Assembly (NCBI GenBank): GCA_013151495.1
Contig: JAADIE010000079.1
Coordinates: 1-45,044 of the forward strand
Source: Nitrospirota bacterium
GTDB lineage: Bacteria > Nitrospirota > Thermodesulfovibrionia > Thermodesulfovibrionales > JdFR-85
Length of the DNA: 45,044 nt
Direction: 5' to 3'
Shown: piece by piece, positions 1 to 45,044 of the stretch
Position numbering within the stretch: the first letter of the stretch is position 1
Layout of the letters: every line of letters starts with the position of its first letter
Translations under genes and position numbers: made by a program
Notes under the pieces: generated by a model
Databases searched by the model: none
What the model was told of the DNA's origin: nothing
What the model saw: only the letters and a program-made list of their open reading frames with translations

Positions 1-40
1 CTTAAAGATGTTCTTCATATCAAAATTTCAGACCTCAAGG

Positions 41-84
41 GTGTCCGCTTTTAAAGTTTAAAGTGTCCAATTTTAAAATTTAAC
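41..84. repeat. Two tandem 22-bp AT-rich repeats upstream of the first gene
   Basis: Two head-to-tail 22-bp units (41-62 and 63-84) each start with GTGTCC and continue with a TTTTAAA core; they agree at about 18 of 22 positions. The second copy ends 7 bp before an extended -10 element. The placement suggests an operator or UP-like element for the 140-1804 gene. They could equally be the scar of an insertion element end; nothing else of such an element is visible. Confidence 0.6.
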
Positions 85-91
85 TAACAGA

Positions 92-100
92 TGGTATAAT
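92..100 (+). promoter_or_regulatory. Extended -10 promoter for the first operon
   Basis: TGG followed by a perfect TATAAT at 95-100 forms an extended -10 element. The hexamer 17 bp upstream is a weak -35 (TTTAAA), as is usual for extended -10 promoters. Transcription would start near 107 and give a leader of about 33 nt before the TTG start at 140, with AGGGGAGG at 121-128 as ribosome binding site. Confidence 0.6.
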
Positions 101-139
101 ACCGAACATCCTTAAGAACAAGGGGAGGCCTGAGAGATA

Positions 140-1804
140 TTGAAAACAAAGGCGGTATTCATAGCTTTATTAATTGTTCTGCTGGCACCGGTTTGTGGGA
201 TTGCGGCAGAAAATCCCTTTATCAAGGTTACTGAACAGATAATCTCCTTCTTTAAACCCCTTGAAGGCGACATAACAACAAAATCTGACGGAGGTGTAAT
301 TATTAATCTCGGTACCCAGAAAGGTGTTAAAAAGGGTATGCGATTCAGGGTTTTTGAGCGCGGCGCACCCTTTTACCACCCGGTAACAGGTGAGTATATG
401 GGCAGAATTGAAAAATACCGGGGCACTATCGAGGTCGTAAACCCGGGAGTCCGGGAAAGCCTTTGCAGAATAACCAATGGTGATGCTCAGAAAGGAGACC
501 TTGTCCGAATATCCGGTGCTAAGAGAAGGATGCTCTTTTACCAGGATCGTTCAGTAGACTATTATGTAGGTGATACCCTTTACCAGGAACTCCGAAGAAC
601 AGAGCGGTTCGATCTGGTAGACGCCCCAATAGAAGATATACCTGATGAGAAGCTCCTGTCTTTAGCCGAAAAAGAGAAGGTGGAACTAATAGTGAAGTTA
701 CATGCCATACCTACAGAGGACGGTCAAAAAATACAGTTACAGGTCCTCTGGAGTGATGGAACGGTCTTTTACAAGGATAGTGTCAAGATTTCCAATCTTT
801 TTATAACAAGACTAAGGGCTGATCAGCAGTTTCTAAGTGGTGCTGGTGAGGAGGCCCTGCTAACTTACTCTCTGCCTTTTGGAGCAGAACATCTGCTGAC
901 AGGTGATGTGGATGGTGACAAAAAGCTGGATATAATAATGAGTAATGGTTACGAGATATTTGTTTACTCCTACGATGTAGATCTGCACTTTCTTTATCAG
1001 GCAAAAATGAATAAAGAGGAAAGCGCCCTGTGGTTAGACCTGATGGACATTGACAGGGATGGAAAAGATGAGGTGCTGGTCACATCAATCACAGACAATG
1101 AAGACAGGGTAACATCTTATGTATACAAGCTCCAGGATAATTCTCTGACGGAAATCTGGAAAACAAAAGGTTTTATCAGGGCCTATAACGGTATGCTCCT
1201 TTGGCAAGAGTTTTCTCCCTACCAGGGTTATGTTGGTCCTATTAAGGTCATAAAATATACAGATGGTGCTTTTGTGCCAGAAAAACAGCTGGAAGGACTT
1301 CCTCCGGGAATTAATATCTATAATTTTGTAAAAATAAATACCGATGCAGGTGATTACTTTGTCTATATCGATAAATACGATTACCTTGGTCTTATAAATC
1401 CAGATGGTCTTCTTATCTGGAGAAGCGATGATGACCTTGGAGGATTCCTCAGGGAGTTTGAAAAGAAGAAATACATTGAGATGGTTGAACAGGGTACATG
1501 GTATGTGCCTGACAGACTGATAATTAAAGGTAAAACTGTCATTACAATAAAACGAAACCCCGTGGCCAAAAAGGCCAGAGGGCTCGGTTTCAAGAGCTCC
1601 TCCGTAATAGCTTATGCCTTCAGAGGAACCGGTCTTGAGGAGTTCACTCTGGTTGGAGACATTTCAGGAAATATATACGATTACAGTACCTTTGATGACA
1701 AGATTGCTATAATTAGCAAGCCACCCCTTGGTATCAGGGCTAAAAATATTTTAAAAGGCCAGAATCCTTTTGTTATCTATTTACAGATATTCTCTATAAG
1801 ATAG
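140..1804 (+). CDS. Exported protein with FlgT-like and FG-GAP/VCBS-like repeats
   Basis: This 554-residue protein starts with a signal peptide (hydrophobic stretch at about residues 6-22, likely cleaved near Ala22-Ala23), so it is exported. Residues about 50-125 read like the FlgT C-terminal fold, with a GVIINLGTQKGVKKGMRF stretch. The second half holds FG-GAP/VCBS-like blades with acidic loops of the DVDGDKKLDI and DIDRDGKDEV type, which in such families bind calcium in a beta-propeller. The start is TTG at 140 after AGGGGAGG. It sits 15 nt upstream of uppS, where many bacteria have frr, and is probably co-transcribed with it. The function is unknown; a role in envelope or surface structure is only a guess. 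Confidence 0.75.
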   Translation: MKTKAVFIALLIVLLAPVCGIAAENPFIKVTEQIISFFKPLEGDITTKSDGGVIINLGTQKGVKKGMRFRVFERGAPFYHPVTGEYMGRIEKYRGTIEVVNPGVRESLCRITNGDAQKGDLVRISGAKRRMLFYQDRSVDYYVGDTLYQELRRTERFDLVDAPIEDIPDEKLLSLAEKEKVELIVKLHAIPTEDGQKIQLQVLWSDGTVFYKDSVKISNLFITRLRADQQFLSGAGEEALLTYSLPFGAEHLLTGDVDGDKKLDIIMSNGYEIFVYSYDVDLHFLYQAKMNKEESALWLDLMDIDRDGKDEVLVTSITDNEDRVTSYVYKLQDNSLTEIWKTKGFIRAYNGMLLWQEFSPYQGYVGPIKVIKYTDGAFVPEKQLEGLPPGINIYNFVKINTDAGDYFVYIDKYDYLGLINPDGLLIWRSDDDLGGFLREFEKKKYIEMVEQGTWYVPDRLIIKGKTVITIKRNPVAKKARGLGFKSSSVIAYAFRGTGLEEFTLVGDISGNIYDYSTFDDKIAIISKPPLGIRAKNILKGQNPFVIYLQIFSIR

Positions 1805-1819
1805 CAAGGAGGGAACACA

Positions 1820-2518
1820 GTGGACAGCCTACCAAGACATATCGGCGTGATAATGGATGGAAATGGAAGATGGGCAAAGCTCAGGGGGCTTAAAAGAATC
1901 GAAGGCCACAGACGGGGGGCTGAAAGGGCCAAGGATATCATTAGGGTATCCCTTGATATTGGTATAGAGGTGCTGACCCTTTATGCCTTCTCAATAGAAA
2001 ACTGGCAGCGCCCAGACGATGAGGTAAGCACTTTGATGGAGTTGCTCGAGGTGTATCTGTCGACCGAACTAATCGACCTCATTCAGGAGGGTATCCGTTT
2101 TCGAGTAATCGGAAACAAGGAAAAGCTTCCAGAACAAATCCAGCATATAATAAACCGTGCAGAAGAACTGACGAAAGACAACAACAAGCTCACCCTTGTG
2201 TTAGCACTCAGTTACAGCGGTAGAGACGAGATTCTTAGAGCAATTAGAAGGCTTCTTTCCAGTGGCGTAAGACCCGAGGAGATCAGTGAAAGCACCTTTG
2301 AAAACCACCTTGATACCGCAGGACTGCCACCTGTTGACCTGATAATACGAACCAGTGGAGAGATGCGAATAAGTAACTTCCTGCTCTGGCAGGGGGCTTA
2401 TGCAGAACTGTATTTCACAGAAACCCTGTGGCCCGACTTCACAAAGGATGAGTTTCTGCTTGCCATACAGGATTATCAGAGAAGGGAAAGGAGATTCGGG
2501 ACGGTTCTGTCCACTTAG
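1820..2518 (+). CDS. uppS: Isoprenyl transferase (undecaprenyl diphosphate synthase)
   Basis: A cis-prenyltransferase of 232 residues that condenses isopentenyl diphosphate units onto farnesyl diphosphate to make the C55 carrier lipid for peptidoglycan and O-antigen. The signature HIGVIMDGNGRWA near residues 7-19 includes the catalytic Asp13. The RTSGEMRISNFLLWQ region near residue 177 carries the pyrophosphate-binding Arg and Ser residues. The start is GTG at 1820, preceded by AAGGAGGG. It lies between the exported FG-GAP-like gene and cdsA, 3 nt from the latter, and is followed by dxr, so isoprenoid precursor supply and carrier lipid synthesis share a transcript. Its length is normal for the family. 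Confidence 0.96.
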   Translation: MDSLPRHIGVIMDGNGRWAKLRGLKRIEGHRRGAERAKDIIRVSLDIGIEVLTLYAFSIENWQRPDDEVSTLMELLEVYLSTELIDLIQEGIRFRVIGNKEKLPEQIQHIINRAEELTKDNNKLTLVLALSYSGRDEILRAIRRLLSSGVRPEEISESTFENHLDTAGLPPVDLIIRTSGEMRISNFLLWQGAYAELYFTETLWPDFTKDEFLLAIQDYQRRERRFGTVLST

Positions 2519-2521
2519 GCC

Positions 2522-3310
2522 ATGTCTATGAGAAAGCGTGAAATTGTAGCGGCTATTCTGCTCCCCCTACTATATCTCTATATAATGAAATTACCACCAG
2601 CGTATTTTCTTGGCCTACTTGCCCTTGCCTGCACCATGGCCCAATCCGAATTTTATAAAATGTATGCCCTGTCAGGAGGCTTGAGGATCTTTGGACTTGC
2701 CTATGGGCTCTTCTTTCTTTATATTGCCTATCTGGGCATACTCAATATCATGTATGTAATCGCCTTTTTTCTTCTTACTTTGGTAGTAAGGCTCTTTTCA
2801 TCAAAACACAGCCCTGAAAATGCCTTACAGGATATTGCCCCTGCCGTGATAGGTTTCCTGTATATCCCCTTTGTACTCAGTCTTTTAATTTACATAAGAG
2901 AGGCAGGGCCTGGCTGGGTTATCTATACTGGTGTGGTGGTATGGGCATCAGACAGCTGTGCCTACTACACAGGTAAAAATCTTGGCAAAAATAAACTGTA
3001 TCCCTCCATGAGCCCCAAAAAGACCTGGGAAGGGGCTATTGGTTCTGTTATAGGCGGGGGGATATTTTCCATTTTATTGAAGTTTTTATTGCTACCCGAA
3101 CTTGCCTCTACACATTCCCTGATACTGGGGCTAATACTTGGTGCGGTAGCTGTGGTTGGTGATCTTTCTGAATCCATGTTTAAAAGGGATGCAGGGGTAA
3201 AAGACTCAAGCGAGCTACTTCCAGGGCATGGTGGAATTTTAGATAAACTTGATGGAATAATATTTGCGACCCCTGTAGTGGCACTTTATCTGAGGTATTT
3301 TCTTCGATGA
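2522..3310 (+). CDS. cdsA: Phosphatidate cytidylyltransferase
   Basis: CDP-diglyceride synthase of 262 residues, making CDP-diacylglycerol from phosphatidate and CTP, the branch point for anionic and zwitterionic phospholipids. It is an integral membrane protein with about seven or eight hydrophobic segments. The C-terminal signature is present: SMFKRDAGVKDSSELLPGHG followed by GILDKLDG. The family usually has DRxD there, so Lys replaces Arg. The start is ATG at 2522; a second in-frame ATG at 2528 is also possible. It overlaps dxr by 4 nt (ATGA), which suggests translational coupling. Confidence 0.95.
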   Translation: MSMRKREIVAAILLPLLYLYIMKLPPAYFLGLLALACTMAQSEFYKMYALSGGLRIFGLAYGLFFLYIAYLGILNIMYVIAFFLLTLVVRLFSSKHSPENALQDIAPAVIGFLYIPFVLSLLIYIREAGPGWVIYTGVVVWASDSCAYYTGKNLGKNKLYPSMSPKKTWEGAIGSVIGGGIFSILLKFLLLPELASTHSLILGLILGAVAVVGDLSESMFKRDAGVKDSSELLPGHGGILDKLDGIIFATPVVALYLRYFLR

Positions 3311-4449
3311 AAAAACTTTCCATACTCGGCTCAACTGGCTCTATCGGACAGGCTACCCTTGATGTGGTGAGGAGACATCCTCAGCGATTCAGGGTTGTTG
3401 CCCTTGCAGCAGGTTCTAATGTGGAGTTAATGGCCCGGCAGATCAAGGAGTTCAGGCCAGAGCTTGTTACTCTCTCTGATGAAGATGCTGCCCAAAGGCT
3501 GAAAGAACGATTCAGAGAGTTAACGGTACTCTCCGGTGCCGAAGGCCTTATTAAGGTAGCGAAATACGATGAGGCTGATTTTGTGCTCTCTGCCATATCC
3601 GGCTCATCCGGACTTGTTCCCACCTACGAGGCTGTTAAGGCAGGCAAAACCATAGGACTTGCCAACAAGGAGACCCTTGTACTCGCAGGAGAGCTTATAA
3701 AGCGCCTTGCACGGGCACCTATAATCCCTGTCGATAGTGAACACAGTGCACTTTTTCAATGCCTTCAGGGGCACCGAAGGGAAAACATTCGTCGACTCAT
3801 TCTTACTGCCTCTGGGGGCCCTTTCAGGGGCATGAAAAAAGAGCAACTAAAGCATGTAACCGGACAGGATGCCCTAAAACACCCCACCTGGCAGATGGGT
3901 AAAAAGATTACCATTGACTCGGCAACCCTGATGAACAAGGGGCTGGAGGTCATCGAGGCACATCACCTATTTGAATTCCCTCCAGAAAACATAGATGTGG
4001 TAATACATCATCAAAGCATCGTGCATAGTTTTGTAGAGTTTATTGATGGCTCAATGCTTGCCCAGCTCTCGCTGCCAGACATGCGAGGGCCCATCGCCTA
4101 TGCCCTTTCCTACCCTGAGCGTCTCGAAGACATACTCAAGCCCTGTAACCTGCCAGAGTTAAAAACCCTCAGCTTTGAGGCCCCGGATCTGGAAACTTTT
4201 AGATGCCTTACGCTTTGTTACAGGGCACTCAAGATGGGTGGAACGGCACCGGTTGTACTAAATGCTGCAGATGAGATGGCAGTAGAGGCCTTCCTTGCCG
4301 GCCATATAAGTTTTATTGATATCCCTGTTATAATAGAAGAGGTGCTCAATCAGCATAAGGTCAGTCAAATTCAGGATATCGATGATGTGCTGAAGGCTGA
4401 TCAGTGGGCCCGAAAAAAATTTAATGAAATCCTGGAGGCAATGAATTGA
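3307..4449 (+). CDS. dxr: 1-deoxy-D-xylulose 5-phosphate reductoisomerase
   Basis: Second enzyme of the MEP isoprenoid pathway, converting DXP to 2-C-methyl-D-erythritol 4-phosphate with NADPH and a divalent metal. At 380 residues it has normal length. The N-terminal nucleotide-binding loop GSTGSIG is at about residues 8-14. The metal site VDSEHSALFQCL lies near 140-151, and NKGLEVIEAHHLF provides the second metal and substrate residues. It overlaps cdsA at its start (ATGA) and rseP at its end. Another MEP-pathway gene, ispH, occurs in this window at 34740-35570, so the organism uses the MEP route. Confidence 0.97.
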   Translation: MKKLSILGSTGSIGQATLDVVRRHPQRFRVVALAAGSNVELMARQIKEFRPELVTLSDEDAAQRLKERFRELTVLSGAEGLIKVAKYDEADFVLSAISGSSGLVPTYEAVKAGKTIGLANKETLVLAGELIKRLARAPIIPVDSEHSALFQCLQGHRRENIRRLILTASGGPFRGMKKEQLKHVTGQDALKHPTWQMGKKITIDSATLMNKGLEVIEAHHLFEFPPENIDVVIHHQSIVHSFVEFIDGSMLAQLSLPDMRGPIAYALSYPERLEDILKPCNLPELKTLSFEAPDLETFRCLTLCYRALKMGGTAPVVLNAADEMAVEAFLAGHISFIDIPVIIEEVLNQHKVSQIQDIDDVLKADQWARKKFNEILEAMN

Positions 4450-5534
4450 CAATAATATCCGCCCTGATTTTGCTGGGCATACTTATATTTGTACATGAAC
4501 TGGGACATTTTCTTGTAGCAAAACTATCAGGCGTTAAGGTTCTGAAGTTTTCTCTTGGTTTTGGACCAAAAATAATAGGAAAAAGGATCGGCGAAACAGA
4601 GTATCTGATCTCTGCCCTTCCGCTTGGAGGCTATGTTAAGATGCTCGGTGAAGAGCCCGAGGAAGAGCTTCCACCTGAGGAGGCAGACAGGGCCTTTAAT
4701 CGTCAATCTGTTTTTAAAAGGGCTCTAATAGTATTTGCAGGGCCACTGTTCAATATCCTCTTAACCTTTTTCATCTTTGCCACCATGCTTGGTGTGGGCC
4801 TGCCAATTAATATTCCGGTAATCAAACATCTGAAACCGGTGATTGATGCAGTTGAACCTGGATATCCGGCTGAAAAGGCAGGGCTTAAACCCGGCGATAT
4901 TATCAAAGAGATAAATGGTCGTCCAATAGACACATGGTTCGATATGGTAAGCATTGTAGCTAAGAGTCCAGATAAGGAGCTTTTGTTCAGGGTTCAGCGA
5001 GGTGATAAAGTATTCACTGTAAGTATAACTCCTCAACGAGTAGAGGAAAAAGGACCCGAGGGTGAGAAAATCATCCTGGGCAGAATTGGTGTGCGAAAGA
5101 CTGGGGGTAGTTTTTTTGAAACAATAAAAGCAGAAAGCCTTATAGAGGCACCAATAAAAGGGGCCTACGCAACCTACAGGATGGGTCTGTTTATTGTGGA
5201 TTCTATAAGAATGCTTCTGATAGGGGAGGTCTCACTTAAAAACCTTGGAGGACCCGTAACTATACTTAAAGAGTCTGGTAAGGCTGCATCTGCCGGGCTT
5301 CTGCCCTATCTGATGTTTATGGCTCTGCTTAGTGTTAATCTGGGAATATTAAATCTTTTACCTATACCAATTCTTGATGGTGGGCATCTCCTTTTGTTTT
5401 CCGTTGAGGCAATAAAGGGCAGACCCCTTAATGAACGCACAGTGGTAATCGTCCAGAAAATCGGCTATGCCATACTTATTGTACTGATGGGCTTTGCCCT
5501 GTATAATGATATTCTGAGAATTTTTACTGACTAA
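4446..5534 (+). CDS. rseP: RseP-type site-2 zinc metalloprotease
   Basis: Membrane-embedded intramembrane protease of 362 residues. The zinc-binding HELGH is at residues 17-21 in the first membrane segment. A single PDZ-like region lies around residues 120-205 and the PIPILDGGH motif in the C-terminal membrane segments supplies the third zinc ligand. E. coli RseP has two PDZ domains; one PDZ and about 360 residues is the common form outside Gammaproteobacteria. It would release anti-sigma factors or clear signal peptide remnants. The start is TTG at 4446, overlapping the dxr stop by 4 nt. The cdsA-dxr-rseP order is widely conserved. Confidence 0.94.
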   Translation: MTIISALILLGILIFVHELGHFLVAKLSGVKVLKFSLGFGPKIIGKRIGETEYLISALPLGGYVKMLGEEPEEELPPEEADRAFNRQSVFKRALIVFAGPLFNILLTFFIFATMLGVGLPINIPVIKHLKPVIDAVEPGYPAEKAGLKPGDIIKEINGRPIDTWFDMVSIVAKSPDKELLFRVQRGDKVFTVSITPQRVEEKGPEGEKIILGRIGVRKTGGSFFETIKAESLIEAPIKGAYATYRMGLFIVDSIRMLLIGEVSLKNLGGPVTILKESGKAASAGLLPYLMFMALLSVNLGILNLLPIPILDGGHLLLFSVEAIKGRPLNERTVVIVQKIGYAILIVLMGFALYNDILRIFTD

Positions 5535-5544
5535 TTTCCAGAAA

Positions 5545-5904
5545 GTGAACTCCTGTAACGACAGCCTTGATACCTTAAAAGAAATACTTAAAAACTTCGC
5601 CAGAGAAAGGGACTGGGAGCAGTTTCATTCTCCCAAGAACCTTTCTATGGCCCTGATTGTGGAGGCTGCTGAACTCTGTGAACACTTCCAGTGGTTAACC
5701 GAACAGGAAAGCTTGAACCTTGGCCAGGAAAAACTGGCCAGAGTGAGTGAGGAACTGGCAGATATACTCATTTACCTGATACGCCTTGCCGACCGTTTGG
5801 GTATCGATCTGATAAAGGAAACCTACAAAAAGATCGAGATTAACGAACAAAAATACCCTGCCCAGAAGGTAAAAGGCAGGGCAAACAAATATACCGAGTA
5901 TTAG
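5545..5904 (+). CDS. MazG-like nucleotide pyrophosphohydrolase
   Basis: Small all-alpha NTP pyrophosphohydrolase of 119 residues, of the MazG/RS21-C6 type. The metal-binding helices are visible as EAAELCEHFQW (about residues 35-45) and SEELADILIYL (about 68-78), i.e. an ExxE followed by an ExxD motif. Relatives hydrolyse dCTP or other non-canonical nucleotides to the monophosphate and clean the nucleotide pool. The start is GTG at 5545, 10 nt after rseP, with a weak GAAAG upstream. It ends 3 nt before the YbgC gene. The exact substrate cannot be read from the sequence. Confidence 0.85.
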   Translation: MNSCNDSLDTLKEILKNFARERDWEQFHSPKNLSMALIVEAAELCEHFQWLTEQESLNLGQEKLARVSEELADILIYLIRLADRLGIDLIKETYKKIEINEQKYPAQKVKGRANKYTEY

Positions 5905-5907
5905 ATT

Positions 5908-6354
5908 ATGAAGATACATGAGCTTGATGTAAAAATATATTATGAAGACACTGATTGTGCAGGTGTAGTCTATTATGCAAACTATCTAAAATACTTCGAA
6001 CGGGCCAGGACAGAGATGTTCGAATCTACCTGTAAGCCCCTTACAAAACTGATGGAAGAGGGTATCCAGTTTGTGGTTGCCGAGGCAGCTCTTAAATACC
6101 ACAGGCCGGGTCGGTACGCTGATCGTCTAACAATACAGTCCTGGATCCAGGAGTTCGGCCATGTAACCATTGTTTTTGGTCACAGGGTGTTAAGGAAAGA
6201 GACCTCAGAGGTACTGGTTACAGGGCAGGTAAAGATTGCCTCGGTTTCAGACAACCTACGGCCAGTGAGGCTGCCTCCGGAAATTAAGGAGGCAATGAGC
6301 ATATTTGTAAACGATGAAGATAAAGGACTGGCAGACACTAAAAGAGATAATTAA
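5908..6354 (+). CDS. ybgC: YbgC-type acyl-CoA thioesterase (hot-dog fold)
   Basis: A 148-residue 4-hydroxybenzoyl-CoA-thioesterase-like protein. The family signature [20 protein letters not shown] is at about residues 11-30, with Asp16 as the expected catalytic residue. In Proteobacteria YbgC sits beside the Tol-Pal genes; here tol genes are absent and it is placed between a MazG-like gene and rfaE2. It hydrolyses short-chain or phospholipid-linked acyl-CoA thioesters in its relatives. Its 3' end overlaps rfaE2 by 41 nt in another frame. Confidence 0.9.
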
Positions 6355-6772
6355 AGGGCTTAAGGCCAGAGGAAAGCGGGTGGTATTTACAAACGGATGC
6401 TTCGACATCCTACATGCAGGCCATGTAGCCTACCTCAGACAGGCCCGCTCCCTTGGTGATGTGCTTGTGGTAGGGATCAACTCTGATGAATCGGTAAGCA
6501 GACTCAAGCCCCTCAGACCAATTGTGCCCTTGAGTGAACGGTTGGAGGTACTTTCTGCCCTGGAGATGGTAGACTATCTTGTCGTCTTTGAAGATGATAC
6601 ACCCTATGAACTCATAAAGACCATTGAGCCAGATGTGCTTGTAAAGGGTGGCGACTGGAAGGTAGAGGATATTATTGGATCAGACCTCGTTAAGGAGACC
6701 TACAGCCTGCCCTACCGCCAGGGGCTTTCAACCACTGAGATTATAAACCGCATAATCAAAAGGTACTGTTGA
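6314..6772 (+). CDS. rfaE2: D-glycero-beta-D-manno-heptose 1-phosphate adenylyltransferase
   Basis: Stand-alone nucleotidyltransferase of 152 residues, equivalent to the C-terminal domain of HldE. It makes ADP-heptose for the inner core of lipopolysaccharide. The nucleotidyltransferase motif [12 protein letters not shown] is at about residues 26-37 and the downstream signature [10 protein letters not shown] near the C-terminus. The kinase domain is missing, so the kinase must be encoded elsewhere. The gene begins inside ybgC (41-nt overlap), which argues for coupled translation. It is good evidence for an outer membrane with heptose-containing LPS. Confidence 0.93.
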
Positions 6773-6792
6773 TTCTTTAATACTGTTCTGCC

Positions 6793-9700
6793 ATGAAAAT
6801 ACTAAATTCCGAGTCCCTCCAGGCAAAGATTTCCCGGATCTCTGAAAGCCTGATCCACAAAAAAGAACACCTAAATGTGTACAACCTTACGGGTTCTGCC
6901 AGGGCGCTTTTTATTGCCCTGCTTTCAGAGAAAGTCACTGAAAGGGTCGTAGTGGTTGTTACAAAAAGCGAAAGACAGGCAAGGGAACTCCTCCAGGACA
7001 TCCAGTTTTACAGAACAGCCTTAGGGTTAAAAAGCAAAAAAGAACTGTTCTATCTTCCCGAGGGAGACGAGCCCTCTGCCCTTGGCATAAGATTGAAAAA
7101 CCTCTATGAAGCAAAAGAGGGCGATCTTGTGGTGCTAACAATAAAGACTCTCCTTATGGAGACTTACACCCGTGAGGAACTCTCTGAGCGGGTAATTAGC
7201 CTGTATCCCTCTTTAGAGGTATCAAGGCCCGAGCTGGTTGAGGCCCTTCAAAAGGCTGGCTACAGGAGAGTCTCGGTGGTTGCAGAGCCAGGGGGCTTTT
7301 CTTACCGCCGATGGATTATAGATGTATTCCCTGCAAACCAGTCCTCTCCTGTAAGGATAGAATTTTTCGGAGATACAATAGATTCCATCAAGGCCTTTGA
7401 TATCGAAAGTCAGGTCTCTACTGAAGAGCTTAAAAGTGTAGAGATATATCCGGCAATTAACAAAGACCAGGGGCAACAGATAGGCACATATTTTACAGAC
7501 AATGGTGTATTTATAAACCTCCTGATTGAAGAACCCCTTCCAGAGGATTACCCAGGTCTTCAGGTACATGAGCTAAGGATTGACTCAGGGGACGCTTTAA
7601 ATATGCCCGTGAAGAGTATAGAGGGGCTTGGAATAAGCTGGCGCGAACGAAAGGAACTTAACGATATTGGAAAAAAGACAAAGGATTTGATAAAAGACCA
7701 TCAGGTGGTATTTGTTGCCCTTACGCCCTCTCAGGCAGACCGAATAAAGGAGATACTCCTTGAAGCCGATATCATAGCCCCTGTTATACCAGCTGAGAAG
7801 CTCCCATTCTATGATGGCAAAGTGGCCATAACCACCGGGACCCTCTCTGAGGGGCTTCAGTTAGATGGCCTTGTGTTTGTAACCAGCACTGATCTTTTCG
7901 GTAAAGGTCCTGAGTACAAAACCACCAGGGTAACGGGACTCCGTAAGATACTGGAAAGGCTTGATGAGATAGAACCAGGTGACTATGTGGTCCATAAGAA
8001 GCACGGCATAGGCATCTTTCGGGGGCTAAAACTGATGGGGCCCAAGGAGTCGGAATCCGAGGTGGTTGAGATTGAGTATGCAGGTGGTACAAGAATCTAT
8101 CTGCCGGTACAGAGTATCTCTCTTATCCATAAATATAGGGCAGAGGAAGGAGCAGTACCCACTCTTGACCGGCCGGGTAGCCGTTCCTGGCAGCGAAAGA
8201 AAAGCCGGATACAAAAACGTATCCATGAAATGGCAAAAAAACTCGTCCGTCTTTATGCCCACAGAGAGGTTGTAAAGGGTTTTGCCTTCAGCCCTGAAAC
8301 CGAGCTTCACCGGGAGTTTGAATCCTTCTTCCCCTTCGAACTCACCCCGGATCAGGCACGCACCTGGGAAGAGGTCAAAAAGGATATGGAGTCTCAAAGG
8401 CCAATGGACAGGCTTGTCTGTGGTGATGTAGGCTTTGGCAAGACCGAGATAGCCATGCGTGCTGCCTTCAAGGCAGTCTACGACGGAAAACAGGTCGCAG
8501 TGCTTGTGCCAACCACCCTGCTTTGCGAGCAGCACTATCGTACATTCTCGGCACGGTTTTCTGCTTTCCCAGTAAGGGTTGATTATCTAAGCCGATTTAA
8601 GACCCCCTCAGAGGTCCGTAATACCCTTAAGGCCCTGAAGGAAGGTGAAATAGATATAATTATTGGAACCCATGCACTCTTAGGCAAAAGGGTTGAGTTT
8701 TTTGACCTGGGCCTTCTGATAGTGGATGAAGAGCATCGTTTCGGAGTAACCCATAAAGAAAGGATCAAGGAACTCAAAAAAAGGATCGATTGTCTCACAC
8801 TCAGTGCAACCCCAATACCAAGAACCCTTGAAATGTCTCTATCTGGCATCAGGGACATGTCGCTCATAGAGACCCCTCCTGAGGAGAGAATAGCCGTAAA
8901 GGGCATCGTTACCGTCTTTAATGAGCAGGTTATAACCGATGCCATCCGTCAGGAACTAAGCCGTGGCGGACAGGTCTTTTTTGTACACAACAGGGTAAAA
9001 GAACTTCCCTATTATGAAAGGCTTTTAAAAAGGGTAGCACCTGGTGCAAGGATCGCCACAGCCCACGGTCAAATGCCAAAGGGAGAGCTCGAAAAGGTAA
9101 TGCACAGATTTGTAAACAGAGAAATAGATATACTGCTTTGTACATCTATAATTGGCTCAGGACTGGATCTTCCCTCGGTAAACACCATAATCATAAACAG
9201 GGCAGACATGATGGGGCTTGCAGAGCTTTACCAGCTAAAGGGTCGTGTTGGCAGGGGCTCGGAGGCAGCCTATGCTTACTTCCTGATCCCCCCTGTTAAT
9301 TCCCTGACCGAAGAGGCCCGACGCCGAATAAAGGCCATAGAGGAACTCAATTATCTCGGAGCAGGCCTGAGAGTGGCCATGAGAGACCTTGAGATACGGG
9401 GTGCAGGTAACCTCTTAGGAAAAGAACAGTCTGGACATATCCATGAGATCGGGCTCGACCTGTACCTGGAGATGCTAAGCAAGGAGATATCAGAGCTTAA
9501 AGGCATGCCCCAGGAGGAGGAAGTTGAACCAGTCATTGATGTCAATGTGCCTGCCTACATACCAGAGGATTATGTGGAAGACACCGGCACAAGACTGTCA
9601 ATTTATCGACGTCTCAGCCTCTCAAGGTCTGACAAAGATATTTCTGAGATGGAACATGAGCTGAAAGACCGCTTCGGAGAGCCACCCAGGGAGGTAAAAA

Positions 9701-9969
9701 ATCTGCTTGATGTTATGTCAATAAAGGTAATGGCCAGGGAGATAAAGGCCGAAAGGATAGCCCAGACAGAGGGGGGATTAAGGTTTTATCTGACCCCTGA
9801 AACTCCACTCACACCAGAATGTATACTGGCACTATCAGAGGCCCATAAAGGAACCTCGATCAGGATGCAACCAGATGGTTTTACGGTAAAATTAACTACC
9901 TCTGAAGGGGTATTGGATGCTCTAAAACAGGTATCAAGCTTTTTTAAGACAAATTATAAAAAATTCTAA
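6793..9969 (+). CDS. mfd: Transcription-repair coupling factor Mfd
   Basis: Superfamily 2 translocase of 1058 residues that removes RNA polymerase stalled at DNA lesions and recruits UvrA. The N-terminal UvrB-like module is at about residues 1-330. The CarD-like RNA polymerase interaction domain begins with PGDYVVHKKHGIGIFRG near 393. The helicase core has GDVGFGKTE (Walker A, near 545), DEEH (near 645) and the GRVGRGSEAAYAYF motif VI near 815. A TRCF C-terminal domain closes the protein. It is slightly shorter than E. coli Mfd (1148). The ATG at 6793 has no clear Shine-Dalgarno; it follows rfaE2 by 20 nt. Confidence 0.97.
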   Translation: MKILNSESLQAKISRISESLIHKKEHLNVYNLTGSARALFIALLSEKVTERVVVVVTKSERQARELLQDIQFYRTALGLKSKKELFYLPEGDEPSALGIRLKNLYEAKEGDLVVLTIKTLLMETYTREELSERVISLYPSLEVSRPELVEALQKAGYRRVSVVAEPGGFSYRRWIIDVFPANQSSPVRIEFFGDTIDSIKAFDIESQVSTEELKSVEIYPAINKDQGQQIGTYFTDNGVFINLLIEEPLPEDYPGLQVHELRIDSGDALNMPVKSIEGLGISWRERKELNDIGKKTKDLIKDHQVVFVALTPSQADRIKEILLEADIIAPVIPAEKLPFYDGKVAITTGTLSEGLQLDGLVFVTSTDLFGKGPEYKTTRVTGLRKILERLDEIEPGDYVVHKKHGIGIFRGLKLMGPKESESEVVEIEYAGGTRIYLPVQSISLIHKYRAEEGAVPTLDRPGSRSWQRKKSRIQKRIHEMAKKLVRLYAHREVVKGFAFSPETELHREFESFFPFELTPDQARTWEEVKKDMESQRPMDRLVCGDVGFGKTEIAMRAAFKAVYDGKQVAVLVPTTLLCEQHYRTFSARFSAFPVRVDYLSRFKTPSEVRNTLKALKEGEIDIIIGTHALLGKRVEFFDLGLLIVDEEHRFGVTHKERIKELKKRIDCLTLSATPIPRTLEMSLSGIRDMSLIETPPEERIAVKGIVTVFNEQVITDAIRQELSRGGQVFFVHNRVKELPYYERLLKRVAPGARIATAHGQMPKGELEKVMHRFVNREIDILLCTSIIGSGLDLPSVNTIIINRADMMGLAELYQLKGRVGRGSEAAYAYFLIPPVNSLTEEARRRIKAIEELNYLGAGLRVAMRDLEIRGAGNLLGKEQSGHIHEIGLDLYLEMLSKEISELKGMPQEEEVEPVIDVNVPAYIPEDYVEDTGTRLSIYRRLSLSRSDKDISEMEHELKDRFGEPPREVKNLLDVMSIKVMAREIKAERIAQTEGGLRFYLTPETPLTPECILALSEAHKGTSIRMQPDGFTVKLTTSEGVLDALKQVSSFFKTNYKKF

Positions 9970-10001
9970 TACTAATTTCAGGTTATTGATAGTAATTTTT
10001 T

Positions 10002-10011
10002 TAACATGTTA
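10002..10011. promoter_or_regulatory. Perfect 10-bp palindrome before the formate dehydrogenase operon
   Basis: TAACATGTTA is self-complementary and is the only notable symmetry in the 98-nt gap between mfd and the NuoE-like gene. A TTGATA hexamer lies at 9986-9991, but the -10 match downstream is poor, so the palindrome would fall between weak promoter elements. A palindrome of this size is expected by chance many times in the window, so this is only a candidate operator. Confidence 0.25.
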
Positions 10012-10067
10012 GCTTAGTTAACTTCTGGGGACCAGAGTCGTTGAATAAAAGGCTTTCAGGAGGCCTG

Positions 10068-10544
10068 GTGGAAAAAGAACTGAACCGGATTTTATCTAAA
10101 CATCAGGAAACTGGTGGCAATATTATCTCGATTCTCCAGGATATTCAGGAAACCTTTGGATACATACCTGAAGATGCAGTAAACTGGTTTTCAGAAAGGT
10201 TGAACATACCCGCTGCGAAATTTTATGGTGTAGCTACCTTTTATTCCCACTTCAGGCTTAAACCCAGAGGAAAAAATACCATAACCATTTGCTGTGGTGC
10301 AGCCTGTCATATAAAGGGTAGCAAAGAGCTATTAGAGCATGTACGGGAAATCCTCTCTATTAAGGAAGATGAGGATACTACTGAGGATCTCAAATTCACA
10401 ATACAGGAGGCTACCTGTATTGGTGCCTGCAACATAGCCCCTGTGGTACTTATCAACAACTCTGTTTATGGTAACATGGAGAAAGACAAATTATCTAAAT
10501 TAATCAAGGGATTTGTTGATGAGGACGAATTCATAGGATACTGA
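10068..10544 (+). CDS. NuoE-like [2Fe-2S] subunit of formate dehydrogenase
   Basis: Thioredoxin-like [2Fe-2S] protein of the NuoE/HydC/FdhC group, about 158 residues. The four cluster cysteines are in CCGAAC (a C-x4-C pattern) and CIGAC (C-x3-C). The N-terminal helical part (ISILQDIQETFGYIPEDAV) is typical. I prefer GTG at 10068, which follows AGGAGG at 10058-10063 and matches usual family starts; an in-frame TTG at 10041 would add nine residues but has only a weak GGGG upstream. It is 1 nt from the NuoF-like gene and begins an operon with the formate dehydrogenase catalytic subunit. Confidence 0.9.
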   Translation: MEKELNRILSKHQETGGNIISILQDIQETFGYIPEDAVNWFSERLNIPAAKFYGVATFYSHFRLKPRGKNTITICCGAACHIKGSKELLEHVREILSIKEDEDTTEDLKFTIQEATCIGACNIAPVVLINNSVYGNMEKDKLSKLIKGFVDEDEFIGY

Positions 10545-10545
10545 G

Positions 10546-12309
10546 ATGGCTGATAACCAGATACTGATAAGGGTCTGTCTGGGCACATCAGGAAAGGCCG
10601 CAGATGGAGAAAAGGTCATATCCCTTTTCCGGATGCATATCCAGCGCCATGGGCTCGATGGCAGCGTTCAAAAGAGGTGTGTGGTTAAGAAAGTGGGTTG
10701 CCGGGGGCTTTGCTCAAGGGACCTGCTTGTAGATGTAATAATAGATGGACGACAGACCACTTATCAAAATGTAACCCCCTCTATGGTTGAAAGGATAGTT
10801 CAGGAGCATCTTCTCCGTGGCAATCCAATAGATGAGTGGGCTGTAAAGGAAGACTATGCTGAGTTTACAAGCAGGCAATATAAAATTGTGCTTGGCCCCT
10901 GTGGTGTAATAGATCCGGAAAATATAGATGATTATCTTAAAATGAACGGTTACAGGGCCCTGAAGAAGGCCCTGACCACAATGACCCCGGAAGAGGTTAT
11001 CAAAGAGGTCAAGCGTTCAAAGCTAAGAGGTCGTGGGGGAAGTGGCTTTCTGACAGGTAAGAAGTGGGAAATCTGTCGTTCTCAGCCTGACAAAACCAGA
11101 TACATTATATGTAATGTTGGTGAGGTTAACCGGGCCCTTGCAGAGGGAAACCCCCATGCCATCATAGAAGGTCTTATAATCGGAGGCTATGCAATCGGAG
11201 CCTCACAGGGTTATATCTTTATCAGGGAGCGTTACCACCTTTCAGTGGAAAGGCTTAAAAAGGCCATAAAGCAGGCCAGAGAGCGTGGCTTTCTTGGTGA
11301 AAATCTCTTTGGAACCAGTTTCAACTTCGACATAACCTTCAGTTTTGGTACAGAGGCCTTTATCTGTGGCGAAGAGACCGCCCTTATGGAGTGTATCGAG
11401 GGCAAAAGGGCCATGCCCCGCCTGAGGCCTCCCTATCCAGCAGAGAAGGGGCTCTGGGGAAAACCTACGATCATCAACAATGCAGAAACACTTTCAAATA
11501 TACCCATTATTATAGGAAAAGGTTCAGAGTGGTTCTCTACTATAGGCACTGAACATAGCAAGGGTACAAAGGTCTTTACACTTTCAGGAAAGATAAAAAA
11601 CAACGGTCTGGTCGAGGTAGCCATGGGCACCTCACTGAGGACCATAGTTTTTGGCATTGGTGGTGGAATAGAGGGTAACAGAAAACTCAAGGCCATACAG
11701 GTTGGTGGACCCTCAGGTGGGCTTATTCCCTACAGTATGATCGATATGGGCTTAGATTATGAGAACCTGCAGAAGATGGGTAGCATTATTGGCTCGGGTG
11801 GTATGGTTGTCTTTGATGAGACCGACTGTATAGTATCGGTTGCCAAGTTCTTTATGGAGTTTCTCCAGAGGGAGTCCTGTGGAAAATGCGTACCCTGCAG
11901 GCTTGGAACCACAAGGATGCTTGAGCTACTTACAAAGATAACCGAAGGCCGGGCAACAATGAAGGATATAGAGGCCCTTGAGCGTTTAAGTGCAATCATG
12001 AGTACCTCTTCACTCTGTGGACTTGGCCGAACAGCGCCTAATCCGGTCATAACAAGCCTGACCCATTTTCGTGATGAATACCTGGCTCATATAAGAGACA
12101 AACATTGCCCGGCAGGTGTATGCAGGGCATTGATTACTTATACCATAATTGAAGATCTGTGCAAGGGTTGTGGTGTATGTCTGAGAAAGTGTCCTGCAAA
12201 GGCGATTACAGGCGAGCGTAAAAAACCCCATGTGATAGACCAGAGCCTGTGCATAAAGTGTGGTATATGTTTTCAGTCCTGTAAATTCAAGGCTATAATC
12301 AAGGAGTAG
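10546..12309 (+). CDS. NuoF-like flavoprotein subunit of formate dehydrogenase, atypical nucleotide loop
   Basis: This 587-residue protein has the HydB/FdhB layout: a thioredoxin-like domain (1-100), a NuoF core (about 110-520) and two C-terminal [4Fe-4S] motifs (CKGCGVCLRKCP and CIKCGICFQSC). The FMN loop RGRGGSGFLTGKKW (161-174) and the SLBB-linked cluster site ESCGKCVPCRLGT are intact. The stretch that in NuoF reads NADE-x-(D/E)-PG and continues to the conserved Pro-His is six residues shorter here (NVGEVNRALAEGNPH, from residue 190), so acidic NADH/FMN contacts are lost. In the N-terminal domain only Cys11, Cys52 and Cys56 of the usual four cysteines remain (Cys45 is also near). The electron carrier is therefore uncertain; NAD use cannot be assumed. 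Confidence 0.88.
   Translation: MADNQILIRVCLGTSGKAADGEKVISLFRMHIQRHGLDGSVQKRCVVKKVGCRGLCSRDLLVDVIIDGRQTTYQNVTPSMVERIVQEHLLRGNPIDEWAVKEDYAEFTSRQYKIVLGPCGVIDPENIDDYLKMNGYRALKKALTTMTPEEVIKEVKRSKLRGRGGSGFLTGKKWEICRSQPDKTRYIICNVGEVNRALAEGNPHAIIEGLIIGGYAIGASQGYIFIRERYHLSVERLKKAIKQARERGFLGENLFGTSFNFDITFSFGTEAFICGEETALMECIEGKRAMPRLRPPYPAEKGLWGKPTIINNAETLSNIPIIIGKGSEWFSTIGTEHSKGTKVFTLSGKIKNNGLVEVAMGTSLRTIVFGIGGGIEGNRKLKAIQVGGPSGGLIPYSMIDMGLDYENLQKMGSIIGSGGMVVFDETDCIVSVAKFFMEFLQRESCGKCVPCRLGTTRMLELLTKITEGRATMKDIEALERLSAIMSTSSLCGLGRTAPNPVITSLTHFRDEYLAHIRDKHCPAGVCRALITYTIIEDLCKGCGVCLRKCPAKAITGERKKPHVIDQSLCIKCGICFQSCKFKAIIKE
11113..11157 (+). other. Shortened NADH/FMN-binding loop in the NuoF-like subunit
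   Basis: Codons 190-204 encode NVGEVNRALAEGNPH in place of the usual loop of about 21 residues between the conserved Asn and the Pro-His pair (recalled family pattern NADExEPG...DR...PH). The reading frame is open on both sides and flanking motifs align, so this is a deletion of six codons plus substitutions, not a frameshift. Confidence 0.7.
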
Positions 12310-12315
12310 TAGGGC

Positions 12316-14994
12316 ATGAAAAAAAGGATGGTTAGATGTAGAATAAATGATATCAAGGTAGAAGTGCCCGAGGGGACCACTATACTTGAGGCTGCCAGGG
12401 CCCAGGGCATCTATATACCAGCCCTTTGTTATCATCCAAAACTAAGTGTTACAGGTGCCTGTCGGGTTTGTCTGGTGGAGGTGGATGGTGTAGCCGTGGT
12501 CTCCTGTGCCACTCCAGTAGAGGAAGGTATGACCATAATAACCAACTCCCCCTATGTGGAAGAGCTTCGTAGAGATATTATAGATCTGATCCTCAGCGAC
12601 CATCCCTACGACTGTATGGTCTGTCAGAAGGCTGGCGATTGTGAACTTCAGGAGCTGGCATACTTTTACCAGATAAGGTATCCAAGATTTTCGGGCAGAA
12701 AGCGTTCTTATAAAACAAAAGACGGAAACCCCTTTATAGAAAGGGAAATGGAAAAGTGCATCCAGTGTGGCCGTTGTGTAAAGGTCTGTGACGAGATTCA
12801 GGGCGTATGTGCCATAGATTTTGCTTACAAGGGCTTTGAACTAAAGGTCTGCCCGCCCTTTGAAAAAGACCTGGATTGTGAGTTCTGTGGTCAGTGCGTA
12901 TCAGTATGTCCTACCGGTGCACTTGTGGGCAAAGACTGGATACCAAAAGGCCGACAGATGAACATAAAACAGGTAGACACCGTCTGTCCTTACTGTGGCT
13001 GTGGCTGTAACATCACCCTGCATGTCAGCAGAAATGAAATTATCAGGGTTACTTCCAAGCCTGATACTTTAAATGAGGGATGGTTATGTGTAAAGGGTCG
13101 ATTTGCCTATCAGTTTGTTAGCAGCCCTGAGAGGCTGAAAAAACCCCTTATAAAACGAAATGGACGCTTCGAAGAGGTTTCCTGGGACACGGCACTGGAT
13201 TTTGTAGCTCAGAGGTTCAAAGAAATAAAAGACAAATATGGTCCAGATGCCATTGCAGGCCTTAGCTCAGCTCGATGCACAAACGAGGAAAACTATCTGT
13301 TTCAGAAGTTTCTTCGTGCTGCCATTGGCACTAACAACATAGACCACTGTGCCCGTTACTGACATTCGGCGACGGTGGTCGGTCTGGCCACAGTGTTTGG
13401 TTCAGGAGCCATGACTAATTCTATTGAAGAAATTGAAAACAACGACCTGATCTTTGTAATTGGTTCCAACACCAAGGAAAATCATCCAATCGTTGCCCTC
13501 AGAATGATCAAGGCCGTTCGAAAGGGTGCAAAGCTGATTATTGCCGACCCAAGAAGGGTGCCCCTCGTGAGGTTTGCTCATTTGTGGCTTCAGCAACGCC
13601 CGGGTACTGATGTGGCCCTTCTTAATAGTATGATGCATGTGATTATAAAGGAAGACCTGGTAGACCGCGACTTTATCATAAACATGACAGAGGGCTTTGA
13701 AAAGGAGTTTTTAGAGAATATCGAGGAATATACTCCTGAGGTTGGTGAAAAAATCACTGGGGTACCCAGGAAAAAGATCATAGAGGCCGCAAGGCTTTAC
13801 GGTAGGGCTGAAAGGGCTGGAATTTACTATACCATGGGTATCACTCAGCACAGTCATGGTTCAGACAATGTATTTAGCATCGCCAACCTGGCCCTAATGA
13901 CCGGTAATCTTGGAAAGGAAAACTCTGGTGTTAATCCCCTTCGAGGACAGAACAATGTACAGGGTTCTACTGATATGGGCTGCTTACCTGATAATTATCC
14001 GGGTTATCAAAAGGTTCATCTTCCAGCAGTTAAAGAGAAGTTCGAAAGGTTATGGGGTGTGCCTCTTTCGGACAAACCCGGGCTTACCGCCACTGAGATG
14101 ATCTTCGAGGCCGAGGCAGGTAAACTAAGAGCCATGTACATTATGGGAGAAAACCCTGTTTTGAGTGACCCTGAGGTTGAACATACTCTTAAGGTACTTA
14201 AGGGGCTGGATTTTCTGGTGGTTCAGGACATCTTCATGACCGAAACTGCCGAGATTGCCGATGTGGTATTACCAGCAGCAAGCTTTGCAGAAAAGGACGG
14301 CACCTTTACCAACACAGAAAGACGGGTTCAACGTATTCGCAGGGCAGTAAAGCCGCCAGGGGAGGCAAAGGAGGATTCCTGGATTATTATAGAACTCAGC
14401 CGTCGTATGGGTTATGAAATGAATTATGCCAATATGGCAGAGGTATTCAGAGAAATCGGCAAGGCCTGGCCAGCTGTAGCTGGAATCACCTATTCAAGAC
14501 TCGAACAGGGTGGACTGCAATGGCCATGTCCAACTCTTGATCATCCTGGCACTAAATACCTCTTCAAGGGTGGTTTTCCAAGGGGTAAGGGCCGTTTTAC
14601 AGTGGTCAGGTATCGAGACCCTATGGAGATGGCAGATGAACAATATCCCTTTGTGCTTACCACCGGTCGTCAGCTCTTTCATTATCATACAGGCAGTATG
14701 ACGAGGAAAGTAAACGCTATTAACAGGGTCTGCTCTGAACCATACATAGAACTAAATCCGGACGATGCACTCAGCCTGGATATTAAAGATGGCCAGATGG
14801 TAAAGGTCAGCTCAAGGAGGGGAAGTATTACGCTGAAGGCCTACTTAACTGAAATAGTAGAAAGGGGTGTTGTTTTCATTCCATTTCATTTTCGGGAGGC
14901 TGCAGTCAATAAGCTGACTGACAGCAGAGCCCTTGATCCGCTCTGCAAGATTCCGGAACTTAAAGTATGTGCCGTAAGGATAGAAAAGGTTTGA
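12316..14994 (+). CDS. fdhA: Selenocysteine-containing formate dehydrogenase catalytic subunit (TGA at 13360-13362 read as Sec)
   Basis: Molybdenum/tungsten bis-MGD formate dehydrogenase of 892 residues once the in-frame TGA at codon 349 is read as selenocysteine. The N-terminal NuoG-like part has a [2Fe-2S] domain (ALCYHPKLSVTGACRVC), a CxxC-rich region around 104-114, and two [4Fe-4S] motifs (CIQCGRCVKVCD and CEFCGQCVSVCP). A [4Fe-4S] motif CPYCGCGC next to the Mo/W site follows near 235. The active site reads HCARY-Sec-HSATV, with the Sec-His pair as in E. coli FdhF. Downstream sequence continues in the same frame through the molybdopterin domains and the dinucleotide-binding domain to 14994. 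An ordinary gene caller would break this into 12316-13362 and 13375-14994. It oxidises formate or reduces CO2 with the two preceding subunits. Confidence 0.94.
13360..13394 (+). promoter_or_regulatory. Bacterial SECIS element after the UGA codon
   Basis: Directly after the TGA (13360-13362) a hairpin forms: TGGTC (13376-13380) pairs with GGCCA (13386-13390) around the loop GGTCT (13381-13385). G75-C91, C73-G93 and A72-T94 (last two digits) extend the stem with one G-A mismatch. The loop starts 18 nt after the TGA, the spacing I recall for E. coli fdhF, whose loop is also GGUCU and is bound by SelB. Confidence 0.88.
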
Positions 14995-14995
14995 A

Positions 14996-15058
14996 TTTCA
15001 GATTTTAGATTTATGATTTCAGATTTATGATTTTAGATTTTAGATTTGAGGTTTGAGA
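14996..15058. repeat. Low-complexity AGATTT/TGATTT repeat
   Basis: The gap after fdhA is filled by short imperfect direct repeats of TTTAGATTT, TTTCAGATTT and TTTATGATTT, giving several near-identical 14-17 bp units over about 63 bp. No open frame, hairpin or terminator is visible in it. It separates the fdh genes from the cNMP-fold gene and probably arose by slippage. Confidence 0.6.
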
Positions 15059-15127
15059 TAGAATTATAAAAATAATTTATGCTATATTAGCTATTGCTTA
15101 TATCTGCAACAATTTTCGGAGGAAATC

Positions 15128-15586
15128 ATGGCAGACATCAGTGCCCTCAAAGAACAGATATTGTTTAAAGAGCTTAGTGATGATGAATTAAAGGTTATTG
15201 CAGACAGGATAACCGAAGAACACTATCCTATGGGTAAGATGATCTTTATGGAGGGAGAGCAGACGCGGGGGATTTATTTGATTAAAAAGGGAAAGGTGGA
15301 GATCTCCAAAACCACACCAGATGGGTGGAAACAGACCCTGGCGGTCTTTACGGATGGCCATTTCTTTGGTGAGCTTTCAGTAATAGAAGACAAAGAGGAA
15401 CACGGGGCAATAGCAACAGCCATAGAAACAACCGATGTGTTTTTACTAAAGAAGGAGGACCTTCAGGAACTCGAAAAAAGCCATCCCCAGATTATGTACA
15501 AGATTATGAAGATAATTGCCCGTGTAGCAAGCCGTAATGTTCATACCATGAATGAAAAGCTAATAAAGCTACTTATTAGCTATTAA
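15128..15586 (+). CDS. Cyclic-nucleotide-binding-fold protein without DNA-binding domain
   Basis: A 152-residue protein consisting of one cNMP-binding (CAP_ED) beta-roll, residues about 10-120, with a short C-terminal helix. The phosphate-binding cassette begins [10 protein letters not shown] at about residue 78, but the Arg that follows in cAMP- or cGMP-binding members is absent (EEHGAIATA). There is no helix-turn-helix domain, so it is not a CRP/FNR transcription factor. It has a good GGAGG ribosome site at 15119-15123 and lies between the formate dehydrogenase operon and fhs. It may sense another ligand or act through protein contacts; function unknown. Confidence 0.82.
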
Positions 15587-15617
15587 ATCCTCAAAAATCA
15601 TTTTTAAGGAGGTTGTT

Positions 15618-17381
15618 ATGCCACTTGATCCAACCAAACATGCAGACTGGGAGATAGCCGAGGCAGCTGAAAAGAATATGAAGACCGTTTATCAGCTTGC
15701 CGAGGAAATGGGACTCGAAAAGGAGGAGCTTTTACCTCATGGCCACTATGTAGCAAAAGTAGACTACAAGAGTGTTCTTAATCGCCTTGCTGATCGTCCT
15801 GATGGTAAATACATTGATGTTACAGCCATTACACCAACACCTCTTGGTGAAGGCAAATCCACAACCACTATTGGTCTGCTGCAGGGAATGGGCAAGCGCG
15901 GAAAAAATGTAATGGCTGCAATCCGCCAGCCCTCTGGTGGCCCTACAATGAACATCAAGGGCTCTGCTGCTGGTGGAGGTCTCTCTCAGTGCATTCCTCT
16001 GACACCCTTTTCCCTTGGGCTTACAGGCGATATAAATGCAATCATGAATGCCCACAACCTTGCCATGGTTGCCCTTACAGCAAGGATGCAGCATGAGTTC
16101 AATTACAATGATGAACAGCTTGCAAAGCGTAACCTTAAAAGACTTAACATAGACCCACGCAATGTGCAGATGGGCTGGATAATAGACTTCTGTGCCCAGG
16201 CACTGAGAAAGATAATAATTGGTATTGGTGGCAAAATGGATGGCTTCATGATGGAGTCAAGGTTCGATATAGCCGTTTCCTCCGAAGTAATGGCCATCCT
16301 GGCAGTTGCCACAGATCTCAAGGACTTCCGTGAAAGGATGGGCAAAATTGTAGTTGCCTACGACAAACAGGGCAATCCAGTTACAACAGAGGACCTTGAG
16401 GTGGCTGGTGCAATGACCGCCTGGATGGTAGAAGCACTAAATCCAAACCTCATGCAGTCAATCGAGGGCCAGCCTGTGCTTGTTCATGCAGGCCCCTTTG
16501 CAAACATAGCAATCGGGCAGTCCTCTATTATTGCCGACAGGGTTGGTCTTAAGCTTGCCGACTACCACATAACAGAAAGTGGTTTTGGTGCTGACATCGG
16601 ATTTGAAAAGTTCTGGAACCTTAAGTGCCGTTTCTCAGGCCTCAAGCCCCATGCTGCTGTTATTGTTGCCACTATCAGGGCCCTTAAATGTCACGGTGGT
16701 GCACCGGTGCCTGTGCCAGGAAGACCTATTCCAAAGGAATACAGCGAGGAAAATGTTGAGTGGGTAGAAAAGGGCTGTGCCAACCTTGTGCATCACATCA
16801 ATACCGTCAGAAAGGCTGGCATTAACCCTGTTGTCTGCATTAATGCCTTCTATACAGATACCAAGGATGAGATAGCTGCAGTCAAGCGTATTGCCGAAGA
16901 GGCTGGTGCCCGTGTGGCAGTAAGTGAGCACTGGCTTAAAGGTGGCGAGGGTGCCCTTGAGCTTGCCGATGCAGTAATAGATGCCTGTGAAGAGGAAAAC
17001 CAGTTCAGATTCCTCTATGAAATTGATGTGCCCCAGCGTCAGAGGATCGAGATGATTGCAAAAGAGGTCTATGGTGCAGATGGTGTGGAGTTTGCACCTC
17101 AGGCTGCCCAGAAGCTTAAGGCAATTGAGGAAGACCCGGAACTCAGTAAGCTTGGCACCTGCATGGTCAAAACCCACCTGAGCCTTAGCGACAACCCTGC
17201 CCTGAAAGGCGTACCAAAGGGCTGGAAGCTCTTTGTAAGGGATGTACTGGTATACAAAGGTGCAGGCTTTGTGGTACCAGTGGCAGGTGATATCAAACTG
17301 ATGCCCGGGACATCCTCTGATCCTGCTTACAGAAGGATTGATGTTGATGTAGAAACCGGAAGGGTCAAGGGACTGTTCTAA
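15618..17381 (+). CDS. fhs: Formate-tetrahydrofolate ligase
   Basis: ATP-dependent enzyme of 587 residues that makes 10-formyl-tetrahydrofolate, the entry of formate into the methyl branch of the Wood-Ljungdahl pathway and into purine and serine synthesis. The P-loop [12 protein letters not shown] is at about residues 72-83, and [17 protein letters not shown] and LTGDINAI follow as expected. It is longer than the clostridial enzyme (about 557), with an N-terminal extension of about 25 residues. The ribosome site AAGGAGG at 15607-15613 is strong. Its position behind formate dehydrogenase makes a formate activation module; a strong terminator follows. Confidence 0.97.
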
Positions 17382-17412
17382 ATATATCTGTTTTAAGCCA
17401 TATAAATACCTT

Positions 17413-17441
17413 AAAGAGGCGGTGCATTGCCCCGCCTCTTT
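17413..17441. terminator. Bidirectional terminator between fhs and trpC
   Basis: A perfect 10-bp inverted repeat, AAAGAGGCGG at 17413-17422 and its complement at 17432-17441, encloses a 9-nt loop. It is flanked by A residues on one side and T residues on the other, so it can stop transcription from both fhs (plus) and trpC (minus), whose 3' ends face each other here. Confidence 0.88.
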
Positions 17442-17447
17442 TATTTT

Positions 17448-18230
17448 CTAACCAAAGAGCTCCTTTATCTTCCTGCCTATATCATCTGCCCTCATCAGGG
17501 CAGTGCCTATAAGTATCGCATCAACCCTGTGGGAGGCAATGAACTCTACATCAGCCCTTGTGTTAATCCCGCTTTCACTTACCACCACCCTGTCCGACGG
17601 GATATCCTTGAGCAACTCAATGGTTTTATTCAGGTCTATCTCAAGGGTCTTCAGGTTACGGTTGTTTATGCCTATAATTGGAAAATCAAGAAGTAATGCT
17701 GTATCAAGCTCTTTCCAGTGATGAACCTCAAAGAGCACCCCAAGGCCAAGCTCAGAGCTGAGATGAAAAAGCTCCTCAGCCTGGGCCCTTGAAAGCATGG
17801 CCGCAATCAATAGCACCGCATCTGCACCCTCGGCCCTTGCCTCATAGATCTGGTATTCATCAAAGATAAAGTCCTTCCTGAGTAGTGGCACCTGAACAGT
17901 CTGTCTTACCTGCCTGAGATAATCGAGACTTCCCTGAAAATAATCCTCCTCAGTCAGTACCGAAATACAAGCGGCACCATAATCTTGATAGATCTGTGCT
18001 ATCTCTACTGGAGAAAAGTCCTCCCTGATAAGCCCCTTCGATGGAGAGGCCCTTTTTATCTCACAGATGTATCTTATTGGTGTGCTCTCGGGTCTTTTTA
18101 TTGCCCCAAGAAAGTTCCTTGGTTCAGGGCTGTCAAGGGCCTTTGCCCTTACCTCCGACAAGGAAACCCGGGCCCTGGCTTCTTCGAGCCTTAACTTACG
18201 CCTTTGAAATATTTCCCTTAGAATATCCAT
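17448..18230 (-). CDS. trpC: Indole-3-glycerol phosphate synthase
   Basis: TIM-barrel enzyme of 260 residues that closes the ring of CdRP to indole-3-glycerol phosphate in tryptophan synthesis. Recognisable are ICEIKRASPSKG (about 55-66), the phosphate and substrate regions VLTEEDYFQGSLDYL and LLRKDFIFDEYQIYEA, and GINNRNLKTLEID. It stands alone, without other trp genes in the window. It is transcribed away from yicC across a 62-bp gap and converges on fhs. The start ATG at 18230 is preceded by GGTGG. Confidence 0.96.
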   Translation of the reverse strand: MDILREIFQRRKLRLEEARARVSLSEVRAKALDSPEPRNFLGAIKRPESTPIRYICEIKRASPSKGLIREDFSPVEIAQIYQDYGAACISVLTEEDYFQGSLDYLRQVRQTVQVPLLRKDFIFDEYQIYEARAEGADAVLLIAAMLSRAQAEELFHLSSELGLGVLFEVHHWKELDTALLLDFPIIGINNRNLKTLEIDLNKTIELLKDIPSDRVVVSESGINTRADVEFIASHRVDAILIGTALMRADDIGRKIKELFG

Positions 18231-18254
18231 ATTGCCACCATATATTTTAGAATT

Positions 18255-18285
18255 TTAACATTTTTCTTTGATTTTCTGATATAAT
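18255..18285 (+). promoter_or_regulatory. Promoter of yicC, -10 box 7 nt from the start codon
   Basis: TTAACA at 18255-18260, a 19-bp spacer and TGA-TATAAT (extended -10, hexamer 18280-18285) form a strong promoter. Only 7 nt separate the -10 from the ATG at 18293, so the expected transcription start falls at or next to the start codon, implying a leaderless mRNA. Confidence 0.72.
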
Positions 18286-18292
18286 CAATTCT

Positions 18293-19144
18293 ATGAAAAT
18301 TCAAAGTATGACCGGCTATGGCGAGGCCGAAGAGGGTGGCTTCAAGGTCGAGGTCAAATCTGTTAATCATCGGTTTCTTGATATCCATTTCAGAATGCCC
18401 TCCGTGCTTAACCCTCACGAATTGGAGCTAAAGAAGTTAGTTAAAGAGCGCTTTGCAAGAGGCCGTATTGATATAACCATATCCTTTACAGAAAACACCG
18501 ATATACAACTGAACATAAATCAGCAGGCAGCCCGGACTTTACTGGATAGCCTTGGCCAGATATGTCAGGCCCTGAAGCTTGAGAGCCGTCCTCAACTGGA
18601 TCATCTATTCTGGTTTCGTGATATTGTGTTTAAACAAACACCCGAGTTCAGGCCTGAAGAACTCTTTACCACCTTTCAAAAGGCCCTTGACGCCCTTGAG
18701 GAGATGAGGACAAAAGAGGGTGCCTTTTTGCTAAACAGTATCAACCAAATAGTAGAAAACATAGAGGGCCTTGTGGACAGAATCAGGAAAATTTCAGAAA
18801 ACTCAGCTTCAGGCCGATATGAGAATATAAAGCAAAAGGTTCAGGCTCTGGTGGAAAACATAGAAATAGATGAACAACGACTTCTTCAGGAGATCGCCTT
18901 CCTGGCTGACAGGGTAGACATCTCAGAGGAGATCACCAGGATCAAGAGCCATCTTAATCAGATGCGCAGCATCCTTTCAGAGGGTGGTCCTGTTGGTAGA
19001 AAACTGGACTTCTTGCTTCAGGAGCTAAACAGGGAGACAAACACCATAGGCTCAAAAAGCATAGACTATCAGGTTTCGGAACTGGTAATTAATGTTAAAA
19101 CAGAAATAGAAAAGATCAGAGAGCAGATCCAGAATCTGCAATAG
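18293..19144 (+). CDS. yicC: YicC/YloC family endoribonuclease-like protein
   Basis: A 283-residue member of the YicC/YloC family, whose E. coli member is an endoribonuclease acting on structured RNA. The conserved N-terminus SMTGYGEA (residues 5-12) fixes the start at the ATG of 18293. The C-terminal DUF1732 part contains VGRKLDFLLQELNRETNTIG near 240-259. No Shine-Dalgarno precedes the start, and the promoter lies directly upstream. It opens the conserved run yicC-remA-gmk-rpoZ-coaBC, shared with Firmicutes and many other phyla. Confidence 0.93.
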   Translation: MKIQSMTGYGEAEEGGFKVEVKSVNHRFLDIHFRMPSVLNPHELELKKLVKERFARGRIDITISFTENTDIQLNINQQAARTLLDSLGQICQALKLESRPQLDHLFWFRDIVFKQTPEFRPEELFTTFQKALDALEEMRTKEGAFLLNSINQIVENIEGLVDRIRKISENSASGRYENIKQKVQALVENIEIDEQRLLQEIAFLADRVDISEEITRIKSHLNQMRSILSEGGPVGRKLDFLLQELNRETNTIGSKSIDYQVSELVINVKTEIEKIREQIQNLQ

Positions 19145-19160
19145 CCTTTACAAATTAAGT

Positions 19161-19184
19161 CCTGGCCAATCAATACTGGCCAGG
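19161..19184. promoter_or_regulatory. GC-rich hairpin in front of remA
   Basis: CCTGGCCA (19161-19168) and its exact complement (19177-19184) flank an 8-nt loop in the 56-nt gap between yicC and remA. It ends 6 nt before the AGGAGG ribosome site of remA. There is no T tract, so it is more likely an RNA processing or translational element, or an operator, than a terminator. Confidence 0.5.
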
Positions 19185-19200
19185 TGGCAAAGGAGGAGTT

Positions 19201-19491
19201 ATGAAAAGGGATACTGCACCAGTGCTTGTTAACATTGGTTTTGGCAACATGGTCTCGGCCTCCCATGTAATTGCAATAGTTACACCTGGGTCTGCACCAA
19301 TGAAGCGCCTGAGAGATGAGGCAAAAAAGAGAGGTAAACTGGTCGATGCCACCGAGGGTCGCAGGACCAGATCGATAATCGTTACAGATAGCGACCATAT
19401 AATTCTCTCTGCCCTTCAGCCAGAAACCATTACTCAGAGATTTATAGGAAAGGAGGATGCCCACCACGAAGAAAAGGATCTCGAAGAATAA
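19201..19491 (+). CDS. remA: RemA-like regulator (DUF370)
   Basis: A 96-residue RemA/DUF370 protein. In Bacillus RemA is a ring-forming DNA-binding regulator of matrix and osmoprotection genes. Typical parts are [18 protein letters not shown] (about 10-27), a basic segment with [17 protein letters not shown] (about 31-47) and the [18 protein letters not shown] region. The acidic C-terminal tail overlaps gmk by 35 nt. The ribosome site AGGAGG lies 4 nt before the ATG, and a hairpin stands just upstream. Its role outside Firmicutes is not established. Confidence 0.9.
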
Positions 19492-20095
19492 GGGAAATAT
19501 CTTTATAATATCAGCTCCATCTGGTGCAGGGAAAACCACCCTATGCAGGATGATACTTGAGCAGCTGGATGATATCGAGTTTTCCATCTCTTATACCACA
19601 AGACCGCCCCGTCCGGGTGAGGTAGATGGTCGAGATTATTATTTTGTATCAAAAGATGAATTCATGCAGATGGTTCAGGAGGAGGAGTTCATCGAGTGGG
19701 CAGAGGTGCATGGCAATCTTTATGGCACATCCAAAAAGAGACTCCTTGAGAGGGTCTCAAAGGGTATCGATGTGCTTTTAGATATCGACACCCAGGGAGC
19801 TGCGCAGATAAAGGAAAAGGGGCTTGAGGCTGTTTATATATTTATATTACCGCCATCCCTTTCAGTTCTCCGGGAAAGGCTGGAGGGAAGGGCCTCAGAT
19901 TCAGAGGATGTGATTAACAGAAGGCTTAAAAAGGCCGTAGAAGAGATAGCTGCCTATAAAATGTACAATTATGTTATTATAAATGATAAACTTGATGAGG
20001 CCTTTGAACTACTGAAGGCCGTGGTGCTTTCAAAGCGGGTGGCTATTGAAAGTATTGACACAGACTGGATTGAAGAGACCTTTTTAAAGGGATAA
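19457..20095 (+). CDS. gmk: Guanylate kinase
   Basis: GMP kinase of 212 residues, forming GDP with ATP. The P-loop [11 protein letters not shown] is at about residues 19-29. The GMP-binding region [20 protein letters not shown] and the lid with [10 protein letters not shown] are present. It begins inside remA, whose last 35 nt it overlaps, with AGGA 7 nt upstream of the ATG. In the operon it precedes rpoZ, a pairing seen in most bacteria, often linked to ppGpp metabolism; no spoT/rel gene is in the window. Confidence 0.96.
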
Positions 20096-20124
20096 ATTTT
20101 TAAAATTAAAGGAGGTCGGTCCGA

Positions 20125-20508
20125 ATGGATAGCATGGATATAATCTCTTTGCCGGTGGAGTTTGACAGCCAGAAGATTGATGGACGCTTCAGGCTTGTCA
20201 ATATAGCTGCTCAGAGGGCAAAGGAACTCGCCTCTGGGGCTGAGCCCAAGATCCAGACAAAGGCTAAAAAGGTTACCACCATTGCCATTCAGGAGGCTAT
20301 TGCCAACAAGATCGAGTTCCTCACCGGTGATGAGGCTGCAAGGGCAAAGGAACAATCCAAAAAGCTTGCCTTCAGAAAGCTACTTGAAGACCGTAAAAGG
20401 GAACTCGATGCCGAGGAGCTTTCAGAATTAGAAAAGGACCTTAATGTCTACATCAAGGAAAAAGAAGAGTCCATTACAGCAGATGAACTCTTCGACTCTG
20501 AAGAATAA
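20125..20508 (+). CDS. rpoZ: RNA polymerase omega subunit
   Basis: Omega subunit, 127 residues, assisting folding and assembly of the beta-prime subunit. The core GRFRLVNIAAQRAKEL at about residues 20-35 and the TTIAIQEAIANKI helix are characteristic. The C-terminal acidic, Lys/Glu-rich helical extension is longer than in many bacteria. A strong AAAGGAGG precedes the gene. Its end overlaps coaBC. Confidence 0.92.
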   Translation: MDSMDIISLPVEFDSQKIDGRFRLVNIAAQRAKELASGAEPKIQTKAKKVTTIAIQEAIANKIEFLTGDEAARAKEQSKKLAFRKLLEDRKRELDAEELSELEKDLNVYIKEKEESITADELFDSEE

Positions 20509-21667
20509 GACTATCCTGCTGGGTGTAACCGGTGGTATAGCTGCCTACAAATCCGCTGAACTAATCAGAAAACTCAAAAAAGAAGGCGCCTCTGTCAGGG
20601 TGGTGATGACAGAGGCCGCAACCAGATTCATACCTCCCCTTACACTTACAAGCCTTTCCGGCGAAGAGGTTTATACAGATATGTTTTCATCACCAATGGC
20701 CCACATAGAACTGCCCAGGGAGGCTGATCTGTTTCTCATAGCCCCTGTAACCGCCAACACCCTCTCAAGGCTTGCCTCTGGTGCGGCCGACGATATGGTT
20801 TCAGCCTGCTTTCTTGCCTTCAAGGGGCCTGTACTTTTAGCACCTGCCATGAACTGGCGAATGTATGAGCACCCGGCCACTCAGAAAAATCTTAAAACCC
20901 TTAAAGAGATGGGTTGTACTGAGATACCCCCTGACAAGGGTGAGCTGGCCTGCGGTGAACATGGTAGTGGCCGTATGGCAGACCTTGAGATAATACTTGA
21001 AGAGGTAAGGATTGCCTTAAGTAAAAAGGACCTTAGCGGAAAAAGGGTTGTTGTTACTGCAGGACCAACAAGAGAACAAATCGACCCTGTGAGATTTATA
21101 TCTAACAGGTCATCAGGTAAGATGGGTTATGCCCTTGCAAGGGTAGCCCGTAGAAGAGGAGCCGAGGTGGTATTGATAAGTGGACCAACCTCTCTGAACC
21201 CACCCCATTCTGTGGAGTTTGTCCAGGTAGAAAGTGCTGAACAGATGTATAAGGCTGTATTGGATAATTTAAAAGGGGCAGATCTTCTGGTGATGGCAGC
21301 AGCAGTGGCAGATTTCAGAGTAAAAGCCCCCTCTTCCGTAAAAAGAAAAAAGACCTCCCTCAGGAGTTTAGAGCTGCTTCCAACCGTTGACATCCTTGAA
21401 CGCATTGCAGCCCTCAAAAGAAGACCCTTTGTGATTGGCTTCTCTGCAGAAACTGGCCCGAATATTGCAACTGCTAATAGGAAACTAAAAGACAAAAAGA
21501 TGGATATGGTTGTTTTTAATGATGTTTCACAAAAGGATGCAGGCTTTGAGAGTGATACCAACAGGATTGTAATAATTGCCAGAGGGCTTGAAAAGGAGTA
21601 TCCTTTAATGAGCAAAGAGGCCTGTGCTGAGGTTATTTTTGATCACTATCTTGAGTTTGAATCATGA
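20483..21667 (+). CDS. coaBC: Bifunctional phosphopantothenoylcysteine decarboxylase/synthetase
   Basis: Two-domain coenzyme A biosynthesis enzyme. The N-terminal CoaC flavoprotein starts with LLGVTGGIAAYKSAELI and has the PAMNWRMYEHPATQ motif and a catalytic Cys in LACGEHGSGRMAD. The C-terminal CoaB part has VVTAGPTREQIDPVRFISN and the Asn/Lys residues of the synthetase. I use ATG at 20483, 26 nt inside rpoZ, giving about 394 residues; an in-frame ATG at 20444 has a better AAGGA site but would overlap rpoZ by 65 nt. Length and motifs are normal. Confidence 0.94.
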   Translation: MNSSTLKNKTILLGVTGGIAAYKSAELIRKLKKEGASVRVVMTEAATRFIPPLTLTSLSGEEVYTDMFSSPMAHIELPREADLFLIAPVTANTLSRLASGAADDMVSACFLAFKGPVLLAPAMNWRMYEHPATQKNLKTLKEMGCTEIPPDKGELACGEHGSGRMADLEIILEEVRIALSKKDLSGKRVVVTAGPTREQIDPVRFISNRSSGKMGYALARVARRRGAEVVLISGPTSLNPPHSVEFVQVESAEQMYKAVLDNLKGADLLVMAAAVADFRVKAPSSVKRKKTSLRSLELLPTVDILERIAALKRRPFVIGFSAETGPNIATANRKLKDKKMDMVVFNDVSQKDAGFESDTNRIVIIARGLEKEYPLMSKEACAEVIFDHYLEFES

Positions 21668-21729
21668 CATTATATGTCAGAGAACTGACGAATTTTGTTT
21701 CTTAAACCCACTGTTTCGGAGGTCGCCCT

Positions 21730-22848
21730 ATGTCAATGGAAGAGATTGAAAAACTGAGGGAGAGGGTAGAGAGGGATCCAGATTCCAAATTGTTTCTGCC
21801 ACTGGCAGAGGAGTACAGGAAAGCTGGAATGTATGAGGAGGCGATCGAGGTACTGGAGAAGGGGCTTCAGAGGCAGCCAGGCTATACATCTGCCAAGGTT
21901 GCCCTTGGAAAGATATACCTTGAACAGGGTCGTACCGACGATGCCAGAGCTGTATTTGAGGAAGTGGCTCTTACTGTGCCTGACAATATCTTTGTCAAGA
22001 AGAAGCTGGTGGAAATTTACAGAGCCAAGGGAGACAATGAAAAGGCCAAAGAGTATTGCAAAAAGGTTCTCGAGCTAAACCCCATGGATGAAGAAATCAA
22101 GGGCATTCTTGAGGAATTGCTGACCTCAGAGGCCAAAACCGAAATACCTACCGAAGAGCCAGAAAAAGAGGAGGTATTGACCGAGCCACCTGTTGTGGCA
22201 GAACCATCCTTTGAGGAGCCACAGGCAGAAGAGGTAGCCGAGGAGTTAGAGGATGTCGTTCATGAAGAGGTTACGGTTGCCCAGGAGTTTTCAGACAATA
22301 GTATTTCCTTTGATGAAGAACCCGGAGAGCAAATTCCAGTGAATGAAGATACCACCGGTGTTGAGCAGTACAATATACCTGAAGATGACATATCCTTCCA
22401 GCAATACAAAGACTTCTCAGCTTTTATCGGCGAGGAAATCCACGAACCAGAGGACCTCTCAAAGGAGGCCGTAGTGGAAGAGGGCCCTGAAGAGCCTCCC
22501 ATGTTTGCTCTGCCGGAGGAAACAACTGAAAAGTCTGATACTTCTGGGTATGGTCTCGTCAATTCTTCACTCCTTAATGCCTCCTATTTCCATCTGGTAG
22601 AGTCTGAAGAAGAGCTGATTGAAAAGGCAAACGAGCTGATAAGGTCTGAACAGTATATGAAGGCCTTTGATCTTTATGCCGAGGCCCTGAGGGAAAATCC
22701 TGACAATGCCCGTATCAGACAACGCATTGAGGAGCTTAAGCAACTCATGAAACTCCTGGGTAAAGATATAAATCAGCTGGTTCAGGAGTATGAAAAACTA
22801 CTAAAGGGGATAAAGGAGCGTAAGGATGAGTTTTTCAGAGGTCCTTAA
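21730..22848 (+). CDS. TPR protein with long acidic linker
   Basis: A cytoplasmic 372-residue protein without signal peptide. Residues about 15-125 form three or four tetratricopeptide repeats (AEEYRKAGMYEEAIEVLEKG, then LGKIYLEQGRTDDARAVFEE, and EIYRAKGDNEKAKEYCKKVL). Residues about 130-275 are a low-complexity linker rich in Glu, Pro and Val. A further TPR-like pair lies at about 295-345, followed by a short helical tail. The gene has a GGAGG site at 21718-21722. It overlaps the roadblock gene by 23 nt, so the two products are probably made together and may interact. Function unknown. Confidence 0.85.
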   Translation: MSMEEIEKLRERVERDPDSKLFLPLAEEYRKAGMYEEAIEVLEKGLQRQPGYTSAKVALGKIYLEQGRTDDARAVFEEVALTVPDNIFVKKKLVEIYRAKGDNEKAKEYCKKVLELNPMDEEIKGILEELLTSEAKTEIPTEEPEKEEVLTEPPVVAEPSFEEPQAEEVAEELEDVVHEEVTVAQEFSDNSISFDEEPGEQIPVNEDTTGVEQYNIPEDDISFQQYKDFSAFIGEEIHEPEDLSKEAVVEEGPEEPPMFALPEETTEKSDTSGYGLVNSSLLNASYFHLVESEEELIEKANELIRSEQYMKAFDLYAEALRENPDNARIRQRIEELKQLMKLLGKDINQLVQEYEKLLKGIKERKDEFFRGP

Positions 22849-23182
22849 AGAAACGGTAGATAGGGTCCCAGGGGCTGTGGCTGCACTAATTGTGGCATCT
22901 GACGGAATACCGGTTCAGGAGTATGCTGTGGAAAAGCTGATAGACTTTAATGACCTATCTGCAGAGGCCTCTACTTTGATCAAAGATATTGAGATGGCCT
23001 CAGAGGAATTAAAGCTTGGTCGGGCTAAGGAGTTTGCCCTTATCTCAGACCGCTGTGGTATTATCATGCACAGGATAACATCAGAATACTACTATTGCGT
23101 GGTAATAAGGCCAGATGGAAATTACGGAAAGGCCCGTTTTGTTATTAAAACAGTAATCCCCAGGATAGAAAAAGAGTTTTAA
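22826..23182 (+). CDS. Roadblock/LC7 domain protein
   Basis: A 118-residue single-domain protein of the roadblock/LC7 (MglB-like) type, visible in VPGAVAALIVASDGIPVQEY at about 14-33 and the two following helices and strands. Family members act as dimeric scaffolds or GTPase-activating proteins for Ras-like GTPases such as MglA; no such GTPase is in the window. It starts inside the TPR gene (23-nt overlap), with AAGGAGCG just upstream. It is placed ahead of the pepQ-efp-acc cluster. Confidence 0.82.
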   Translation: MSFSEVLKETVDRVPGAVAALIVASDGIPVQEYAVEKLIDFNDLSAEASTLIKDIEMASEELKLGRAKEFALISDRCGIIMHRITSEYYYCVVIRPDGNYGKARFVIKTVIPRIEKEF

Positions 23183-23217
23183 CACCAAAAATACCATCCT
23201 TTATCTCCATTATAAAT

Positions 23218-24279
23218 ATGCACAAAGCCCTTATCATCATAAAAGAGGCGCTTAAAAGGAAGCGTTTAAAGGCTTTACTTGTAACAAATATTAAAAATAT
23301 CCGGTATCTAAGCGGATTTACAGGCTCTACTGCCCTTTTATTGATTACCCAAAAGAGAGACTTCTTTATCACGGACTTCCGTTATAAGGAACAGTCCCTG
23401 AGGGAGGTCAGGGGCTTTGAGATCATTATACCTAAAGGAAAACCTCTTACTGTTGTCAAAAAGATTCTAAAAGGCCTTGACATTAAAAAAATAGGCTTCG
23501 AGGTTACTGCACCTTATAGCCTTTATGCCTCATTGAAAAAGGAACTAAAGCCAGTACCCACCGAGCATCTGGTAGAGAAGGCAAGAGAGATAAAGGAACA
23601 AGGAGAGATAAAACTTATAAAAGAGGCTGTGTTCAGGGCTGAAAGGGCTTTCCAGCAGATTAAGCCTCGAATCAGGAAGGGAGTCACAGAGCGTTCCATT
23701 GCCCTCAGGCTTGAGGAGGCTATTAAAAGACTGGGCTCAAAAAGGCTTCCCTTTGATATAATAGTAGCCTCAGGTGAAAACTCTGCCCTGCCCCATGCGG
23801 GAGTTACCAATCGGCGGCTAAGGGCCGGAGACCTGGTGGTCATCGACTGGGGTGCTGAAGCAGATGGATATTTCTCTGACATGACAAGGACCTTTTTACT
23901 TAAAGGACCTGATACAGAAAAAAAGATCAAAATATACAACATCGTATTAAAGGCCAATAAAAGGGCCCTGAAAGAAGCCAAGCCTGCAATGCCAGCAAAG
24001 GAACTGGATGCCAGGGCCCGGGATATAATCAAAGAGGCTGGCTATGGTGAGTTTTTCGGCCATGGCACAGGCCATGGTGTGGGGCTTGATATACATGAGG
24101 CTCCTCGTATATCATTTCTGAGTAAAGATGTGCTCAAAGAAGGTATGGTCTTTACCATCGAACCGGGTATTTATCTTTCTGGTATCGGTGGTGTTAGAAT
24201 AGAAGACATGGTCTATCTGACCAGTAAGGGGGCAAGGGTTTTAACCAGCCTTCCCAAAGACCTGGAAATATTAGGTTAG
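23218..24279 (+). CDS. pepQ: M24 family Xaa-Pro peptidase
   Basis: Aminopeptidase P/prolidase-type metallopeptidase of 353 residues. A creatinase-like N-terminal domain (about 1-130) precedes the pita-bread catalytic domain. The five dimetal ligands are visible: the Asp residues in VIDWGAEADGYFSDMTRTF, the His in GHGTGHGVGLDIHEAPR, and the Glu residues in EPGIYL and VRIEDM. It would cleave peptide bonds with proline in the second position. The synteny with efp, which resolves ribosome stalling at polyproline, is common. No Shine-Dalgarno is clear before the ATG. Confidence 0.92.
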   Translation: MHKALIIIKEALKRKRLKALLVTNIKNIRYLSGFTGSTALLLITQKRDFFITDFRYKEQSLREVRGFEIIIPKGKPLTVVKKILKGLDIKKIGFEVTAPYSLYASLKKELKPVPTEHLVEKAREIKEQGEIKLIKEAVFRAERAFQQIKPRIRKGVTERSIALRLEEAIKRLGSKRLPFDIIVASGENSALPHAGVTNRRLRAGDLVVIDWGAEADGYFSDMTRTFLLKGPDTEKKIKIYNIVLKANKRALKEAKPAMPAKELDARARDIIKEAGYGEFFGHGTGHGVGLDIHEAPRISFLSKDVLKEGMVFTIEPGIYLSGIGGVRIEDMVYLTSKGARVLTSLPKDLEILG

Positions 24280-24305
24280 GTAAGTATTTTTTTAGGAGGT
24301 AGTTG

Positions 24306-24866
24306 ATGATTTCAACCAACGACTTCAGACGGGGTACCAAGATCGAATACAAGGGCGAGCCCTACATGGTGATCGATTTTCAGCATGTTAAGATAGGCCG
24401 TGGTGGGGCCTTTGTAAGGGCAAAACTCAAGGGGCTCAAATCAGGTAAGATTATTGAAGAGACCTTTAACGCTGGCGATAAGATCCCAAAGGCTGACCTT
24501 GAGGAAAAGGAGATGCAATATCTGTATTCTCAGGACAACCTTTACTATTTCATGGACAACGAGACCTACGAGCAGATTCCTCTTACAGAGGAGCAGCTTG
24601 GTGAGGCCAGGCTTTACCTCAAGGAGAACATGAATGTCTATATACTTTATTATAAATCCGAGCCTATAGCTGTGGAGCTACCAAATTTTGTAGAGCTTCA
24701 GGTTGTACAGACTGAGCCAGGCGTAAAGGGTGATACAGCCTCTGGTGGCAGCAAACCTGCTACCCTTGAGACAGGTGCCACAGTAAAGGTACCTCTTCAT
24801 ATCAATGAAGGGGATATCATAAAGGTTGACACAAGAACCGGTGAATACATTGAAAGGGTCAAGTAA
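24306..24866 (+). CDS. efp: Translation elongation factor P, Arg at the loop tip
   Basis: EF-P of 186 residues with the three beta-barrel domains; it rescues ribosomes stalled on proline stretches. The start is ATG at 24306, six nt after AGGAGG; an in-frame TTG at 24303 is too close. The domain I loop that inserts into the peptidyl-transferase centre reads [10 protein letters not shown], so residue 32 is Arg where E. coli has Lys34 in a PGKG context. Arg at this place is rhamnosylated in Pseudomonas, but no EarP gene is seen here. The end overlaps accB by one nucleotide. Confidence 0.96.
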
Positions 24867-25297
24867 TGAATCTGGATGAGATCAAGGCAATAATCGATCT
24901 ATTAAAGGATACGGATATCTCCGAGATATCCATTGAAAAGGAAGGGGTTAAGCTAAAACTAAGACGCGAGCGATACCTGGGTGGTTTTGATATTGTTGAA
25001 AAACGGCCTGCCCCTGAGCAAAAGGAACCAGAGGCAGAGCAGGAAGAGACAAGCCACCTTTACACAGTTACTGCCCCTATAGTGGGCACCTTTTACCGGG
25101 CACCATCACCTGATGCCGAGCCCTTTGTTGAGGTAGGCTCAAAAGTGAAGAAAGGCCAGGTCCTCTGCATTATCGAGGCCATGAAACTGATGAACGAGAT
25201 AGAAAGCGAGATAGATGGTGTCGTGGTAAGGATACTTGTAGAAAATGGCCAGCCTGTTGAGTATGGCGAGCCCCTTTTCCTGATCGAACCACTATGA
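24866..25297 (+). CDS. accB: Acetyl-CoA carboxylase biotin carboxyl carrier protein
   Basis: BCCP of 143 residues, carrier of the biotin that shuttles CO2 in the first step of fatty acid synthesis. The biotinylation motif EAMKLMNE places the modified Lys at residue 107. The characteristic thumb preceding it, [17 protein letters not shown], and an N-terminal helix followed by a Pro/Glu-rich linker (about 45-65) are present. It is translationally coupled to efp (TAATG) and accC (ATGA). Confidence 0.96.
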
Positions 25298-26631
25298 AGC
25301 TTTTCAGAAAGGTCTTAATAGCAAACCGCGGTGAGATAGCCGTAAGGATAATCAGGGCCTGCCGGGAGCTTGGTATAAAGACCGTAGCCGTTTATTCCGA
25401 GGCAGACCGTGAGAGCATGCATGTGAGGCTTGCAGATGAGGCCGTCTGTATTGGTCCGGCAAGTGCACAGCAGAGCTATCTGAATATCCCTGCTATTATC
25501 AGCGCAGCTGAAATTACCGATGCCGAGGCCATCCACCCTGGCTATGGTTTCCTGTCTGAAAACTCCCAGTTTGCCGAAGCATGCACACGCTCGGGCATTG
25601 TCTTTATTGGGCCAAGACCCGAAAATATAAAGGTTGGAGGCGATAAGGCCAGGGCGCGCCAGATACTGAAGAAAAAGGGTGTACCTGTAGTGCCAGGTAG
25701 CGACGGTGCTGTCAAAGACATTGATGCAGCAAAAAAGGTCATCAAGCGCATAGGTTACCCTGTCATTATAAAGGCATCATCTGGTGGCGGTGGCCGTGGA
25801 ATGAGGATAGTTGAGACCGAGACCGACCTTGAACGTGCCTTCAATACGGCTCAGAAAGAGGCACATGCCGCCTTCGGAAATGGTGCTCTCTACATAGAAA
25901 AGTACATAACCGATATGCGCCACATCGAGGTCCAGATCCTGGCTGATCACAAGGGCAATGTGATACACCTTGGTGAAAGGGACTGCTCCATACAGCGTCG
26001 ACATCAAAAACTGATTGAGGAGGCCCCTGCACCAGGGCTTTCAGACAGACTGAGAAAAAAGATAGGTGAATACGCTGTAAAGGCTGCAAAGGCCCTTAAA
26101 TACAGAAATGTGGGTACCATTGAGTTTATCGTGGACTCAGAAAACAATGTCTATTTTATGGAGATAAACACCCGTGTGCAGGTGGAACACCCTGTAACAG
26201 AGGCCATAACCGGTGTGGATATAATAAAGGAGCAGCTAAAGCTTGCCTCTGGGAACGAGCTTGAACTGAAACAGAGCAAGATCAGGTTCAATGGCCATGC
26301 CATTGAATGCAGGATAAATGCCGAAGACCCCGACACATTCACTCCTTCACCAGGCAAGATAGAGTTTCTTTATGTCCCTGGAGGCCCTGGCATCAGGGTA
26401 GACACAGCCGCCTACTGTGGCTGGACCGTTCCCAGCCATTACGACTCACTTATTGCCAAGCTTATAGCCCGTGGACCAACTCGAGATGAGGCTATAGTAA
26501 GGTTAAAAAGGGCCCTTGACGAGTTTATAATAGAGGGAATACGGACTACCATACCTTTTCATCGCAGGGTAGTACGGTCTGAGCGATTCCGAAAGGGAAG
26601 GTTTAATACCAGGTTTTTAGAGGATTTCTGA
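25294..26631 (+). CDS. accC: Biotin carboxylase subunit of acetyl-CoA carboxylase
   Basis: ATP-grasp biotin carboxylase of 445 residues. Features: [20 protein letters not shown] at the N-terminus, the glycine-rich loop [10 protein letters not shown] near 165-174, the HIEVQILAD and [18 protein letters not shown] region, and [15 protein letters not shown] near the active-site Glu and Arg. It carboxylates biotin on AccB with bicarbonate and ATP. It overlaps accB by 4 nt. The carboxyltransferase subunits are not in the window. Confidence 0.97.
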
Positions 26632-26653
26632 GAGTTTCATTACCCTCAGGTAA

Positions 26654-26683
26654 TTGACGAAACCCTGAAAAATCCTTTAAAAT
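26654..26683 (+). promoter_or_regulatory. Promoter of tRNA-Arg
   Basis: TTGACG at 26654-26659, an 18-bp spacer and TAAAAT at 26678-26683. The expected start, about 7 nt downstream, coincides with the first base of the tRNA at 26691. A small inverted repeat ATTACC-CTCA-GGTAAT at 26639-26654 overlaps the -35 box. Confidence 0.6.
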
Positions 26684-26690
26684 CAAGTAA

Positions 26691-26767
26691 GCGCCCATAG
26701 CTCAACTGGATAGAGCGCCGGACTACGAATCCGTAGGTTGGGGGTTCGAATCCTCCTGGGCGCACCA
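26691..26767 (+). tRNA. tRNA-Arg (anticodon ACG)
   Basis: A 77-nt cloverleaf: GCGCCCA pairs with TGGGCGC in the acceptor stem. The anticodon loop CTACGAA gives ACG, and the T arm carries GGTTCGAATCC. CCA is encoded at 26765-26767. A34 would be edited to inosine to read CGN codons. Confidence 0.97.
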
Positions 26768-26809
26768 TATAATCCACATCCTTATTTTTTTATGGACAGA
26801 AAGATATAA

Positions 26810-27997
26810 ATGTTTAAACTCCGTTTTCTAACCGCCGGTGAATCACACGGCAGGGCACTTACCGGTATAGTTGAAGGTATCCCGGCCAACCTTGAGCTTA
26901 CCGAGCAGTACATAAATACCCAGCTTAAAAGACGTCAAAGGGGCTACGGTCGTGGAGGCCGTATGAAGATTGAATCCGACAGGGTTGAAATCCTCTCGGG
27001 CCTTCGGTGGGGAAAAACCATCGGCTCACCTATAGCCCTTCTAATTAGAAACAGAGACTGGGAAAACTGGCAGGAGGGCATGTCCATAGATCAGGCCCAT
27101 CAGGGCGCCATCCCGGCAGTAACCCGACCACGACCGGGGCATGCAGACCTTGCAGGAATTATTAAATACAACCAGAAGGACATAAGAAACATCCTTGAGC
27201 GTTCCTCAGCCCGTGAGACAGCTATGAGGGTTGCTATTGGGGCAGTGGCAAGAAGACTGCTCGAGCATTTTGGTATTAAAATCGGTGGCTTTGTTACCTC
27301 TGTTGGGCAAGAGCAGTTTGAGATTGAGTTAGCAGGCTGCGATGCTCTAAAGCTTCATACTCTCGCCGACAAGGCAGAGGACTCAGACCTCAGGGTACCG
27401 GATGAAACTGTAGAAAATAAAATGAAGGAAGCAATAGACAGGGCAAAGAAGGATGGCTACTCCCTTGGTGGTACCTTTGTGGTCTTTGCCACTGGAGTCC
27501 CGGTTGGACTTGGAAGCCATATCCAGTGGGACAGACGCCTTGATGCAAGGCTTGCCCAGGCAATTATGGGTATACAGGCAATAAAGGCTGTTGAGATTGG
27601 CAGTGGCTTCGAGCTTTCAAGAAGGCCTGGCTCTGAGGTAATGGATGAAATATACCCTCCTGAGAGCGGTAAAGGACTTTTGGTTCATCGTAAAACCAAC
27701 CATGCTGGTGGCATTGAAGGTGGTATGACCAATGGTATGCCCGTGGTGATAAGGGCAGCCATGAAACCAATTCCAACGCAGGCAAGACCACTTAAGTCTA
27801 TCGATATATCCACTGGCGAGCAGATAGAGGCTGCCTATGAACGATCTGATGTCTGTGCAGTGCCTGCTGCATCGATTATTGCTGAGGCCATGCTTTCGAT
27901 CGTACTCTGCGATGCCTTTTTAGAAAAATTTGGTGGCGATAGCATTGAAGAAACAGAGACCAATCTTAAAAGCTATCTGAGCAGGATTAGCGGTTAA
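26810..27997 (+). CDS. aroC: Chorismate synthase
   Basis: FMN-dependent last enzyme of the shikimate pathway, converting EPSP to chorismate; 395 residues. The N-terminus RFLTAGESHG, the RPGHADLAG signature near 105-113, the ERSSARETAMRVA region near 128-140, and GGIEGGMTNGMPVVIRAAMKP near 302 are typical. The start ATG is fixed by the family N-terminus; no clear Shine-Dalgarno is seen in the 42 nt after tRNA-Arg. Chorismate also feeds the tryptophan route represented by trpC. Confidence 0.97.
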   Translation: MFKLRFLTAGESHGRALTGIVEGIPANLELTEQYINTQLKRRQRGYGRGGRMKIESDRVEILSGLRWGKTIGSPIALLIRNRDWENWQEGMSIDQAHQGAIPAVTRPRPGHADLAGIIKYNQKDIRNILERSSARETAMRVAIGAVARRLLEHFGIKIGGFVTSVGQEQFEIELAGCDALKLHTLADKAEDSDLRVPDETVENKMKEAIDRAKKDGYSLGGTFVVFATGVPVGLGSHIQWDRRLDARLAQAIMGIQAIKAVEIGSGFELSRRPGSEVMDEIYPPESGKGLLVHRKTNHAGGIEGGMTNGMPVVIRAAMKPIPTQARPLKSIDISTGEQIEAAYERSDVCAVPAASIIAEAMLSIVLCDAFLEKFGGDSIEETETNLKSYLSRISG

Positions 27998-28025
27998 CCC
28001 CCATCCTTAATACAAGTTTCTTAAA

Positions 28026-28055
28026 TTGGAACAGGCTCAGACAATATGGTATAAT
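28026..28055 (+). promoter_or_regulatory. Promoter of the tRNA-Ser/SRP RNA unit
   Basis: TTGGAA at 28026-28031, an 18-bp spacer and TATAAT at 28050-28055 preceded by TGG, making an extended -10. The predicted start near 28062 leaves a short precursor leader before the tRNA at 28082. It can drive tRNA-Ser and the SRP RNA and possibly dnaX. Confidence 0.7.
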
Positions 28056-28081
28056 TTAGTTTCTAAATAGCATTTCATGAC

Positions 28082-28175
<94 letters not shown>

Positions 28176-28204
28176 GCTCTTTAACATCAGGGGTTGTCTG
28201 TTGT

Positions 28205-28319
28205 ATGCAGTCGGGTGGTAGCCCTGCGCACGGATAGGATGTGAACCCCGCCAGGTCCGGAAGGAAGCAACGGTAAGCATCTGATTCCGGTGCCGCAGTA
28301 AGCTGCTACCCGGCTGCAT
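28205..28319 (+). ncRNA. ffs: Signal recognition particle RNA, small 4.5S-like type
   Basis: About 115 nt. The ends pair (ATGCAG at 28205-28210 with CTGCAT at 28314-28319, extended by TCGGGT with ACCCGG). The universal domain IV is present: GCCAGGTCCGGAAGGAAGCA, with the GGAA tetraloop and the asymmetric internal loop bound by Ffh. There is no Alu domain, as in Gram-negative SRP RNA. It lies between tRNA-Ser and dnaX. Confidence 0.95.
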
Positions 28320-28324
28320 TCAGC

Positions 28325-28344
28325 GGATAAACCTGCTTTTATCC
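28325..28344. terminator. Weak hairpin after the SRP RNA
   Basis: GGATAAA (28325-28331) and its complement (28338-28344) form a 7-bp stem with a 6-nt loop directly after the SRP RNA. There is no run of T after it, so it may be a processing signal or weak attenuator ahead of dnaX. Confidence 0.35.
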
Positions 28345-28363
28345 TCTAAGCATAAAAGGCATC

Positions 28364-29935
28364 ATGAGCTATATAGTACTTGCAAGAAAATGGCGACCCC
28401 GTCAATTCAGTGAACTGGTTGGTCAGGAAACAGTAAATACCATCCTTTCTAATGCAATCCGACAGGGGAGAATAGCCCATGCCTATCTGTTCTCTGGCCC
28501 TCGTGGTGTGGGAAAGACCTCTACTGCCAGAATACTGGCAAAGGCCCTCAACTGTAAAGAGGGACCAACACCCACGCCCTGTGGGCAGTGTCCATCCTGC
28601 AAGGAGATAACCGAGGGGCACAGCGTGGATGTGCTTGAAATAGATGGTGCATCTAACAACAGTGTTGACGACATCAGGGACCTTCGAGAAAGGGTCAAAT
28701 ATGCCCCTTCATCAGGTAAATACAAGGTATATATCATAGACGAGGCCCATATGCTCAGTCAGTCGGCCTTCAATGCACTTTTAAAGACCCTTGAAGAGCC
28801 ACCTCCACATGTGATATTTGTGCTTGCCACCACTGCACCCCACAAGATACCGGTTACAGTGCTTTCCCGCTGCCAGCACCTGTCCTTTAAAAGGGTATCA
28901 GCCCGGAGGATGAAGGAACATCTTGAGAGGATAGCCTCTGAAGAGGGTATACAGATAACCCCCCAGGCACTGGATATGATTGTAAAGGCTGCCGATGGGG
29001 GAATGCGAGATGCCCTGACACTCCTTGATCAGCTAAATTCCTTTACTGACCGGATTACCGAAGAGGAGATTCGTGATATACTGGGTCTTACCGAGATAGA
29101 GCTTATCGGAGACCTGGCAAAGGCGGTAGTAAATGGAGACCGAAAAACAATTATTGAAAAGATAGAGGTCCTCCATGAAAGGGGAACCGATTTCAAAGGA
29201 CTTATCAAAGACCTTATTGAATTCGTCCGACAGGGCATGCTGTATAAGATCTCTGGACAGGCCACACAGGAACTATCAGAAACAGAGCTCCAGTATATAA
29301 AAGATATTACAGCCCGTGCTACCGAAGAAGAGCTGTCTTTACTGCTTTCAGAGCTTATCAGGACAGAGGCTGAGATGCGATCGGCCTTTTCTTCAAGGGT
29401 GGCACTGGAGATTGGTCTTATAAGGGCCTCCATGCTTTCGGTCCTCAAGCCAGTGGGAGAGATCATAAAACGACTTAGCAAGCTGGAAAATATATATACA
29501 ACTCCTTCATCTCAGGAAATTCCCTCTGAGCCAATAGAAACCAGTAAAACTCTGGTTGCCCCTCCTCCTGTTCAAGCCTCTCAGCCTTCTGAGGTTGCCT
29601 GGCCTGAGATAGTAAAGAAAATAGAGGCTGTAGATACCAAGCTTGCCTCAAAGTTAGTCCACGCCGAGGCCCATCTAAATGGAAACAACCTGGTACTGAC
29701 CTTTAACGGAGGGCACTCCTTTCTTGTGGATTTGCTAAAAAAGGAGATACCCCGGATACAGGATCTATTAATAAAACTGGATATCTTTGATAATCTTGGT
29801 GCAATACTGTTAGAATCCAAGAAGGACAATAAAGAAAAAAAAACCCCGATTCAGAATGACCTCTCGCCCGAGGAAAAACTCATCCTCGATGAACTCGGTG
29901 GGAGGATATTAGAGAGGAGGAAGAGAGATGTCTAA
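28364..29935 (+). CDS. dnaX: DNA polymerase III subunits gamma/tau
   Basis: Clamp-loader ATPase of 523 residues. Walker A GPRGVGKTSTARILA is at about residues 45-59, a zinc module with CGQCPSC near 73-79, DEAHML (Walker B) near 126, and the sensor LSRCQ near 167. Domain III runs to about residue 365, then a Pro/Ser-rich linker and a short C-terminal domain. It is shorter than E. coli tau (643). A nine-A run at 29835-29843 could allow slippage (see separate entry). The ATG follows AAAGG. The order SRP RNA-dnaX-ybaB-recR is conserved in many phyla. Confidence 0.95.
   Translation: MSYIVLARKWRPRQFSELVGQETVNTILSNAIRQGRIAHAYLFSGPRGVGKTSTARILAKALNCKEGPTPTPCGQCPSCKEITEGHSVDVLEIDGASNNSVDDIRDLRERVKYAPSSGKYKVYIIDEAHMLSQSAFNALLKTLEEPPPHVIFVLATTAPHKIPVTVLSRCQHLSFKRVSARRMKEHLERIASEEGIQITPQALDMIVKAADGGMRDALTLLDQLNSFTDRITEEEIRDILGLTEIELIGDLAKAVVNGDRKTIIEKIEVLHERGTDFKGLIKDLIEFVRQGMLYKISGQATQELSETELQYIKDITARATEEELSLLLSELIRTEAEMRSAFSSRVALEIGLIRASMLSVLKPVGEIIKRLSKLENIYTTPSSQEIPSEPIETSKTLVAPPPVQASQPSEVAWPEIVKKIEAVDTKLASKLVHAEAHLNGNNLVLTFNGGHSFLVDLLKKEIPRIQDLLIKLDIFDNLGAILLESKKDNKEKKTPIQNDLSPEEKLILDELGGRILERRKRDV
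29835..29843 (+). other. Nine-adenine tract in dnaX, possible slippage site
   Basis: Nine consecutive A residues cover codons 491-494 of dnaX. A -1 shift, or one extra A in the mRNA, would continue as AAC CCC GAT TCA GAA and stop at TGA 29857-29859, giving a product of about 498 residues. A nine-A tract is the slippage site known for Thermus dnaX, but here only the last 30 residues would be lost. Confidence 0.4.
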
Positions 29936-30269
29936 AAAGATGCTTGGTGATTTAATGAGGCAGGCACAGAAGATCCAGGCTGAAATGGCCAGGATACAGG
30001 AAGAGGCCAAAAACAAGACCGTTGAGGCCTCCTCTGGTGGCGGCATGGTAACGGTTACAGCAAACGGCGCTGGTGAGATTGTATCTATCAAGATTGATCC
30101 AGAGGTGATCAATCCCGACGATAAGGAAATGCTTGAGGACATGATAATGGCAGCCTGTAATGAGGCACTCCGACGTGCCCAGGAGATGGTTCAGGAAGAG
30201 ATGTCACGCCTTACAGGTGGGCTTCAAATACCAGGACTTGGTGGATTGGGAGATCTCTTCGGCAGGTAA
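29928..30269 (+). CDS. ybaB: YbaB/EbfC family nucleoid-associated protein
   Basis: A 113-residue DNA-binding protein of the YbaB/EbfC family, which binds DNA as a dimer and is thought to aid recombination or nucleoid organisation. The LGDLMRQAQKIQAEMARIQE helix at about 5-24 and the strands with GGMVTVTANGAGEIVSIKID are typical, as is the Gly/Leu-rich tail. It overlaps dnaX by 8 nt and recR by 1 nt. Confidence 0.93.
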   Translation: MSKKMLGDLMRQAQKIQAEMARIQEEAKNKTVEASSGGGMVTVTANGAGEIVSIKIDPEVINPDDKEMLEDMIMAACNEALRRAQEMVQEEMSRLTGGLQIPGLGGLGDLFGR

Positions 30270-30859
30270 TGAAGGGTATAATAGAACATCTTATAGAGGA
30301 GCTGACCAGGCTGCCAGGCATCGGACGTAAGACCGCCCAGAGGCTTGCCTATTTTATCGTATCTATGCCTGCTGAGGAGGCCCTGTCTATTGCCGATGCC
30401 ATACGGGATGTAAAGGAAAAGGCCCGTTTCTGTCGCCAGTGTTTTAATATCACCGACTCGGAACTCTGCCATATCTGTGCCTCACCAGAAAGAGACCACA
30501 GCAAAATATGTGTGGTAGAAGAGCCAAGCAACATACAGGTGATAGAACGGACAGGATTTTATAAGGGGCTGTATCATGTGCTTCTTGGTGCCCTGTCGCC
30601 AATAGATGGCATAACACCCGAAAGACTGAAAATAAGGGAGCTCCTTGAACGATTAAAACAGACCCGGGTGGATGAGGTAATAATAGCCACCAACCCAAAC
30701 ACCAAGGGTGAAATGACAGCCCAGTATCTAAAAGAGGTTCTCGCACCTCTTGGTGTAAAGGTAACCCGTATTGCCTATGGTCTGCCCATGGGTGGTGACA
30801 TAGAATTTGCAGACGAGGTTACCATGAGCAAGGCCCTTGAGGGAAGACGGGAATTATAA
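30269..30859 (+). CDS. recR: Recombination mediator RecR
   Basis: RecR of 196 residues, loading RecA with RecO/RecF at gaps. Visible: a helix-hairpin-helix with LPGIGRKTAQRLA (about 15-27), a four-cysteine zinc finger (CRQC and CHIC, about 57-72) and the Toprim domain with ICVVEEPSNIQVIE near 81. Its stop overlaps the end of the convergent cytochrome b gene by 6 bp, so no terminator separates the two operons. Confidence 0.96.
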   Translation: MKGIIEHLIEELTRLPGIGRKTAQRLAYFIVSMPAEEALSIADAIRDVKEKARFCRQCFNITDSELCHICASPERDHSKICVVEEPSNIQVIERTGFYKGLYHVLLGALSPIDGITPERLKIRELLERLKQTRVDEVIIATNPNTKGEMTAQYLKEVLAPLGVKVTRIAYGLPMGGDIEFADEVTMSKALEGRREL

Positions 30860-31501
30860 CCCACCTGAGATACCCTGTCGTTTAACCATATGAAAATGGG
30901 CCCATAATAAAAGGGCCATTATAAGCGGAAGCCACAGCACATGGAGGCTATAGAATCTGATCAGAGTGGTACCATCCACTTCAGGCCCACCCCTCAGCAT
31001 ATAAAGCAGATACTTTCCTATAACTGGTACGGTAGCAGCCATGGAGGTACCAACCTCTGTGGCCCAGTAAGCCTTCTGATCCCAGGGAAGCAGATACCCT
31101 GTAAAGCCGGAGAAAAAGGCAACCACCAGTGTAAGCGAGCCCACCACCCAGTTAAGCTCCCTGGGAGGTCGATAGGCCTTATGGATTATCACCCTTAAGG
31201 TATGAAGTATGATAAACACTATCAGCAAATTGGCTGACCACTTGTGTAGACTCCTTATAAATCTGCCAAACCTTACCTCTCTTGTAATCCTCAAAACACT
31301 CTGATAGGCCTCATGCTCGGAGGGCACATAATAAAGTGAAAGCAAAAGCCCTGAAAGCATCAGCATGATGATAAGGGTAAAGGCCACTCCACCAAGACAG
31401 TACAGATAGCTCAGCCTCTCAGGAAGCCTCCGCTGAAGAAACCTCTTATGGGGTTCCTTTATACCAAACCTGCTGTCTAACCAGTCAAATATCTTACCCA
31501 T
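30854..31501 (-). CDS. petB: Cytochrome b6-type subunit with heme c_i cysteine
   Basis: Membrane protein of 215 residues with four transmembrane helices, matching cytochrome b6 of b6f complexes in length and ends. The heme b ligands are His86, His100, His187 and His202, the same numbering as plant b6. Cys35 in YCLGG corresponds to the cysteine that binds heme c_i in b6f and in Firmicutes complexes. PRELNWV, GYLLPWDQ and the QGISG C-terminus agree. With the Rieske protein upstream it should oxidise quinol. No subunit IV (petD) or cytochrome c gene follows; the operon ends here against recR. Confidence 0.93.
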   Translation of the reverse strand: MGKIFDWLDSRFGIKEPHKRFLQRRLPERLSYLYCLGGVAFTLIIMLMLSGLLLSLYYVPSEHEAYQSVLRITREVRFGRFIRSLHKWSANLLIVFIILHTLRVIIHKAYRPPRELNWVVGSLTLVVAFFSGFTGYLLPWDQKAYWATEVGTSMAATVPVIGKYLLYMLRGGPEVDGTTLIRFYSLHVLWLPLIMALLLWAHFHMVKRQGISGGL

Positions 31502-31509
31502 AGCACTAT

Positions 31510-31956
31510 TCAGACCTTGATTCCAAGATAGAGTTTGCCTTTGTCAAGCTTCATAGGAAGCCGTGTCAGTGGCCTTGGTGGTGGCCCGGCAATCACATTA
31601 CCCTCTATATCATACTTGCCCCCGTGGCAGGGACAAAGAAACTGTCCCTTTTTCCGGTGCCAGTTAACCAGACAGCCAAGATGGCTACACACTGGTGAGA
31701 GAGCAAAAAGCCTTCCCTTATGCTGTACAATAAAGGCCCTTGTGGAGATAAGCTGTTCACCCCTTTTATAAGAAAAGTTAACCGTCTTTACACCCCGCCG
31801 AGGTATATCCAGTTCATCAAGAACAGGAATAAACAGGGTCTTACGCTTTCTGATTCTGGCAGGATAAGCAAAAATCAGGGCAATAAGCCCTGATACTACA
31901 GCTACACCAGTAAAAAAGATCTTTATCAACCTGGATAGAAACTCTCTTCTGTCCAC
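31510..31956 (-). CDS. petA: Rieske iron-sulfur protein
   Basis: Rieske [2Fe-2S] subunit of 148 residues for a quinol oxidase complex with the downstream cytochrome b6. The N-terminal twin-Arg-like MDRREFLSRL plus a hydrophobic anchor (about 11-30) suggests Tat export with an uncleaved anchor. The cluster motifs are CSHLGC (near 88) and CPCHGGKYD (near 107). The start GTG at 31956 abuts the ihfB stop codon without a gap. The cytochrome b6 gene follows after 8 nt. Confidence 0.93.
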   Translation of the reverse strand: MDRREFLSRLIKIFFTGVAVVSGLIALIFAYPARIRKRKTLFIPVLDELDIPRRGVKTVNFSYKRGEQLISTRAFIVQHKGRLFALSPVCSHLGCLVNWHRKKGQFLCPCHGGKYDIEGNVIAGPPPRPLTRLPMKLDKGKLYLGIKV

Positions 31957-32241
31957 TTACTTGTCTGAGTTAAGAAGCTCCCTCAACTCCTTGCCAGGTT
32001 TAAAGTAGATAACACTTTTTTCAGGCACATCAACGGATTCGCCAGTTTTTGGATTTCTGGCCTTTCGTGCCTGACGCTTCTTTAATCTGAAGTTGCCAAA
32101 CCCCCTCAGTTCAACCTTCTCACCTCTGCTTAGAGCATCCTTGATTGCATCAAAAAAGGTCTCAACGATGATCTCTGTCTGCTTCAGTGTGTAGCCCTCA
32201 ATCTGTTCTGCCACCTTCTCAATAAGCTCTGATCTGGTCAT
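31957..32241 (-). CDS. ihfB: HU/IHF family DNA-bending protein, IhfB-like
   Basis: A 94-residue histone-like protein. The N-terminus MTRSELIEKVAEQ and the C-terminal FKPGKELR resemble the IHF beta chain. The DNA-binding arm has RNPKTGESV. The order rpsA-(sppA)-ihfB agrees with the cmk-rpsA-ihfB cluster of Proteobacteria. It binds and bends DNA, either as a homodimer or with another subunit; no ihfA is in the window. An AGGAGG-like site lies upstream in the gap to sppA. Confidence 0.9.
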   Translation of the reverse strand: MTRSELIEKVAEQIEGYTLKQTEIIVETFFDAIKDALSRGEKVELRGFGNFRLKKRQARKARNPKTGESVDVPEKSVIYFKPGKELRELLNSDK

Positions 32242-32256
32242 AATACGCCTCCTTTT

Positions 32257-33111
32257 TTAGTAGACCATGTACTTAAGCTGTATCCATTTAAAGGCATCCT
32301 TCAGGCTAAGAAGCTGTGCCTTTTCCTGCCCTGTCAAAAGATTAAGTATGGAAAAGGGCTCCTTTTTGGAGACAACCCTTGGTTTTCCCTTTATCCCAGC
32401 AAGCTTTGCTGCAAGATCTATTGCATCCTTAAGATTGCCAATCTCGTCAATTAGACCAATCTCTTTTGCCTGCTGGCCGGTGAATATGCGCCCATCTGCT
32501 ATCTTTCTCACCTTTTCTATAGGGATCGACCTTCCCTGGGCCACCGCCCTGATGAACTGCTCATGAACATTATTGAGTACATTCTGAAGGATCTCTCTTT
32601 CCTCTTTTCCAATGCCTCGAAAGGCAGAGGCAAGGTCTTTGTGTTTACCACTTTTTATAACCTCTGTTTTAACCCCTATTTTATCCATCAGCCCCTTAAG
32701 GTTTGGAATCTCCATGATCACACCTATTGAGCCGGTAATGGTTCCAGGGTTAGCAAGGATCTTTGTTGCTGCTGCAGAGACATAATAACCACCCGAGGCA
32801 GCTACTGAGCCCATTGACACAACCACAGGTTTTTTCTCCTTGGCTTTCTTCACCTCTTCGTAGATCTCCTGCGATGGAGCAACTGCACCACCGGGGCTAT
32901 CAACCCTGATAACTATGGCCTTGATTGTCGGATCTTCTCTGTATTGTTCTAATTCATCAATAATGCTCTGAGAGACCACAATGGGGCCCTCTATCTTGAC
33001 AAGAGCTATCTTTTCCCCACTCCCCCCTTTTTTACCTGCAACGGTAACAACAATCGATAAAAACACTAACAATACAAACAGACCAACAATTACCAGACAG
33101 GCCTTTTTCAT
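32257..33111 (-). CDS. sppA: Signal peptide peptidase SppA, short (36K) type
   Basis: Membrane-anchored serine protease of 284 residues that degrades cleaved signal peptides. One N-terminal membrane helix (about 5-25) is followed by a ClpP-like fold with VDSPGGAV (70-77). The nucleophile Ser106 lies in SVAASGGYY and the catalytic Lys in SGKHKD (156 or 158). Its start overlaps the rpsA stop by 4 nt (ATGA), so the two are translationally coupled. Confidence 0.94.
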   Translation of the reverse strand: MKKACLVIVGLFVLLVFLSIVVTVAGKKGGSGEKIALVKIEGPIVVSQSIIDELEQYREDPTIKAIVIRVDSPGGAVAPSQEIYEEVKKAKEKKPVVVSMGSVAASGGYYVSAAATKILANPGTITGSIGVIMEIPNLKGLMDKIGVKTEVIKSGKHKDLASAFRGIGKEEREILQNVLNNVHEQFIRAVAQGRSIPIEKVRKIADGRIFTGQQAKEIGLIDEIGNLKDAIDLAAKLAGIKGKPRVVSKKEPFSILNLLTGQEKAQLLSLKDAFKWIQLKYMVY

Positions 33112-34715
33112 TGCTCTTTATTATCCTCTTCAGGGGTATATTTAAGGTTTTTAAGACTGAGGCCTATCTTACGGTTTTCAAGGTCAATCTTAATTATCCT
33201 GGCAACTATCTCATCACCCTCTTTGTACACCTCTTCCGGTTTTTTTCCCTGAGGGGTCTCTATCTCTGAGGTATATATGAGCCCCTCCACAAGGTCCTCT
33301 ATTTCAACAAAGATGCCGTATTCTGTATGTCTTAACACCTTGCATTTAACCTCGTCACCAAGATGAAGCCTTGACGGAATCTCCTCCTCCCATGGATCAG
33401 GCTGAAGCTGCTTCAGGCCAAGGGACATCTTTTCATTTTCAGGCTCCAGATGTAACACCACAGCCTCAATCTTTTCCCCTTTTCTTAGCACCTCTGATGG
33501 GTGCTTGATGTGCTTGGTCCATGAGATATCTGAAATATGAAGAAGGGCATCCACTCCCTCTGGAAGCTCAATGAAGGCACCAAACTCTGTAAGACTTCTC
33601 ACCCTTCCGGTAACCTTCTGTCCTACCTTGTAACGCTTGGCAACCAGCTCCCATGGCTTGGGTTTAAGCTGTTTAAGGCCCAGAGATATCCTCTTCTTAG
33701 AGGTATCTACCTCCAGGACCTTGGCATCCACAAAATCTCCTATCTCCACATAGTAGGATGGATGCTTACGCCGACGAGACCAGTCCATTTCAGATACATG
33801 AATCAGCCCCTCAACTCCCTCTTCAAGTTCCACAAAGGCACCATAGTCCGTCAGGCTTACCACCTTGCCGCTAACTATCTTTCCAACTGGATAACGCTCC
33901 TCCACTGAAAGCCATGGATCTGGCCTTTTCTGCTTGTACCCAAGGGTAACCTTCTCGTTTTCTGCATCAAACTCAAGTACCAGGACCTCCACCTCCTGAC
34001 CAATCTTGAAAACATCGGAGGGATGTTTTATCCTTCCCCAGGATATATCCGAGATATGTAACAGGCCATCTATACCTCCAAGGTCTATAAATACACCATA
34101 ATCGGTTATATTTTTAACCACTCCCTTCATCAGGGCACCTGGCTTAAGCACCTCCAGGGTCTTCTTTTTCAAACGCTCTCTTTCTTCCTGGATAACCTCT
34201 CTCCTTGAGACGATGACATTAGTAAGTTTGTTGTTATACTTTAGCACCCTAACAAGCACATTCTGCCCAACGATCTCATCAGGATCTCTGAGGGGTTTAA
34301 CATCAGCCTGTGATCCAGGCATGAAGGCCTTTACTCCTTGTATATCAACCCTGTAGCCACCCTTTATGCGTTCGACTACCGTGGCTTCTATGGGTTCGTT
34401 GTTCTTCTCGGCCTCTTTTATAAGCTGAAGGGTTTTCAGTCTCTTTGCCCTTTCTACCGAAAGGGAAACCACACCATCTGAATCAAGCCTGGAAAGATAC
34501 ACCTCTATTTCATCGCCCTCTGAAAGGGCGGAAAGCTCCTGTTCCGAAAACTCCTCAATGGGGATAAACCCCTCAGATTTGTAGCCAATATCGACCACTA
34601 CCGAATCTGGTCGAATGGCTACAATGCGACCTTTTACAATACTGCCCTCCTGGATCTCTGGAATCGTTTCTGAAATGAGTTCATGTAGTTCCTTATCCTG
34701 TGTCTCCATTAGCAA
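33108..34715 (-). CDS. rpsA: Ribosomal protein S1
   Basis: Six-repeat S1 protein of 535 residues that helps bind mRNA to the 30S subunit. Six S1 (OB-fold) repeats are visible from about residues 22, 106, 190, 276, 363 and 450; repeats 3 to 5 carry the typical DYGVFIDL/DYGAFVEL/EFGAFIEL and LLHISDISW motifs. The annotated start is TTG, 5 nt behind AAGGAGG; an ATG two codons on (34709) is 11 nt away and remains possible. It is flanked by ispH and sppA. Confidence 0.95.
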   Translation of the reverse strand: MLMETQDKELHELISETIPEIQEGSIVKGRIVAIRPDSVVVDIGYKSEGFIPIEEFSEQELSALSEGDEIEVYLSRLDSDGVVSLSVERAKRLKTLQLIKEAEKNNEPIEATVVERIKGGYRVDIQGVKAFMPGSQADVKPLRDPDEIVGQNVLVRVLKYNNKLTNVIVSRREVIQEERERLKKKTLEVLKPGALMKGVVKNITDYGVFIDLGGIDGLLHISDISWGRIKHPSDVFKIGQEVEVLVLEFDAENEKVTLGYKQKRPDPWLSVEERYPVGKIVSGKVVSLTDYGAFVELEEGVEGLIHVSEMDWSRRRKHPSYYVEIGDFVDAKVLEVDTSKKRISLGLKQLKPKPWELVAKRYKVGQKVTGRVRSLTEFGAFIELPEGVDALLHISDISWTKHIKHPSEVLRKGEKIEAVVLHLEPENEKMSLGLKQLQPDPWEEEIPSRLHLGDEVKCKVLRHTEYGIFVEIEDLVEGLIYTSEIETPQGKKPEEVYKEGDEIVARIIKIDLENRKIGLSLKNLKYTPEEDNKEQ

Positions 34716-34739
34716 TGCGACCTCCTTAAATTTAATAGT

Positions 34740-35570
34740 TTAAGAGCCAAACCCCTTCAGTTTTTCTATTACTTCCTTTATTATCCAGTCAGGGGTAGAA
34801 GCACCTGCAGTAACACCAACCACCTTCACCCCCCTGAACCACTCCGGGGCAAGCTCCTCGGCTGACTCTATATGATAGGTCTTTACACCTATTGCCTCGC
34901 AACGCCTGGCAAGCTGATTGGTATTTGCACTATTACGACCACCAATTACCAGCATAACATCAACCTCTTTGGCAAGGGCCTCGGTCTCTTTCAGTCGATT
35001 GGCAGTAGAGTTGCATATAGTATTATATACTTTTAATTCCCTTGCTGTCTTGATTATTTCACTTAATAGTCGCTGAAGTGCCTCTACAGGCTGAGTGGTC
35101 TGCACCACTACCCCAACCCTGGTTTTCAATCTGGGAAGCTGCTGTGGATCTTTTACTACTATGGCCTCCTGGCCAGCGTAACTTCTTATACCCACTACCT
35201 CGGGATGCTTTTCATCACCCAGTATAATAATCTGGTAGCCCTCCTGTTTCAGAAGTTTAGCATATTGCTGGGCCTTTTTTACAAACGGACAGGTTGCATC
35301 TATTATATTTATATTTTTTGTTTTGAGATCCTCGTGGAGTTCATAGGATATACCATGGGTCCGTATGAGTATGTTTTTAACATTGCTGTCTATTTCATCT
35401 ACAGGAGCCACACCTGCCGCTTTTAGCTTTTCAACCACCTGGGGATTATGAATTATCGGACCATAAGTGCAGACCTGTCCCTTATTCTCCTCGGCAGCTT
35501 TAAAGGCCATATCAACCGCCCTTTTTACACCAAAACAGAATCCTGCGCTTTTTACTATTCGTATCTCCAT
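34740..35570 (-). CDS. ispH: 4-hydroxy-3-methylbut-2-enyl diphosphate reductase
   Basis: Last enzyme of the MEP pathway, a [4Fe-4S] protein of 276 residues making IPP and DMAPP. The three cluster cysteines lie in SAGFCFGVKRAVD (Cys12), DATCPFVKKAQ (near 95) and YNTICNSTANR (near 187). TGAS-like substrate motifs (VGVTAGASTPDWI) close the protein. In some Clostridia ispH is fused to rpsA; here the two are adjacent but separate (24 nt apart). It is preceded by plsC with a 4-nt gap. Confidence 0.96.
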   Translation of the reverse strand: MEIRIVKSAGFCFGVKRAVDMAFKAAEENKGQVCTYGPIIHNPQVVEKLKAAGVAPVDEIDSNVKNILIRTHGISYELHEDLKTKNINIIDATCPFVKKAQQYAKLLKQEGYQIIILGDEKHPEVVGIRSYAGQEAIVVKDPQQLPRLKTRVGVVVQTTQPVEALQRLLSEIIKTARELKVYNTICNSTANRLKETEALAKEVDVMLVIGGRNSANTNQLARRCEAIGVKTYHIESAEELAPEWFRGVKVVGVTAGASTPDWIIKEVIEKLKGFGS

Positions 35571-35574
35571 ATTC

Positions 35575-36177
35575 CTAATCCCTCAAGGCCTTTATATGTT
35601 CCATTATTTCCTCGGTCACTCGTTTCTGAAAGTCTTTGCTTTTTTCTGCCTCTCTGATCTCCATGGGTTTGCCAAATCGTATTGAAACCTTTGCAGGCTT
35701 TATAAACTTGGCCCCTACAGGCAGGGCCCTATCCGTTCCAGTTATACAGGCTGGCACTACAGCGGCCTTACTCAAGGCAGCCAGCATGCCCACACCTCTT
35801 TTGCCTCCTTCAATATCACCGCTACGGCTTCTTCCTCCTTCAGGGAAAATAACCAGCACCTTCCCCTCTTTTAACAGCTTTACCGCTGTTTTGATTGTAG
35901 AAGGCTTTGTAGCATCCCTGTCAACCGGAATGGAAAACATCTTTACAAACCAGCTAATAAGCGGATTTCTGAATAAAGAGGATTTAGCCATATAAAAGGC
36001 CCTTCTTTTAATTGCTATTCCTATTAGTGGAGGATCAAGATAGCTAAGGTGATTGGATGCTATAATAACGCCCCCTTTCTCAGGAATATTCTCAGCACCA
36101 CTAACATCATACCTGAAAAAAAGCTTATAAAAAAAGATAAAAATTGCCTTAAAAAACCTATAACAAACCCTGTCCAT
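35575..36177 (-). CDS. plsC: 1-acyl-sn-glycerol-3-phosphate acyltransferase
   Basis: Membrane-associated acyltransferase of 200 residues that makes phosphatidate, the substrate of CdsA. The N-terminal hydrophobic segment, the HxxxxD motif in SNHLSYLDPP (about 42-51), the FPEGGRSRSG motif (about 114-123) and VPACITGT (about 140) are all present. It lies between cmk and ispH, a gene order also found in Firmicutes. Confidence 0.93.
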   Translation of the reverse strand: MDRVCYRFFKAIFIFFYKLFFRYDVSGAENIPEKGGVIIASNHLSYLDPPLIGIAIKRRAFYMAKSSLFRNPLISWFVKMFSIPVDRDATKPSTIKTAVKLLKEGKVLVIFPEGGRSRSGDIEGGKRGVGMLAALSKAAVVPACITGTDRALPVGAKFIKPAKVSIRFGKPMEIREAEKSKDFQKRVTEEIMEHIKALRD

Positions 36178-36186
36178 ATCTTGGGA

Positions 36187-36849
36187 TTATTTAAAGCAGT
36201 TTTGTTCAATGTTCTTTAAAATCAAATCAATGGTCTGCTGTAAGTCGATATTTGTGGTATCAATATAAATTGCATCATCCGCCTTCTTTAAAGGGGCAAT
36301 ATCTCTGGAAGAGTCCCTCCTGTCACGTTCGATCACATCCTTAAGGGCCTCCTCTTCGGTAATCTCCTTACCCATCTGTCTGAGCTGTAGATACCTTCTT
36401 TTAGCCCTTTCCTCGGTTGAGGCATCAAGAAAAAACTTACAATCAGCCTCTGGAAAGACAACTGTTCCCATATCACGCCCTTCTGCAACGGTATTATGAT
36501 GTTTTGGGAAATCACGCTGCAGTCCAAGCAGAAACTCCCTCACAACCGGCCTTGCTGAAAACACTGATGAATAATGTCCGATCTCGGGTGTACGTATCTC
36601 TTTAGATACATCTTCTCCGTTTAGATACACATGGCCTGAGTTAAAAACTATCTGCACATCCTTTAACACAACTCTTAAATCCTCATCAGAAATGCCCTCG
36701 TCAAACCCCTTTCTTCTAAGGTAAAGGGCCACTGCCCTGTAAAGGGCGCCTGTGTCAAGGTATTCAAAACCAAGCCTCTTTGCTATCTCCTTTGCAACTG
36801 TACTTTTGCCTGCACCGGATGGGCCATCAATAGTTATGATCTTTTTCAT
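36187..36849 (-). CDS. cmk: Cytidylate kinase
   Basis: CMP/dCMP kinase of 220 residues. The P-loop ITIDGPSGAGKSTVA is at about residues 5-19. The CMP-binding region (FEYLDTGALYRAVALY) and the lid with RDRRDSSRDIAPLKKADDAI follow. It is the first gene of the minus-strand operon cmk-plsC-ispH-rpsA-sppA-ihfB-petA-petB. No Shine-Dalgarno precedes the ATG, and a TATAAT box ends 8 nt before it. Confidence 0.96.
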   Translation of the reverse strand: MKKIITIDGPSGAGKSTVAKEIAKRLGFEYLDTGALYRAVALYLRRKGFDEGISDEDLRVVLKDVQIVFNSGHVYLNGEDVSKEIRTPEIGHYSSVFSARPVVREFLLGLQRDFPKHHNTVAEGRDMGTVVFPEADCKFFLDASTEERAKRRYLQLRQMGKEITEEEALKDVIERDRRDSSRDIAPLKKADDAIYIDTTNIDLQQTIDLILKNIEQNCFK

Positions 36850-36857
36850 AACTTATT

Positions 36858-36863
36858 ATTATA
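36858..36863 (-). promoter_or_regulatory. -10 box of cmk, 8 nt from the start codon
   Basis: On the minus strand TATAAT lies 8 nt before the cmk ATG at 36849. No good -35 is found at 16-19 bp, so the promoter call rests on the perfect -10 and the absence of any ribosome binding site. The transcript would have almost no leader. Confidence 0.45.
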
Positions 36864-36906
36864 ACCTAATTTTTATATCTAATGTTAGACAAAACCCCAT
36901 GTACAG

Positions 36907-36936
36907 TTGAAAAGAGCTAATTTTTAATGTTATATT
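36907..36936 (+). promoter_or_regulatory. Promoter of tRNA-Val
   Basis: TTGAAA at 36907-36912, an 18-bp spacer and TATATT at 36931-36936 preceded by TGT (extended -10). The start would be near 36943, ten nt before the tRNA. It lies back to back with the cmk promoter. Confidence 0.65.
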
Positions 36937-36952
36937 TATTTACCCACTGGAT

Positions 36953-37027
36953 AGGCGCGTAGCTCAGGGGGAGAGCGCTACCTTGACGCGGTAGAGGTCG
37001 ACGGTTCGAAACCGTCCGCGCCTACCA
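36953..37027 (+). tRNA. tRNA-Val (anticodon GAC)
   Basis: A 75-nt tRNA: AGGCGCG pairs with CGCGCCT. The anticodon loop TTGACGC gives GAC, the T arm contains GGTTCGAAACC, and CCA is encoded at 37025-37027. Confidence 0.96.
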
Positions 37028-37099
37028 TTATTTTATTTTCCTTAATTCTCACAATAAATAAAAAGGCAACCCATTCTCATCCTGTCTTTCCACGCCTTG

Positions 37100-37122
37100 A
37101 TTACCACCTACGAGGTGGTAAT
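37100..37122. promoter_or_regulatory. Perfect 10-bp inverted repeat upstream of hyuAB
   Basis: ATTACCACCT and its exact complement AGGTGGTAAT enclose a 3-nt spacer (ACG). It lies 20 bp before the ATG of the fused hydantoinase gene and 73 bp after tRNA-Val. As DNA it could be an operator; as RNA it is a stable hairpin. No T tract follows, so it is not a standard terminator for the tRNA. Confidence 0.6.
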
Positions 37123-37142
37123 GGGGTACAAAAAAGGTTTAA

Positions 37143-40100
37143 ATGGGTTATTATAATTGCCCGATGCTTAAATCGTCGAAGAAATGGCGATTTGCGGTTG
37201 ACCGCGGAGGAACCTTTACCGATGTGGTTGGGCTTGACCCTGATGGCAGGTACCATAGCCTGAAACTGCTCTCCTCATCACCCCTTTACAGGGATGCCTC
37301 CATTGAGGGCATAAAGAGGATACTCGGCTATGAGGGCTCTCCTTTGCCTGCTGACAGGATCGAGGGCATAAGGTTTGGAACCACAGTTGCCACAAATGCC
37401 CTGCTTGAAAGAAAAGGCGGCAGGGTTTTACTTATCACCACCGAGGGGTTTGCCGATCTTCTTGAGATTGGTTATCAGGACAGGCCCGATATATTCTCAC
37501 TCTGTATCAAAAAACAGACAAGACTTTATAGCCAGGTACTTGAGATAAAAGAACGGGTCTCATCAGAGGGTAAAATCATTACACCCCTTGACCCAGGACA
37601 TCTTGAGGAAAGACTGAAGGGATACACCCCCCAGGAGATAGACTCTATAGCCGTGGTCTTTATGCATTCCTGGATAAACCCGGCCCACGAGATTGAGGCA
37701 CTTAAGGTGCTTAGAAGGCTTGGCTTTAGAAATATCTATCTCTCGCACCGGTCGATGAACACTATAAAGATAGTAACTCGAGGGCAGAGTGCGGTGGTTG
37801 ATGCCTATCTTGGCCCTGTGCTACAGATCTATCTTGAGGGAATACTTAAAGAGGTTGGAGAAATACCGGTTGAGTTTATAGTAAGTTCTGGAGGGCTTAG
37901 AAAACCAGAGCAGCTAACAGGCAAGGAGATGCTCCTTTCAGGACCAGCCGGGGGCACAGTGGCTTCAGGACATGTCTGTAGCTTAATGGGCAAGACAGGC
38001 GTAATTGGCTTTGACATGGGCGGCACCTCAACTGATGTCAGTAGATACGACAAAGACTTCGAGATAGTCCATGAAACACGAATAGCCAATATTGAGTTGA
38101 AAACAGACATGATAAGCATAAACACCGTGGCCTCTGGTGGTGGCTCTATTGTAGAGTTCGACGGTCAGAAGCTAACGGTGGGGCCTGAATCGGCCGGAGC
38201 CTATCCAGGGCCAGCCTGTTACGGTTTTGGAGGACCCATAACAATAACCGATGCCAACCTCTTCACAGGTCGTATAGTGGCAGGGTTCATGCCAAAGACC
38301 TTTGGCCCTAACAGGGACTCCCCTGTTGATCCAGCTCTGAGCGAACAGGCCTTTTTAAGGCTAACCGAGAGGATAAACAGAGAAACAGGTTCAAGCCTGA
38401 CCGCCCATGAGGTGGCCCTTGGAGCACTGAGGATTGCAAATGAAAAGATGGCAATGGCTATAAAGGACATATCCGTATCCAGAGGCTTTGATGTCCGAAG
38501 GTATGCCCTGCTTTGCTTTGGTGGAGCAGGTGGACAGCATGCCTGCCAGGTTGCAGAAATCCTTGGTATTAGCGAGATAATTGTCCATCCCATGGCTGGT
38601 GTGTTTTCAGCCTTTGGTATAGGGCTTTCAAGACGTTCAGAACGCAGTGTAAAGACGCTGTTGAAGACGACCTCCTCTGTCACAGATACTCAACTGAGGC
38701 AGCATTTTGAGGAACTCACCAGGCATGCCCTTAATGTCCTTGGTAACCCGGTAAGTTACACTGTTAAAAGGGAGATAGATTTAAGGCCCAAGGGTACAGA
38801 GTCGTACATAACCGTTCCTTACTACAGCCTTGCAGATTCTATAAAGGAGTTTAAAGGTCGCTATCGGGCAATATACGGTTTTACTCCAGAGGGATCAACT
38901 ATTGAGATTGTAAATCTCAGGGTTGAGGTATCTGAGGAAGAGGACTTTTTTGTGCCCTACCAGCCTGAATCTACATCTAATCAGAGGCCAGAACCTGTGA
39001 AGTACCAGAAACTCTACACCCTTCAGGGTGTCTTTGATTGCCCTGTTTACAGACGACAGGACCTGCCAGCAGGGTTTGAGGGCAAAGGGCCTATGATTGT
39101 TGTTGAGGAGCATTCAACCACTGTGGTTGAACCAGGCTTTAGCCTCACTGTTACAGGAGATGGATGCATGATTATTAAGAAGATACAAAGGGAAGATCGT
39201 AAAGAAAAGTCCTCCAGAAGTAAAGGAGCAGACCCCATACTGCTTGAGGTCTTTCACAACCTCTTTATGGCTGTGGCCACAAAGATGGGCCATACACTGA
39301 AAAATACAGCCCATTCAGTAAACATGAAGGAAAGGCTTGATTTCTCCTGTGCACTGTTTGATGCATTGGGCAACCTGGTAGCAAACGCCCCTCACATACC
39401 AGTACATCTTGGCGCAATGGCCGATACCGTCAAGGCCCTGCTTGAGGAAAAAGGTACCGACCTTAAGCCAGGGGATATATATGTAACAAACAACCCCTAC
39501 AGGGGTGGCTCTCATCTGCCGGATGTCACAGTGATTGCCCCTGGATTCAGGGAAGATGGCAAGCCTGGCTTTTTTGTTGCTGCCAGGGGGCATCATGCAG
39601 ACATAGGAGGCATAACCCCGGGCTCCATGCCGCCTGAGTCCAGACATATAGATGAAGAGGGGGTGTTGATAGACAATCTCCTTATTCTCAGGGATGGACA
39701 GTTTTTTGAAGAAAGTCTCAAAAAGGTGCTAACAGAGCATCCCCATCCAGCGAGAAATCTCCGGGAAAGGATTCTGGATATCAAGGCACAGATAGCTGCC
39801 TGCCTTAAGGGTATCGAGGAAGTAAACTCTATCGCAAGGGAATATGGCTGGCAGACCCTATCCGAGTACATGGCCTACATACAGGAGAATGCCTCCTATA
39901 TGGTAAAAAAGAGGCTTTCAGAGTTTTTAAAAGGTGCCAGGGAGTACGAGGGTAGCTTTGAGGACTTTCTTGACGATGGCACCAGGATAGCACTTACTGT
40001 AAAAATACTTGCAGGAGAAAACCCACCTGATACCATTCAGGCCATATTCGACTTCACAGGCACCCACAAAGAGCATAAGGATGACAACCTGAATGCCCCA

Positions 40101-40796
40101 CTTTCTGTAACCCGTTCGGCTGTGCTTTATGTGCTAAGGAGCCTGCTTGAAAAAGATATCCCCTTAAACAGTGGCTGTTTAAAGCCAATAAAACTGATCG
40201 TTCCAGAAGGCACAATAATAAATCCCAGGTATCCGGTGTCGGTCTCTTCAGGTAATGTAGAGACCTCACAAAGGATAGTTGATGTAGTGCTTGGGGCAAT
40301 GGGTGTTGCGGCGGCTTCTCAGGGTACAATGAATAACCTGCTTTTTCAGGTACAAAAGGAGCCTCCCTATTACGAAACAATAGGGGGTGGAAGCGGAGCC
40401 ATGGATGGCTGCCCCGGGGCATCAGCCGTTCAGGTACATATGACCAATACCCGCATTACAGACCCCGAGGTCCTTGAAGTACGCCACCCGGGTGTACGGC
40501 TTAAAAGATTCTCCATCCGCCGTGGCTCAGGCGGTAGAGGTCTTTACCCTGGTGGTGATGGTATAATCAGGGAGATAGAGTTTTTAAGGCCTGCCGTGGT
40601 ATCGGTGATTTCAGAAAGAAGAAACTACAGCCCCTATGGTATTAAAGGTGGCAAAGAGGGGCTAAAAGGAGTAAACCTGATACGAAAGGTCTCAGGCAAA
40701 ATAAAGCGGCTTCCCCATAGATTCACCCTGAAACTGCAGGCTGGCGATTCTTTAATAATAAAAACACCAGGCGGAGGAGGTTATGGAAAGGCATGA
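37143..40796 (+). CDS. Fused HyuA/HyuB hydantoinase/5-oxoprolinase family protein
   Basis: A 1217-residue single chain joining an HyuA-type ATPase part (about 1-690) and an HyuB-type part (about 697-1217), as in ATP-dependent 5-oxoprolinase. HyuA marks are [15 protein letters not shown] (near 18), [26 protein letters not shown] and [15 protein letters not shown]. HyuB marks are [33 protein letters not shown] and the Gly-rich end [10 protein letters not shown]. Bacteria more often encode these as separate genes. Substrate is unknown: 5-oxoproline, a hydantoin or another cyclic amide. ATG at 37143 follows AAAAAGG; ATG at 37164 is possible. It overlaps the HEAT gene by 14 nt. Confidence 0.9.
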
Positions 40797-41160
40797 GCTT
40801 CAGCAGATGATAGCTGATTACATGGAGAAGGGTTTCCTTGAAAACATAATCGATATGTTCAAGCATGACCCAAGCCTTTATGAGATGATAGGCGATTTAA
40901 TAAAGGATGAAAGGATGAGAGTAAAACTTGGGATTACCGCACTGATGGAGGAGCTTGCAAGGGAACGACCAGAGGAGGTTAAAAAGGCCCTGCCATCGCT
41001 TTATCCACTCCTTGAGGATATAAACCCCACAGTGCGGGGTGATGCAGCCAACCTTATCGGCATTATTGGCGACCCGGAAGGCCTCGAAAGACTCCGTCCT
41101 CTCCTTGAGGATGAAAACCCTCAGGTCGTGGAGATAGCAAGGGAGTTTCTGGTAAGATAA
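40783..41160 (+). CDS. Small HEAT-repeat protein
   Basis: A 125-residue helical protein. The C-terminal 75 residues contain HEAT/PBS-lyase-like repeats, the clearest being INPTVRGDAANLIGIIGDPE followed by LRPLLEDENPQVVEIAREFL. The start ATG is inside the end of the hyuAB gene and follows GGAGGAGG. No catalytic motif is seen; such proteins act as protein-binding scaffolds. The tight overlap links it to the hydantoinase-family enzyme, but its role is unknown. Confidence 0.82.
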   Translation: MERHELQQMIADYMEKGFLENIIDMFKHDPSLYEMIGDLIKDERMRVKLGITALMEELARERPEEVKKALPSLYPLLEDINPTVRGDAANLIGIIGDPEGLERLRPLLEDENPQVVEIAREFLVR

Positions 41161-41202
41161 AATTATTAATCCCTTACTTAATAAACAAGGAGGGGAACGG
41201 TT

Positions 41203-41709
41203 ATGCCCATATACGAGTTCTACTGTAGCCACTGTAACACCATTTACAACTTCTTCTCCCGCAGGGTAAATACCGATAAGATCCCTTCCTGTCCAAAATG
41301 CGATAATCCCAGACTCCAGAGGCTGGTTTCAAGATTTGCAACACCAAAAAAACGGGACTCTTCAGCATCCGATGATGATGGGCTTGAGGGGCTCAACATA
41401 GATGAAACCAAGCTTGAGCAGGCCATGCATTATTTAGAGCGAGAGGCCCATGGCATAGATGAAGACGATCCACGACAGGCAGCCCGTCTAATGCGTAACC
41501 TTACAGAGATGACCGGCCTGAAGCTGGGCCCTAAATGGGAAGAGGCACTTAGCAGACTTGAAGCAGGCGAAGACCCCGAGGCCCTTGAAGAGGAGTTCGG
41601 TGATATGCTTGAGGAGGATGAAGAAATGCCCTTTACAGATGCCCCTAAGTATAAGGTTACTAAAAAGAAGGCTCCACCAAAGGTGGATGAAACACTCTAC
41701 GAACTCTGA
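41203..41709 (+). CDS. FmdB family zinc-ribbon protein
   Basis: A 168-residue protein whose first 45 residues form the FmdB zinc ribbon: MPIYEFYCSHC followed by CPKC. The rest is acidic and helical (EEEFGDMLEEDEEM region) with a Lys-rich segment near the C-terminus. FmdB was first named as a putative regulator beside a formamidase gene; its molecular role is not settled. An AGGAGG site is at 41190-41195. Its end overlaps the convergent arsC by 13 bp. Confidence 0.88.
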   Translation: MPIYEFYCSHCNTIYNFFSRRVNTDKIPSCPKCDNPRLQRLVSRFATPKKRDSSASDDDGLEGLNIDETKLEQAMHYLEREAHGIDEDDPRQAARLMRNLTEMTGLKLGPKWEEALSRLEAGEDPEALEEEFGDMLEEDEEMPFTDAPKYKVTKKKAPPKVDETLYEL

Positions 41710-42119
41710 TTAATATCCTTAAAGAACTCCTTTAATCTGCGGTATATCTCATCACGTGTCTGCCTGAAGGCATCCATCACAACCTCAGGGGAACCAACTA
41801 CACTTACAGGGTCTTTAATTGGCCAGTGGATCTTTTTCACTCCCTCTGGTAGCCTGGGGCATAGTGCATCAGCATGTTCACACAGGGTAATTACATAATC
41901 CATCTTTTCTATCAACTCTGGATCAATAGGATCAGATGTCTGTTTGGAGATATCAATTCCGATTTCTTTCATAACCGCAATAGCATAAGGATTAACTCCA
42001 ACAGGCATTACTCCAGCACTGTAGACCTCAAGCAGCCCCTTGCCCATGTATCTTGCAAGCCCCTCGGCAATCTGGCTCCTACAGGAGTTTCCTGTACATA
42101 AAAACATCACCCTGAGCAT
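41697..42119 (-). CDS. arsC: Thioredoxin-coupled arsenate reductase / low-molecular-weight phosphatase family
   Basis: A 140-residue protein of the LMW-PTP fold. The P-loop FLCTGNSCRSQ holds the nucleophilic cysteine (about residue 8), and the Cys pair in TLCEHADALCP matches the redox cysteines of the thioredoxin-dependent ArsC type. WPIKDP carries the general acid Asp. I use ATG at 42119; the frame stays open 45 codons further upstream but that part is not family-like and would run into cls. There is no good ribosome site. No arsB or arsR is adjacent, so a role in arsenate resistance is inferred only from the cysteines. Confidence 0.86.
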   Translation of the reverse strand: MLRVMFLCTGNSCRSQIAEGLARYMGKGLLEVYSAGVMPVGVNPYAIAVMKEIGIDISKQTSDPIDPELIEKMDYVITLCEHADALCPRLPEGVKKIHWPIKDPVSVVGSPEVVMDAFRQTRDEIYRRLKEFFKDINQSS

Positions 42120-42171
42120 AGAGCTTAAAATATCACTTAGCAGATGAAATATGCAAGTTTTAATATTAGTT

Positions 42172-43608
42172 CTACAAATAAGGTGAAAGCAGAAAGGCCA
42201 TTCCGTCTCTGATTTTAAGCATAAGGGGACGCTTTCTGATGGCAAAGAGATCAAGCCTCTTGGCAGCAGCTATTTTTTTCTCCACAATCTGTAGAAGTTC
42301 TGAAGCAAGTCCAGTATCGTAGCATTCAATATTGAACTCGAAATTCAGCCTGAAACTCCTTGCATCCCAGTTGCCAGAGCCTATCAAGACCCAAAAGTCA
42401 TCCACTATCATAATTTTTGAATGATCAAAGGGCGGCGGGGTCAGCCAGATTCTGCAATTTTCATTGATTATCTGCTCAAGTATATTAAAGGATGCCCACT
42501 GTACCACGGGTATATTGTTTTTCTCAGGCAATACTATATCAATATGCACTCCCCTTAAAGCAGCCAGATTCAATGCTGAAATAAGATTCTCCTCTGGAAG
42601 AAAATAAGGGGTAACTATCTTGATAGATTTTCTTGCAACAGTTAATGCACTATGAAAGGTCAGAAGCTGTTTTTCAAAGTCCTCGTCAGGACCATCCGGT
42701 ATACCTCTGGCAAGGGCATTGCCGACAGGCTCTATTTCTGGAAACCAGCGCTTCCCCTTTAATACCTCACCTGTACAAAAGTACCAGTCCTCAGCAAAGA
42801 CCTGCTGCATATGCCTTACTACCGGGCCTTCCACAAGAAAGTGAATATCCTTTACCGGATAGGCCGGTTTCAGCCCGAGCATATGCCCTTCTCTTATGTT
42901 CATACCACCAGTAAAGCCCTTTTTACCATCAATTACCAGTATCTTACGATGATTGCGTAAGTTCACAAAGGGAAGCCAGGTAGGGGTAAGGGTGGGTAAA
43001 AATCTAACCGCCTTTATGCCAAGTCTTTTAAGCTTTCTCGTAATTGGTGGGAAGCTGTATCTTGTGCCCATATCATCAATAATTATTCGTATATCCACTC
43101 CTCTTTCTTTTGCATTCTTCAGTGCCCCAAGGAACATCTCACCAGCCCTGTCGTTGTCAAAGATATAGGTTGAAAGATTAATGGTATCTCTGGCTTCCTC
43201 AATGGCTTTGAGCATTGCCGGATAGGCATTGTCACCATCCTCAAGAGGGACTATCCTATTACCAGGTAAAAGGGGTAGATCTGTGATCTTGTCAATCATT
43301 CTTGAGAGTTGCTTAAACTGGGCAGATGGTCTTTGGAAGTCTACATACACATAGGCATCGGGTAGATCGAACTTCTTTGATACTCCTGCGATGGTGCTTC
43401 TTAAAATCCTTGCCTTTCTTCTAATCCTGTTTATCCCAAAGGTTATGTACAGAAAACCACCAAGCACCGGAACAAGCCAAATTATTCCTATCCAGGCAAA
43501 GGCAGAACGGGCATTCTTTTTTGTAAGAAGCACATGTACCGATGCAACCAGGGAAATGGCCAGAGTTAAAACACCGGCGATATGAGGCCAGATATGTTCG
43601 ATCATCAT
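42172..43608 (-). CDS. cls: Cardiolipin synthase (phospholipase D family)
   Basis: Membrane enzyme of 478 residues joining phosphatidylglycerol units into cardiolipin. Two N-terminal membrane helices (about 8-28 and 38-58) precede two HKD motifs: HRKILVIDGKKGFTGGMNI (about 216) and HSKIMIVDDFWVLIGSGN (about 396). PxxxxF-type regions between them fit the family. The start is one of two adjacent ATGs (43608 or 43605). A good promoter lies 8 nt upstream and no Shine-Dalgarno is present. arsC follows in the same direction after 52 nt. Confidence 0.94.
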   Translation of the reverse strand: MMIEHIWPHIAGVLTLAISLVASVHVLLTKKNARSAFAWIGIIWLVPVLGGFLYITFGINRIRRKARILRSTIAGVSKKFDLPDAYVYVDFQRPSAQFKQLSRMIDKITDLPLLPGNRIVPLEDGDNAYPAMLKAIEEARDTINLSTYIFDNDRAGEMFLGALKNAKERGVDIRIIIDDMGTRYSFPPITRKLKRLGIKAVRFLPTLTPTWLPFVNLRNHRKILVIDGKKGFTGGMNIREGHMLGLKPAYPVKDIHFLVEGPVVRHMQQVFAEDWYFCTGEVLKGKRWFPEIEPVGNALARGIPDGPDEDFEKQLLTFHSALTVARKSIKIVTPYFLPEENLISALNLAALRGVHIDIVLPEKNNIPVVQWASFNILEQIINENCRIWLTPPPFDHSKIMIVDDFWVLIGSGNWDARSFRLNFEFNIECYDTGLASELLQIVEKKIAAAKRLDLFAIRKRPLMLKIRDGMAFLLSPYL

Positions 43609-43616
43609 ACACTGTT

Positions 43617-43645
43617 ATTATAACCGGGATTGTAGGTCTTCACAA
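43617..43645 (-). promoter_or_regulatory. Promoter of cls, -10 box 8 nt from the start codon
   Basis: On the minus strand TTGTGA (43645-43640), a 17-bp spacer and TATAAT (43622-43617) form a canonical promoter. The -10 box ends 8 nt before the first cls ATG, so the transcript would start at or within two bases of the start codon. Confidence 0.7.
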
Positions 43646-43752
43646 ATATTTCATACTCCCTTCAACAATCCTTCAAAAACCAGAGCTAATATATAAACCA
43701 GATAATGAGGCTGCCTTGCAGCCCGTAATAATAAACCCAAGGAGGTATGGTT

Positions 43753-44175
43753 ATGAAAAAGGTACTGGTAACTTTAACGGTTCTGGCAGTGCTGGCTTTA
43801 GGTGCAGGTGCATTTGCCTTTGGGCCAGGATGGTTTGGTGGTGGTCCAATGATGGGCTATGGTATGATGGGCCCTGGCATGATGGGCTACACCGGTGGAA
43901 CATGGTGCTCAGGGCCTGGCAGTTGTTTTACCCAGGGTACTTATGGTCCGGCTAACAGCAAGTTTCTTGAAGAAACAAGGGATCTCAGGAAACAGCTTAA
44001 TGACAAGAGATTTGAATACTTCGAGGCCCTGAGGAATCCTGAAACAAAGCCTGAAACCATTACCAAGCTCCAGAAGGAGATCTGGGACCTCAGAAAAAAG
44101 ATTTCTGAAAAAGCACCTCGTACAGCCTACAGAGGAGGTTTTGGCCCCTATGGAGTAGCCCCCTGCTGGCAGTAA
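43753..44175 (+). CDS. ZraP/Spy-like periplasmic protein
   Basis: An exported 140-residue protein. The signal peptide covers about residues 1-23 (MKKVLVTLTVLAVLALGAGA, cut near AFA). The mature protein begins with a Gly/Met-rich, possibly metal-binding segment (GMMGPGMMGY), has two cysteines, and then a helical hairpin (KFLEETRDLRKQL to IWDLRKKI) of the ZraP/CpxP/Spy type. Relatives act as periplasmic chaperones or metal-responsive regulators. I use ATG at 43753, 7 nt after GGAGG; the ATG at 43747 is too close to it. A strong terminator follows, so it is monocistronic. Confidence 0.85.
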   Translation: MKKVLVTLTVLAVLALGAGAFAFGPGWFGGGPMMGYGMMGPGMMGYTGGTWCSGPGSCFTQGTYGPANSKFLEETRDLRKQLNDKRFEYFEALRNPETKPETITKLQKEIWDLRKKISEKAPRTAYRGGFGPYGVAPCWQ

Positions 44176-44184
44176 CCCCTTTAC

Positions 44185-44225
44185 GGGCAACTCGCTAACG
44201 GCGAGTTGCCCTTTTACTTTTTTTT
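44185..44225 (+). terminator. Rho-independent terminator after the ZraP-like gene
   Basis: GGGCAACTCGC (44185-44195) pairs perfectly with 44201-44211 around a 5-nt loop, followed by TTTTAC and a run of eight T residues ending at 44225. Confidence 0.95.
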
Positions 44226-44233
44226 CACAGCTT

Positions 44234-44263
44234 TTGAATCATATTGTACGGTAAAGTTATAAT
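44234..44263 (+). promoter_or_regulatory. Promoter of the MalT-like gene
   Basis: TTGAAT at 44234-44239, an 18-bp spacer and a perfect TATAAT at 44258-44263. The transcript would begin near 44270, about 35 nt before the TTG start at 44305. Confidence 0.65.
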
Positions 44264-44304
44264 AAAGAGTACTTTTAACTTAAAAAGAAAGGCTAAACGA
44301 CTAT

Positions 44305-45044
44305 TTGAATTTAAATTTAACAAGACTCATTCCTCCCGATCCAAGGGGAACCCTTCAACGAAACAGGCTTTTAAAACCCTTTAACTGTTGTGCACCTGCC
44401 ATCTGGGTTTCCGGTCCACCAGGCTCTGGTAAAAGCACATTGGTAGCATCCTATCTAAAAAAACAGGACCTGCCCTTTGTTTATTACCGGGCAGATGCTG
44501 AGGACAAAGAACCAGAAGTATTTCTGCAAAACCTGATTCAATGCTTTTCTTCAAAAGGATTCAAGATGAACCCTCCCTCCTGGACGGTCACTGGAGAGTT
44601 ATTAAATGAAATGGATACCCTGCTACCTTTTCTTGAAAAGCTGTTTTTAATACCAGAGGCTGCCTTTGTATTTGTTCTTGAAGACATAGATAGCATAGAG
44701 AATAATTCATTCATGGTAAAACTCCTTTCCTGTATTCATACTATCCTACCTTCTAACTGCAGGATGGTGATAACCTCTCATGAACCTGTTGAATGTGCCA
44801 TTAAGGTTTTTGAGGAAAATATCGAAATCATCGATGAAGAGCTTCTTAGATTTAATGCTAACGAAACCAGGCAACTTTTAGACGCTAAAGATAATCGATA
44901 CTTACAAAGGGTTCTTGAATTAACAAATGGCAGGGCTATTACACTTTCAGCCTTAAGAGGTAGTACAGACCTTTCCGTATTTAAAAAGCTGGTACCAGAG
45001 TTTAGCCCGGAAGATATCCTCTATTTCCTTCTGCGGGCCATAGC
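44305..45044 (+). CDS. MalT/LuxR-type STAND ATPase, 5' part only
   Basis: The frame runs open from a stop at 44281-44283 to the window edge, so this gene is cut at its 3' end; about 246 residues are visible. The only usable start is TTG at 44305, after AAGAAAGG at 44285-44292. The N-terminus has LTRLIPPDPRGTLQRNRLL, followed by the P-loop VSGPPGSGKST at about residues 35-45 and a Walker B-like VFVLEDIDSIE near 130. This resembles the NTPase of MalT-type STAND regulators, which usually continue into TPR and a LuxR DNA-binding or BTAD domain; that part is outside the window. Confidence 0.75.
   Translation, partial: MNLNLTRLIPPDPRGTLQRNRLLKPFNCCAPAIWVSGPPGSGKSTLVASYLKKQDLPFVYYRADAEDKEPEVFLQNLIQCFSSKGFKMNPPSWTVTGELLNEMDTLLPFLEKLFLIPEAAFVFVLEDIDSIENNSFMVKLLSCIHTILPSNCRMVITSHEPVECAIKVFEENIEIIDEELLRFNANETRQLLDAKDNRYLQRVLELTNGRAITLSALRGSTDLSVFKKLVPEFSPEDILYFLLRAI

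Follow-up and report, generated by a model that had tools for sequence, protein, structure and literature searches.

Three genes in the window (the whole stretch of 45,044 nt analysed here, which is the complete contig C111 of its own genome, G000; 1.73 Mb in 128 contigs, 95.6% complete) are very probably leaderless, judging from the position of their promoters: yicC, cmk and cls each have a TATAAT box 7 or 8 nt before an ATG start. We infer this status from the box itself, its spacing, the missing Shine-Dalgarno site, the fixed starts, the enrichment of the layout and its conservation. The sequence-only reading had proposed the three as a leaderless set, and this proposal is supported by the spacing, an excess of the same layout in the genome, the exclusive use of ATG, a bias toward operon-leading genes and conservation in the sister genome (G001).

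The yicC gene (18293..19144, plus strand) is a reading frame with the Pfam YicC-like N and C domains. Its putative -10 element, TATAAT (18280..18285, plus strand), ends 7 nt before the ATG at 18293, with its first T 13 nt from that ATG, and is directly preceded by TGA (18277..18279, plus strand), an extended -10 (TGn) element; this is the arrangement that had been described from the sequence. The TTAACA at 18255..18260 (plus strand) is a weak candidate -35 element with a 19-nt spacer, and a good TTGA[C/T] -35 was found at the matching position in 9 of the 33 yicC sequences compared below. In the yicC frame, the upstream stop TGA comes after 7 codons, with no ATG, GTG or TTG between stop and start, and ATG 18293 is the sole possible start from this stop to the conserved SMTGYG. 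The corresponding upstream in-frame stop is TAA after 1 codon for cmk and TAA after 2 codons for cls, again with no ATG, GTG or TTG between. The starts of all three genes are independently fixed, because in-frame stops lie directly upstream and the N-terminus is conserved in relatives; a misplaced start codon was ruled out on these grounds. None of the motifs AGGA, GGAG and GAGG was found upstream of the yicC, cmk or cls starts, in agreement with the absence of a Shine-Dalgarno site asserted for yicC. Translation from the following in-frame ATG of yicC (+15) by way of a Shine-Dalgarno site was ruled out as well, as no such site exists there either.

Both cmk (36187..36849, minus strand; Pfam Cytidylate_kin) and cls (42172..43608, minus strand; PLD-type cardiolipin synthase-like, Pfam PLDc_2, PLDc and PLDc_N) are predicted to be leaderless, and their counterparts in the sister genome have retained the layout. 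Their putative -10 elements, TATAAT at 36858..36863 for cmk and at 43617..43622 for cls (both minus strand), are separated by 8 nt from the ATG at 36849 and at 43608, respectively, with the first T 14 nt from the ATG in both. The sequence-only reading had given them the same layout as yicC; this stood for the TATAAT 8 nt before the ATG and the missing Shine-Dalgarno site, but not for the extension of the box, which is preceded by GGT in both genes, so that among the three a TGn extended -10 is confined to yicC. The strong Shine-Dalgarno sites attributed to the neighbours fhs, efp and rpoZ could be read directly upstream of all three starts (aaggaggttgtt-ATG for fhs, aggaggtag-TTGATG for efp and aaaggaggtcggtccga-ATG for rpoZ).

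The yicC gene is followed by a remA-like gene (19201..19491, plus strand; Pfam RemA-like), gmk (19457..20095, plus strand; Pfam Guanylate_kin), which has ggaaaggagg ahead of its ATG, and rpoZ (20125..20508, plus strand; Pfam RNA_pol_Rpb6). Sigma-70-type promoters start transcription ~6-8 nt after the -10 box, and the leaderless route of translation has an intact 70S ribosome or an fMet-tRNA-loaded subunit bind a 5'-terminal AUG. Under the proposed mechanism, the housekeeping sigma factor would bind the consensus -10 and the RNA would start at the A of the ATG or up to 2 nt ahead of it, since a sigma-70-type start at that distance from the box falls within ~2 nt of the ATG. This would place AUG at the very 5' end of the mRNA, where it could be recognised via the leaderless route, and the downstream operon members gmk and rpoZ would be read from their own Shine-Dalgarno sites, which are present in the sequence.

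Of the 45 genes called as ORFs in the window, 3 carry TATAAT 5-8 nt ahead of their first start codon. When the 60 nt upstream were dinucleotide-shuffled 500 times, the mean was 0.142 such genes, and none of the 500 shuffles reached 3. The same layout was counted in a 448-kb sample of the own genome, taken in two parts, in which ORFs of at least 80 aa were called mechanically with the first ATG, GTG or TTG as the start, and expected counts were derived from TATAAT at distances of 12-60 nt. Over both parts, TATAAT at 5-8 nt from the start was found in 19 of 437 genes, compared with 3.10 expected (p ~1e-9). The first part, which includes the window, contributed 16 of 279 genes (1.63 expected), or 13 of 234 (1.22 expected) when the window is left out, and the second, fresh part, with contigs picked by number, contributed 3 of 158 (1.47 expected; one of the three, a frame of 109 aa, is doubtful). 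The first part is richer than the genome average, with 42 TATAATN{5,8}ATG strings against 27.4 predicted from the whole-genome count. The genome-wide excess that had been suggested as a check was thus found, yet the fresh part alone is not significant (p = 0.18), and the raw whole-genome count of TATAAT-ATG pairs, 169 at 5-8 nt versus 140 at 11-14 nt, is borderline (p = 0.056), being weakened because ATG triplets that are not starts dilute it. A looser whole-genome promoter pattern with an ATG 3-30 nt after it had 34 matches versus 4 for the reversed control, the commonest gaps to the ATG being 6, 7 and 11 nt with 4 matches each. The strict TTGAC full-promoter pattern occurred 5 times at 5-8 nt and 6 times at 11-14 nt, in line with many boxes having TGn instead (8 of the 19 genes). 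Looser -10 motifs gave a weaker contrast, and all of these counts refer to TATAAT boxes, degenerate -10 boxes lying outside the estimate. In 200 kb of E. coli K-12, the same script returned 0 of 187 genes with the TATAAT layout.

The borderline raw counts and the fresh part taken alone would leave some room for a pattern in which TATAAT came to stand near ATG by chance, out of AT-rich intergenic DNA. Against this, each of the other 19 arrangements of the A3T3 letters gave at most 5 matches in the 437 genes versus 19 for TATAAT, the shuffles did not reproduce the window, the layout is conserved in the sister genome and an excess extends over the order. A chance-only origin of the pattern in the window and genome is therefore unlikely, and chance from AT-rich sequence, which the letter permutations, the shuffles and the conservation all contradict, deserves practically no weight as an account of yicC, cmk and cls. 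It is quite improbable, but less so, that the promoters are real and the RNA starts a few nucleotides upstream, giving a leader of 1-7 nt and near-leaderless translation. The gap between TATAAT and ATG is 8 nt in cmk and cls and 9 nt in the cls gene of the sister genome, and six TTGAC promoters of the own genome lie 11-14 nt before an ATG, with TATAATTAGTGGTTAAAATG the same in both genomes, all of which would suit such short leaders; the distance histogram of the own genome speaks against them, with its peak at 5-8 nt and only 0-2 cases at each distance between 9 and 19 nt.

The 19 genes share further properties that speak for leaderless initiation. All of them start with ATG (19/19), compared with 294 of the 418 other genes, and 15 of the 17 that could be scored lead an operon, compared with 155 of 375 others. 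A Shine-Dalgarno site was found in 0 of the 19 versus 182 of the 418 others, a difference that is partly forced because TATAAT occupies those positions. The list presumably includes Der, MurJ, SMC, an Rrf2-type and a TetR-type regulator, whose N-termini were judged by eye. The idea of a whole set of operon-leading genes with this layout is thereby upheld, and from the two sample parts its extent is best put as a few percent of own-genome genes, nearly all of them apparently operon-leading.

In the sister genome, the gap between TATAAT and the ATG is 8 nt for yicC, 8 nt for cmk and 9 nt for cls, and the YicC protein is only 68% identical between the two genomes. A broader comparison covered 33 yicC sequences: the own gene, 29 other loci (from the best 30 of 59 matching genomes among 61 searched) and three of nine named loci. 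A TTGA[C/T] -35 together with a -10 box that ends 5-10 nt ahead of a start was found in 9 of the 33 (shuffle mean 0.02), from families f2, f8, f10, f11 and f13 and two MAGs titled Nitrospirae, and 2 further sequences have TATAAT at 5-9 nt (shuffle mean 0.15), giving the layout in 11 of 33. The remaining 22, including most of the own family, fit neither promoter rule, which suggests that the state has been gained and lost. For cmk (30 loci) and cls (17 loci), read by eye, few sequences beyond the sister species have a -10 box at such a distance, and most distant relatives among these loci lack the layout.

Leadered translation without a Shine-Dalgarno site is common in some phyla. If this held here, the TATAAT would be secondary or inactive and a farther promoter would give a leadered mRNA without a Shine-Dalgarno site, translated for example with S1 from an unstructured AT-rich leader, and the AT-rich intergenic space and the phyla with such translation discussed in PMC5397173 would favour it. 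We consider it very improbable: the starts of trpC (17448..18230, minus strand; Pfam IGPS), the divergent neighbour, and yicC are only 62 bp apart, which leaves little room, and a distant promoter leaves unexplained the 5-8 nt spacing, the ATG-only starts, the operon-leading bias and the full -35/-10 promoters at such spacing in 9 of 33 yicC sequences.

A class of genes with a promoter adjoining the ATG appears to exist throughout the order. Samples of 200 kb from each of eight further genomes of the order, 1516 genes in all, contain 35 genes with TATAAT at 5-9 nt versus 9.6 expected, although singly these genomes are weak (p 0.0015 to 0.1). Raw counts over 41 genomes of the order are 8961 at 5-8 nt versus 6874 at 11-14 nt, with an excess in 40 of the 41; the one without is G030 (301 versus 328). 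The full promoter occurs 530 times at 5-8 nt before ATG versus 240 times at 11-14 nt in 121 genomes of the order, of which 89 have more at 5-8 nt, 18 are equal and 14 have less, and the reversed-pattern control gave 32 at each distance. The 11-14 nt control is conservative, because some promoters at that distance seem genuine and would leave only a very short leader. Two genomes of the same class (G081 and G171) stand outside the order sum, and 17 of the 148 phylum genomes, from small families, were not pooled. Elsewhere in the phylum, a raw excess was found in the pooled families f18 (488 versus 344), f19 (986 versus 700), f23 (818 versus 623) and f24 (351 versus 278), and raw counts showed none in f17 (6 genomes, 1520 versus 1550) and f22 (10 genomes, 1770 versus 1764). 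The full promoter is found 24 versus 16 times in the 10 genomes of f22, so this family is not fully empty. The excess therefore differs among groups of a single phylum: the own order, f18, f19, f23 and f24 have it, and the raw counts of f17 and f22 lack it.

The arrangement itself is already known in bacteria. Zheng 2011 (PMC3160421) describes TA-led genes as a leaderless signal, in 207 of 953 bacterial genomes listed by group. The genes described here resemble them in the TANNNT/TATAAT box, the missing Shine-Dalgarno site, their occurrence alongside Shine-Dalgarno-led genes and, as in some of those genomes, a TG before the box, whose first T lies ~12 bp upstream of the start there and 13-14 nt upstream here. 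For yicC, cmk and cls the features of TA-led genes were found in the -10 distance, for which ~10-13 bp upstream of the start codon was taken as the rule, the lack of a Shine-Dalgarno site, the fixed start, the ATG and, with the caveats given above, the genome excess. The words Nitrospira and Thermodesulfovibrio are absent from the main text of Zheng 2011. In Deinococcus-Thermus (PMC12340547), a -10 box that precedes the ORF by 6-7 bp is, according to experiments reported there, the promoter -10 of leaderless mRNAs; the box likewise adjoins the ORF in our case. About one third of D. radiodurans genes are of this kind, with the consensus TACACT (PMC12340547), compared with a few percent here and TATAAT, partly with TGn. 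StartLink (PMC9581028) quotes 21.6% of bacterial species with leaderless transcription, and the GeneMarkS-2 leaderless class quoted there likewise mixes leaderless and Shine-Dalgarno genes in a genome; no group-level entry for a Nitrospirota lineage was seen in the parts of that text available to us. Within the part of PMC10783764 available to us, Thermodesulfovibrionia is mentioned for the anti-Shine-Dalgarno type only. Among the papers listed by full-text searches, none reports leaderless genes in Nitrospirota, Nitrospirae, Nitrospira or Thermodesulfovibrio. With the present genes, a further lineage, probably Nitrospirota as judged from named relatives at 41-43% identity, would join those in which a minority of genes is regularly leaderless. 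Such starts will be placed wrongly by gene finders that assume a Shine-Dalgarno site, and the promoters concerned could be read directly from the sequence adjoining the ATG.

The yicC promoter lies in a 48-bp block between trpC and yicC (18242..18289), which ends 3 nt before the yicC ATG and is identical throughout in the own and sister genomes, and the surrounding 3.2 kb are 69% identical. At 69% per base, 48 consecutive matches are expected at ~2 in 100 million. A repeated element was ruled out, as the block is present in a single copy in each of the two genomes, and a search of 59 other genomes found no copy within 3 mismatches. The identity could possibly reflect an operator or a shared two-way promoter. 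It is conceivable, if rather unlikely, that selection has maintained leaderless initiation as a means of controlling certain operons in the order, and that in the yicC operon (with remA, gmk and rpoZ) a 48-bp bidirectional promoter frozen between two species ties together the transcription start, translation without a leader and perhaps the site of a regulator. If this were true, the RNase-like YicC, the operon's first protein, would be made when conditions favour leaderless over Shine-Dalgarno initiation.

Several other promoters with an adjoining or nearby ATG were observed. Some promoters of the own and sister genomes that lie 11-14 nt before an ATG would have leaders of only ~4-7 nt, which could not accommodate a Shine-Dalgarno site, and one of these promoters is shared by both. 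The -35 and -10 of a TetR-like gene with the leaderless layout (L148 12331; G000:C19:32294-32333) flank a palindrome of the GACTGGTCAGTC type, and spacers resembling this one are found in G001, G002, G007, G008, G027, G038, G047, G156 and G158, as if an autoregulator's operator were placed inside a leaderless promoter. At G000:C98:20735-20773, the nearly constant promoter AATTTGGGAATATAATACCAAATATG has TTTGG/CCAAA inverted arms around its -10, with the ATG directly after; it is present in seven genomes of the family (G000, G003, G004, G005, G009, G012 and G014) and has the look of a conserved operator lying across a leaderless start. On G027:C1, five near-identical promoter-plus-ATG strings (153638, 216880, 1322682, 1708060 and 1857629), also present in G154, probably belong to a multicopy element in which the leaderless layout precedes the first gene.
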